A DNA stretch of 64,000 nucleotides, taken from assembly GCA_026545225.1 (NCBI GenBank), contig CM048845.1, forward strand, positions 53,978,033 through 54,042,032. The letters are read 5' to 3'. The position numbers and the translations under genes were made by a program. Below the pieces are notes generated by a model, which worked only from the letters and a program-made list of their open reading frames with translations, did not search any database and was not told where the DNA came from. Of this stretch, positions 1 through 64,000 are shown piece by piece. Within the stretch, counting starts at the first letter, position 1. Every line of letters starts with the position of its first letter. This DNA comes from Cornus controversa. Lineage: Eukaryota; Streptophyta; Magnoliopsida; Cornales; Cornaceae.

Positions 1-2863
1 ACGTCTCGGGTGATCGAAGACTCCGTCTCCGAGCCCGGAATCAATTACCTCAACCTCTAAATCAATGCGGAAGCTTAATTACATGCATACGTGTTTCTAC
101 ATATGACTCAACATCAATCACTAACTAAGGCCCATACATGGCCACACTTGCACAACACTAGCTGTGAGTCACATTTTTCGCACAATCGAAACCCCATCTT
201 TGCATGATCGAAATTTTCGATCATGCGAAGTACTATCAAAGGAAAATCTCAGCTCTCGGGACTTTTGGACTCTTTGCACTCTGCAATTATTCGCACATGT
301 GAAACATGAGTTTCGCACAATCGAAATTTTTGATAAATGTGGATTTCGCACGATCGAAATGGTCTATCCAGAAATCCTGCAATTCCACCAAAGGGCATTT
401 TCAAGCCAACTCATTCCTCAATACTCATGCATTCTCTATAGGATACTAAACATTCTAATTGGTCCATACATCATTCACAAGGTCTAAACACATACATTGA
501 TTCATTCCTCAAGAGTTGCAACCTTGCCACACATGTAACTACTCCATTCCAGAACTCAACTCCTAGTGTGACTGAAACTTGAAGTTGAAACCTACACCAT
601 TGGATAGAGGATTCAAAAATACTCTATTTAAAAAATAATCACACTCAATTCCGATTTAAAACGAAGAAGTTACGCCCGATCGAAGTTTAGACACAATAGA
701 AAATTTCGCACATGCGAAATTGCCATTTTGCATAAATTTCACTCTGCAGGAAATCTGCAACCTCACACTTTGTCTTTTTTGGGTCCAAATCTCATTCTAA
801 TACCTTAGAATTATCCATACAACATTTTAATCATCTACGCATGATATATCATTATACCCATAGTTCAAATCACACATTTGAATCACTATGATCCCACAAT
901 CCTCATCCATTTCTTACAAAATTATACATGTCATTACACACATTCCCAAAATTCACAAGTTCTCCTCATATACATACATACATGAATCCAAATGAATTTA
1001 CAAGTTACATATGATGTAAATGTAACTACAACATTAGTATAATCCACATGTCACATGCAAGCATGGATAGCCAAATATACAATCTGTACATAAAATCTCC
1101 AAAATATGTCTCAAAATGCTCCTATGAGCTCCAAGTGACTAAGCAAGTCCTTTCCACCATCCATGCCTTACCTGAAAAATGGTTTGGGGGAGTCGGATGA
1201 GCATACAACTATGCCCAGTAGGAACGCCCCAACCCACCTAGGCATCGACCCGACGCTGACCTACATGATACGCATCATGTCATTCCTACACTACATGGCA
1301 TGCTCACTATGTCCACGCTATCAACAAGTCAAATATGTAACAAAAGAACAAATGCTCATTTAGCCATGCATAATCATAAACAACGCAATATGCACCTTAA
1401 ATTCACCGACCAAAACCTTAATATGAATTCAGAATTCATGAACCAAACTCAAACTACCAACCCAACTGCGTAAACTCCACAAATTTCCAGAATGTCACTA
1501 ACGGAACCATTCAACCTCATAAACCAAGGTTCTCACATGTTGACACCTGTCAACCTCAAGATTGTCACTACAATTCCTCATCAATTAAAAACTGCCAATT
1601 GAGAGAGAGGAATCCGTTTGCCGCCAACTGAAATCTGCCAATTGGGGACATAAGCTCATCACACCATCTATGTTTATCCATCATCATCAAGTCTCATACC
1701 ACTTCCTACCCAAACACAACCTATGCTAGGCATACATCACACATGTGATTTCATGCTTTTCAATGCATACCATTGCTATATACATTCTAGCATGCATCAC
1801 TTCACCACATACCACGTATAACCACATATATGTCACAAACATGCATATCCCTCCCATATGCCTACCATTCACAACCTAGCATATATTGATCATGCTTGCC
1901 CAAATGCACCTACTTGCTACCATTAAAATAGCATGCATACACTCTTCATTTACCCCATAACAACACATAAACACATATGTACCCACAATTATGCATAGAA
2001 TTTCACATATGCATAAAAATCACATTATTGCAAAATATGCTCTCATTTTGTACACATAGCGATATTCAGTCCATACATCATATATATATCAATGTGAATT
2101 ACACTAGCATGTAGAATCATAAGGAAAGAGAGGAAACTAAACACCACAGCCCCTCCCCATGTCCCTCAGACATACTAAACCTCTCCGAACTACCCAAAAC
2201 GCTAGAATCGACAACTAGGAGAGAAAGAACACCCCTACCTTAAATTTGAAGACTTTCAAGCACTTTCTAAGATTTCCAGCGAGTTCTACCTTGCCGAAAC
2301 TCGAGTTTGTTCGGTTCAAACCGAAGTCATCACTAAGCTCTAAGACTTATCCTTCTTCGGCACTTCCGAATCCTAGCTCGTGGCCTCCGAAATGAAGAGA
2401 AAAGGAAGAGGGAAGAAGAGGGAGAGTTAGAGAGAGATATGGGCGTGTGATTCTGTGGCTGGAATCCCTAGCCTTAGATATTTATAATAACTAGGGCGCG
2501 AAATGACCAAAACACCCTTGGGCCACTCAACGTACCCTCCCGACCTCCGTTTTCGATTTCGAAAGCGCCTACGGCTTCGAACTCACTTCCTTAACTCTTT
2601 AAATATTTCATTTGATCTAAAACCAAAAACGATTATTTTTCAAAAAATTTCTGGATTCCCGGGCCCACCCAGACCGCGTCTCAGGTCCCGTTGACCCAAA
2701 AAGTCAAACTTCTCCAAATGTTCCCAAAACTTCAAAAACCCTTTAAACAACCTTCCAAACATGTTTCCCACTCTCGAAACATCCATAACATCATTTAAGA
2801 CGCATTTATGGTGAAAATGATGAAAAATTCAAAAATCGGTCAAATTTGGTTCCGGTCTCTACA
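1..2863 (+). mobile_element. Family-L long LTR, left end outside window
   Basis: This is non-coding LTR sequence matching, block by block, the two complete solo LTRs at 12001-14347 and 58363-61203 (the latter inverted). Shared blocks include 'aatcaatgcggaagc' near 60, 'gcatacaactatgcccagta' near 1200, the CT-rich block near 2230-2460, and the terminal 'ggtctctaca'. The plus-strand end ..CTCTACA at 2863 is a canonical LTR CA end, followed by ATTAT as probable target duplication. The TGTCACGCCCCG start seen in the other copy is missing, so at least tens of bases lie outside the window. No internal coding region is visible. Whether it is a solo LTR or part of a full element cannot be told. The family is probably Ty3/Gypsy, judged from length and termini only. 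Confidence 0.75.
170..720. repeat. Copy-specific palindrome cluster in family-L LTR (TTCGCA..TGCGAA type)
   Basis: Short dyads recur: near 174-190 (TTCGCACAATCGAA), 201-229 (ATGATCGAAATTTTCGATCAT), 311-329, 343-362 (TTTCGCACGATCGAAAT), 674-688 and 703-720 (TTTCGCACATGCGAAA). Each is roughly palindromic and about 14-20 bp long with CG near both ends. Comparable clusters with different sequences occur in the other two copies of this LTR. Confidence 0.7.
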
Positions 2864-3573
2864 ATTATAGTAGGACCACATATGATAACAAAGTGGTAGT
2901 GATATTACCCAATGATACTGTTTATCATTATGGCACACACAGGTTAGAGAGGGTTGTATGATCTCTTACAGAGAGAAAAGGGAAGGAAGAAATCCATGGA
3001 ATTTGAATGATTAAACTGGGAATTCCTCTTTTTTATTTACAATACACCACAGGTGCCTTATAGCTACCTAAATGACCATTCATAGGGTCACAACTGTTCC
3101 TGTAAAAGTTGTGCTTGAAAGTATTTAAATTCAAGCAACCTCTTCTTCTCACTCAGGAAATAACCATCACCATCAGAGTTGTGATCAGACATGATGAGGT
3201 GCTATGTTCAAGTATCAGACTGTCGGCCAACACCTTTTAGTTCAAGGAAAAATATCAAGGGAGCTGAGAACCTTGTTAAGCTATCAAGAATATGATGTAA
3301 TAATTGTTAATTCCAGGCAAACTAAGGCTAATGCTAAGGTTTCTAATTATGAGTTTGTTGAAGTTGTGACCAAGTTGACTCTGATCCATGACAGAAGTTG
3401 CCCAGATTTTATGAACTCCACATAGAGTAACAAAATCTTATGCCATAGTCATCCTGAACAAAAACCTAGTTATTGTTTGCATAAATTGAGACAAGAAGCT
3501 CTATTTTCTGTTGTACACCCAATTGAACTTCAGCCTCTCAATTTTGTTTTGAGGAGCATTTGCAGTGAATGCA
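2864..3573. other. Unassigned spacer between LTR and Copia-1
   Basis: This is the genomic target into which Copia-1 inserted. It holds one open frame of 73 codons (3204-3425, plus) that I do not recognise. It has no domain motif and no obvious splice context. No RNA gene or repeat was seen. Confidence 0.4.
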
Positions 3574-3578
3574 TAATG

Positions 3579-3800
3579 TGAGAATTTCTCTGGAGATAAA
3601 GGAATAGGAATAATTCTCTGTGTGTATTCTTCTCTTAATTAGTATAGAAACAATTACAAAGAAGGAAAGAAATTAAATGCTAAAAATCAACTCCTATAAC
3701 TATGCTAATTACATATAATCAACACCTAACTCCATTAACTATGCTAATTACACATAATCAACGCCTAACAAAATCAGCTAATTATCTATATATGTCAACA
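3579..3800 (-). repeat. Copia-1 3' LTR (222 bp)
   Basis: It begins and ends in TG/CA and matches 7786-7970 with substitutions and an internal duplication. The inner edge at 3800 is followed on the plus strand by CTCTCGCTCAAG (3801-3812). On the minus strand this is the purine-rich CTTGAGCGAGAG polypurine tract directly before the LTR. Confidence 0.9.
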
Positions 3801-3807
3801 CTCTCGC

Positions 3808-4515
3808 TCAAGCTGGAGAATAGATGTCCCGGATTCTCAGCTTGGCAAGAGCAGAATTGAACACCTTGCTAGAGACTCTCTTAGTCAAAACATCAGCAAG
3901 TTGATCCTCTGTCCTCACATAGGGAGTGCAAATCACACCTTTTGTTAACTTCTCTTCGATAAAGTGCCTGTTAATCTCAACATGTTTAGTCCGATTATGT
4001 TGCACAGGATCATAAGCAATGCTGATGGCTGCCTTATTATCACAATATAGCTTCACGGGACTTTGACAAGCAATCCTCAATTCTTCCAATATGATCTTCA
4101 ACCATAATAATTCACACACATTATGGGCCATAGCTCTTAATTCAGCCTCGACACTAGACCTAGCCACAACCGATTACTTCTTACTCCACTAAGTAACTAG
4201 ATTGCCACCCAGAAATGTGCAATGTCCTATAGTTGATCTTCGATCCGAAATAGAACCCGCCTAATCGGCATTTGAATAGGCCTCTATTACAGAGTGTTCA
4301 TGTTTCGAAAACAAAAGGCCCTTACCAAGTGCTGATTTCAAGTATTTGAGTATCCTCTCTACTGCCTGCATATGAACTTCATGTGGCTCGCACATGAATT
4401 GACTGACAACACTTACTGCATAGGCTATATCAGGTCGTGTATGAGCCAAATATATTAGTTTTTCAACCAACCTCTGATATTTCTCTGTCAATAGGTGTAT
4501 CATCAGTCTGTTCAC
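3808..4515 (-). pseudogene. Copia-1 RNase H and RT C-terminus
   Basis: Two open segments lie in different frames. 4261-4515 carries the RT thumb/connection signature (LIYLAHTRPDIAYAVSVVSQ) and ends at SNAD. 3808-4167 carries the Copia RNase H signature (SSVEAELRAMAHNVCELLWL, YCDNKAAISIA, RTKHVEINRHFI, ADVLTKR). The stretch between them (about 4168-4260) is interrupted by stops, so the RNase H catalytic region is split. Function is known from the family (degradation of the RNA strand of the RNA:DNA hybrid); this copy cannot make it as one polypeptide with RT. Confidence 0.85.
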
Positions 4516-5476
4516 CCAATCTATGATTTTGTTTGATAGGAGTATCCATAGGCTTGCAGGCTAACATCACTGTCTCAATTAAAAGATCAAGTACATACTT
4601 TCTTTGTGAAACAAAGATTCCCTGCTTTGAACGAGCCACTTCAATACCTAGGAAATATTGCAGAACACCCAAGTTTTTAATTGCAAATTCCCTGGCCAAA
4701 TGTATCTTTAGTCTCCTAATCTGAGTATCATCCCCGGTCATGATGATATCATCCATATAGACAATAACAACTGTAATTCTACCCCCCTGAGAGTTTCGAA
4801 GGAATAACGTATGATTTGCTTGACTAGGACGATATCCATACTTCTGCATAGCTTGTGCAAATCTACCAAACCATGCTTTAGGAGACTGTTTCAGGCCATA
4901 TAATGATTTCTTTAGTTTGCATACTTTCCCCTTATTAGTACTTTCACCACTACCTGGAGGAATGTCCATGTTCACTTCCTCCTCTAGATTGTCATGGAGG
5001 AAAGCATTCTTCACATCAAACTGTTGGAGAGTCCACTCCAGGTTAGCTGCTAAAGATAAAAGAACCCGAATAGTGTTCATCTTCACGACTGGAGCAAACA
5101 TCTTCTGATAGTCAATGCCATATGCCTGAGGATAGCCCTTTGCCACCCATCTTACCTTGTATTGGTCAATTGACCCATCTGCCTTATTCTTTATGGTAAA
5201 TACCCATTTGCAGCCAACAGTTTTCTTCCCTTTCGGCAACTCCACTAACTCCCACAAAGAGTTTTTTTGGAGAGCTCTCAATTCTTCAACCATTGCCTCT
5301 TTCCACCTTGAATTGTCAAGCGCATCCTGTAATTTTTTAGGAATAGATGCAGAAGACAACTGATGGGCAAAAGCCTTAAAGGATGGAGAGAGATGATGGG
5401 AAGGCATAAAACTTGAAATAGGATATTTATATTTTGACTGACAAGTACAATGTGATTTTCTCAAGGTAATAGGCAA
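4463..5476 (-). pseudogene. Copia-1 reverse transcriptase
   Basis: A 337-codon open frame covers most of the RVT_2 domain. It has KWVFTIKNKADGSIDQYK, the first catalytic region QFDVKNAFLHDNLEEEV, KSLYGLKQSPKAWF, the catalytic YMDDIIMTG and the FLGIEVARSKQGI block. The metal-binding DD of YMDD is intact. The frame ends at 4463 and overlaps the next segment (4261-4515) in another frame, so a frameshift near 4470-4510 breaks the polyprotein. The N-terminal ALDNSRWKEAMVEELRAL segment, normal at the start of Copia RT, is present near residue 52. Confidence 0.88.
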
Positions 5477-5563
5477 TTCTAAGTCATTAACAACATTGGA
5501 ATCATCTGGAGCATTAGGAGGAAGATGATTAACAGTAGATGCTGAGTAAGAAGTAGTGAAAAC

Positions 5564-6336
5564 CTAAAGTGGAGTTTGGTATTGAAGAACTTTGGAAGGC
5601 ATCCAATTGATTAAGTAGGCTGCCGTGAGAATAGCCTCCCCCCAATATGACTTTGGTATTTTCATGGATAGAAGTAGAGAACGGGATACTTCGAGAAGAT
5701 GACAATTTTTCCATTCGGCTACTACATTCTGTTGAGGGGAATCGGTGCAAGAAATTTGATGGACAATGCCATGATCAGAAAAATAGGACTTGAGATCAGA
5801 ATAAATGTATTCACCCCCATTATCAGAGCGGGAGACTTTTATCTTTGAATTGCACTGTGTATAGATCATTTGATGAAATGACTTAAAAATAGAGAAAACT
5901 TCACTTTTTCCTTAATCAGATAAACACAGGTAACTCGGGAGTAGTCATCAATGAATGTGACAAACTATTTAGAACCTGAAAGATTAGTCACACAAGAAGG
6001 GCCCCAAACATCACTATAAACAAGAGCAAAATGAATGACACTTTTATTAATACTTAATGGAAAAGGTACTTGATGATGTTTAGCAAGTTTACAAGTTTCA
6101 CATTGAAATTGAGAAACATCAATAACAAAAAATAAAGAAGGAAACAATTTTTTTAAATAATAAAATGACGGATGTCCTAAATGCTTGTGCCATAACCAAA
6201 TGTCACGGGATGAACCAGTAGTGGATTGCATAACATGAACTGAGGTTGAAGCAACTAGTACATCCAAGAGATAGAGGCCACGTCTTTCACTACCAGACCA
6301 ATCCTCGCCCCCGTCCTGAGATCCTGAAATATACAA
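5564..6336 (-). pseudogene. Copia-1 GAG-pre-integrase and integrase
   Basis: 5965-6336 has the HHCC zinc region (LWHKHLGHPSFYYLKKL then CETCKLAKHHQVPF) and DVWGPS. 5564-5869 continues the integrase core with SDNGGEY and the glutamate region PQQNVVAEWKN. Between the two segments a frameshift or stop (about 5870-5964) interrupts the core containing the first aspartate. The family usually reads AERKN where this copy reads AEWKN. The enzyme would insert cDNA into the host genome, but this copy is not contiguous. Confidence 0.85.
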
Positions 6337-6680
6337 TGAGTGTCAAAAAACTTGACAGAACAGTTTAAGGTTTTAGTAAGTTGACTGATAGACAACAAAT
6401 TATTGGACAATCTAGGAACATGAAGAACATTGGAAAGGGACAAAGAATCAGAAAGTGAGATTGAACCTTCGCCAGCCACAGGGGTTGGTGAACCATCAGC
6501 AGTTGTGACACAAGTTTTAGTAACATGAGAAAAAATGAGATAGAGAGGTCATGTGATCAGTTGCCCCTGTAACTATAACCCAAGAGTCTGAGAAAGACTT
6601 ACCGAATACACTGAAACAACGACCAAAGTTACTTGAGGACGTGGCTAAAGAACTGGTCCCTTTAGTAAAGAGCAAGTGAG
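6255..6680 (-). pseudogene. Copia-1 aspartic protease, active site lost
   Basis: On the minus strand near 6600-6520 the translation reads DSWVIVTGATDHMT. In Copia proteases this block normally reads W-I-x-D-S-G-A-T-x-H-M-T, so the catalytic D-S-G has become V-T-G. The downstream part (6255-6479) contains LSNVLHVPRLSNNLLSISQL, the usual C-terminal protease segment, in an open frame separated from the active site by a stop. The protease is therefore inactive. Confidence 0.8.
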
Positions 6681-6839
6681 CACACTCTTAAATCATTTAT
6701 TCCATCTAAGCAGAAGAAAACTTAGCAGTAGATTGGTCACCATTCTAATCACTAAAAAAGGTATAATGAGCCTTGGAGCTAGAACGACTCCCTTTTTCGC
6801 CCTTACTGCCTTCACCTTTGTCACCTTTTTTTCCAGGCC

Positions 6840-7647
6840 ACCAAGGCGGATAACCATTGAGTTTAAAGCATTTCTCTCTCACATGTCTAGTCTGGTTACA
6901 ATAATATCAACCAAATAATCTTTGTCATCATATTTAGTAGTTTTAGCTACATTACTGGATGTTGTAGTTGGTGGAGGATCGGGCTGATGTACTAATGATG
7001 CCCGAGGTGGCTGACTTGTGGTAGAAACCAAAGCAGATCCTTCTGGAGAAGGTGACATACGCACATAAGCACAGGCCACACGGAAAGAGGGAAACATATC
7101 TTTTCCAAGCACCTGAGTCCTTACTTGGTCCAGATCCAGGTTAAGGCCAGCAAGAAACTCAAAAATGCGTTCTTTTTCAATCCGCTTATTCAACAAGGCA
7201 GTATCAACAACACACTCCATCTCACAAGGTTGGTAATAGTCGAGTTCTTGCCACAAAGCTCGGAGGGCATTGTAATATGCCTCCAATGTCCTTCCGTGCT
7301 GAGTAGTAGCCTGAATACGACGCTTCAACTCATAAATTTGTGCCTCATTTCCTCCCACAAAATAAGTCTGAGATACTGCATCCCAAATATCTTTAGCGGA
7401 CTTGAGCTGCATATACCCAGGATTAAGATCGGAGGTCATAGTTTGGAGGAACCAAGGGCAGAGCGTCTTTGCTGGTAATATACAGCTTCACAAAGTGAGA
7501 CCAAGCTAGATAATTGGTGCCATCAAGTTTATGAGGCATCAACTGGACATTCATCATATCTTGATGCGGGTTAGATGCGGTTGGAAGAATCATTAGAGTT
7601 TGAGAATCAATCTCAAAAGTCACATGGATTTCAATTTTGTCTGCCAT
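6840..7647 (-). pseudogene. Copia-1 gag (UBN2-type) with broken zinc knuckle
   Basis: The start ATG at 7647 gives MADKIEIHVTFEI, then KLDGTNYLAWSHFVKLYI, a typical Copia capsid N-terminus. The frame closes at 7423 and the next segment (6879-7439, another frame) carries STAKDIW-like SAKDIWDAVSQTY, YNALRALWQELD and EFLAGLNLDLDQVR. Relative to the family, the segment between the capsid N-terminus and SAKDIW looks shortened. A zinc-knuckle remnant (CNQTRHVREKCFKLNGYP) sits at about 6910-6850 in a further frame. Gag here cannot be full length. Confidence 0.82.
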
Positions 7648-7773
7648 GAAGTCAAATAAGAACACTTGGTCTGTGGTGGGCAGAAAAAAAAACAAATCTG
7701 GTGTTTGGGTATTAAGGTGTATTTGCAGAAAACCTAAAAGAAAAATTAGGGTTTTAAAATTCCTCTCTAGAGA

Positions 7774-7785
7774 GCTCTGATACCA
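7774..7785 (-). other. Copia-1 primer binding site, tRNA-iMet type
   Basis: The minus strand reads TGGTATCAGAGC directly inside the 5' LTR. This is a perfect copy of the standard plant retrotransposon PBS complementary to the 3' end of initiator tRNA-Met. Confidence 0.92.
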
Positions 7786-7970
7786 TGAGGATTTCTTTGG
7801 AGATAAAGGAATAGGAATAATTCTCTGTGTGTATTCTTCTCCTTGAGGAGGATTTAAATAGTACAAAAATAATTATAAAGAAGGAAAGAAATTAAATGCT
7901 AAAAATAACTATGCTAATTACACATAATCCGCACCTAACATAATCAGCTAATTATCTATATATGTCAACA
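7786..7970 (-). repeat. Copia-1 5' LTR (185 bp)
   Basis: TG..CA termini, adjacency to the PBS, and target duplication TAATG just outside (7971-7975) identify it. It is about 37 bp shorter than the partner LTR. Confidence 0.9.
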
Positions 7971-7975
7971 TAATG

Positions 7976-8967
7976 TTTATTGTAGCATTCAGATTTAGTC
8001 TCATTCATTATGTTCTAAAATATCTGGTTTTGGTTTTCAAAATTCTTTTCAGCGTACTATATTTGGGATATATGGTCTTGGTTCCATGTTCGCAGTAAAT
8101 TCATTCTGGAGGATGGCTTTGTTCCCTGAACTGATAGGGAGAACAAAATGAAATTTGAATGCTGATGTAATTCTTTCTTTGAACTCTGACACTTGACTGG
8201 GCTTGTGTTAGTAGGCTTCATCATTGTTAAATCATGATTATAGGCAATAATATCTAAACTAATGGTGAAAGTTTTCTTTAATGAACAAGTTGAAGCCATC
8301 TAACTTAAAATTTTAATCTCAGCTCAGTACCTCCCAGTTGGAAAGACGAGACCTCTGAAAGAACTTCGAGGATATTGGAGAGGCTGGAGGTCCCAAGACA
8401 ACAGAGAACAAAGGTGGTTTCACTCATTATCACAAGCAGTGTCGATGTTGATGCTTGTGTGCCAAGAAAGATGCCTTTGATGTTCCCACCCGCTCGAGCA
8501 GCAGACCAGAGCAACATCCTAACCTATGAAACTGAATTTCCAGAGACTAAAAAGAAAACACAGATGAAAAGGGGATTTCCTTCATGTAAAGCCTGTATGC
8601 ACTCTAGCAGAAATGGTCTATGACTACGAGGTTAGTGAATTCAAATTTTTTCAATTTGCTTGTTTTTACTATTTCTAGCATACTCCTGCTACATATACTG
8701 TATATTCAAGAACATGCATAACAGTTCTAACATGAACAGTATGAGCAATGAGGCTAGATATACAAATAAACATATACATAACGTAGTGTTCCATGGTAGG
8801 GAATACCTTATTATTATCGAACCACAATTTTCCTTTACTGGCTTTCTTCCTGCGATTCCATTATCCAAACTGTTAGATATTTGTGATTTGGAGTGTCTCC
8901 ATTCCATAACTTTCCCTTTCCGTCCATTTTAGTCACCTTCCCTTTCCAGCTATTTTAGTCGCCTTCT
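7976..8967. other. Unassigned spacer with an unrecognised ORF
   Basis: This is the other flank of the Copia-1 insertion. The longest open frame, 8375-8623 (plus, 82 codons, MERLEVPRQQRTKVVSL..), has balanced composition. It could be a relic exon, but I recognise no domain. It is followed at once by AT-rich non-coding sequence. Confidence 0.35.
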
Positions 8968-8981
8968 GTTGATTTAACTAA

Positions 8982-9753
8982 AACGGTTTTAGTCGATGAG
9001 ACTAGAGAAGGAGTTAATGCCAAATTGGAGGTTTGGAGAGAAGCTTTAGAATTAAAAGGGTTTAAGATAAGTAGAGAAAAAATCAATACATGGGGTGTAC
9101 TTTAGTAAATCTAGAATTACAAATAAGGATTTAGTGAGGATTGAGAATCAAGAGGTACAAAAAAGCGAACATTTTCTTTATTTACGTTTAATTATTCATA
9201 ATGAATGAGAAATTGGAGATGATGTTAATCATAGAATCAAGGCAAGATGGGTAAAATGGAGGAGTACATCTAGTATATTTTGCAATGGTGTATACTTTTA
9301 AGACTGAAAGAGAAGTTCTATTGAACCGCTATTAGACCAACCATACTTTATGGCACAGAATGTTAGGTAGCTAGGCAACAACATATGCATAAAGCGAGTG
9401 TGGTGGAAATGCGAATGTTGGGATGGATATGCGGTAAAACTAGAAATGATCACATTCGTGAGATGGTTGGAGTAGCACAAATTGGAGTTAAAATGAGAGA
9501 AAATCAGTTAAGATGGTTTGGATATGTGCAAAAACGACCTTTAGATGCCCCAGTTAGGAAGAGTGACATAGTCCACATTAACCATAATAGGGGAAGACCA
9601 AAGTTAACGTGCGTAGAGTTAGTAAAGAAGGATATGATAGCATGTGGTTTGACTGAGGTTAAGATCTTAGATAGAGCAAAATGAAAACATAGGATTTATG
9701 TAGCTGACCCCAAATAGTTGGCAAAAAGGCTTGGTTGTTGTTGTTGTTGTTCC
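8982..9753 (+). mobile_element. 5'-truncated RTE-like LINE
   Basis: It is a non-LTR retrotransposon fragment flanked by the 14-bp direct repeat GTTGATTTAACTAA (8968-8981 and 9754-9767). It ends in a (TTG)n tail (9733-9750), which is characteristic of plant RTE-type LINEs rather than poly(A)-tailed L1. The C-terminal RT product at 9385-9684 reads VEMRMLGWICGKTR.., LRWFGYVQKRP and RGRPKLTCVELVKKDM, the usual end of these polyproteins. Upstream relics ([20 protein letters not shown] near 9017) are interrupted by stops. Dead on arrival through 5' truncation. Confidence 0.88.
9385..9684 (+). pseudogene. LINE ORF2 C-terminal remnant
   Basis: A 99-codon open segment encodes the tail downstream of the RT domain in RTE-like LINEs. 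Signature blocks are RMLGWICGKTR, IREMVGVAQIGVKMRENQLR, WFGYVQKRPLDAPVR and RGRPKLT. Everything 5' of it is frame-shifted, and the catalytic RT core is absent from the window. Confidence 0.82.
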
Positions 9754-9949
9754 GTTGATTTAACTAAGTTTTATTTTGAGTAGTTGGATCCTAGTTCCAG
9801 TTGACGGTGGATATTGAAATGGATAGTCTTTAAATGGAGACCTTCCAACCTAGATTTATATTCTTCTTGTATATTACCTACTTCCAACTTATATGATTTT
9901 GAACTGATAACTCTCAACACAACAATCTAAATACCAACCTACTTTTATT

Positions 9950-9952
<3 letters not shown>

Positions 9953-9999
<47 letters not shown>
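9953..9999. repeat. (CT)n(AT)n compound microsatellite
   Basis: An uninterrupted CT run is followed directly by an AT run. No gene is adjacent. Confidence 0.95.
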
Positions 10000-10634
10000 A
10001 TACTTGATAACAATGAGCTTGCAGTAGTTTATCATATGCAAGTTAAATAAGACAGAAATTGAAAACTGAATTATATTAGAGTTCTAGTCAAGAAATCTTA
10101 CCTTTGTTTATCTGCAAGGATTCTTACAAATGAACCATATATGTCATCTAGTACCTCTCATCAAAAGGAAAAATGACATTTGAGATCATGTTATATTGAT
10201 TCAACAAAGAAAATCTTTTTAAACGCACATACATATCCTAGTTTTTCGTATTTCTTATGTCGTCCTCCACTTTAACAGCAAGTACCACTTAGAACATCGC
10301 ATTTAGATATTCATCTGTTTTTGATATTAACTCTGCCATCATACATTCATACTACACATGAAAACACAATGTCTATGTTGCATAAAATACTTCTTGATTA
10401 TAATTCCACAATGTAACAATGAGTATATAAAGTGAACACCTCTAAATGAATAGTTTTGAGAAATTATAATGGCTAGGTAAATGTGAAACGACTTACACTC
10501 AGCTCTAGAACTAGAAAATCAGAAGAAAAGGAAAGGTAGGAAATTGAGGAGGGAAAGAAAGAAGGCCAAAATATGCTAAACTAGGGGGATGCTAAGGAAT
10601 GTTCCAGCCTAGGTCATGACGCCTTGCAACTAGC
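10000..10634. other. AT-rich spacer, nothing recognised
   Basis: No open frame of note, repeat or RNA gene was seen between the microsatellite and the hAT target duplication. Confidence 0.5.
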
Positions 10635-11759
10635 AACACACCTAGGCTTGGCAAAATGGGCGGGTTTGGACTGGGTTGAATGTGGGCGGGTCAATTATGG
10701 GTTGTGACCCATATTCAACCCATTTATAGCGGGTTGAATATGGACGGGTCAAATATGGGTCTGGTTAACCCGCCAACCCAGTGAACCGTTTTTAAATTAA
10801 AAAAATGGAAAAGTCATTTTTTCATTTGGGCTAATTTCGTCTTCATATTCGGATGAAGAAAAATGGATGGATAAAAATGCAAACTCATATTAACCATGCA
10901 GGTTGAAATGAAAAAATTCTTTAAATTCTATACTATTTTATGAAATTCCAAGCTAAAAATCTAAGTTGGCATGGACTGATATGTTTATATAAAATCCAAT
11001 CCGTTTACAAGAACCTGACCCATTTATACAAACTGACCCGTTTACCCATAAAAACTATTTTTTCCAGAAATAAAAAATAAACATATATTATTAGGGCTAA
11101 CATGTAACAAAAGAGAGGTATTACTTATAATGTGTTTTTGGCCTGACCCATTTTGGAAGATCCGACTTGATCAAGATAAGTGGGTCGACCCGACTCCAAA
11201 ACACCAATAGATGTAATTTTTGTTAGAGAACCCTTTACAAATGTCACATCACATTAGTTTTTCTATCATTTGATAGAAAATGACCTATACACATGCAAAT
11301 CTTAAAAGTCTCACTAAAGGGGTTTAGTTTTGTTTTGGATTGAGCAAAAATTAATTAATGACCAAAGAGAGCTTCCAATATTTAGTTTGTAGACAATAAT
11401 ATTATATTTAGTTTAGAAAAGTTGTTGGTCAACCCAATTAGATTTTGAGAATCGCTATATTGGTAAATACCAATAATTAAGTATTCTTTCTTAAATTTCC
11501 CAATCCATCAAATTCTTTTGTTCCAACAATATTTATTGTTAGAGGGCGAACACCGATGTGTTAGATATAGACCTGGAAAATTATGCCTATGACAAGCTAA
11601 GATTGTTACATCAATATCTCACTCTTGATCTCAAATTCCCTATACAAATAGTGCAACTTTAGCGATATGATGTTCTTACGTTTAAAAAAAGAAAAGAAAA
11701 AAGAATGTTATTACTTTTCTCTTTTAAAGACTCCATAGTATGAATAACCGTCCGACATG

Positions 11760-11897
11760 TGTTGCGTAGAGAGAAAAAGAGAGATCGTGTAGAGAGAGAA
11801 ACTATGTAGAGAGAGATTGCGTAGAGGGAGATCACGTAGAGAGAAATTGCGTAGAGAGAGATCGTGTAGAGAGAGAAATCGCATAATGAGAGATCGC
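11760..11897. repeat. GTAGAGAGAGATCGC-type minisatellite inside hAT element
   Basis: About seven imperfect units of 17-20 bp (gtagagagagatcgc / gtagagagaaattgc) lie in tandem. The apparent minus-strand ORF here is a translation of this repeat and not a gene. Confidence 0.85.
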
Positions 11898-12000
11898 AAA
11901 CCCCAAATATATGTCTCTATTTTTAACTTAGCGGGTGGAATACGGGTTGAATATGGGTACCCATATTCAACCTGTTTTGACCCTCAATTTAATTAGTTTA

Positions 12001-14347
12001 TGTCACGCCCCGATTTCCGACTCCCGTTGAAGAGCGAAGGAAATGGGGTGTGAGTGGTGAAATCAATTATTAATTCTATTCCTCACCAATTGCACTCTAA
12101 TACATTTCACATCTCTAATCTCAATGCGGAAGCGTAATCACCTACACACGTTCACCTACGTATGTCTCAACTTCAATAATCTATTATGGGCCCCACATAT
12201 GGGACCGGAGGTGATGTTGTCCATTAACCCTAATGGAATGTCCATCCATGTATATCATTGTGAAAGCTTAAATTGCATGCACGTACGTATACACGTACAT
12301 TATAGGTCCAACTAACCCCAATGGTTCCATTACATGACGTCCCATAATTCCCCACTTGTATCTCAACAATTCACCAACCACATATTACGATGCATTGTAA
12401 TGTGGGTTACGATACGATGCATCACACAAGTTGCGTAACATCCTGCGAAATCCTCTGGAATCCAACTCAAAACACTCAACCATTTATGATGCATCGTAAT
12501 TGGGTTTACGATGCATTGCCATATCACGATGTATCGTAATTGGGATTATGATGCATCGTAATCACTCACCTGCTACAACAACAAATCCACTAAGTGATTA
12601 CAATTATCATTTTTATCCCACTTCTCAATCTACAACATACATACATTCTCTATGTTATGCAAAACATTGAAATATCTCACCTATATTTCACATGGTCCCA
12701 ACATGCAAATTGAATCTAATAATTAATCAAATTCATAACACATAAACATTGAGATTCAACTATGCACCATACATTGTATTCCTCAAAAGTTATACATCAG
12801 TCATATGTGGCAATTACATTTGATATCTAAATACACCAACATAATTTATATGTAAATACAACATTTTCATCATAGTCCACATGCTACAAACCGGCATGGA
12901 CATCCATCTACATATCCAAAAGAAATGTCTCCAAAAGTAAACTCAAAAGTCCTTCCATGCTCTTTAAGCCTCCTCCTTCATGGGAGCTTTATCTGAAAAG
13001 AGTTTGGGGGATGGTAGTGAGCATACAACTATGCCCAGTAAGAATGATCCACCCGAATCTACCTTAACTCAGGCAGCCATGCATGAGTGCATATGAAGTC
13101 TCTACATAACTATATGACAAGTATCCATGCTTTTCACCTTTAAAACATACAAGTTTTAGAAATCATGCGTGATGCTTCACATTTCAATATATGACAATTT
13201 ATATGAAGTCACAACTGACAAGTAAACTCACACCACGTATAATTCGGAAATCAATTCAATTGAAGACTTCGCTTGTCACAATCCATAGTAAGGGTCTCTT
13301 CGAAACCACAAACTCTGCTTACGCTTTTTGGGCTACTAACCCGATAGAAGCGACACCCGTTTGGCCAAGTTTTGGGCCTTGCACCCTAGGGCTCCGGGCC
13401 CTTCTTAATTCTCACACATACCTCAAAAACCGCCCTTTTCAAATAATATACACTTATCACATAAATGCAAAAAAATTCACAATTTTCACAATTCTCACAA
13501 TTCTCATCAAATGCATAACATAACCAAGTTAATGCATATCATCCTCAAGCTTGTCATAACAAAAATTACTCATTTCATGTAAAATCACAACCAATGCATT
13601 TTTCTCAACTCATGGAATCAAAACTCACCCACTACTCATAAGAACATGATTTAAAACATGTATCCATCAACACCACTAAATCATTCATAAAACATACTTT
13701 CAATACATATATATATATATATGCACAAAACCCTAATCTCACAAAATATCCAACATATCTTTCATGTCACAAGTAAGGGACCTATAGAATCAAAATAAAG
13801 AAGAATTTCACACCCTTACCTCAAGTCCTAAGCTTGGAAGGCAAGTTCTGAAAATCCCAGCCTTTTCTACCTTGTCAAACGCGGATTTTGTTTGATTCAA
13901 ATTGACGCCCTTAGCCCGAGGAACAATCTACCCTTCTTCGGGAAATCTCAAATCCAAGTGCAAAGTGTCCAAAATGTAGAGAGAAGGGAGAGAGATGAAG
14001 TGGGAGAGTTAGAGAGAGAGATTGCTGGAAAATGAAATATCTCATCCCCTCTAGATATTTATATCTCCACTTGGGGTGCGAAATGGCCAAAACGCCCCCA
14101 AGTCATTTAACGTACCCTCCCGACCTCTGTTTTCGATTTCGAAAGCGTCTATAACTCCGAAATCGATTCCTTAACTCTCTAAACATTTCGTTTGGTCCAT
14201 AACCAAAAATAATATTTTTCTGAAAATTTTTCGGATTCCTAAACATGTTTCCCACAATTAAAACATGCTAAACATCATTTAAAATGCAATTAAAGAAAAA
14301 ATGATTCTTAAAATGGAAATCGGTCAAAATTGGACCCGGTCTCTACA
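12001..14347 (+). mobile_element. Family-L solo LTR, complete (2347 bp)
   Basis: It starts TGTCACGCCCCGATTTCCG and ends CCGGTCTCTACA, giving canonical TG..CA ends. It is flanked by a perfect 5-bp duplication GTTTA (11996-12000 and 14348-14352). No internal region or second LTR is present, so it is a product of LTR-LTR recombination. It lies inside the right part of the hAT element and is therefore younger than it. Landmarks shared with the other copies include 'gcatacaactatgcccagta' near 13021 and a CT/GA-rich block near 13970-14030. Confidence 0.9.
12383..12565. repeat. Copy-specific palindrome cluster (TACGATGCATCGTA type)
   Basis: At least five copies or near copies of the perfect 14-bp palindrome TACGATGCATCGTA or its variants lie near 12386, 12408, 12484, 12506, 12527 and 12549. 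They are separated by 'attgggtt/attggga' spacers. The region corresponds roughly to 170-720 of the first LTR, but the palindrome sequence is different. Confidence 0.75.
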
Positions 14348-14749
14348 GTTTACTTTTGTCAACCCATTTTCAACCCGGCTAGAAAAATAAGTCTCCCAAT
14401 TTGCCACCCCTAATCACACCACACCATGACCACTATAGACCATAGTATTGTGCGCCATGCTTATGGCCCCCTGGCCTATACTTAGGCTTAAAAAGTTTTT
14501 CAGAGTTTGGGTTAAGTAGTACTGTGGAAAATCAGTTAACTAACTCTGTAAAACTAATGTGAGCCTAAGATACAATCTTGCTATTGTGAAAGGAGACTCT
14601 TCAAGGTGAGTTTCTTTAGACACGTTTGCGTTATGGGAACTTGCCTCCTTAGTCCAAGGCTTTGCTTGGTTTCATGAAGAAACCTGTTTTGCTGTCGTGG
14701 GCCATCAAACTTCATTGCAACCTTGAGCTTCCATTTACCACATGTAGGT

Positions 14750-15010
14750 ACTTAACCGCGGGTAGGTATTTTCCCGTGGGTATATACTTGCATTTAGGAT
14801 TGGCTCGTAGGTTAGTGACTCATGCGCGGGTAGTTACTTACCTGCGGCTAGGATTAGATCGCGGATTAGTGACACACCTTTGGGTAGTTACTCACCCATA
14901 AATACTTACCCGCTACTAGGATTAGTTCGCGAGTTTGTGACTCACCCTCAGATAGTTACTCATCCGCGGCTAGAATTCGCCTGCGGGTGGTGACTTACCC
15001 ACGGAGGAAT
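14750..15010. repeat. Degenerate tandem array
   Basis: About four diverged units are alternately spelled 'gcgggtagttactta' and 'tgcggctaggattag', with 'gtgactcac' between. The 79-codon frame across the left part is a by-product of the repeat. Confidence 0.6.
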
Positions 15011-15794
15011 TTTTCATCCACAAGTGGAGAGGAGATGCCTAGGGTACTTTGCCTTTGATACCCTTTACCTTTATTTTATTCCTTTACAACATCAAAAGTT
15101 AGTTCTTAGGCCATTGATTGATGTGAGCCTAATCTGGAAATTCTTTGAGTTGAAATTGTTTCTCAGGCAATGACATCACTGTTACCAATTCAGAGGGTTC
15201 TTAGGAAAAAGAAAATGAAAGCAGAGACTGCATGAGTGCGATCCTCAGATAGGGGATGGGGCTGGGGCTGGAGATAAAATTTTTTAGATGACTCTCTAGA
15301 AGGTCTAAACTATGCTGATTGAATCATGATTTACGAACAATATCAGTGTCAATACAGAAACCATTTACAGTATAACCAACAGAGTTGTGATGGAATTGAT
15401 ATTCTCTCCTCCAATATAATCTAGGTCAGAATAATTGATGTTGTCTAACCAACCATAGGCAGAAAATATAGTGGAAGTGGTAGAAATTTAGTTATGAGCT
15501 ATCTTTCATTGGCTTGAGTACTTCTCCTTGTGCTTGCAAAGTCAACCAGATCCAACCTGCCCACACCTTGAAATAATCAGGTTAGGCTGCCTTCTTTTTG
15601 CTAATGGAGAAACACGGGTTCAAATTTCCCAACCTTTTCATAATGAGTCAGGCTCTTTTGAGCAATTCTAGCTGACCTCATTTGTTGCCAACTCCAGCAT
15701 TTCCCATACCACTGACATAATTTGTTCAAGCACCACTTTAACTAACTTGGCAAATTAACAACTTGGAATCTTGTTTGGCAATCATGATCATAAT

Positions 15795-15968
15795 TTGCAC
15801 CCTCTCTCTCTCTCTCGCGAACCATTGCAACCGCTTACCTTCCTCCACCTTAGAGAAACTTTATAATGTGTACCAGTTTTGAAATCTCTCTCTCTCTCTC
15901 TACAACCATTGCAATGACCTACCTGACTCCACCTTAGAGAAATTTCATGTTGACCAGTTCTAAACTGG
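15795..15968. repeat. Two-copy tandem duplication with CT tracts
   Basis: Both units contain a CT microsatellite followed by 'accattgcaa', 'ctccaccttagagaaa' and 'accagtt'. They differ by substitutions and small indels. Confidence 0.7.
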
Positions 15969-16067
15969 GAGTGGAGGTGAACCAACAAGCAAATGAATCT
16001 AAAATGATCTCCAGTGACCATTTTGACATGAATGATAAAAACCAGATTGCAAGTTTTCACACACTGA

Positions 16068-16410
16068 GGGCCTGTTTGGTAACGCTGGTCTTTTTCTTTT
16101 TCAATTTTACTAAAAAATGGAAATTGAAAATCAACTGTGTTGTCATTTTTGTCAAAAGCAGAATATGTTTGGTAACATCTTTTGCTGTCAATTTTTTAAC
16201 ATTGCTACAGTTCCCTTAAAGATGAAAACTAGATCTGGTAGCTTCGTTTTGAAGCTTTTAACTTATGCCTAACCAGTTGTCAGTTTTTTAACATTGCTTT
16301 TATTTTTTCTAAAATGATAACGCGTTACCAAACACGTTTCTTGTTGTGGCTTCTCATTTTTTAAAAATGGCAACATAAAACAAACAATGACTAAGTTACC
16401 AAACAGGCCC
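16068..16410. mobile_element. MITE with 16-bp perfect terminal inverted repeats
   Basis: The left terminus GGGCCTGTTTGGTAAC (16068-16083) is the exact inverse of 16395-16410. The 343-bp interior is AT-rich and non-coding, with further internal 'gttaccaaaca' copies near 16323. Flanking TGA/TAA would fit a mutated 3-bp Harbinger (TWA) target site. The same terminal sequence also occurs in some hAT MITEs, so superfamily is left open. Confidence 0.85.
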
Positions 16411-16787
16411 TAAGGACATAGTATGATTTTAAAATAGTTAAGTAGTGGGAAACAGGAAATCATCACAAACCTTGCATGCTATTTTAATTATATAGAAACA
16501 GTGAGTCAAATAAGAACATGACGCAATTTTATATGAATGTTCAAACGAATCATTTCAGCAATAGTTCATGTGAAAGGCCTTATTATCAACATAATATAAT
16601 ATAAGTATTAGTATCATCAACATCGATCAAAACATATATATATATAAACGTATACTGTTGAAATTTTTAGAGTCAATATTGAGGTTGGTGGTTGGTGTTT
16701 TCTATTTCCACCACCCATTAACTTAGCACATCTCTATACCTCTTGTGAATCAAATATCTTGAATTGGACCATAACCAGCTATACTGA

Positions 16788-17206
16788 AATCACCTTCTTC
16801 TTCATTGCCCTAGAGCAAGGGAGGGATGGGATTTACTTTGTGTTATTTTTGGAGTTCAGTGGGTCATGCCTAAGTCGGCAGTGAGCTGTATTACAACTTG
16901 GGATGGATTTCGGGTGCGGCGTGACATTAGGCATTCATGGAGGTTGGCTCCTCATTGCTTATGGTGGGCCTTATGGAACGAGTGGAACAAAAGATATTTT
17001 GAAGATATTGAACACCCTTGGGGAGTTTTTAGATACTCTGTTCTTAGTGTCCTTTTCTTTTGGTCGGAGGGTTCCTTTTGTAATTCTTCGGAGTCCTTGT
17101 TGACTTTTGTAGATAGTTTAAGGCTTTGATTTTCTTTGTTCTCTGGGATGCATCCCCCGTTTGGTCGTTTTTCAATGAATTCTTTACTTATCAAAAAAAA
17201 AAAAAA
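16788..17206 (+). mobile_element. 5'-truncated L1 LINE tail
   Basis: The C-terminal zf-RVT-like segment is readable at 16866-17129 (WRLAPHCLWWALWNEWNKRYFED), the end of plant L1 ORF2. It is followed by a 3'UTR and a poly(A) run ending at 17206. The flanking duplication AGCTATACTGA is at 16777-16787 and 17207-17217. The truncation point is the left TSD, so this is a standard target-primed insertion with loss of the 5' part. Confidence 0.88.
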
Positions 17207-17217
17207 AGCTATACTGA

Positions 17218-18116
17218 CGCAAGGATGACATATTTGGTCATGCCAAAACAGCTTCTACCTTATCCAAGATTAGTGGTAGGTGGCCCCCCATCCAAATAGG
17301 ACCATTGATTTAGGATGTTAAGAGCAGTCTCAAATAGCTGAAAATTAAAGAGTTGTGGCTGAGAATTCAACTAATCAGGACTGGAGTTTGAGGTTTGACA
17401 GTAGAGATGTAGAATTCAAAATCAAGGAGAAAAGAAATTGAGTAAGAACAGCCTATTGGAGTCACACCAACAGGTCTAGGCATCACACAACTAGAGAAGA
17501 TCTCACACCCTCGTAATTTGTGAATCACTCACAGGAAAATTTCATAAGAGATATATATATTTTTATTCTAGTCTCATGACTTGAACTTGCTCCATAATTG
17601 AGGTAATCAATAACACTCAACTCTTCAAATTCATAATTCATGAATTAATGGCATAAAAAAAGGAAAATGAAACTCATCTTAGTTGCATCATAATGCCCAC
17701 CAAACTCATAACTGATGCAACCTAATCCAAATTCTAATTATTCAAGACTCCTAGTTGACCCCACATCATCCAGCATATGTCAAATTAAGGCTTGAGCCTT
17801 AGAACCCTCCTTGCCAAATCTTTCATATACCTTTAAGGGCTGCTGCCACTGATCTGCATCAACCATTCCCAATTCCACTATCTTCTGCCTGCATCTACTT
17901 TCACTTATGATACATCACATCTGTATTAACAATTGCAAAGTGCAAACTCATGCTGTAAAGTAGTATTTGAAAACCAAGAACTTCAACTTTAGCTTTACAT
18001 AAGAGAGAGAGAGAGAGAGAGAGAGTGAGAGAGAGATTGGGATGATAATGATGGTGCAACTCTAGAGATTTGGTTGATCTACTGGTTCTTCAAGCCTTAT
18101 TTCTCTTCCATTGAGG
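17218..18116. other. RBOH downstream region and 3' UTR
   Basis: No second gene is seen. The part nearest 18117 is presumably RBOH 3' UTR, since the gene is on the minus strand. It includes a (GA)n microsatellite (18002-18038), read as (CT)n in the transcript. A polyadenylation site was not fixed. Confidence 0.5.
18002..18038. repeat. (GA)n microsatellite in presumed RBOH 3' UTR
   Basis: A near-perfect GA run lies about 80 bp beyond the stop codon of the minus-strand RBOH gene. Confidence 0.9.
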
Positions 18117-21100
18117 TTAAAAGTTTTCTTTATGAAATTCAAATTTGGTGGAGGTCTTCTGAGAGAAATCTGAAGCTAGCTTTCTTAGCAACTTTGTAGG
18201 TCCTGGTGGCCCACAGTAAAATACCCCTGCATTTTTAAAAGGACAAACTCCATTAAGATTATACAAAGGTGTAACTGATGTGTAGCATAGTACTAGTCAT
18301 TAATTGTTATTAGGTGTTACTAGACATGAGTTGTTATCATCAATGAAAAAAGTACTACCACTGCTATACATATGGATCTTTCATCTTTTTGTATGGAAAT
18401 GACAGAAAGTAAGAAGGGAAAAAAATTCCAAATTAAGATGGAAGCTATGAATATGAAACCTAAAACAATCTCGTTGAAAGAAATAAATAATAAATAATTC
18501 ATCCGAGATCACCAAAAAAATATTATCTTTCGGCCAAAGTAGTGGCTACATATGTTTGTACAAAAATGACAGAGAAGGAAAGAAGAGATTTAAAGTAGGG
18601 GATGTGAACCCTAAAACAACCTAGAAGAAAGAAATTTGTGTTATAACAAAAGACTAAAAATTATAATTTGTAATTGATTTGTAAAATAAACTTCATAATT
18701 GCTGTCATCGTTAACAAGAAACACTACCACTACTGTGTTGCGTTGTGCCTTTCATCTTCTTTCTTTCTTTATTTTTATCTACTTTTAAATTTTTTAACAA
18801 AGGAGGGTGTCCCCACTCTCTTCAGGGGCGGGACTAATCCTTTTGGATACCCGCAACAACTGCAAACCACAAAGATCATGTATGAAGGTTTTCAATGCTC
18901 CCAGAAATAGAACACAGGACCTCTAGATTAAATCAGGAGGCCTTATGCCAACTTGGCTATTCTGTGGAAAAGATTTCATCTTTTTATATGAAAATGACAG
19001 AATGCATAAAAATTCTAAATTAGATGGAGGCTCTAAGTGGTATGAACCCTAAGATAATCTCCATGAAAGAAATACAAAGGTAGGATAAGTTAAGTGCGAT
19101 AATTAAAAAACCAATGAATCTTTTATAGATAGGATACTTCTTTTAATTATTTACATTTTCTCAGTCAAAACATGTTGCAAAATCTTTTTGTATGGAAAAT
19201 GACAAAGTAGAAACAGAAAAAAGTTTCAAGTTAAACAGAAGCTATGAATGTACTCTCTGAAAAATACGTGATATAATATTAAAAACTCTTAATATGTATT
19301 CTGTGTGTAGTTGTCCTTAGAAATTACCAAATGCTTTCCTTACCTACATTTTCTTGGTCAAAACATAGAGCAACATATTTTTACATGGAAATGACAGAAC
19401 GTGAAAGAAAAAAATTACATTAGACAGAACATAACATCTATATATTTTATACATAGGCGGCTTTAAGAAACAAGCTCATCGCTTTATTACCCACTACATC
19501 ATATTAGTTATAGTATGAGGTAACATCTTCTTGTATGAAAGTGGTTAACATCTTTTTAATTAAATGACAAAAAGTAAGGAAGAAATATTTTTCAATTAGA
19601 CAAAAACTTTAAATGTGAAACCTAAAACAACCAAGGCCTATGGTCTAGTTGTATCTCTTCTTTCAAAGTGAAAGGTAGAGGTTCGAGTCCTTTTTGTCAG
19701 GACACAAAATATAATAATAATAATATCTTGATGAAAGAAATACAGGAAACAATCTAGCTGAAAGGAATATGAGGCAGAAATTAAAAATTATAGAACGTAT
19801 ATGCATTCAATACTGATAACTCATATTTCAGCTGTATACAAAAATAATACATTAGGTATTAGAATTAATGAGACTCACCAACTCTAGCATCAGTGTGCTT
19901 GAGAGCTATGTGTTCGTAGACACTGTGCCAGTTAGGCTTGGCGAAATGGGACTTCACACGGGTACCAGAGACAACATCAACACCATTCTTGGCATGGTTC
20001 AGTGACTGAATCATGGCAATAAGAGCCGAGCGAGCGTCACCTTCTTCGTGGACACTAGTGCAGTAGTTGTGCATCTCTATCACTCCCTTATGATCCTTTT
20101 CAGCAACCTCATTCATCACCCCTTTAAACCATTCAAATGAGCCTTGTTCCCTTGTCATCCAGTAGAAGTATGCCCTTCTCGTATTGAAGTTACTACCACC
20201 ACTCCCTGGTGGTGTGTTGTCACCACCAGTCACTCCATTCTCTAACGCCTTCTCTTCTTCCTCCACGGCCTTCATGTTGTTCACAATGTCCTTGACAATA
20301 CTGATCATCGGTGTTGCCCCAATTCCCAACCCCACTAGCATCACCACTTCATATTTCTTGTAGTCTTGTGCTGGTGCCCCATACGGACCATCAATCAACA
20401 CTCTTGGAAAACTGTGAATCATTCCATCAATCAATCAATAATCATCGCCATCATATTTGTTAAGAGCAATGCTAGTGACAATCGTGACGATTGATGAGTT
20501 GGGTGGAGCCCGCATAGTGTTCACCGCATATAATGGATGAGATTGGAGCGAGTTGTGACTGTCTTCAAAGCATACCTCTTCAACTAAATGCAACTTGCTA
20601 GTTTCAAAAACATGGATGATTTGTTTCTCAAAAAGATATGCAATGTCTTTAATCATCAACACATTCCGAAAAACGTTTATCAAGATTATCGACAATCAAT
20701 CAATCCATCAATAATCATAATCATCGTCATCAATTCAATTAAAAACTAAAGGAAGTAGTGATTGTTGTGAAGATGAGGTGAGAGAAGTCCATGTGGAGCT
20801 CATCTCATTCAACTGGATAATCACGCTTGCGCAATAATGATTGTCCTAAGCATTCCTCATCCATTAAACATAACTTGTCCTTCTTCCAAAAGCATGTTTG
20901 ATTTGTGTCTTAAAAGGATCTATAAAGATGGTTAAATGTCTATGCCCGAGAATCTCCAACAGTAGATGAAAATGACTACATGCACTTTAACTCTTGGCCC
21001 AATCATATTCAGTGCCAGTCGATGAGAGGATGGGTGCACATGGTTGTTACATGTCCCTATCTATGGTTTAGTCATATCTGATGACATTATTTATACAGGC

Positions 21101-24100
21101 AATATCTTTGTTTTTTGTTTTTCTAAACATGATTAATAGTGAAGCAGTGAAGGTATTGTGTGAATGAAATACTCAGAAATTACTTACTCTAGGTTGTTCT
21201 CTCCTTGCAAACAGTCTGCTCTGAGGAGTCCACTTTTCCCACTAGGTGGTGCCTGGCACACGTAATAAAAAACATGTAGAGTTTAGTTTAGTTTAAAATT
21301 TAAAAGTACTATGCCAAATAAGAATCTCGAATCTATCCCATATAAATTAATAATTTACTGTGTTTTTCTTTCCTGTGAATTTAATAATTTCCGAGTTGCT
21401 TCTAGGTATCACAAATAATTCCTGAAGTTTTTTCTTTAATTATTATGAATTGAATAATTAGAGAAGGAGACCTCATCTTTTTATATTTTTAACATGCAGG
21501 GTTGAAAGTTATTTCTTAGAATTGTTTTTTTCCCCTAAATTCTAAATAATTTACCAAATGACTTCCAGAATTATGTATCCTTACCATGCTTACTGACATT
21601 AGAAAGAGGATATCATCTTTTTTTTTTTTTCATGATTTTGACATTATATATGATAAAAATTATACATGATGACAAGCATTTCTGATTGTTCAATTTGTTG
21701 GATTGATGGGTTTTCACACCATGTCAGCAAAACATATATATACTGACATATATGATTTCATAGTTCATTTTAACATTGTGGAAGTAAATAAGTGTTGTTT
21801 ACCATCAATATTACTTGATCAGTTTGAACATGACATGATTTTATCATTATAAGATGAGCTAGTGATGCTATGCTCTAGCTGTACCATATCAACTATTATT
21901 AGGGAACTGCCATTATCAATTTTCTACACAGGCTGCCATAGAACTTAACCCGATCTTCCCAGAGGAAGCAAAATTGCCATACCAAGAAAACACACGCACA
22001 CAAACAGAACAAAAAAAAAAAACCCTCACCTGTGAGAACACAGTTTTGAGTTGTCGTGTCCAATCGCCAATAGCTCGGATATGAACGCTTAGGTAGTCAT
22101 CTCCAGGGGCTGAAGTAATGGAGAATGGGTGCCTGTTAATAAGTAAGACATTAGAAATTAGCAAACTAAGCAATAAAAAGTGGAAGACTTGGAAAAAGAT
22201 AAATAAAAAAAAAGAAAAAACCTAGCCTCTATGTATTTTAAGATATTATATTGGAGAGAGTTCAATATATCCACAAAAAATAACTATAGATTTAGTATAA
22301 TGATAAAATACAAACAACAAATTAAAGTATTAACAACTAAAAGTATCAAAAAATTAAAACCAAGTCTCTATATATAGTATATGATAAGAACGCTTACCAC
22401 TCAAACGGAGAAACAGCAGCACAGTTGACAAACATGTACTGCCCACTTTGGTATTTGAAGCCCTGAGGCTTTGACATGTGAATTGCCAAAACATTTCCAG
22501 GATAAACATCCGCCTTCATATTTCAATGTGAACATAAATTCAGGCATATATTAGAATAGAACTTTTTTCCTTTTTACCTTACACACACATGTACAAAGAC
22601 GACCAAATTGTATACCTTTAGTATCTTGACAGGCTTGATACTAGATCTAAATGCTCTAATGAATCTTTCACCAGCATATAGTGTAATTGGAACTGCCAAG
22701 TACATCCAGGTCTGTAGATTTGAAGATTCATATCATGATAAGAACAGATATAAGTATGGGTTGAGATGGAAGATGACAATGTACTAACCGTTTTCTTGTA
22801 CCATTCATGGGTTAAGTAAAGCTTGATGCCATGCACAATTAGAAGAGTGTACACAATAACGAAGAGGTGGTGTGAATACCAAAAGGCGTTGAAGCCAGTG
22901 AGCTTCTTGAGAGTGTTGGGCAGATTTGGGTTGCCTCGCCTCAACCATGGCAATGCAAGTGCAAAGGCTATTGCCATAAAAACTACCATCAAAATCCCTG
23001 TCACCCCCTCCACTCCCTTTACAAAATGCCAGTAACTTGAAGGCTGTTCCCCAAAATATTTCTTCATCAGCTCATCATATTTCTCACGATCTTCATCAAG
23101 AAGGCGAGGAAAATCACATGCTAAATGAAAAATCCCATGTATCCCAACCCCAATTGCAATTGCCACTGCTATTATCTGAAAGGAAAACTACCAATTTCAG
23201 CGTCAACCATTTACAACTTAAATGAATATAAATACATACATTCATACATACATATATATATATATCAAAAATAAAGAGATTAGAATTACTTGGTGGAAAT
23301 TTATGTTGTCATCAAATGGAATGGCTACACCTAGTTTGGTCTTGTTTCTGAGCCAGGTGATGGTGTTTCGGCAGACCGGTAGTAACATCAGAGCCATGTT
23401 CAACTTGAGAGTCTCAGCTGCGCCTTTTGCCATACAAACACAATAACCCATTACCTCATATGCAGCTTTATTTCGGTACTGCACAAACTTGTATGCAAAT
23501 AGTCCCAACATAACCCCAATCCAGAGTGTTATAACCCAAGTCCTCTGCCAGTTATCCTGCAAGAAATACTTGAAGTCCTGATACCATCTCGTTAATGTGT
23601 TTTTCTCCTGAGTAGGCTTAAGCTTCTGACTCAACAGTTGGCTTAAGTTATGGCTTTTGCCTTCTCTTGCAGAATGGTTTGGAGCTTGCAACAATAGCTT
23701 CTCCAAGTTTTCTATCTGTGTAAGAGATTGCCATGTAAGAATTTTGGGCTTCCATTGATTGTTATTTTGTCTTAAAATTTAAAGAAAATCTGGATTGATG
23801 ATTGAGACCAAATAGTGAGTTATCAGATACCCTATAAGGATGTGATTGTAAAGTATTTGGGGTTATGGTGTACCTTGCCACATGTGATCATGTGTCTTGG
23901 AATATGGTTGAAGAATATAGTTACCGATCATGATCAGAATTACACATGGTAGGGATAAACTCCTTAATGGGATGAGTCTTATCAAATATTATCTATACAC
24001 AGCCCTGGTCAGCCCCCCGCGCACCCCCACCCCCCCCCCCCCCCCCCCCCCCCCCACCCCCCCTCACACGTATGCTCAATACTGTTAGCCTAGCCCCATT

Positions 24101-24691
24101 GAATAGATGTCTGAGCGAGAGTGGAGAGGGTGGAAGAACAGAACATTTTCTTGTTTCTTGAATCTGAATAATTTAATTGATGGTTTCCCCAAAGGTTGGA
24201 AGACCAAAACAGAGGTTGGATTTCTTCATTTTCTGGCTTCCTTCTAGATTTAGAAATGGCTTCAGCAGGTATGTTTAATCAGTTAATTATTATCAGCGTG
24301 TTTTAAGTATGTGTCTGGTTTTCTAATTTAGTTTACATGCCATTCAAAAAAACAGATTTTTTGGTACTATATATAATTTATGTTGCTTAATGTTGTGTAC
24401 CATGATGTATTTATGATTCTCTGGATCTAACGCTTCCATGATCAAGGCTGCATATTCGTCGGCCTGCTTTTTGATATTCGTGAGCTTGTTGGCTGAAGCA
24501 CTAAGGCTGATAATCTGCATATACAAATTATTGTTTCATTTAGATATTGAGAAGAAGATGCCAAATTACACAGAATGCAGTTCTTAACGAAGGAGATTGC
24601 AAACTATTTATTTTTCTTTTTTGATGCAGAAAGTGTAGCTTCAAAACACATCATATTTGGACTCAATAAGCTGATAGTTCAACATACTACA

Positions 24692-24727
<36 letters not shown>

Positions 24728-25842
24728 CATATATATATACCTCTCTGACTTCTTCTTTAGTGATTCTGCCATCTGCATCTTTATCAACCCTGCAACAATA
24801 TACCAACTAGCTAGTCAATATCAATAAATATATATATATATATATGTATGATGATGATGATAATACAGGAAACGATTCATGTATAGGCATTATTCAATGG
24901 ATTTTCTTGTTTCTTACATGTTGAAGAAAGTTTTAAGCCTAGAGTCGAAGCTCTGATCTGAGATTTGATCCCAAAACTCTTTTAGCTGTGCCTTGTTGAT
25001 CGAATCACCCACTATATTCCGCCTCCTGGCAAGCGCATTGAAGAGCTCACCTGCAAACTCTTTCGACTCCATATTCATCCCTGCCATTAAGTGGATATTG
25101 GAATCTATTTAGACAACTTTTAAATTAAACTAACACAAGCACCAAGCTTGAATGCAACACAAAAAGTTCCAAAAACTATGCTAATGATAGCAAGAATTTG
25201 TGGTTTACCTATGCATTCACAGAAGAGCGAACGAGGAAGCAAGCCACCGGTGGAAGCAGTGAGCTTATTGAACTGGTTCTCCACCAAAGCCCATTCAGCG
25301 CCACAATCGGTCTTGCTGATGAACTTGAGCCCCTTTAAAGCATGAACTGCAGCCGACTTAGTCCTGTCATAGCGACTTGCCTTGGCTCGCTTGGACAATG
25401 AAGCCAAGCGCGTAAGCTCTTTAGTCACCTGCCTTAACCGTGAGGAAGCATTTCTAACAGCTGAGCTGCCGAAAGAAGACCTCTTCTCCGGGCATTTGGC
25501 CTGCAAAGTCAGCTCAGAATCTTCTACATAGGCTCTGGTGGAGGTGGTATTGACGCTCTGAACAGCCACAGAGTCGTCACTGACTTTGAGAGTGATCTCG
25601 ACACAGGTGTTGTCATCGGACTTTGTGCTGCTGCCACCAGTTGTACTATTGGTGGTGGTGGTGGTGAGTTCGGGAACGTTGAGTTCGGTGCTCTTTTCTT
25701 CAGGTTTTTTGGTTAGAGGTCCACTTAAAGGACCACTTAGAGCTGTTCTGTCAACCCCAACTATATCCTTGTCATAGTGGTGGTGGTGGCGATTATATTC
25801 ACTCTTAGTCCCTCTCACATCTTCTGTATCCGTTTTCTGCAT
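18117..25842 (-). CDS. RBOH: Respiratory burst oxidase homologue (plant NADPH oxidase), possibly damaged
   Basis: The protein moves electrons from cytosolic NADPH through FAD and two haems to oxygen outside the plasma membrane, giving superoxide for defence, growth and stress signalling. Twelve exons give about 927 residues, normal for the family. In order: variable N-terminus; NADPH_Ox region (about 120-265); EF-hand [12 protein letters not shown] (268-279) and a degenerate second hand DPENHKYIM; ferric-reductase membrane domain (about 345-620) with haem-histidine segments [17 protein letters not shown] and [22 protein letters not shown] site [12 protein letters not shown] (from 663); NADPH sites [10 protein letters not shown] and GLGIGATP (741-748); HNYCTS; the conserved Cys in VFYCG (896); terminal FHKENF. 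The start at 25842 is preferred to an in-frame ATG at 25929, which reads through a GA microsatellite and lies too close to the TATA box. Exon 10 carries a splice and frame lesion. It resembles RBOHC/D types. Confidence 0.93.
18355..19640. repeat. Dispersed degenerate 100-bp repeat series in RBOH intron 11
   Basis: About six diverged copies of the block 'catctttttgtatgg-aaatgacagaa-gtaag..agatggaagctatgaatatgaaaccctaaaacaatct..gaaagaaat' occur near 18365, 18550, 18965, 19178, 19372 and 19550. They lie 150-400 bp apart, all in the same orientation. Confidence 0.65.
18790..18960 (-). mobile_element. SINE-like tRNA-derived element in RBOH intron 11
   Basis: The minus strand starts with an A-box-like TAGCCAAGTTGGC (18947-18959), followed by AAGGCCTCCTGATTTAATC and a decayed B-box region GAGGTCCTGTGTTCTATTTC. 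This spacing matches plant tRNA-derived SINE heads. Boundaries are approximate and no clear target duplication was found. Confidence 0.5.
19632..19728 (+). mobile_element. SINE head with intact pol III B box in RBOH intron 11
   Basis: The A-box-like TGGTCTAGTTGT (19641-19652) and perfect B box GGTTCGAGTCC (19680-19690) are about 30 bp apart, as in tRNA genes. They are followed by an (ATA)n-rich tail near 19708-19726. No tRNA cloverleaf or anticodon arm can be folded from it, so it is a SINE and not a tRNA gene. It is antisense to RBOH. Confidence 0.6.
21189..21261 (-). other. RBOH exon 10 lesion: AC acceptor and 1-bp deletion
   Basis: On the minus strand the intron end reads ..TTATTAC then GTG TGC CAG GCA CCA CCT AGT. 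The family has [16 protein letters not shown] here, so the expected acceptor AG is replaced by AC at 21262-21263. Then AGTGGAAAAGTGGACTC lacks one base relative to the AGT-GGN-AAA-AGT-GGA-CTC needed for S-G-K-S-G-L. Using CCAG (exon from 21252) leads to a stop within the exon. Using the next AG in CCTAG (exon from 21241) restores frame as W-K-S-G-L-L-R-A-D and loses about seven residues of the loop between the FAD and NADPH lobes. Confidence 0.8.
24026..24063. repeat. Poly(C) tract in RBOH intron 4 (poly-G in the transcript)
   Basis: A run of 26 C (24030-24055), one A, then seven more C is preceded by other C-runs. The sense strand of RBOH is therefore a long G tract, able in principle to form a G-quadruplex. 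Length may be affected by sequencing. Confidence 0.9.
24680..24846. repeat. AT microsatellites around RBOH exon 3
   Basis: (AT)n/(ATAC) runs lie at about 24690-24740 and 24828-24847. They flank the 49-nt exon 3 on both sides; the first abuts its donor site (GAG|GTATATA). Confidence 0.9.
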
Positions 25843-25870
25843 TGGACTGACAAAAAAATCTTCGCAAAAA

Positions 25871-25906
<36 letters not shown>

Positions 25907-25950
25907 TTTTGATGTCTGCACTTCTCCAATAATGACTTCCTCTATATACA
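25843..25950 (-). promoter_or_regulatory. RBOH core promoter and 5' UTR
   Basis: A TATATA element lies at 25943-25948 (minus-strand GTATATAGAGG). Plant TATA boxes usually sit 25-35 bp before the start site, which would put transcription start near 25910-25918, upstream of the preferred ATG at 25842 and downstream of the ATG at 25929. The resulting leader of about 70 nt contains a (GA)n tract on the sense strand (25868-25902). Confidence 0.55.
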
Positions 25951-26459
25951 AGTTTACAGACTCTCTGTGTAGATATTATATAATTTTACAACTCACTATT
26001 TATTTCATGGCGGGCATGACGTGTGATCGATTTTGTCATACTCATGACATATGTATTGCATTACAATATTATATGTTAAAAAATGAAGCAGGTCCAACGA
26101 CCAATTAAAGAAATTTTAATCATTTTAGTGACTTGTGTGTGTGTTGGGATGGGGAGGTTCACACTATGATTTAAGAGAAATTATATTATTAAATGAAAAA
26201 AAAAGATAATTATTGTTTAAAAGAAATAATATTTATTGCTTCGTTATTATTGGAAATGCACATGTTACACGCCTCTACCTTTTCCACATGGTGGGAACCA
26301 GGCATTCTTCCCTAGTTAGTGCTTTACAAATAGTATATATTATGAGTTCACATTAGGACTATCAATTTTTTTTTTCCCCTGTAAGTAGGAGTGTAATAAG
26401 AATTGTGTTGGTATTGGTGTGTTTGAGTAGGTTTTTTTTTTTTTTTTTGGCGTGGTTGC
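25951..26459. other. RBOH upstream region
   Basis: AT-rich DNA without ORFs. It includes T-runs near 26370 and 26431-26448. The stretch presumably holds RBOH promoter elements, but none could be named with confidence. Confidence 0.4.
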
Positions 26460-26467
26460 TTTAGGAC

Positions 26468-27034
26468 TAGGGATGGCAACGAGTCGGTTATGGGACAGGA
26501 TCCCAATCTCCATTCTCATAACTGTTTGATTTTGGAAACTCCATAACCGGTTATAAATTCTCCCATTTACTCCATTTCCGCTTCATAATCGATCTAACTC
26601 ACTATGTTCCAAACCGCCCCGCTCCACTCTGCCCCGCCTCAAAATCGGTTAAAACTCATTTGATTCGTGAATTTTCAACATTCTCTAAACATTAACATTA
26701 TACAATTTTCAAAATTTTCTTATTTATTTGTTATCCATGCTTAAAATAAGGGATTATACAACTTCCAACAAAACTAAGTATTTTGAAATTTAATATTTTT
26801 TAAGGTATATATATATACACAAGTAATATAATATCAACAATTAAATATAGTATAATCTGGGCGGGTTTTAAATGGGGGCGGGGCGACCTTGCCCTGCCTC
26901 GGCCCCGAAACCTATTGGGTTTTGAATAACAAAATTTATTCTCGTCCCATTTAAATAAACAGTTCTTCAGACCCGCTTTAAATGAGACAAGACGGGACGA
27001 GTTCTCATTGGGTTGAGAATTTTTGCCACCCCTA
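26468..27034. mobile_element. Small non-autonomous hAT element (567 bp)
   Basis: The ends TAGGGATGGCAACGAG and (inverted) TAGGGGTGGCAAAAAT are hAT-type inverted repeats. Flanking octamers TTTAGGAC (26460-26467) and TTCAAGAC (27035-27042) agree at six of eight positions, fitting an aged 8-bp duplication. Subterminal 'cggttat', 'gggcggggc' and 'gggacgag' motifs repeat. No transposase frame is present. It lies about 0.6 kb upstream of RBOH. Confidence 0.8.
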
Positions 27035-27042
27035 TTCAAGAC

Positions 27043-28148
27043 ACCTCTCCTCTATGATTTTACTTTATTTATATAATCTACTTGAATTACAAGAGATAGA
27101 GTATTAAGAAAGGACAAAGTTATACATGGGGTATTCTCAGGATTTATATCGTTAATACGATCAAAATAAGAATATTACAACTCCAATAATGCTGGCATTC
27201 CTAACAAATAGTTAATCAACTATATATCTGTTTGGCTCAAAATTGCGCGGACGTGCCGGAGTGTACATGGACTCAAAGGAATTGCCAAACTATCCTAATG
27301 CTATCAGTCAAAAGGAATGACAGACCAATCTTCTTAGATTAGGAGTCAGGGATGATCCCTTCAGATTCTCAACGCCTCTTACGGAGAACTTTTTCACATA
27401 TGAACAAGTAATGAAACAAAATGAGTGGTAGAATGAGATCTAAAACAGGAAATAAACTCATACTCATTTCATTAATAAGTATCTTTGATATTGTTCATCC
27501 ACTTAATCAGCTTGACCAACGGATTAGATTAGCGTGTGATGCAGGCATGTCAGAGCCATTCAGTCAGTCCAAAGAGAACTAAAAGGGTGGTCGTACACGG
27601 TATCTCTTTTGAAAATAGTGTAGAATCAGACGATTGATTAGAGAGAGAATACCAAACTCCCTATCAGGTTCTTCTTGCCTCAATTAAGAGGAAGAAAGAG
27701 GAAGATGTAGACAAATGGACTGATAGAAAATAGGGAGAACAAGAAATTAAGAAAAATGTAGAGAGAGATAGAATGAAATATGTAGAGTTGTGTTGGTTGT
27801 AGAACCCTTTGCAAGTGTCATACATCATTTATTTATAAGCTTCTTATAATAACAAACTTCTTAAAAATAAGATATTACAATAAAAATAGAAAATAAAGTG
27901 ATATGCAAGTGCATATCCAATGAAGTTAATTGTCTCTAATTTCCCTTGCCTTAGTGTCTTCAACCAAGTTTCTTCCAGAATTATAACTTCACCAAAGAGT
28001 CCCACTTAAAGTATGTTTTATCATGAATAAATATCTTTATCAGTTAACCATTTAAGAGATAATCCTCTGATATAAACCAAATAGAGTCAGTCATACACTC
28101 TGACCTTGAATATAGAAAAGTCGACGTATATGGGTTATGCATATCATT
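27043..28148. other. Unassigned AT-rich spacer
   Basis: No coding frame or element termini were recognised. A GA-rich stretch (27640-27780) followed by AT-rich DNA might be an old LTR, but no partner was found in the window. Confidence 0.35.
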
Positions 28149-28153
28149 ATCTT

Positions 28154-30720
28154 TGAAATCCTCCTATTTCACGCGTGGCCAGTCTCACACATGTAATATA
28201 AGAAATATTCATAATTGATAGCATATAAGCACAAAATACTAGTAACAAAAGAAAAAGAAAATAATTGTTAAAAGAAACTTTAACTGAGAAGATTAACAAT
28301 ATTGAATAAAAATTTGTGAATTCGAGCATTACAACTTGAAAGTCTTGTAACTCAAGGATTCCTATTTCCAAAAATAGTAAGATTAAACAATGTAAAATAA
28401 CATCCCAAAAATAGTCTACATCTCAGACATAAATAAAAATTAAGTCCCTACACTAAAGTTTGGTAAGGAAAGATGACTGTCATGCTCTACGAACTCTACG
28501 CTCTAACCTCGAAGTGAAAACGATCTAGGACCTGAAACATCAACAAAGTGAGTTAGACTCACGAGCATCAATAAAGTGGGTTAGACTCACGAGCAAGTTT
28601 CCCTCTACTACCACCTAACAGAGAACTGATAAACATATCCTCTATATGCGGACAATAAAATATACAGATATAATATATCATTTTCTCATTTAACCTCTTG
28701 TCCCAAAAATAGGCAACTCAACATGTTGTACCAGCCCATCTCTTATCACAATGAATGTAGAGCAAATTTCCTAAATTCAAACCATATGCAATTCTAACAT
28801 GTCTAATCACATACTAAGTAGTTTTCTTATTAAGTACTAGGCAATCCTAAAATACCTACATTCATATTTTATGAATACTTTATTAGGTATTAGGTAATCC
28901 TGGCATGCCTCCACATATATTTTACAAATACCTTATTAGGTATTAGGCAATCCTGACATGTTTTTCCATAATATTTAAAACAAAACATATACTTAAAAGC
29001 ATGAGTGATAATATAAAATGAAAATATATCAATCCACAAGGATAGAATACAAACTATTCAAAACCGAATTGTCCTTTTTCTTCTATTCACAATAATAAAA
29101 ATAAATATAAAACAACTACAACAAACATTCACCTTGTATACAATGTTAACACCCAAAGCAAATAAAGTGACATATTCAACCGCGTCATTTAAATGAGTGC
29201 CAAAGCAAAAGAAATACAAAATTCCAACCTTAAAAACTTACTTTTTGTACTAAATTTACAACTAGGGTGACTAAATCCCTCTCAAAACGATAGTCCCATG
29301 CATTTTTGCCATAAAAAGTCTCGTTTGATTTTTCAAAAAAAATCTGAAATTTATCGATATTTAAAAATATTTTTTTCATATTTTTCTACATTTTAAGACA
29401 TTTAAAAAAATTAAAAAATACTTTTAATTACCGGATTGGGCCGAGATTGGACCTAGAGGTTGGGCTTGGTGAGTGGGACCGAACTGTCCTTTTCTGCTCC
29501 CAACTGGTTATAGAAACAGGGCCCACGCGCCCCCACGTGTCGGCAGCACGCATGAGCGTCACATGCCTTGTTCATCTTCTTCTTTCAGCGCTTGTGTGCC
29601 CAGTAGTGCTCAAAGGCGCGTCCCAGCCCCTTTTCGTCGATCTTCCGGCCATTCTCGACCACCAAATCCCTCCTTTTTATACACCAAAACACTCCTTTTC
29701 ATCTATACTTTCTAATGGTACAAGAATCCCCTCCATTCACAACCTAAATCAAAAACTCCCAAATTTCAAGTTCTAAGGTTCTTCCTCTAAAATTTTAAAT
29801 TGCGTCAAATTTCACAATAAATCACAACTCAATGACCAAGGTTATTCGAGAGAACCAGACAAACACTTTAATCAGATTAGAATCCATCAAAACACATAAT
29901 TTCATGCTCATATATAATTATGCATGCTTATATATATGTATATATATACATCTATAAACCTCATAGCAACCATCCACACAAATTTACATACGTATTTCAA
30001 CAAAATTCACTCTATTATACGTATTCATATAGAAATCTATAAATATGTGCATGTATACGCATATAATCAATCAACACAAAAAAGTTATTAATCTATGTTT
30101 AAGGGGAAGTGTAAAGCATGATCTGCCTTTCGATTTGAACAAGAACCCGCACAAGAAATTGCTCTTTCTCTCCCACCTCTCTTACGTCTACTATTCTCTC
30201 CCTCTCTGTGCATGAAAGACAGAAACTCTATTCTCTTTTTTTTCTTTTTAGAAATTCAAATAAATTACTAAAGAAATAAAAGAGAAACTAATAATAATAA
30301 TAATAAATATATACTAAGCCCAAACCTAAAATTTATAATACAACATAATTCAGCCCAAACGTCAATAATCCAACCCAAATTTCCCCTAACCCAACATGAA
30401 GAGAATTAAATAAAATTAAAATTAAAAAATAATAAAAGAACCATACACTAATATGGTCCAACAAAAATAATAAAATACCCACATATTTTTACTAATAAAT
30501 AAAAATACATTTATAACAAAAACTACACACTTACTAAAGGCAACCAACACTTAGTACCACATAATCAAACATCTACATTAAACAATAAATAACAAACATC
30601 GACAAAATTTAACTAAAATATTTGACAAAATTTAACTAAAGCATTTAAAACACTTAATAAGCAATTTAAACAAATGGAGAAAATCCAAATTAAATAACCT
30701 CAAAATTACGGGGTATTACA
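28154..30720 (-). repeat. Gypsy-1 3' LTR (2567 bp)
   Basis: TG..CA ends; the inner end TGTAATACCCCG (30720 downward) adjoins the polypurine tract. It contains three to four copies of a roughly 60-bp 'aggtattaggcaatcctgacatgcct' subrepeat (28770-28970) that is also present in the other two LTRs. ORFs within (for example 29447-29776) are not supported as genes. Confidence 0.88.
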
Positions 30721-30737
30721 TTCTTTCCCCCTAAAAA
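30721..30737 (-). other. Gypsy-1 polypurine tract
   Basis: The minus strand reads TTTTTAGGGGGAAAGAA immediately before the 3' LTR. This is the plus-strand priming site of the family. Confidence 0.8.
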
Positions 30738-30759
30738 GAGGAATTCCGTTATCGGAATT

Positions 30760-31960
30760 CACCCCATACCTGAAATAAAAAGCTTTGGATACTTTGCCTT
30801 TATTTCATCCTCCCTTTCCCAAGTGGATTCCGTCTCGTTGTGGTGGCTTCACTGGACACGTACTAAAGGAATAGTCTTGGAACGAAGGACTTGGTTCCTA
30901 CGGTCAAGAATACAGTAAGGTTGCTCTACATATGCTGCATTTGGCTGCAACTCAATCTCCCCAATCTCAATGTGCTGATAAGTATCCTCATTCCTAAGGA
31001 ATTTTCGTAACATAGACACATGAAAGACATTGTGCACCATGTGCATTGTGTCTGGTAATGCCAATGTATACGTTATCACCCTAATCCTGTCAATAATCAT
31101 GAAAGGATCCACAAAACGAGGTGACAACTTCCCCTTTTTACTAAACCGTATTACTCCTTTTATGGGAGAGACCTTAAGCAAAACCTAATCCTCCACCTTG
31201 AATTCTAAGGCTCAAGTTCTTCGATTATCATAACTCTTCTGTCTACTTTGGGCAGTCCACATATGGTCTCTAATAAGAGCAATTTTCTCTGACATGTCTT
31301 TAATAAATTCAGGACCCAAAAATCTATTTTCTCCAACCTCCAACCAGCACACCGACGACCTACATGGGCGCCCATTCAAACCTCGAATGGTGTCATACCA
31401 ATAGTCCTCTGATAACTTTTGTTATAAGCAAACTCAACAAGTGGCAAATAACTTGCCCAATTACCTTTAAATTCAAGCACACATGCCTGTAACATATCCT
31501 CCAGACTTTGATTAACCCTCTCAGTTTGACCATCGATCTAAGGGTGATAAGCTGTACTGAGATGCAGCGCTGTACCTATAGCCTACTAAAAGCTCTCCCA
31601 TAATCTTGAAACATAGTTCGGATCTCTATCCAATATAATGGACAAAGGCACGCCATGAAACTTTAATATCTCTGCAATATAAAGCTTTGCGTATTGCTAT
31701 GAGATGTAATACGAGCGAACTAGTAAAAAATGGGCTGATTTTGTCAACTTGTCCACTATAACCCAAATAGCATTATGTAACTACTAGGAGGTGGGAAGTG
31801 CCACAATAAAATCCATAGAAATGCTTTCACATTTTCATTTTGGTATAGGTAGTGGCTGTAAAGATCCTGGCAATCTCTGTGGTGGTTAATCTTGATCATT
31901 TGATAAGTGCTACACTTAGAGACAAATATAGCAATGTCCTTCTTCATGCCTGCCTACCAA
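30760..31960 (-). pseudogene. Gypsy-1 integrase and chromodomain
   Basis: The H2C2 finger remnant reads VSKCSTYQMIK at 31756-31947, with the second cysteine replaced by tyrosine. The core segment VDKLTKSAHFLLV lies near 31730-31755. The C-terminal integrase tail (KLSPRFVDPFMIIDRI, VFHVSMLRKF) and chromodomain-like block (EQPYCILDRRNQVLRSKTIP..) lie at 30760-31181. Several stops interrupt the region (for example a stop after VRVQ, before the chromodomain tail STWEREDEI). Chromodomains direct integration to marked chromatin in this family. Confidence 0.82.
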
Positions 31961-32309
31961 AACTATCGTTTCATGTCCTAGTACATTTTATCCCCTTTTG
32001 GGTGTACCAAAAATTGAGAACTATAGGCCTCACTCATCACTGCCCTCCTTAATTCATCCATAGGAGGAACCACTACTGCTCCTTGTACCTCAATCCTCTA
32101 TCTGTATCCACTGTATAGAACGGTACCTCTCCAGATTTCAACTTAGCTACTTTCTCTATGCATTGCGGGTCAGTAAGCTAATTTGTAATTACCTTTCGAA
32201 TGATAGCAGGTGTAACCATTACACATGCTACAAAAGTATCAGCTAAATCATCAATGCTTCCCAAGTCATTCCATTCTACTTCAAATAGAGCTGAAAGACT
32301 AGCATAGGG

Positions 32310-32624
32310 TCAGCGACTAAGTGCATCAGCTACTACATTCGCTTTCCCTGGGTGCAACTGGATGGAAAAGTGATAATTTTTCACGAATTCCAACCACCTA
32401 CGCTGCCTCATATTCAGTTCTTTCTGTGAGAACAGATACTGCAAATTCTTGTGGTCGTTGAATAATCTGAAGGTCTCGCCTAAGAAATAATGCCTCCAAA
32501 TTCTCAAGGCAAAAATCATAACTGCTAACTCCAGATCATGAGTCGGGTAATTAAGCTTGTGAGGCTTAGACTTTCGTGAAGCATAGGATATTAGCCTCTC
32601 CTCCTGCATCAACAGACAACCCAA
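32310..32624 (-). pseudogene. Gypsy-1 RNase H
   Basis: A 104-codon open segment carries the typical Gypsy block order: [85 protein letters not shown]. It continues from RT in the same element but is separated by stops and frame changes at both sides. Confidence 0.88.
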
Positions 32625-33059
32625 ACCTTGTAATGACGCATCGGTATATATCTAGTACACAATTTCGCTTTGAGGGGTAGCTAGAATAGGTGCAGTTGTC
32701 AACCTGCTCTTTAACTCATCAAATACCGCCTGACAAGAATCATCCCAAACGAAGGACATACCCTTTTTAATCAGATGGGTGAGCGGACTAGCAATCTTGG
32801 AAAAGCCCTAAATGAACCTACGATAATAACCAGCTAACCCAAGAAAACTATGAATCTTTGAAGGTGAGGTAGGCTGCCCCCACTCCAAAACTGCTGACAT
32901 TTTACTTGGATCTACTGCTATCCCCTTCTCAAATACTATGTGACCCAAGAACTTCACCTCCCTCTGCCAGAAATCACATTTTCCCAACTTTGCATATAAC
33001 TGGTGGTCTGTCAGTGTCTGTAGAACAATATCGAGATGTCTGGCATGATCTTCCTATGA

Positions 33060-33584
33060 TCTAAAATAAACCAAAATGTCATCAATGAAGACAATAACAA
33101 ACTAATCTAAGTACGCTCTGAACACTCTCTTCATCAGATCGATGAAAACAGTTAGGGCATTTGTCAACTCAAAAGGCATAACCCAGAACTCATAAGATCC
33201 ATATCCAGTAAGAAAGGCTGTCTTCGGTACATCCTGTTCCCTAACTCGAAGCTGGTGATACCTGGATATCAAATCTATCTTCGAGAAGTAGGTGGCTCCT
33301 TTCAGCTGATTGAACAGATCATTAATCGTTGGCAAATGGTACTTGTTGTAGATTGTGACCTTATTCAACTCTCTGTAGTCTATCCAAAGGCCATCCTTCT
33401 TTTTCACAATCAACACCGGTGCTCCCCATGGTGAAGCACTCTTGTGAATGAATTTTTGAATGAGGAGTTGCTGAATCTGATCTTTCAGCTCCCTTATTTC
33501 CATAGGTGCCATTCTGTATGGGGCCCTAGTAATAGGTCTAGTGCCTGTGGCTAATTCAATCGCAAAATCTATTTTACGACTCAA
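33060..33584 (-). pseudogene. Gypsy-1 reverse transcriptase
   Basis: Blocks seen are [60 protein letters not shown] (first catalytic aspartate in KIDL) and [18 protein letters not shown] stop follows RVFRAYLD, then the catalytic VIVFIDDILVYF continues in the same frame at about 33100-33060. The active-site residues are present but separated by this stop. Confidence 0.88.
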
Positions 33585-33894
33585 TGGTAGCTTTGGAATT
33601 TCCTAAAACACATCCTGGAAGTCTCACACCCCTAGAATGGAATCCATATAAACTGTAATTCCCTCCGGAGACTCCTCACTAATAAAGAACAAGTGAGTAC
33701 TAAACCCTCCATTTGATTAGGGCATAGTAACCAAATACATCTCTTGGCCCGGTATGACAAAAATAATTTCCTTGACAATTAACCCGGGCATGATAATACG
33801 ATAACCAATCCATCCCGAGTGTGACATCATATGAATTCATGTCCAAAACCAATAGGTCTGCCAGGAACCTGAGTTTGCCAATGTCTATAGTGAC

Positions 33895-34137
33895 CTAACT
33901 ATAATGTTCTCGTAAAATCGTACTAACCCCCAATGGTGTAGAAATACTAAATGGAAAACTACGTGGCTGAGTAGCTATACCAGATAGTCTAACAAATGAC
34001 CGAGATACAAAAGAGTGAGATGCACTAGTATTGAATAAAACACGACCAAGTTTACCATTTATTAGAAATATACCCTTAATCGCTTGAGGAGTCTGCCCCT
34101 CATATGGCATGACATTGTAGACCCTCCCATGGTGCAA
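33895..34137 (-). pseudogene. Gypsy-1 protease, catalytic Asp changed
   Basis: The segment reads IKGIFLINGKLGRVLFNTSA then SHSFVSRSFVRLSGI. Retropepsins of this clade have L-F-D-T-G-A-S-H-S-F-I; here the catalytic D is N and G is S, so the enzyme would be inactive. The matching site in Gypsy-2 keeps the Asp (FDTSASHSF), so the D-to-N change is specific to this copy. Confidence 0.82.
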
Positions 34138-34594
34138 CTGCTAAACAGGTTACCCTACGGGCGGTGGCGGTGCTGGTAAAGCTGGACGATGCTGAGTCTG
34201 AATTCGTAAAACTTGTGGTGCCGGCAAGGGTGGTTGCTGTCTCTGTCCCTGCTAACCAAATTGTCCTTGATTAGTGTTGGGGCAATATCTAGCTGAATAC
34301 CCAAGCTCACCACACCCGTAAGAATTCCCTCTGAATGTACCAGTAGGCCTCCTCAACTAATTACCCTATGATTGAATCTAACCTATCTGCGGTACTCCAT
34401 TCTATTTTCTATGAGTAGAGGCTTCCCCTTTCTGAACATCACTGTTACCTCTGTGTTTCTTCCACAACTGCTGGCCTGGGTAACTGCCTCTATCAAATTG
34501 CCTCCTGTCATTTCCATTTATCCTCTCCATTGTTTGACTAGCGAAGTCCTTATCATTTCGTTTCTCCCCCTTTCATTTCTTGTAATCCCTCCTC

Positions 34595-35240
34595 AACTAA
34601 TAGTGTTGCAGTGTAACATCAACCACTTGAGCATAAGTGGTATAAGTTGGACTACCCACAATGACCTGTCGAATAGGCCAAATCAAACCATTCACAAAGA
34701 AGTACCTCTTCTTTTCTTTAGTGTTCACCTCCTCGGGTGCAAACAAAGATAGACTGGTAACTTCCTGCTCATACTTTGTGACTGTCATATCCCCCTACTG
34801 TAAGTCCAGGAACTCCCTCTTTTTAGTCGCCCTCATTGCATACGAGAAGTACTTGTCATCAAAACGGACTTGAAACTTTGCATATGTCAAAGTAGTCCGC
34901 TTCGCTACTGTAGTAACTGATTCCCACCATTGTAACGCATCACCCACAAGCTTAAAGTAGCCAGCATTTGTTTCTAAACTTCTATGCACACGATCATGCG
35001 AATGTCTTTCTTCCACTGAATGCGCTTCTTTCACCTCCATAGACCCCGAAAACTTTGGTGGGTTCCCTTTTGTAAAAGAATTCTGAACCCTCTCCCAAGT
35101 GTTAGGCTGATCCACCAGTAATGGAACATGTGCCAACTAAGGTGGCTGTTGATTCTGAAGAGTAGTCGCCACTCCTGTAACTACAGTCTGAGCGATAATG
35201 GCTACCAAATTGGGATGAAGTTCAGCATTTTCACCCTAAA
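34595..35240 (-). pseudogene. Gypsy-1 gag (retrotrans_gag type)
   Basis: 34795-35136 carries LLVDQPNTWERVQNSFTKGN, GDALQWWESVTTVAKRTTLT and YAKFQVRFDDKYFSYAMR. 34597-34788 continues with VTSLSLFAPEEVNTKEKKRY and FVNGLIWPIRQVIVG. A stop separates the two (the '*' after FLDLQ). The zinc-knuckle region near 34300 has lost its first cysteine codon. The N-terminal Gln-rich region near 35150-35200 (ATTLQNQQPP-like) is also interrupted. Confidence 0.85.
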
Positions 35241-35448
35241 CATTGTCCTGTCCCTCGTTTTGATTCAACTCCTCCTCCTACGGGTGGCACCTGAATGGAT
35301 GAAAAGAAAGAAAACCAATACCCTAAGAATAGACTAAGATATGTAGAGTACAATGAGTCATATTCTTAGGTTCTATTTATCAGAATACGCAACGTGAAAG
35401 ATATCATACGACAGACCCTAAGGACCCAAGAATACTTGAACTTGGAGT

Positions 35449-35460
35449 GCTCTAATATCA
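35449..35460 (-). other. Gypsy-1 primer binding site (iMet-like, mutated)
   Basis: The minus strand reads TGATATTAGAGC, two bases inside the LTR end. It matches the iMet PBS TGGTATCAGAGC at 10 of 12 positions. Confidence 0.75.
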
Positions 35461-35462
35461 AC

Positions 35463-37568
35463 TGAAATACTCCCTATAATTTCACACATGAGGTGTCCAG
35501 TCTCACACATAAAACATAAGTAATACCCACAATTGATAGCATACAAACACATAATACAAGTGACAAAAGAAAAAGGAAATAATTGCAAAAGGAAACTTTA
35601 ACTGAGAAGATTAACAATATTAAATAAAAATTTGTGCATCCAAACATTACAACTTGGAAGTCCTGTAACTCAAGGACCCCTATTCCCAAAAATAATAAAG
35701 ATTAAAGAATCTAAAATAGCATCCCAAAAATAGTCTACATCTCAGACATAAATAAAAATTAAGTCCCTACTCTAAAGTCTGGTAAAGAAAGATGACTGTC
35801 ATGATCTACGAACTCTACGATCTAACCTTCAGGTGGAGATGACCTAGGAACTGAAACATCAACAAAGTGGGTTAGACCCACGAGCAAGTTCCCTTTACTA
35901 CCACCCAGTAGAGAATCGATAAACATACCCTCTATGTGAGGACAATAAAATATACAAATATACAAATATATCATTTTCTCATTTAACGTCCTGTCCCAAA
36001 AATAGACAACTCAACATGTTGTACCAACCCATCCGTTATCACAATGAATGTAGAGCAAATTTCCTAAATTTAAACCATAGGCAATCCTAACATGCCTGAT
36101 CGCATACTATGTAGTTTTCTTATTAAGTACTAGGCAATCCTAACATGCCTACATCCGTATTTTATGAATACCTTATTAGGTATTAGGTAATCTTGACATG
36201 CTTCACATGTATTTTACAAATACCTTATTAGGTATTAGGCAATCCTGACATGTCTTCCCATAATCTTTAAAACAAACATATACTTAAAAGCATGAGTGAT
36301 AATATAAAATGAAAATATATCAATCCACAAGGATAGAATACATACTATCCAAAACTGAACTGTCCTTTTTCTTCTATTCACAATAATAAAAAAATATATA
36401 TAAAACAACTACAGCAAACATTCACCTTGTAGACAATGTTAACACCCAAAGCAAATAAAGCGACATATTCAACCGCATCATTTAAATGAGTGCCAAAGCA
36501 AAAGAATTACAAAATTTCTACTTGAAAAGCTTACTTTTTGTACTAAATTTACAACTAGGGTGACTAAATCCATCTCGAAACGATAGTTTCATGCATATTC
36601 TGCTCTAAAAAGTCTTGTTTGATTTTTCAGAAAGATTTTGGAATTTATTGGTATTTAAAAATATTTTTTTCCTATTTTTCCACATTTGAAGACATTTAAA
36701 AAAGATAAAAAATACTTTTAATTACCGGATTGGGCTGAAAGTGGGCCCAGAGGTTGGGTTTGGCAAGTGGGATCGGACTGTCCTTTTTTTGGTCCCGGCC
36801 GTCCGCTGGAACAGGGCCCACTCGCCCCCACGTGCCAGCAGCACACGTGGGCGTCGCATGCCCTAGTCTTCTTCTTTCAGCACCTGTGCGTCCAGCAGGG
36901 CGCACAGGCGCGTCTCCTCCCCATTCCAGCGATCTTCCAACCATTCTCGGCCACCAAATTCCTCCTTTTTAGAAACAAAACACTCTTCTTCATCTATACT
37001 TCCTATTGGTACAAGAATCCCCTACATTCATAGCCTAAATAAAAAAAAACCCCCAAATTTCAAGTTCTAGGGTTCTTCCTCTAAAATTTTAAATTCCGTC
37101 AAAGTTTACAACAAATCACAACTCAATGACCAAGGATTATTTGAGAGAACCATTATACGTATTCATATAGAAATCTATATATGTGTGCATGTATACGCAT
37201 ACAATCAATCAACAAAACAAATATTAATCTATATTTATAAGCACAAAGGGAAAAGTGTAGAGCATAATCTTGCCTTTCGATTTGAACAAGAAATCGCTTA
37301 TTCTCTCCCTCTTCTCCGGCGTCTACTATTCTCTCCCTCTAGAAATTCAAATAAATTGCTAAAGAAATAAAAGAGAAATAATAATAATAATAAATATATA
37401 CTTAGCCCAAACCTAATATTTATAATACAACATAATCCAACCCAAACTTCAATAATCCAATCCAAATTCCACCTAGCCCAACATGAAGAGAAATAAAGAA
37501 AAATAAAAATAAAAATAAAAAAATAATAAAAGAACCATACGCTAATATGGTCCAACAAAAATAATAAA
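35463..37568 (-). repeat. Gypsy-1 5' LTR, truncated (about 2.1 kb)
   Basis: It is collinear with 28154-30474, ending abruptly at 37568 in '..aataataaa'. The remaining 246 bp of LTR are absent. Minus-strand start signals of the element would have been in the missing part. Confidence 0.88.
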
Positions 37569-38224
37569 TGTAATACCTCGTAATTTTGAGTTTATTTATT
37601 TTAGTTTAAATGCTTGGGTGTTAAGTTATTCATTAGGTGCTTTAAATGCTTTGTGTGTTAATTATTTTTCTTTTAGTGCTGTGAACTGTTATTGAGTGCC
37701 TAAACTGTTCATGGAGTGTTTAGATACTTTTTTTAGATTATTGTATTTTTATTTAATTTTGGTTGGACTAAGTTTTTGTCTTTCTTTTATTTTTAATTAT
37801 TTAGATTAGGTTAGGGAGGATTTGGGTTTGAGATGAGTTGGGCTGGAATGATTAGGCTAGGTGTTTATTTATTTTGATGGGTTAGGGTTTATTATATTTT
37901 TTCTCTTTTATTAATATTTTCTAAAAGGAAAAAAAGAAAAAAAAATGAAAATGGGGGGTTAGGGTTTCTGTCATTTTCACGTACAGAGACCGAAAAAACG
38001 TAGACGCAAGAGAGGAGGGAGAGAAGAAGCGATTCATCAGGACTAGTTCTTGTTCATCAAAAGGTTAGTTCAAGCTCTTCTCATCCCCTTTGAATCTGTA
38101 TTCGTAGTCTAAGCTTTGCATTGTTTAATTGTATTTTGTTGCGAGTATTAATTGGTTACATTAATCTGGTTGTATCTGTAGAAAACATTTTCTGTGTAGG
38201 TGCCATTATAAATGAAACATGTGT

Positions 38225-38267
<43 letters not shown>

Positions 38268-39689
38268 GCCTTTCTGTGTTGATCTCGCTTGACTAATTGA
38301 CCCTTGAACATTCGAAATTAGATCATAGAGAAATTTAAGTTTAATTTTTGAGATTTTGATGAAGAACCCTAAAACTTGTGAATTGGGGGTGTTCGTTTTG
38401 GGCCATTTTTGACGAGACTTTTCACACCAATAGATAGCTTATGTCGAGAGGAGAAGAACGACGCAAATTTTGGGTCAAACGGTGGCTGAAGGTGGCCGGA
38501 GGGTTGCTGGGAACAGCGCTGCAGCGTGCTGTGCGCACTACCGCGCATTCTTTTGTTTTGACTTTTATGAATTGTCAAAAATTGCTGCAAATTTCAGAAT
38601 AATGTTTTAAGCCTTTTAAGATAGCTTATGCATGGAAACTTAGTTTAAAGCTAGGCTTAAGTACCCTTGGTGATTAAGTTCCATTGTAGGCATGATTATG
38701 TATTAATTTCTTTTATTTGTTTTAATTTGTCTACTTTTGCTTTCATTGTATTATTTTGGATTTAGTGTAATTGTATAATATTTATTGCGGTGATTGAATT
38801 TCTTTTAGATTAATTAATGTGCTTAAGTAGGTGAGATCTTTTTGGTTTAATAGGTTAGTTAGGGAGGCATGTAAGGATTGCCAAGGGGGCACGTCAGGAT
38901 TGCCAATACTTAATAAGGTATCTAAGGTTAGTTAGGGAGGTATGTAAGGATTGCTAGGGGGCATGTCAGGATTGCCAATACCTAATAAGGTATTTAAGGT
39001 TAGGGTAGGAGGCATGTCAGGATTGCCTAGTTTTAATAAGGTATTTTATTTTCTGCCTTTGCTTTGAGTTTAGAGAAAAGATTCTAAATTTGTGTGATAG
39101 GGGTTGGGTCGGGACAGAATATAGGATGACTTCTATTTTGGAGACATAAGATAGATAAAGAAATGATTTGTATATATTTAAATATATTTGTTGTTCCTCA
39201 TATAGAGGGTATTTTTACTGGTTCTCATATTGGGTTGTAGTAGAGAGAACTTACTTGTGGGTTTAAGCCACTTTGTTGATATTTCAGGTCCCAGGCTGGT
39301 TCCACCACGAGGATAGAGTCTTGGATTGGTAGATTGTGGTAGACATCTTCTCTCTCAGCAGTTTTTAGAGTAGGGTCTTATTTTTTCTTCATGTATAGTA
39401 TATGAACTCTTTCGGGATGCTATATGTTTGGTTATTTAATCTTTAGAAATTACTCTTGTTCTTTTGGTTAAGGGGTCCTTGGGTTACGGGACTTCAAGGT
39501 TGTATTGCACAGACACGTACTTTATTTACTTAACAGTTTTATTACTTCAGATAGACTTTTCTTTCAGTATTTATATTTCTTTTCATTTTGTTCTTGTATT
39601 CTATGCTTGTTGCTATCAATTGTAGGTATCCCTTATGTTTTATGTATGAGACTGACCACCTCATGCGTGAAATTTGTAGGGGTATTTTA
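37569..39689 (+). repeat. Gypsy-2 5' LTR (about 2.1 kb)
   Basis: It is inverted relative to the Gypsy-1 LTRs, with the shared subrepeat 'ggcatgtcaggattgcc..aataaggta' three times at 38865-39040. It ends GGTATTTTA (canonical CA mutated), followed by the PBS. An (AT)n run lies at 38229-38262. Confidence 0.83.
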
Positions 39690-39691
39690 GA

Positions 39692-39703
39692 TAGTATCAG
39701 AGC
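39692..39703 (+). other. Gypsy-2 primer binding site
   Basis: TAGTATCAGAGC is 11 of 12 identical to the iMet-type PBS, two bases inside the LTR end. Confidence 0.82.
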
Positions 39704-39851
39704 ATTCCAGGTTCATGTATTCTTAGGTCTTTAGGGTCTATCATATGATATCTTCTGCGTTGCGTATTCTGATAAGTATAACTTAAGTATAGGACTCATT
39801 ATACTCTAATCTATTATTGGGGTAATGATGACTTTTCTCTTTTATATTCAA

Positions 39852-40900
39852 ATGCCACCCCGTTGGAGGAGTGTGAACCAAATCTAGGGTCAAGATAATG
39901 TTCAAGGTGGAAATGTGGACCTCTCTCCCAATTTGGCAACCATTATTGCTCAGGCTGTAGCTACAGGAGTGGCGACTGCCCTTCAGAATCAACAACCACC
40001 TCAGTACCCACCGCAAATGGCACACGTTTCATTACTAGTGGAACAACCTAACACTTGGGAGAGGGTACAAAATTCCTTCACAAAAGGGAATCCGCCGGAG
40101 TTTTTAGGGTCTACGGAGGTGACTGAAGCGTGTTAATGGAGGAAAGACATTGAGCACCATCTTTATATGATCATGTGCACTAAAGTACAGAAACATATGC
40201 TAGCTACTTTTAAGCTATTGGGAGATGCATTACAGTGGTGGGAGTCGGTGACTACACTGGAGTAGCGGACTACGTTGACTTATATAGATTTCCAAGTCCA
40301 TTTTGATGCTAAGTATTTCCCATATGTAGTGAGGGCAGCCAAAAAGAGGGAATTTTTGGATTTATAGTAGGGGACAGGACAGTTGTAGTGTATGAACAAG
40401 AGTTCACCAATTTATCATTGTTTGCACCTGAGGAGGTGGACACTGAAGAAAAGAAGATGCGCTGCTTTGTGAATGGGTTGATTTGGCCTTTTCGATAGGT
40501 CATTTTGGGTTGTCCAGCTTATACTACATATGCTCTGGCTGCTGATGCTGCATTGCAGCACTGTTAGTCGAGAAAGGACTACAAGAAAGGAAATGAAGAG
40601 AAACGACATGATAGGGACTCCACTAGTCAGATAGTGGAGAAGAGAAATGGAAATGGTAGTAGACAATTTGATAGGGGCAATCATCCAGGGCAGCAGCTAT
40701 AGAAGAGGAATAGAGCTAATGGTGATGCTCAAAGAGGGGAAACCTATACTCACAAGAGACAAAATGAGGTACCGCAGGTAGGTCAGGGTCAATCATAGGG
40801 AAATCAGTTGAGGAGGCCAACTAGTGTATTCTGAGGAAGCTATTATGAGTGTGGTGAGCTGTGGCATTCAGTTAAATATTGCCCTAACACCAATCAGGGA
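39852..40900 (+). pseudogene. Gypsy-2 gag and zinc knuckle
   Basis: ATG at 39852 starts MPPRWRSVNQI and meets a stop after eleven codons. Downstream, DLSPNLATIIAQAVATGVAT, LLVEQPNTWERVQNSFTKGN and FKLLGDALQWWESVTTLE match Gypsy-1 gag but are broken by several stops. The knuckle near 40842 reads SYYECGELWHSVKYCPN. The first zinc cysteine is missing; the remaining Cys, His and Cys positions are kept. Confidence 0.82.
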
Positions 40901-41080
40901 TAACTTGGTCAGTGGGGACAAAGACAACAACCACCTTTGTCGGTACCACAAGTTCCACGGATTCAGGCTCAGCATCGTCCAACTTTACTCTCGCCGCCAC
41001 CGCCCGTAGGACAACCTGGTCAGCAGATGCATTATGGGAGGGTCTTCATCATCATGTCATATGATGTGTAGGCTCTTCGG

Positions 41081-41751
41081 GTGATTGAGGGTATGTTTCT
41101 GATCAATGGTAGATTTGTTCGTATTTTATTCGATACTAGTGCATCTCATTCTTTTGTATCTAAATCATTTGCTAGTTTATCTGGTATAGCCATTCAGCCA
41201 TATAGGTCTCCACTTACTATAGCTATACCGTTGGGGATTAGTACGGTTCTACGACAACACGACAGACAGGTCCCTTTAGACATTAGCAGACTTAGGTTCT
41301 TGGCAGACTTATTAGTCTTGGATATGCATTCCTGTGATGTCATACTCAGGATGGATTGGTTAACTTATTATCATGCTCAGGTTAATTTGATGTGCAGGCT
41401 CTTCAGGTGATTGAGGGTATGTTTCTGATCAATGGTAGATTTGTTCGTATTTTATTCGATACTAGTGCATCTCATTCTTTTGTATCTAAATCATTTGCTA
41501 GTTTATCTGGTATAGCCATTCTGCCATATAGGTCTCCATTTACTATAGCTATACCGTTGGGGGTTAGTACGGTTCTACGACAACACGGTAGACAGGTCCC
41601 TTTAGACATTAGCAGACTTAGATTCTTGGCAGACTTATTAATCTTGGATATGCATTCCTATGATGTCATACTCAGGATGGATTGGTTAACTTATTATCAT
41701 GCTCAGGTTAATTGCCATGATAAGACAATTATTTTTCCTATACCGGGTTAG
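41081..41751 (+). pseudogene. Gypsy-2 protease, tandemly duplicated
   Basis: Two direct copies of a 326-bp unit (GTGATTGAGGG at 41081 and again at 41407) each encode the protease core VIEGMFLINGRFVRILFDTS then ASHSFVSKSFASLSGI and DVILRMDWLTYYHAQV. They are nearly identical, so the duplication is much younger than the divergence from Gypsy-1. Both keep the catalytic Asp but have DTS in place of DTG. The copies are in different frames and each ends at a stop. Confidence 0.88.
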
Positions 41752-41970
41752 GAGATATATTTGATAGTTATGCCGCAATCAAATGGAGAGTCTATCACGC
41801 ACTTGTTCTTTATCAGTGAGGAGTCTCCGGAAGAAACTACAATATCTTTAGATTCCTTTCTAGTGGTACGAGACTTTCATATTGTGTTTTAGGAGATCAC
41901 AAGGTTACCACCGAGTCGTGAGATAGACTTTGTGATAGATTTAGCTCCAAACACCAGGCCTATTTCTAAT

Positions 41971-42510
41971 TCACTGGCCCAACAAGTTTATCAAAATTCA
42001 AAAAATATTCATATCTTTTCTCCTTTATTGGTACAACATAATTTTAACGAATCAAAATTCAAAAAAGGCTCATGCTTTGTTATTTATAATTTTGGTTCAA
42101 ATTTTTTTATTATATTATTGTTAATAGTTGCGCCCTATAAATTTCAAACTCCGCCACCGTAAACTGCAGTGTTCTACGTTGTCTAGGCACACATATTTTT
42201 ATTTTATTTTAAATAGTGCATTTAAAGAGGCGTAAACATTATAGAACTTGTGAACAAAGTTCTTAAATATAACTACAACATGGTAGATTTAAGATATAAA
42301 ATTACCAAAAGCATGTGAAAGTATTAGAGCGCATGTAATACACACAGATATATATTTTTTCACAAATATATTGTTCACCAAGTATAATTTTATTATATAT
42401 ATATCCACACACATATACACACTGGACAATTAATGTAATGTTTCAGAGAAACGTGTATACCTTCTACTTGCACCATTGCACATCAAAATTTAGAATATCA
42501 ATATAATATT
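41971..42510. other. AT-rich spacer
   Basis: Nothing recognised. It does not contain the 246 bp missing from the Gypsy-1 LTR, so a simple nested insertion with both flanks retained is excluded here. Confidence 0.45.
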
Positions 42511-42718
42511 ATAAGTTGGTGACCCGGTTCGGTTTTTTACCGTTCTTGGTAGAACTAGAACTGAAATTATTTCTAATAGTTTCTTAATTTTGAAACCGAA
42601 ACCAGAACTATTGAATTCGGTTCGGTTCTTTGTGGTTTCGATTCTAGTTCTCCAACAATTTTTTGTCAACGTTAAAAAAACTATTGGCAAGATATAACAA
42701 TAGATTAGAAGCTATTAG

Positions 42719-42896
42719 TATTTATTTATATATTTTATATTTTCTAAATATATAGAACACTAGAACTTAGAAACTATTAGAATTTATCTATATATTATAT
42801 ATTTTATACCTAATATATAAATAGAACACTAGAATTTAGAATGTATTAGTATTTATTTATATATTATATATTTTATACTTTATATATATATATATA
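42719..42896. repeat. 62-bp tandem repeat, interrupted by the Helitron
   Basis: About three units of 'agaacactagaatttaga..tattagtatttatttatatattatatatttta'. A further unit resumes at 45939-46000, so the Helitron split the array. Confidence 0.7.
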
Positions 42897-43199
42897 CTAG
42901 GGTATTACCCGTGCCTACGGCACTACAAAATAAAAAATTATTAGATTAAAATATAAGTTAATTTGATATAATCAACGTGTCAATAAACAAATATTTACGA
43001 AACACCATTTGTATTAAATGAAACTCTTATACGTGTCTTATACACATTTTTTTACAATACATACATACAGAGTCTTATAGACCCAGAACATACCCAAAAA
43101 GTATTAGCTCTTGATCCTTATTGTCAGGTAGTTGGCCACTGTTCATCGTCTCCTAACAGTTCTGATTAATCGAATGATAATGGATCGTTCGCAACCATA

Positions 43200-43590
43200 C
43201 CAGCAAAAGACCCTTGTGGATTTTCAAAGTTATCTAGTTCGACTGGATCTCCTAATTGTTCATCCTCTTCTAAATTGACAAAATTTTTCAGCTCAACTGG
43301 ATTTACCCACTATCCTTGGTTATCCGACATGGTATTTACCCAACTGGTTGGGTCTTGTTATGGTATCGTGTTCTGTTCTCCGTATTGAACTCATCGCCGC
43401 TCAGGTGGATTCCGAGACCAACTTTCTCCAATTTTCCAATTAAGGTTATATACATATTTACATTCCCAAATTGAACCATTTGCTGCTCTTGTGGGTTCAA
43501 AACAAAAGTCCCTCCTAACACCTCATTAGGAGTCACCATCACATTCAATATTATGTCAATACTATTTTGTTTTAACATTAAAAAAAGCAA
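43200..43590 (-). pseudogene. Unrecognised coding-like fragment in Helitron
   Basis: An open segment 43336-43590 (84 codons, ..EVLGGTFVLNPQEQQMV..) continues, after stops, into an acidic stretch with two related phrases (NPVELKNFVNLEEDEQLGD and DPVELDNFENPQGSFAG). Composition looks protein-like. I do not recognise the source gene. Confidence 0.4.
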
Positions 43591-44917
43591 ACAAAATTTA
43601 GATTAAAACCAAGTTGAATAAAAATTGTCTTGAAATTGTAATTAAAATAGATGAATTAAATTTAAATTACAATTTGGAGATATTGATAATATTTAAAATT
43701 ATAAAATTATAATAATATTTCACTACCCTAATAATAAAATTATATCAATTTACCGTTTAAAATTTACTAATTAAGTGATGAATTTAACCATTTAAAATAA
43801 TAATATTTACAATATTTCAAAATTTAAATTAATTTTTTTTCAATTTCAATTTCAATTTCAAATCTCCTTCAAAATCAGTAGTCCTTTTTTTTTGGGCAGA
43901 GTACTTGGTTGATCTTAAAAGACCATATCTTAATTTGATGATTCAGCCATGAACTTTATTTCACACTAAAAAATCTTTGTACTACAAACTTATCTTTGTG
44001 TTATTTAACTATTGGTACCTATTTTTATTATTATTGCATTTCATGCAACATATCAAGTCAGACAAAATATATTCATAATCCAAATATTAACATTAATTTT
44101 AATTAATAAGCTTGCTGTTTTTAAATTGCAAGTGATGTTGAGATGATGGTCCATCCACTCATTATGTCTTTTACTGATTTAAGCTCATTCTCTAATACAA
44201 AATAAAAATTTTACATTCATATATCAACACATTTTTAGTTTTTTTCTTTTTGAGTTGGATCAAGATAAGACTCAATTATAAAAAAAAAAAGTTGCTTAAA
44301 AGTGTACCCTCTCTCCCACACAAATGATATACGGTGATAATACACTAAACAAATTGCTTTTGCTTTTAACCATCAGAATCACAATAACCATCAGAACATA
44401 TTTTTTTCCTGACTTGAAGAAAAAAAAAAAACCATCAGAATATGCACTCCATCCATCACTCCATCCATCAGAATCACAATAATCATCATTATAGTATAGC
44501 ATCAACATATGCACTTCATCCATCAGAATCACAATAACCACAATTAAAGAAAGGAAAAAAAAAACTAAACCAAGCATTATATGTTGGATACACGAAAACA
44601 CTGCCAGTAGCTACATATGCGAAGACAATGGCATTGCATCCCCGGAATGAAAAGGTTAACTGATAAACATTGTTATTTCTTAGCCAAAGAATAAATCCAA
44701 CTTACAGCACTCATTTCGGCTACATCCACAGAGAAAACAACCCAGAATAAAAATCATTGACCAAAGGTGTATAATCTTAACATCCGATTAAGAATAAAAT
44801 CACTCAGTAAAGTGAACCTCAAGTGTTTGAAACAACAGTAAAAAGATGATGAGAAAAAAAATGAAAAAGGGCAGAAAATCATATCTGAAATACCCGCTTA
44901 TTGGAATCCGAGTTCGG

Positions 44918-45232
44918 CTAAGAATCAAAGGAATCTGAATTGAAACCAAATCCGAGCCCTTGCCCATACCCAAGCCCGACCCCAACACCACAACCCATCC
45001 CAATCCCACAAACCATCTTGAGATGGTTCCATAGCCACCCACCATAGCCAACTCCTCCAACTAACCCGAAGCCTACTCCGACTCCACATCCGATTCTGGC
45101 ACCTCCTCCAGGACCCATCACGACGTCCTCCTCCACCGCTCTTGCGAAATCCACAGCCGCCTCCGCCACCGCTAGATCTACCCGTCCTCCTCCACTACTA
45201 TTGCGGAATCCGCTGTCGTCTCCGCCGCCACT
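44918..45232 (-). pseudogene. Glycine-rich exon captured by Helitron
   Basis: On the minus strand a splice-acceptor-like TTTGGTTTAG is followed by an open frame. It reads IINSGGGDDSGFRNSSGGGR, VDLAVAEAAVDFARAVEEDV, GPGGGARIGCGVGVGFGLVG and GWLWNHLKMVCGIGMGCGVG, and ends FNSDSFDS stop. G-x-G repeats surround a short hydrophilic island WNHLK. This resembles small plant glycine-rich proteins (TGD5-like proteins are one group with such repeats), but identity is not certain. The preceding acceptor suggests a captured final exon. Confidence 0.55.
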
Positions 45233-45893
45233 GTTGATGATCTAAACCAAAACAAAAAAACAGATCAGACATAGAGAACGTAGAGAGATATGACAGAGAA
45301 CAGATCAACACAAACACAAAAACCAGAGAGAGTATTAATGATAGAACAACAAATCAGTGGTCAACAAAGCCGAATCAAGTCGATTCTGATCTCTGCGACT
45401 CATCCAAACGGACCTTCGAGTCCATACCAAGAGAAGGCCTGCTCGAGGGATTGCCTGGCCGTAAAACTTGGCGAGGAAGACAGTGGCACGGGCAAGGGTC
45501 TGATACGCATTTTTTTCTGATCTCTGTTGATTATAGAGAGATAAAGATGTTTTCTAGAGAGAGGGAGAGTAATAAAAGAGAGAATTCAACCGAGGAAAAA
45601 GATATAAAGTCAGGAATCGAATCTATTAAACAGTGAGAGTTAAGAAAGGAGAGAGATGATGATGAGTGGAGAGAGAAAATAAATAAAATAAAATAAAAGT
45701 GTTAGTAAATGTTTAAATTTGAATTTAGGTGGGAGTGAATCCTGACCGTTGATTGAAGATAGGAAGAGTAATTTTAGACCGTAGATAGACATAGATATTT
45801 TGAACCGTCAGATGACTTTTTTAAGTATTTTTGACCGTTAGATGGTAAATTTTTTTAGGCGGGAGATTCAAAAACAAAGCTTAAATGTTATAT

Positions 45894-45895
<2 letters not shown>

Positions 45896-45938
<43 letters not shown>
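45896..45938. repeat. (AT)n microsatellite at Helitron target
   Basis: A pure AT run abuts the Helitron 5' end; the matching AT run precedes 42896 on the other side. Confidence 0.9.
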
Positions 45939-45941
<3 letters not shown>

Positions 45942-46160
45942 CACTAGAATTTAGAAGGTATTATTATTCATTTATATATTATATATTATATATACATTTT
46001 TGTAACAGTTCTGATTCCTTGACTTGGAACCGGAACTGGAACTGTAGTGAACAGTTCTTAAAATTTGGATCCAGCACCGTAGTGAACAGTTCGGCTTGGT
46101 TTAGCTACGGTTCTTTACGGTTATATAGTTCTGGTTTCACTGGTTCTTTGTGCACCCATA

Positions 46161-46877
46161 ATTGGCACTCCATGAACTTCCTCTTGCGCTCCAACTCCTT
46201 ATTTTAATAAACAAAATGACTAAACTGGCCTCTCATTTGGTAAATCAACCACAAAAGCCTCTTCTTTCTTTTGTGCTCCTCTCCTCCTCCTTCCTTTTTT
46301 TATTCTTCCATGAGATATCTTCACAACCCTATTGAGTGATTCAAGAAGACTAGAACTCTTCCCTCCTAAAGATACAAAAAAAAAAATTGAGAAAACAAGT
46401 CAAAAAAAATTAACCATCAAATATTATTCTTTTAATTTGGAAACGACCTTGTAAATCCACAAATTATATTGATGGAATGGTTGATTACGATCACTTATGG
46501 TGAATTCTGATGATTAATTGATGCTTGATGGTTGTTATTGTTGGGTGCAATGTTTCAATTGAATATTGATTGAATCATGAGCTATTAATTAAAAAAATTC
46601 ATTGCTTGCAATAAATCAGTACAATTCTTGGATTTCTGATGCAATAATGGATCTTTGAGAACGGTGTTTATGTTCGGTTCATTATATTTAGTACTCTTGC
46701 ATGGATTGGTCAGAGCAACACAACTTGTGTTTATGTGTGTGAGAAATTTAATCAAAGGAGAGAACTGAATAGAGACAAATGATGGTTGTTGAAGGAAAAA
46801 ATGAAAAGGGTAATCTGGTCATTTCATTTACTAAAAAATACAGTTGGTGTGCAAGAAGAGTTTGTTAGAAGACCAAT
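46161..46877. mobile_element. Long imperfect inverted-repeat element (MITE/MULE-like)
   Basis: The left arm (46161-46235: ATTGGCACTCC.., CCTCTTGCGCTCCAACT, AAAATGACTAAACTGG) matches the right arm in inverse (46805-46877: CTTCTTGCACACCAACT, GAAATGACCAGATTACC) over about 60-70 bp with mismatches. The interior is AT-rich without an ORF. No target duplication was identified, so the superfamily is unknown. Confidence 0.55.
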
Positions 46878-47130
46878 AACATCTCCCAATAATATATTCT
46901 AATAAACAATTTAAAAGAAGAGTTTATTTGAAACAACCAATCATTTAGATACAATAAAATACAAATCATTTTCAATTTGAATTTTATTTTTCTTCCGAAA
47001 GTTCAAACATTTAATATTTGCCCATTCAATTATCAGCTCACTGTATCTAACCATGTGTACATATAAATTAATTATATATATACGCATATCTATTAATCTA
47101 TATACGTATTTGTAGTTGTGAACGTACAAA
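46878..47130. other. AT-rich spacer
   Basis: No gene or element ends recognised. Confidence 0.4.
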
Positions 47131-47346
47131 CGAAATAGTGGGAATTTTTTTTTTTTTTGTTAACAGCAATAAAGATTGATCACACACGTTCCACGATCTC
47201 AATCAACCATTTAATGATTTTAATATATCAGGTTACAGCGAAATAGTGGGATTTTTTATTTTTTATTTTGTAACACCAATAAAGTTTAGTCACGCACGTT
47301 CCACGATGTCAACCATCCTTTTAATGATTTTAATATATCATGTGTA
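47131..47346. repeat. Two-copy 108-bp tandem duplication
   Basis: CGAAATAGTGGGA starts at 47131 and again at 47239. Both units contain 'caataaag', 'cacgttccacgat', and 'ttttaatgattttaatatatca'. Confidence 0.85.
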
Positions 47347-47529
47347 TATATTTTTACAGGGCAAATGTTATGTTTGAATTGACTTTTGAAAAATAACTTT
47401 TTATTTTTCAAATTCAAAAGTTGTTTTGGAGAGTGTTTGGATTGATAAGATAGAAGAGTTTCGGAGTTCAAAACGAACGTTTAAAGGAAACTGGAGATAC
47501 CAATTTTTTGATTTAGCTTCTGCTTCTTT

Positions 47530-47990
47530 TTTTTTTTTTTTTTTACGTAAAAGTAAATACAAAAGTTCTACCAAATATGACCAAAGAACTTGAGAAAGTA
47601 ATGTTTAAAAGAAAGATACGTTAGTTAAGCAGAATTTTTAGATATATATTTTTATATTCATTTTCATTGGATGTATGTGAACCAATTTTTTTTTTTTACG
47701 TAAAAGTAAATACAAAAGTTCTTCCAAATATGACCAAAGAACTTGAGAAAGTAATGTTTAAAAGAAAGATACGTTAGTTAAGCAGAATTTTTAGATATAT
47801 ATTTTTATATTCATTTTCATTGGATGTATGTGAACCAATTTTTTTTTACGTAAAAGTAAATACAAAAGTTCTACCAAATATAATCAAAGAATTTGAGAAA
47901 GTAATGTTTAAAAGAAAGATACGTTAGTTAAGCAGAATTTTTAGATATATATTTTTATATTCATTTTCATTGGATGTATGTGAACCAAAT
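47530..47990. repeat. Three-copy tandem array of about 150 bp
   Basis: ACGTAAAAGTAAATACAAAAG occurs at 47545, 47698 and 47848 (periods 153 and 150). Units are almost identical and each starts in a T-run (about 23, 11 and 8 T). Most period difference is in the T-run. Confidence 0.92.
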
Positions 47991-48117
47991 GGAACTAATG
48001 ATTTAGAATAATATAAACCACCGTGTACCGTGCAGGGAAGGTACCAAGAGAAAACAATTGGTCAACATTTCACACTGATCATACAAACATACATGTATCT
48101 CGATTCAAACATATATT

Positions 48118-48222
48118 TGTTGTAAAAGTATAATATAATAACTATATAATAAAGAGAGAAGATGGATAAAATATGAGATTGTGAGAGAGGGAGCAGTAGA
48201 CGAGAGAGAGAGCAAGAGATTC

Positions 48223-48253
<31 letters not shown>

Positions 48254-48400
48254 CGACTGTAACTTTTCTTTGAAAACTATCAACTCCTTAAAGTATTACA
48301 TACAGATGCCTTATATAGGCAAATGAAGGAGGTGGGAAATATCTCATTTAGATAGAATTTGCATCTCTCACGTGGGTTATAAGTGAATCCACTTGCAACA
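48118..48400 (-). repeat. Copia-2 3' LTR (283 bp)
   Basis: TGTTG..CAACA ends, with a (GA)n run at 48224-48246 longer than in the partner. The minus strand reads CCAAGAGGGAG (48401-48411) just before it, the polypurine tract. Confidence 0.92.
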
Positions 48401-48580
48401 CTCCCTCTTGGGTTCATAACATTATAAAGAGAACAAGATTCTTGTGAACCTGAAAATGGTATTGCATATACAAGAACTGCCTCATTAAAACCTTGTCAGG
48501 AAAACCTAGTGGGATAAAACCTGATCGAAGGAAAAAGAGTACAGTATGCTAATACCTTTTCAAACAAATTTTCCCCCTCA

Positions 48581-50356
48581 TCAGCATGGAAAATCTTTGA
48601 GCTGCCGCATCCCAATATTGTGAACCAGTTTCTTGAATGTCGTGGTAGGCAGAGCTTTAGTGAACAGGTCTGCCAAATTATCACACGAACGAATTTGCGG
48701 GACATCAATATCACCATTTTTCTGAAGCTCGTGAGTATAAAAGAATTTTGGTGAGATGTGCTTGGTTCTGTCTCCTTTGATATATCCTCCTTTGATTTGA
48801 GCAAGACATGCAGCATTATCTTCGTATAATATCGTTGGGATATTATTTATTGAGGAGAGTCTACAGTTTTCTCGAATATGCTGTATCATAGATCTTAGCC
48901 AGACACACTCTCGGCTCGCTTCATGAATTGCGAGTATTTCAGAATGATTTGAAGAGGTTGCTGTCATTGTTTGTTTCATGGATCTCCATGATATAGCAGT
49001 GTCACCACAAGTAAATACATATCTGGTCTGTGATCGAGCTTTATGTGGATCAGAGAGATAACCTGCATCTGCATATCCAACTAACTGAAATTTTGATTTA
49101 TTTGAATAAAACAATCCCATATTAGTGGTCCCACAAAGATATCTCATTATATGCTTGACACCATTCCAATGTCTGCGGGTTGGTGCAGAACTGTACCGTG
49201 CCAGTAAGTTGACTGGAAAAACGATGTCCGATCGTGTGCAATTTGTAAGATACATCAGTGCACCAATAGCACTCAGATATGGAATTTTCGGACCAAGCAA
49301 TTCTTCATTATCTTCTCGAGGACGAAATGGATCTTTCTTCACATCAAGCGATCGGACGACCATTGGAGAACTTAATGGATGAGCTTTATCCATATAAAAT
49401 CGCTTGAGAACTTTTTCTGTATATGTTGACTGATGGATAAGAATTCCGCTTGGTAAATGCTCAATTTGTAATCCGAGGCAAAATCTCGTTTTTTCAAGCT
49501 CTTTCATTTCGAATTCTTTCTTTAAATAATTAGCAGTCGCGGTGAGCTCATCAGGAGTTCCCACAAGGTTTAAATCCTCAACATATACTGCTATAATTGC
49601 AAATCCAGATCCTGATTTTTTAATGAAAACGCATGGACAGATTGGATTATTTACATATCCTTCTTTGATTAAGTACTCGTTAAAGCGATTGTACCACATG
49701 CGTCTAGACTGCTTTAATCCTTACAACGATCGTTGTAACTTGATTGAATACATCGACCATGGTTTTGAAGCAATTGCTTCAGGCATTTGAAATCCTTCAG
49801 GGATTTTCATATAAATATCACTATCAAGTGATCTATATAAATATGCTGTAACCACGTCCATTAGATGCATATTCAGCCTTTCTGTGACTGCCAAATTAAT
49901 CAGGAATCGGAATGTAATTGCATCCATTACCGGAGAATATGTCTCCTCATAATCAATACCAGGCCTTTGTGAGAAACCTTGTGCCACTAAGCGGGCCTTG
50001 TATCTCATAATTTCATTTTTCTCATTTCTTTTCCGTACAAATACCCATTTGTACCCTACAGGCTTAACACCTTCAGGTGTCTGGATTATTGATCCAAATA
50101 CTTCACGTTTTTTCAGTGAAGTTAATTCTGCCTGTATTGCCTCTTTCCATTTTGACCAATCATTTCTGCGTCGACATTCGTCAACGTATTGAGGTTCTGG
50201 ATCCTCATTATCTCTTGCAATATCAAGAGCAACTGCAAAAGAGAATATGTTGTTGACAAGAACATCATTTCTATTCCATCTCTTTGCATAATTTATTGAG
50301 ATCTCATCATTTTCAGGTACGACTACCTCTTTTTGTGCCTCATCAAGGGCTATCAT
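48581..50356 (-). pseudogene. Copia-2 reverse transcriptase and RNase H
   Basis: One frame is broken by a single stop (TAA, 49721-49723) in RSL-stop-GLKQS, where the family has tyrosine. Upstream part (49721-50356): KWKEAIQAELTSLKKREVFG, YKARLVAQGFSQRPGIDYEE, the first catalytic region LMDVVTAYLYRSLDSDIYMK. Downstream (48581-49699): YVEDLNLVG, where the family has YVDD, so the first active-site aspartate is glutamate; FCLGLQIEHLPSGI; RNase H blocks SSNHSEILAIHEASRECVWL, YEDNAACLAQIKGGYIKGDR and the end NLADLFTKALP. The substitution and the stop both predict loss of activity. Confidence 0.9.
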
Positions 50357-50520
50357 TTCTTTAGGGGCTATTTTTGCTCCCTTTGTAAGTATAGCCTCCT
50401 CAAGATTGCCATCTTCTTTATCTACTTTCTCTTGTACTTTCCTTTTTCGAGGAACAGTATCTTTTGCACCAATGGGTCTCCCACGCTTCAGGCGTGTTTT
50501 AGATGCATCTGCTGCAATAC

Positions 50521-52113
50521 TTATAGATTGTCCAACAGGGACACTATTCGTGCTGGGAAATTGGCAGCAGGGATATGAGATTGTATCATTTTACTTGTAT
50601 CAGTAAATGCATCTGGCAATTGATTTGCAATACTTTGCAAATGAATGATTCTCTTAACTTCAAGTTCTCTTTGACTTGTAGGGGGATCAAAATGTGATAA
50701 TGCCGTAGCATTCCAAGTGATCTCATGTTGTTCAGGCTGTGTCATTTCTCCCCCTAATGGTGGGAATACCACCTCATCAAAATGACAATCAGCAAATCTT
50801 GCTTTAAACAAATCTCCTGTCATAGGTTCAAGATATCTAATGATAGATGGAGAGTCAAAACCTACATAAATTCCAAGTCTACGTTGAGGGCCCATTTTTG
50901 TTTGTTGTGGTGGTGCAATAGGCACAAAGACAGAACAACCAAAAACTCGTAAATGAGAGATATTTGGTTGTTGACCAACCATAAGTTGTAGAGGTGAAAA
51001 ACTATGGTAAGCAGTTGGTCTAATACGAACTAATGATGCTGCATGCAATATGGCATGTCCCCAGGCTGACACAGGGAGTTTTGTTTTTATAAGTAATGGT
51101 CTGGCAATCAATTGAAGACGTTTTATAAAAGATTCTGCAAGACCATTTTGAGTATGAGTGTGGGCAACAGGGTGTTCAACATCAGTGCCAATAGACATGC
51201 AATAGTCATTGAACGTTTTAGATGTAAATTCTCCGGCATTATCAAGACGAATTGCCTTGATTGGATAATCCGGGAATTGTGCTCTTAAACGAATTGTTTG
51301 GGCCAAAAGTCTAGCAAATGCTACATTTCTAGTAGAAAGTAAACAGACATGGGACCATCTAGTTGAAGCATCAATTAAAACTATAAAATAACGAAAAGGT
51401 TCACATGATGGGTGAATAGGTCCACATATATCTCCGTGGATCCTTTGTAAGAAATCAGGAGATTCAACAACAACTTTTGAAGGAGATGGCCTCACAATCA
51501 ACTTTCCTTGTGTGCATGCAGTGCATGTATTATCACTTGTTAAAAGAATTTTCTGATTCTTTAATGGATGCCCATTTGAATTTTCAATAATTCGGCGCAT
51601 CATTGTTGACCCAGGATGACCAAGGCGATTATGCCATAAAATAAAATTCTTGGGGTCAGAGCACTTCTGGTGCATCACTACATGTGATTCAATTGCTCTT
51701 ATCTTCATAAAATATAACCCAGAAGAGAAAGCAGGGAGTTTTTCTAAAACATGCTTCCGACATGAAATAGTTGATGTAATGCATAGATATTTCATACTCG
51801 CTTTATTTATTGTCTCAATATGATATCCGTTATGACGTATATCTTTAAAACTCAACAGATTTCTCTTGGATCTGGTTGAGTAGAGAGCATCATCAATATG
51901 CAATTGTGTTCCACATGGTAACACAATATTAGCCCTTCCAGAACCATCAATCAAGTCTATGGAACCTGATATGGTATTAACATTAGCTTCAGCTAATGTT
52001 ATATAGGAAAAATATTTTCTATCTCTCAGGATAGTATGTGTCGTGGCACTGTCTACCAAACATATATCTTCATCATTTATCTTGGATGTGGGCAATGCAT
52101 TGATCAAATCCAT
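50521..52113 (-). CDS. Copia-2 protease and integrase part of polyprotein, open frame
   Basis: A 530-codon open segment. The protease site DSATTH is near residue 21, a D-S-A-T variant of D-S-G-A in this lineage. GAG-pre-integrase: LWHNRLGHPGSTMMRRII and CTACTQGKL (zinc HHCC). Integrase catalytic residues lie in IHGDICGPI, IRLDNAGEFTSKTF and NGLAESFIKR, so the D,D,E triad is intact. The C-terminal part has LRVFGCSVFVPI and LGIYVGFDSPSIIRYLEP. The frame ends at 50521 after a +1 shift near 50545; the original reading continues (NSVPVGQSI..) in the RT frame. It is not an independent gene. Confidence 0.88.
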   Translation of the reverse strand: MDLINALPTSKINDEDICLVDSATTHTILRDRKYFSYITLAEANVNTISGSIDLIDGSGRANIVLPCGTQLHIDDALYSTRSKRNLLSFKDIRHNGYHIETINKASMKYLCITSTISCRKHVLEKLPAFSSGLYFMKIRAIESHVVMHQKCSDPKNFILWHNRLGHPGSTMMRRIIENSNGHPLKNQKILLTSDNTCTACTQGKLIVRPSPSKVVVESPDFLQRIHGDICGPIHPSCEPFRYFIVLIDASTRWSHVCLLSTRNVAFARLLAQTIRLRAQFPDYPIKAIRLDNAGEFTSKTFNDYCMSIGTDVEHPVAHTHTQNGLAESFIKRLQLIARPLLIKTKLPVSAWGHAILHAASLVRIRPTAYHSFSPLQLMVGQQPNISHLRVFGCSVFVPIAPPQQTKMGPQRRLGIYVGFDSPSIIRYLEPMTGDLFKARFADCHFDEVVFPPLGGEMTQPEQHEITWNATALSHFDPPTSQRELEVKRIIHLQSIANQLPDAFTDTSKMIQSHIPAANFPARIVSLLDNL

Positions 52114-52249
52114 TTTCTAAAAAGAAACAAACTTCATTACATTAATAAAAGTATAATTACAAACAAAACTTGTAATAATATACTAATAAAAATCAAAGGA
52201 AATGATATCAAATTGATGTGAACATTTTCATCATTAGTCAACTGATTTA

Positions 52250-53260
52250 TTTATTTCAGGGAGGTCTTTATAGATATCTGAAATATCAAGATGATTGATG
52301 GCTATCGGTTCATAATTTTCGATAGCATTTGTTTCAATCTCTTTTTTCTTCCATATTCCTTTGATTTGAAGCTTGATATAGCTCAATGAAGTGTTTGGGC
52401 GTTTCGGCAGGTCTGTGACCAATGCCCTTTCATACCACAGCGAAAGCAAGCATTTTCATATTGTTTGGAGGTTGCATCGGCATACCTTTCAATTTTTCTT
52501 GCTTTGCCCCACTTGCATTTCCTTCATGATAATATGGTGTGTAGTTCCTACTAGGAAACTCAAATGAAGGATAACCACCATAATTATTATTTCTACCGCG
52601 GCCACGACCACGACCAAATCCACGACCACGTCCACGACCGCGACCATTAAAAGATGTTGAATGTGCTTCAGTTAATGAAGTTGGTCCGATCTGGCGGGAT
52701 ATGTGGTTTTCTAATAAGAACTCATTATTTTGTTCAGCTACTAATAAGCAAGATATCAACTCAGAATATCTTGTAAAATGTCTCTCTCGATACTGCTGCT
52801 GGAGGAGCAAGTTCGAGGGATGAAATGTGGTAAATGTTTTTTCTAACATATCCACATCATTTTTAGGCTCTCCACATAAAGTCATTTGGGAGCTAATTCG
52901 GAATAGAACTGAATTATATTCTATTACCGATTTATAATCAGACAACTTCAGTTTTGACCAGTGGTCTCGAGCTCTTGGCAGGATTATAGTTCTCTGATGT
53001 TCAAACCTATCCTTCAAATTTTTCCAGAGTACGGACGGGTCTTTGAATGTAAGATACTCGGATTTTAAATCCTCATGTATATGGTGGCGAATGAAAATCA
53101 TTGCCATTGCCCGTTCTTGCATAGATGCTTTATTTTCTTCTTTGATCGTCTCTCCCAAATTTTTAGCATCTAAATGGATCTCGGTATCGAGAATCCATGA
53201 TAGGTAATTTCTGCCCGAAATATCAAGGGCAGTAAAGTCGAGCTTTGCAAGATTTGACAT
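52250..53260 (-). pseudogene. Copia-2 gag, frameshifted at the zinc knuckle
   Basis: ATG at 53260 (MSNLAKLDFTALDISG) opens the capsid: NYLSWILDTEIHLDAKNLGE, AMIFIRHHIHEDLKSEYLTF, LWKNLKDRFEHQ, then an arginine/glycine tract (RGRGRGRGFGRGRGRGR). The frame ends after NMKMLAFAVV. The zinc knuckle CFRCGMKGHWSQTC (CX2CX4HX4C, complete) is in a second frame near 52435. The conserved tail HFIELYQASNQ is back in the first frame, and ETNAIENYEPIAINHLDISD is in a third. At least three frame changes occur within 250 bp. Confidence 0.88.
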
Positions 53261-53763
53261 TATCAGTATACTATATTGGAAGAGAAATATTGTTAGAATT
53301 TTATATGTAAGCATATTGACATTATGAAATAATATAAATATGAACATGTCACTTCGCAATTGGGAAGGACTTTATATATAACATATATATATATATATAT
53401 GTAAGTATATTGACAGAATAATATAAATATGAACATGTCACTTCGCAATCGGGAAGGACTTTATATATACATATAAGTATATTGACAGAATAATATAAAT
53501 ATGAACATGTCACTTCACAATCGGGAAGAACTTTATATATACATATTTATTATATATTTATATGTATATATAGATATATTAATAGATAGTCAATATATTT
53601 ATATAAATATATAGATTATATATTTATCTATTGAAATGACATAAAATAATTTTTTTTTGTACCTTTTACTTGTCTTCTCCGTTGGTCAGAACCTCGTGCT
53701 TTTACTTGTCTTCTCTGGTGGTTAGAACCTCGTGCTTTTACTTGTCTTCTCTGGTGGTTAGAA
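53261..53763 (-). repeat. Copia-2 5' leader with two tandem arrays
   Basis: 53300-53545 has three units of 72-89 bp ('tgaacatgtcacttcgcaatcgggaaggactttatata' at 53341, 53430 and 53502). 53661-53772 has three 36-bp units containing GAACCTCGTGCT (53689, 53725, 53761), the last running into the PBS. AT-rich DNA separates the arrays. Confidence 0.88.
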
Positions 53764-53779
53764 CCTCGTGCTGATAACG
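53764..53779 (-). other. Copia-2 primer binding site, unusual (anticodon-arm type)
   Basis: The minus strand directly after the 5' LTR reads CGTTATCAGCACGAGG. It is not the iMet 3'-end PBS. Its complement CCTCGTGCTGATAACG resembles the anticodon arm of plant tRNA-Ile as I remember it (CGTGCTxATAACG with anticodon xAU), which would mean priming by a tRNA half. Confidence 0.6.
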
Positions 53780-54050
53780 TGTTGTAAAAGTATAATATAA
53801 TAACTATATAATAAAGAGAGAAGATGGATAAAATATGAGATTGTGAGAGAGGGAGCAGTAGACGAGAGAGAGAGCAAGAGATTCGAGAGAGAGAGAAAGA
53901 GAACGACTGTAACTTTTCTTTGAAAACTATCAACTCCTTAAAGTATTACATACAGATGCCTTATATAGGCAAATGAAGGAGGTGGGAAATATCTCATTTG
54001 GATAGAATTTGCATCTCCCACGTGGGTTATAAGTGAACCCACTTGCAACA
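53780..54050 (-). repeat. Copia-2 5' LTR (271 bp)
   Basis: It is collinear with 48118-48400. Differences seen: shorter GA run, ttGgat/ttAgat, ctcCcac/ctcTcac and gaaCcc/gaaTcc. On the minus strand GCCTATATAAGGC is the probable TATA region. Confidence 0.92.
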
Positions 54051-54055
54051 ATATT

Positions 54056-56950
54056 CTATTTATTCGATTATTTTTCTTGATTTTTAGAGAAAAAAAGCTA
54101 AATAATGCAATAATTAAGGAAAACTAATTAGCAATTGAAGGAGATTCTTAGAGAGCAATATTTATTGGGAAAGTTGTTTGTATGATGAAGAAGAATAAGA
54201 TTATGAAGCCATTATATATAACAATAACAGGAGAAGCGATTGATACAAAAAATTCACTATACAATAGAATTTAATGATCACACTCAAAATATAGGATAAT
54301 GGCAAGAGTTTTCATTCCAGTCTATCAATGTGCCTTTCTTATCATTTTGTGCTCATATTTTTAGTGGTTTCTACAATGATGTCTTGAAAATTTGATCTTA
54401 AAAACTTTTAATTTTTGATTTGCAGTTGACTGATCTAAGAGATCAAGAGTATTGACTTGGTCATAGATGCCACGTGTACTGCCATGTAGATTTTTTAATT
54501 GTTTTGGATCCATCCTCCTATTCTGATTGGTGAGATTTTTCTACTACACTTTGTCCCAAATTCTTTTCATTTTCTGTATTAACGGAAGTTGGAGGAAATT
54601 TTGTCCTTTAGTGGTTAAAGTTTCAAAATTAATTGTGTGTCGTCTTTTGGGGAACATCATAATACATCACTGTTTCCAAACGTCATCATTATTCTAATCC
54701 CAAACGTCATCACTTGCACCGATTCCAAACACAACCATTTTAATTCTTAAATACCTTGGCAGTGGTTTTACGGGTATCACTTTCTGAATTCCAGAATTCT
54801 AGTTATACTCTTATGAAATGAGCATTCCAAGTTGAAGATCATAGACTTCATCTCTTCGTTTTCTTTATTATGGTGCTTGTTCTTACATTCCGATGTCAGT
54901 GTTGCATCTATTTTCTTTTGTGATTCTTAAATACTTTTTAAACTCTTTCTTCCACCATGAGTATTCACGGGAGAGTTCAGATAGTTAACCGTTTTGAGGA
55001 ATTTGAGAATGTCGAGGAAATTGGGGATGTCGTAGACGTCCTCAGTGAGAGTGACTGATAGCGAGGTCGATTTTTCTAATCCAAAGGATGCAGATCCTTC
55101 TGATTAAATTAGGGTTTCAATTAATCTTGAGAGACTTCGAAGCGCATGTACAATCCCCTCTTCTGTCTCCCTTATATTGTTGAACATAGAAGGGGAGGGG
55201 GTGAATAGGTTCTTCGATTTTTGGGAGTGAATAGGTTCTTCGATTTTTCTTCCTAATATTTGCAAGTTTGACTGGCACATGCAATCACACAATTATGGAC
55301 ACATAGATTTATGAAGGGAAACCCTAAGGCAGGAAAAAAATCTCTTCGAGCTGAGCTCCACTATGCCTGATAGGGTAGTACAGTAATTCCCTCAATCACT
55401 CTTTCACTCACCCAACTCACAACATAGTCGTCCAGCACTCACCCAGTTTACAGCCTCCCTAGGCCTGAACCACTCTCACCAAATCTCACAACAGCTTTTC
55501 CCCTCTCAACTCAGCTCAGGCTTCCCGAAGCGCAACCCATCTCACCTCAATCTCACCATAATCACTCACACTCCCCATATCCAAAGTATCCCAATACTTG
55601 GACTATACATAGTGATAGTGGAGTCAGTTCGATGTGATGTGCAGCTACTCTTCAGGCTTTGATAGTAGGTCTTCAAAGTCAATCTTCAAGCTCTGATTGT
55701 CAATCTTCAAAAACAAACTTGATAATGATATTGGCCACGAACACTTGACTTCTTTGGCAGATCATGACACTTGAACTTTCGCAATGATAGGCTTCAATAA
55801 GTACACCCTTAAATTGTAGTTGCAACGGTCTTGTAGAAGTTTGCTCTTTCAAATAATCCCGTCATCAGCTTCTTGAACAACCATTCAGCTTTGAATTCAT
55901 GTCAAAAAATGGTCCATGAATTTCTCTCTCTTTGTACCTGTTCTTAAAAATGGACACAGCTGTAACTAGAGTAGAAATTAGTAGCACAAATATAGGCTCA
56001 CAGATCGACAATCTAAAAACTTGCAAAATCAGCAATACTGACTACAACAAAACTTTGCAATATAATTCACCAACTCAGCAATAAGAAATTCAACTACTTA
56101 GCAAATAAACTTTAGCAACTCAGCTATTAAACCCAGCAATTCAGCAATTATAATTCAGCAACTTAGTCATTAAATTTATCAACTCAAGTTCCAAAATCAG
56201 CAGTATGAAACAGCAAAAACAGCACAAAATTTCCAGCAATTTTAGAGGATAGCATCAGTAAGTTCAGCTTCAACACAAATAGTTATTGATTAAGTCCAAA
56301 TCAGCAATATTTAATATCTTAAGATAGATTCAGCAATTTGCATATTTTAGAACAACAGATTGAGGCCCAGTCAAGCTAGAACACAGTAGGAATCATGTTG
56401 ACTAAATATTCAATTTGGAAATCACAAAGTCGATTAAAACTAACACAAACCTCATTTTGCAGAAAACTGATTTCGGATATTTCAAGCCCAATCAAGCTAA
56501 AACACAAAGTTTAGAACTCATATTCCAGCAACAATGTATTTCAGAAAGCAAATTTCAAAAACAATAAATGGAACATTCAGTTCAAAATATGAATTCAGTA
56601 GGTACACATTCAACCTCATGTGATATTTCAGATAAACAATAACAGAGCATTCAAAACAAACTATGAGTTCAGTAAGCAAACACACATTAGCCGTATGTTA
56701 TAGTGAGTGAAGATTCAGGAGAACATTTAGATCTTAACAAAGTTTATTTTAAGAGTTTATACCTCAATCTTTGTTGAACATCATACTCACAGTTGCAACC
56801 TTCAGCTCAGAGAAGAATAAGATAATTCAAAGATTTTGTGCTCCATGGCCCGATCGATGATGATGAAGAATGAATAGAGACAAATCGGTAGTGAAGACCC
56901 GTTGAAGAGAATAAGCCGAAACAGACCGGCGGTGAAGAACCGATTTTTGG
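54056..56950. other. Unassigned region, low-complexity in part
   Basis: No supported gene. 55203-55250 has a 24-bp direct duplication (gtgaataggttcttcgattttt). 55990-56360 is rich in short 'cagcaattcag/aactcagcaa' phrases, a degenerate array. The 55.3-58.3 kb stretch, once the TRIM is removed, might be one old LTR or untranslated region of a larger element, but no partner copy is in the window. Confidence 0.4.
55990..56360. repeat. Degenerate CAGCAA-rich array
   Basis: Many imperfect 15-25 bp phrases of the type 'aattcagcaactcagc' recur without a fixed period. Confidence 0.55.
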
Positions 56951-56955
56951 TAGTC

Positions 56956-57779
56956 TGTAATACTCCGCTCCAACACATGGTATGATATTGTCTGGTTTGG
57001 GCCTGAGCCCGCACAATTTTGCTCTTGGGTTTTACCCCAAAAGGCCTCATACCATTTGAAGAGTTCACATATAAGCACATCTCCTTCTCCACACCCAGGC
57101 GATGTGGGATTGAGCACCCTGTACCCTGTCAGTGTGGTAGCTCAGCCCAATGTCTGTCTTCGCACCCGCCCACTCACACCCGTCCACAAGGGATACTACA
57201 ATCCACCCCCTACGAGGCCCGACGTCTTTGTCGGCACACTTCTGGCTGGGTTCAGGCTCTGATACCAACTGTAATACCCCACTCCAACATATGGTATGAT
57301 ATTGTCCGCTTTGGGCCTGAGCCCGCACGATTTTGCTCTTAGGTTTTACCCCAAAAGGCCTCATACCATTTGAAGAGAACACATTACATATAAGCACATC
57401 CTCTTCTCCACACCCAGACGATGTGGGATTGAGCACCCAGTACCCTGTTAGTGTGGTAGCTCAGCCCAGTGTCTGTCTTTGCACCCGCCCACTCACACCC
57501 GTCCACAAGGGTTACTGCAATTCAAAAATATCAACAAAATAGGCCAACACATGGTATGATATTGTCCACTTTGGGCCTGAGCCCGCACGGTTTTACTCTT
57601 GAGTTTTACCCCAAAAGGCCTCATACCATTTGAAGAGAACACACTACATATAAGCATATCCCCTTCTCTACACCTAGGTAATGTGGGATTGAGCACCCTG
57701 TACCCTGTCAGTGTGGTAGCTCAGCCCAGTGTCTGTCTTCGCACCCGCCCACTCACACCCGTCCACAAGGGTTACTACA
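56956..57779 (-). mobile_element. TRIM element with three LTR units
   Basis: Three direct copies of a 240-250 bp LTR lie in tandem: A 56956-57200, B 57270-57519, C about 57541-57779. Between A and B is a 69-bp interior with PBS TGGTATCAGAGC (minus, 57256-57267) and polypurine GGGGGTGGAT next to A. B and C are joined by a 21-bp AT-rich linker instead, and C lacks its 'tgtaataccccactcc' edge. The whole is flanked by the 5-bp duplication TAGTC (56951-56955 and 57780-57784). There is no coding capacity; ORFs across it are artefacts. Conserved LTR blocks: 'ggtatgatattgtcc', 'tttgggcctgagcccgcac', 'gatgtgggattgagcaccc'. Confidence 0.88.
57256..57267 (-). other. TRIM primer binding site (tRNA-iMet)
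   Basis: Perfect TGGTATCAGAGC on the minus strand, two bases inside LTR B. Confidence 0.9.
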
Positions 57780-57784
57780 TAGTC

Positions 57785-58357
57785 TATGTTTTCGGCGAAC
57801 ATGGTTCCAGCTTCATAGCTAGATCTATATTCATGGAATCTCTCTTTCTCACACTAAAAAACCCAACTCTCATCAACTCTCTTTCTCTCTCTAAACAATC
57901 TCACTCCTCATCCCACTATTTCACTCTTGCTTTTCTGATTTTATTTTTCGGATGCATACATACATGAACAGAGAGAGCTCAAAAAATGTATATCAATCAT
58001 CCTTTCCATTTTATATTTAGTCGCACCAAGCCCCAGTTTCTCACTCTGTATCTCACCCACTCTCTCTATCACATTTTTCCTCTCCTTACTTTTCCCCCAT
58101 TTCTTTGATTCATTTGGTTGGACCTCATAACCGAGCGAGAGGTGATATTTATATCACCTTTTGTATTTAATTTAATTTTTTCTTTTTTATAAACACTTTT
58201 TTGAATTGAAAAGAAACCCTAGCAATTTAACTTTCCCAAAATACCCCTCCACTAATGGTTAGTGAAAAATTCATAATGAACAAGGCAAAAAATATTAAAT
58301 TATGAAATTAAATCCAGCAAAGTATATTTGAAGATAAAGGACACAAATACCCCTACG
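57785..58357. other. Spacer between TRIM and solo LTR
   Basis: CT-rich then AT-rich sequence; no gene. It continues across the solo LTR at 61204 (target GATCC). Confidence 0.4.
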
Positions 58358-59580
58358 GATCCTGTAGAGACTGTGACCAATTTTGGCCGATTTTGTATTT
58401 TTTGCATCATTAATACTATAAATGTATTTTGAGTGGTGTTTGACATGTTTTGAGTGTGGGGAACATGTTTGTAAAGTGGTATTAAGATTTTCGTAAGTTT
58501 TTAGAAGATTTGGAGAAGTTTAACTTTTTGATCAAATTGGGGCCCGGGATGCGACTAAAGTGGGCCAGGGAATCCGAAAATTTCTCAAAAATATTTATTT
58601 TGGGAATGGCTTAGATGAGATTTTTATAGAGTAAAGGAAGTGATTTCGAGGCCATAGAAGTTTTTGAAATTGAAAATGGAGTCTGGGAAGGTGCGTTAAG
58701 TGTCCTGGGGGTATTTTGGTCTTTTCGCGGGCCAGGAACCTTAAAAGGTCAGATCCTGCAGAGATATTTCATATAACTCATTCTCACGTAGCTGCTCTCT
58801 CTCTCTTATTTCTCCCTCTACCTTCTCTCTAGCTTTTGAAGGCTTGAGGCTTGGATTCGGAATTTGTTGAAGAAGGGAGATACGTAAGGGACAACTAGGG
58901 CTTCGGTTTGAACCGAACATCTTCGCAGTTTGGCAAGGTTGGCATTGCTGGGATTTTGAGAAGTGCTTGGAAGGCCTTCATTTTTGAGGTAGGAGTTCCT
59001 CTTCTCATTTAATTGTCAATTTTAGGGTTTCGGGAGAAACGGTGAAAGCTAAGGTTATGTATTGCATGTTTTAGAACCGTAAGAGGGGTGGGATGTGAGT
59101 GTTTTCTACTCTCTCTAGTCTCTTATGTGCAATGTGAATGTCTATGGTGTTATGCATGATAAGAAGGGTGAATGAGTGAGAGAATTTGGCATGTACACTT
59201 ATATGCTAGGGTTTGCTACACTTTTGTGAAAATATGTTAAATAATCATATTTGTGTTATGTGATGTTGTATGAGTTAAAATGCATGCCTTATTTATATAG
59301 AAAATGTATGCATTGGTGAAACATGACAAATATGTGCTTATGTGGATTTTGTGAGCATATGTAACTTATGCTAGGGTTTTCACATATAGATGATTATTTG
59401 TGTCGATTGATGAATATGAAGTGCGTGCTATGTTCCTTTATAACTAGCCTATACATTGTGAAGCATGAATTTTATATCCTTGATTGATTATATGTTCGAA
59501 ATGCATTTATGTGGGGCCGTTGTGATGAGATGGGAAGAGTGGTAGCGTAACCAGTTCACTTGGAGCAATAAACGCTCGAT

Positions 59581-59885
59581 GATGATCTTGAAACAATCTA
59601 CTCACCTTAGAGTATGCGATTTACTCGGTGATGTATTTTGAAACTATCTAACCACCTTAGGGTATGTGAGTTACTCGGTGATGTATTCCGGGACTATCCA
59701 ATCACCTTGGATATGTGATTTACTCGGTAAGGAATTCTGACGCCACCTAACCAACTTGGAGTATATGAGTTACTCGGTGATGTATTCCGGGACTATCCAA
59801 TCACTTTAGAGTATGTGATTTACTCGACGAGGAATCTCGAAGCCACCTAACCACCTTGGAGTATGTGACTTACTCGGTGGAGGTG
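59581..59885. repeat. 50-bp tandem repeats inside the family-L LTR
   Basis: Six units containing TTACTCGGTGATGTATTCCG-type sequence occur at 59621, 59671, 59719, 59770, 59820 and 59870 (periods 48-51). The 'gacgaggaatctcgaagccacc' and 'gatgtattccgggactatcc' unit types partly alternate. Not seen in the copy at 12001-14347. Confidence 0.88.
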
Positions 59886-60640
59886 TTGAGATTGTGTGGG
59901 AAATGTCCCATGTCATATGGTTGGTTAAGAATCATGCTAGGGTTGAGTCCGAGAGGGAGACAAGAGAATGTTGTTGCTTTTATTTTTAAACTGTAAAGCA
60001 TGATATGTGTTTAATGCATTCTTATATATGCGTTGTTTGTGAATGAGCATGATATATGTTAATGATACATGTAATGTAGTGACATGCATTCATGTAGGTC
60101 GGTGTCGGGTCGACACTTAGGTGGGTTGGGATATCTCTACTGAGCCACCGTAGTGCTCACCCCTATATTCTAAACTCTTTTACAGATAAGGCACTGATGA
60201 CTGATAGGATTTGAGTGTCCAAGAAGGACTCTAGTGGTATTTGTTATCTTTTGGATATTATGCATATTGTGGCTATCCATGCCGACTTGTGACATGAGAC
60301 TTCACTTGAGTTGTAGTTATGTTTTAGATAAATGTAACTTGGGTTATAACCTTGTTGTATATGATAAGACAATGGATTTGTTCATGTAGTGCTTGTTAAG
60401 AGCATTTGGTTTCATTTGATGAGTTAATGAAGTTGGTGGTTCTTTTTCATTACGAATAAAGTATGTCTATGAGGGAGAATGACCCATATTGGTGTATGAT
60501 TTGGGTATGAGCATGATCTAGGACTTGTGAATGATGTTAACTCCTTTTTATATGATTTAGAGGTTGTTGGAATGGATTATACTGGTAGAAATGGACTAAA
60601 ATGTCAAAAATGGTCATTTGTAAAGTTGCAGTTTCTGGAC

Positions 60641-60815
60641 AGTTCGATCCATCGAAGCAAAGATTCAATCCATAGAAGTTGCCACTTCGATCCATCGAGG
60701 AACCTGCAGAAATTTTAGACTTTAAAAGTCCTGAGAGCTATTTTTGTTCGATACTTGTTCGATCCATCGAATAAATCTTCGATCCATCGAAGTCATCACT
60801 TCGATCCATCAAAGT
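60641..60815. repeat. Copy-specific palindrome cluster (TTCGATCCATCGAA type)
   Basis: TTCGATCCATCGAA (6-bp arms, CC spacer) occurs at 60643 and 60758. It also occurs as CTTCGATCCATCGAAG at 60777, with one-base variants at 60663, 60685 and 60799. This corresponds in position to the clusters in the other two LTR copies. Confidence 0.78.
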
Positions 60816-61208
60816 CACTATTCATAGCATGTTTCGAAATTTGCCCCAAACTTCAATCGGGCATAACTTCTTCGTTTTAAATCAAAATTGAGCGTAGTTT
60901 TTTTTAAATTGAGTATTTTTGGATTCTCTATCCAATGGAATAAGTCTCAGCTTTGGATTCCAAACACACAAAGTGTTGAGTCCTCAAAGTGAGTGATTCA
61001 TGAAAGTATGGATAAATAGAATTCCCAGAAAGGTGTATGATTTGGTGTAGGGTCCATTATGGTTGGATAAGGTGGAGTTATGCACATCTATGTATAGGAG
61101 ATAGAGTTGAGCTTCTGCGGTGTTTGAGGGTAAAGAGATTCCATTTGGATTAATGGAAGTGTTGACCTTCAGTTCCCCGGGAATCGAAAATCGGGGCCTC
61201 ACAGATCC

Positions 61209-61356
61209 TTTTGAAATTAAAACTTGGGCAAACATGTTCATGGGTTTTTTGGACCATCATATATCTTACCCTGAGGAATGTAATTTTCATTCTGGAGAAG
61301 GGGTTTGTAATGGTGAGATGATTTTCTCAGGCAAACATTTTTCTGCGTTCAAGTAG
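61209..61356 (+). other. Target-site sequence with short open frame
   Basis: Directly after the solo LTR an open frame reads PFEIKTWANMFMGFLDHHIS and then YPEECNFHSGEGVCNGEMIF to a stop at 61356. Joined to the left flank (..tacggatcc) it might be part of a larger relic, but I recognise no protein. Confidence 0.3.
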
Positions 61357-61529
61357 ACACCTACCTCATTTTGCACCAATCTAGTTCTAGGCAAATTTCA
61401 AGGAATCTGGTGCTACAAAATCAACATCAAAAAATCTAAACGTCCAAATGATAAATAGACTTCACCATTGAGTCCATAAATGTTAAAAAACCTGAAAATA
61501 CTACTCATGGAGGTTGTGAGTCATCTTGA

Positions 61530-62640
61530 GCACTTACACTTGGTCAAACCCTAATTTATGGTCAAATTGGTTTGTCCAAAAATTTGACCAACAAACCATT
61601 CATCAAAATCGATGAACGAACCTCACCATTGTCTTTAGAAGGTCAAAAAATCATAGAAAATCTTACAATCATGACAAACTTCTGATCTGGACACCCTGTT
61701 AACCAAAACCCTAATTCAAGGTCAAACTAGTCAACCCCAAAAGTTTGACCAATAAACTGTTCATCAAATTGACGAACAGACCTCACCACCATAACTGTAG
61801 GATCCAAAAACCATAGGAGCAAAATTGTAATTTTGCACCTAGAAGAATCTGACAATCCGATCAACGATCGGATTTCACCAACACATTCAAATCATCTAAA
61901 ATCCACAAGATCGCCTAAGATCACATTGTATTGTGATCCCGATCCCTCAAATCACCACAGGGGCAAAATCATAATTTTGCACCTAAAAAAATCTAACTGT
62001 TCGATCGATAATCAGATTTCACCATCACATTCGGCATACCCAAAAACTTTCGTATCAATCAAAATTAACCATGGAATCATCTTGAAACTCCAATGATCAA
62101 GGAAACAAAATTTCAATCTCATTTTTGCACAAATATGACCGTCCAATCGTCACTATCTTGTTTGAAACATCTAAAAGCATTAGAGATATTTAGGGTCACT
62201 TTGGATAGCGATCCTAAGCCCTCCATCATTATAAGAGCAAAATCATCATTTTACAGTGAAGGTTGGATAAAAATCTGACCCCACCATCATGTTCATAGCA
62301 TGTCAAAACCTTAGGAAAGCCTAGTCTCACATTCTAATGTGACTTCGGAACCCCGATCTCACCCTGGGGCAAAATTATAATTTTGCCCCAGAACAATCTG
62401 GATGCCAAATCAAAAACCTGATTGCACCATGATGTTCACCATACCACAAAACCTTGGGGTAGGCCTCATAATCACATCGGAATAAGGTTCTGAATTTTTC
62501 CACCACACGAAGGGTCATAATTTTTCCCCTAGGGAAATTTCACTCATGGGATCAAAAATCTAACTTTGTCATTATGCTTAGAAGGGTTAAAAACCCTAGG
62601 GTGGGCTTAAGCTCGAGCCCGAAATCCAACCCCAAATGCT
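61530..62640. repeat. Degenerate tandem array, unit about 150-160 bp
   Basis: About seven diverged units: 'tttgaccaa..aaac..ttcatcaaa' at 61583 and 61744, then 'gcaaaattgtaattttgcac..aatctga..gatttcacca' near 61822, 61965, 62228, 62373 and 62510. The small ORFs here are repeat products. Confidence 0.7.
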
Positions 62641-62694
62641 CCGTTCCACTCTCTAGGGGTAAAATAGTCATTTTAAAAAAAGCTCTTGCCTCGT

Positions 62695-62870
62695 TTCAAG
62701 ATGAGGCGTACATCAAATGACACTAAATTTGAACAATGTTGCACTTCGAGATGAGGTGGAGGCCAAATAACACTAAGTTGAACAAATGTTGCATCTCAAA
62801 ATGAGGCAGAGGTCAAAAAAACACTAAAGTTGATCAATGTCACACCTCAAGATGAGGCAAAAATGGAACT
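62695..62870. repeat. 60-bp tandem repeat
   Basis: Three to four units of 'catctcaagatgaggc-agaggtcaaa-aacactaaagttgaacaatgtt', followed by G-rich 'gggtcgcaccttggggggcgacc' (62928-62950). Confidence 0.75.
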
Positions 62871-63014
62871 AAGGCAAAATTGGCTTAGAGGGGGGGTTAG
62901 GTCATGCCTTGAGGTGTGACCTAGTGGGTCGCACCTTGGGGGGCGACCTTGGGCAAATTCAATTTTTTTTTCTCTTTTCTTGCTCCCCACTCTTTCCCAC
63001 TTTGCCCCTCTTTG

Positions 63015-63060
63015 CTTTGTTTATAAATAGGACATCCCAACACCCAGTTTATAGGAGCCA
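63015..63060 (+). promoter_or_regulatory. Promoter-like TATA region
   Basis: TTTATAAATAGG (TATA at 63022-63030) is followed within 30-40 bp by a pyrimidine-rich 'ccattctctctct'. With long repeat-rich DNA upstream this resembles the U3-R boundary of a large plus-strand LTR (Tat or Athila type is possible). No second LTR is in the window. Confidence 0.4.
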
Positions 63061-63165
63061 TTCTCTCTCTAAGTCATTATAATGCCTTATTTAGCTCTCA
63101 CTTCTCTCTAGAAAATATCTCTTTCTAAAAAAACCTCTACAAAAGAACTCTCTCTCTAACTGAGC

Positions 63166-63462
63166 ATGGAGGAGTCCTTCCCATCTTCACCAAGCCTTCA
63201 TCTCATTGAAGAATCAAGCGAAGAAGCCTCCAAGATCAACAAATTGAAGCGAAACATGAAGATTGAAGATCAAATCAAGGGAAGAAATATCTTGAAAACA
63301 AAAAAAAAAAAAAAAAGAAATCAAGATCAAGGTAAACCCATCAACTCAAACTCATCATTCATATTCTACTTCTACTACTTCTATTTTTCTTTTGTGATTG
63401 TATCCGTCATTGCATTTTACATTCATCATCATATTCATCTTACATTTGTTCTTCATATATGA
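63166..63462 (+). other. Low-support ORF downstream of the TATA region
   Basis: 98 codons beginning MEESFPSSPSLHLIEESSEE. The first half is charged; the second half is a translation of an A-run (63301-63317) and AT-rich repeats. No domain is recognised. It is recorded only because it is the first ATG frame after the putative start site. Confidence 0.2.
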
Positions 63463-63590
63463 AGATCTATACTATATGTATACTACTATTATATATTTAT
63501 GTATATCTATACTTATATATATATTACTATTACTATATATATTACTATATATATTACTATATATATGTAGATCTACATTTATATATACTA

Positions 63591-63626
<36 letters not shown>

Positions 63627-63745
63627 ATACTTATATACTATCTAATATTAATGGGTCTATATATATTATTATTATCTATATATTACTACTATTATTTATG
63701 TATATTATAATACTACTATGTATATATTATCATTAGTATGTATAA
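63455..63745. repeat. TAC/TAT-rich and (GT)n microsatellite
   Basis: Interspersed 'tatatatactactat' repeats with a (GT)n run at 63602-63628. Open frames of Tyr/Ile/Leu here are artefacts. Confidence 0.9.
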
Positions 63746-64000
63746 ATATGTTATAAATCTACATATATTTGGAATTTTCTTTATTTGTCTTTATATCATT
63801 CATGCATGCCCCATGTTGTGTGTACTTTAAATCCTTGTTTCTACCCTTGTACTAGTTCAATGGATGTGTGGAAGCGGCGTTGTCATGGTGCCCCATTTAT
63901 TAGACATCCGGGGTGGGGGTAAGTCATCCTAGCCAACCAATCACCCAATTAGAATTTTGATTAGAAATCTTCTTTTCTTTAAACACTCATTTGATTTTTT

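Follow-up and report, generated by a model that had tools for sequence, protein, structure and literature searches.

A one-base non-canonical acceptor at intron 9 of an otherwise intact RBOH gene in Cornus controversa

One of the 11 intron ends in an RBOH (NADPH oxidase) gene of Cornus controversa is not AG, the acceptor position of intron 9 reading AC as a preliminary description of the locus had stated, and the gene is otherwise intact and ordinary. The anomaly is a one-base non-canonical acceptor, representing either a variant or a sequence error. The gene was analysed within a stretch of 64,000 nucleotides from contig CM048845.1 (GenBank assembly GCA_026545225.1), referred to here as the window. 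The best explanation, which is given about an even chance of being correct, is a single-base acceptor change in an ordinary RBOH gene, with partial retention of intron 9 and partial use of an AG that ends nine bases into exon 10 (the +9 acceptor).

The complete RBOH coding region (18117..25842, minus strand) runs from ATG to TAA and comprises 12 coding exons in the window gene model, with lengths in 5' to 3' order of 634, 163, 49, 114, 426, 387, 96, 116, 103, 74, 533 and 110 nt. The model gives 934 codons followed by a stop; phase is consistent at 11 of 11 junctions, and there are no internal stops. Eight Pfam families matched the predicted protein. Scores above cut-off were obtained for NADPH_Ox (PF08414, the RBOH-specific N-terminal domain, 126.9 bits), the ferric-reductase membrane domain (PF01794, 48 bits), FAD_binding_8 (PF08022, 126.3 bits) and NAD_binding_6 (PF08030, 166.5 bits), and the four EF-hand models that matched were all below their curated cut-offs. 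With predicted N-terminal, membrane, FAD- and NADPH-binding domains, the gene is classed from its sequence as a plant RBOH. Part of exons 1–5 was colinear with the solved chain 3a8r_A (E 1.6e-53), which we take to be the EF-hand region of rice RBOHB, and this alignment supports the junctions of these exons. A tblastn search of the window with the protein (E up to 1e-3) returned only pieces of the same gene and no second RBOH copy. The features surrounding the anomaly are listed in Table 1.

Table 1. Features around the intron 9/exon 10 border of the RBOH gene (positions in the window)
Feature	Position	Strand	Remarks
Exon 9	22030..22132	-	Ends ...TTC TCA CAG|gtgagg, phase 0
Intron 9	21262..22029	-	GT...AC, 768 nt, donor CAG|GTGAGG
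AC dinucleotide at expected acceptor	21262..21263	-	In place of AG
Exon 10	21188..21261	-	74 nt, no deletion; extent inferred from frame and homology
V-C-Q bases (residues 697-699)	21253..21261	-	Nine bases lost if +9 acceptor used
AG of +9 acceptor, CCAG|GCA	21253..21254	-	In frame; first exon base 21252
AG of +20 acceptor, CCTAG|TGG	21242..21243	-	Out of frame; stop at codon 721
Exon 11	19879..20411	-	Canonical acceptor, phase 2 in, begins T TTT CCA AGA GTG

Ten of the 11 introns of the gene were GT-AG, intron 9 being the sole non-canonical one, and together with the in-phase junctions this favours a single acceptor change. The AC lies directly 5' of the V-C-Q codons (minus strand ...GTTTTTTATTAC|GTGTGCCAG...), the border between intron 9 and exon 10 reading ...GTTTTTTATTAC|GTGTGCCAGGCACC. 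Exon 10 is inferred to start at GTG, as phase 0 from exon 9 then reads on without a gap in the predicted translation, a continuation that presumably agrees with the RBOH consensus, and the cysteine of V-C-Q was aligned to a cysteine in all three of the printed NOX2 alignments. In frame, the exon reads GTG TGC CAG GCA CCA CCT AGT GGG AAA AGT GGA CTC CTC AGA GCA GAC TGT TTG CAA GGA GAG AAC AAC CTA GA|gtaagt, entering in phase 0 from exon 9 and leaving in phase 2 to exon 11. The 1-bp deletion that had been described in the S-G-K-S codons is absent, since AGT GGG AAA AGT is complete and in frame with exons 9 and 11; perhaps the frame was lost when the reverse complement was read. With one lesion present and no deletion, the argument that two lesions are repaired by one splice choice falls. 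As a separate observation, the acceptor of exon 8 (first base 22513, minus strand) reads TGAAATATGAAG|GCGG; it is AG and in phase, but its end is rich in purines and a clear pyrimidine tract is lacking.

An AT-AC intron was rejected, the donor being GT (CAG|GTGAGG) and not AT. GTGAGG is a GT donor of the ordinary U2 type, and this, like the presence of an AG 9 nt downstream, argues against true GT-AC splicing of intron 9 at the inferred border, which would yield the 934-residue protein and would account for V-C-Q codons being kept right up to the AC. Such an explanation is highly improbable, introns of this type being very rare: minor non-canonical combinations do exist in plants, yet all together they average 0.09 % of RNA-seq-validated splice-site combinations, according to one survey (PMC6310983). 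The term GT-AC was not found in two open-licence texts on non-canonical plant splice sites.

Each splice alternative was tested by translating the whole RBOH gene. Use of the +9 acceptor gave 931 residues with one terminal stop and the loss of V-C-Q only, whereas the +20 acceptor shifted the frame and ended translation at codon 721, for which reason it was rejected as a rescue site. The preliminary description had assigned these outcomes the other way round, with CCAG|GCA leading to a stop and CCTAG|TGG rejoining the frame. Its proposal that a nearby AG restores the frame stands in so far as an in-frame AG exists close by, but the site is CCAG at +9 and not CCTAG at +20, and the loop V-C-Q-x-P-P-x-G said to be removed shrinks to V-C-Q. 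Skipping of the 74 nt exon 10 shifted the frame, and with intron 9 retained translation stopped at codon 734, short of the NADPH-binding domain. Downstream of the AC the +9 AG comes first, and the nearest upstream AG ends 56 nt before CCAG, making the +9 site the natural next choice under a scanning model; acceptor scanning is stated to occur in plants (PMC3017782). Between the start of intron 9 and the end of exon 10, the protein was left intact by only two of 45 AGs, +9 and the poorly scored +63. The position of the +9 AG as the first after the AC and its place among these two favour the explanation of leaky splicing.

Candidate acceptors were also scored with a crude matrix built from the 10 other acceptors of the gene, which predicts poorly. 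The +9 acceptor ranked fifth among the 45 AGs; those outscoring it lay 645 and 111 nt upstream of the border and at +41 and +46 in exon 10, and all of them led to premature stops. When each real acceptor was scored with itself left out, +9 (−1.53) outscored only two of 10, the lowest real acceptor scoring −4.25. The four higher-scoring AGs weaken the best explanation, although the matrix does not decide the matter because some real acceptors score poorly when left out. The first in-exon AG was in frame in three of the 10 other exons with an acceptor (exons 8, 11 and 12; about one in three expected by chance), so that an in-frame next AG needs no special explanation here; an AG that was both in frame and within 12 nt occurred in one of the 10 (exon 11).

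The preferred explanation holds that the usual acceptor of intron 9 would be unusable since its AG reads AC. The spliceosome would then retain the intron in part, giving the truncated frame ahead of the NADPH-binding domain, and the remaining splicing would move to the first downstream AG, CCAG|GCA. The product would be a 931-residue oxidase, probably active, whose linker joining the FAD and NADPH lobes lacks only V-C-Q, and the gene would be a leaky, reduced-output allele and not a new kind of oxidase. In the Arabidopsis mutant egy1-4, AG is changed to AC at the end of EGY1 intron 3; amplicon sequencing showed the intron retained in 51.69 %, with AGs lying 6 nt downstream and 16 nt upstream used in 22.97 % and 12.04 %, respectively, besides smaller classes (PMC11420051). 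By analogy, retention mixed with the use of nearby AGs is expected in the present gene, the first downstream AG being the productive one here. In egy1-4 the exon that follows also carries four substitutions and a 5-bp deletion (PMC11420051), and this unclean parallel, like the share taken by the upstream AG, weakens the preferred explanation.

The egy1-4 figures, with the intron retained in about half of transcripts, can also be read by analogy as pointing to a splice-null allele or very young pseudogene, in which nearly all transcripts would retain intron 9 or run into premature stops and be degraded or cut before the NADPH domain. This is rather unlikely, even though retention and exon skipping both break the frame and 43 of the 45 candidate AGs would damage the protein, as the coding exons show neither a stop nor a frameshift over 934 codons. 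An assumed model of neutral decay predicts 2.2–3.5 disabling changes at 1 % divergence after the loss, with a probability of none of 0.11–0.03, a rough bound that depends on assumed indel rates. Any such loss would have to be recent, because the coding exons carry no disabling changes. The very recent pseudogene proposed earlier survives in a weaker form, as a possible splice-impaired allele; neither decay nor processing is apparent, the 11 introns being present and the reading frame unbroken.

Loss of V-C-Q is likely, on sequence comparison, to have a mild effect on the protein. The 934- and 931-residue forms matched the same eight Pfam families, which favours the preferred explanation; the score for FAD_binding_8 fell from 126.3 to 123.6 bits (−2.7) and the other seven scores stayed within 0.1 bit. 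Nine sequences of solved relatives were matched, and in the five printed alignments that the V-C-Q comparison covers the stretch varies in length. The three residues were gapped in two of the five, both DUOX1, and the other three, all NOX2, placed A-C-G opposite V-C-Q and lacked a longer stretch just after it. The A-C-G kept in the NOX2 alignments leaves some doubt that the loss would be tolerated. An AC that has become fixed in the lineage, with the +9 acceptor used constitutively to give a functional RBOH without V-C-Q and with altered activity or the loss of a cysteine, is unlikely.

A wrong base in the assembly, or the assembler's choice of a minor or heterozygous allele, would mean that the plant itself has an ordinary AG acceptor and makes the 934-residue protein. 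This comes after the preferred explanation as a possible but clearly less probable one: a single base explains the whole anomaly, and no damage is seen in the rest of the coding sequence, not even in the V-C-Q codons, which an acceptor shift would place in the intron. Against it, the window contains no N, and the exons have no frameshift or stop hinting at poor assembly. This argument from a clean assembly is tempered by a run of 26 C (24030..24055, plus strand) in intron 4 of the gene, inside a C-rich array (24013-24063), a likely spot for an assembly or length error.

Elsewhere in the window, pieces of a Copia-type retrotransposon (48584..53371, minus strand) matched GAG-pre-integrase, integrase core and RVT_2, with a gag match below cut-off and the reverse transcriptase split across two adjacent ORFs. 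Further retroelement pieces lay at 4466..5563 and 33105..33602 (both minus strand; RVT_2 and RVT_1 matches). An open frame at 16788..17207 (plus strand), without a Pfam match, runs into 15 A (17193-17207) and resembles by eye the 3' end of a LINE. No Rfam family matched in the window at the gathering score.

The anomaly has little bearing beyond annotation, where gene prediction restricted to AG acceptors would place exon 10 wrongly or report the RBOH gene as broken. A real allele would offer a natural test both of how the plant spliceosome deals with an AC that is followed 9 nt later by an in-frame AG and of whether the RBOH inter-lobe linker tolerates the loss of three residues.

Compared with known plant RBOH NADPH oxidases, the present gene has the same domain order (EF-hands, ferric-reductase, FAD_binding_8, NAD_binding_6). 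Its 12 coding exons agree with two Aquilaria species, in which the majority of Rboh genes contain either 12 or 14 exons (PMC10893762), whereas an intron 9 ending in AC differs. Splice variants of RBOH genes are mentioned, citing work on Arabidopsis and maize, in another study (PMC7934426); in open-licence literature, searches for an RBOH splice variant with an in-frame deletion, and for RBOHD with pseudogene and splice site, found none. Tandem-acceptor (NAGNAG) shifts in plants resemble the +9 shift in causing a small in-frame loss at the start of an exon, but their spacing is 3 nt and not 9 nt, and the upstream site here is not AG, so that the two sites are not both ordinary acceptors. A further likeness is to egy1-4, with its AG-to-AC acceptor change and a downstream AG a few bases away; egy1-4 differs in its further next-exon changes and in a +6 site that causes a frameshift, whereas the +9 site of the present gene is in frame.
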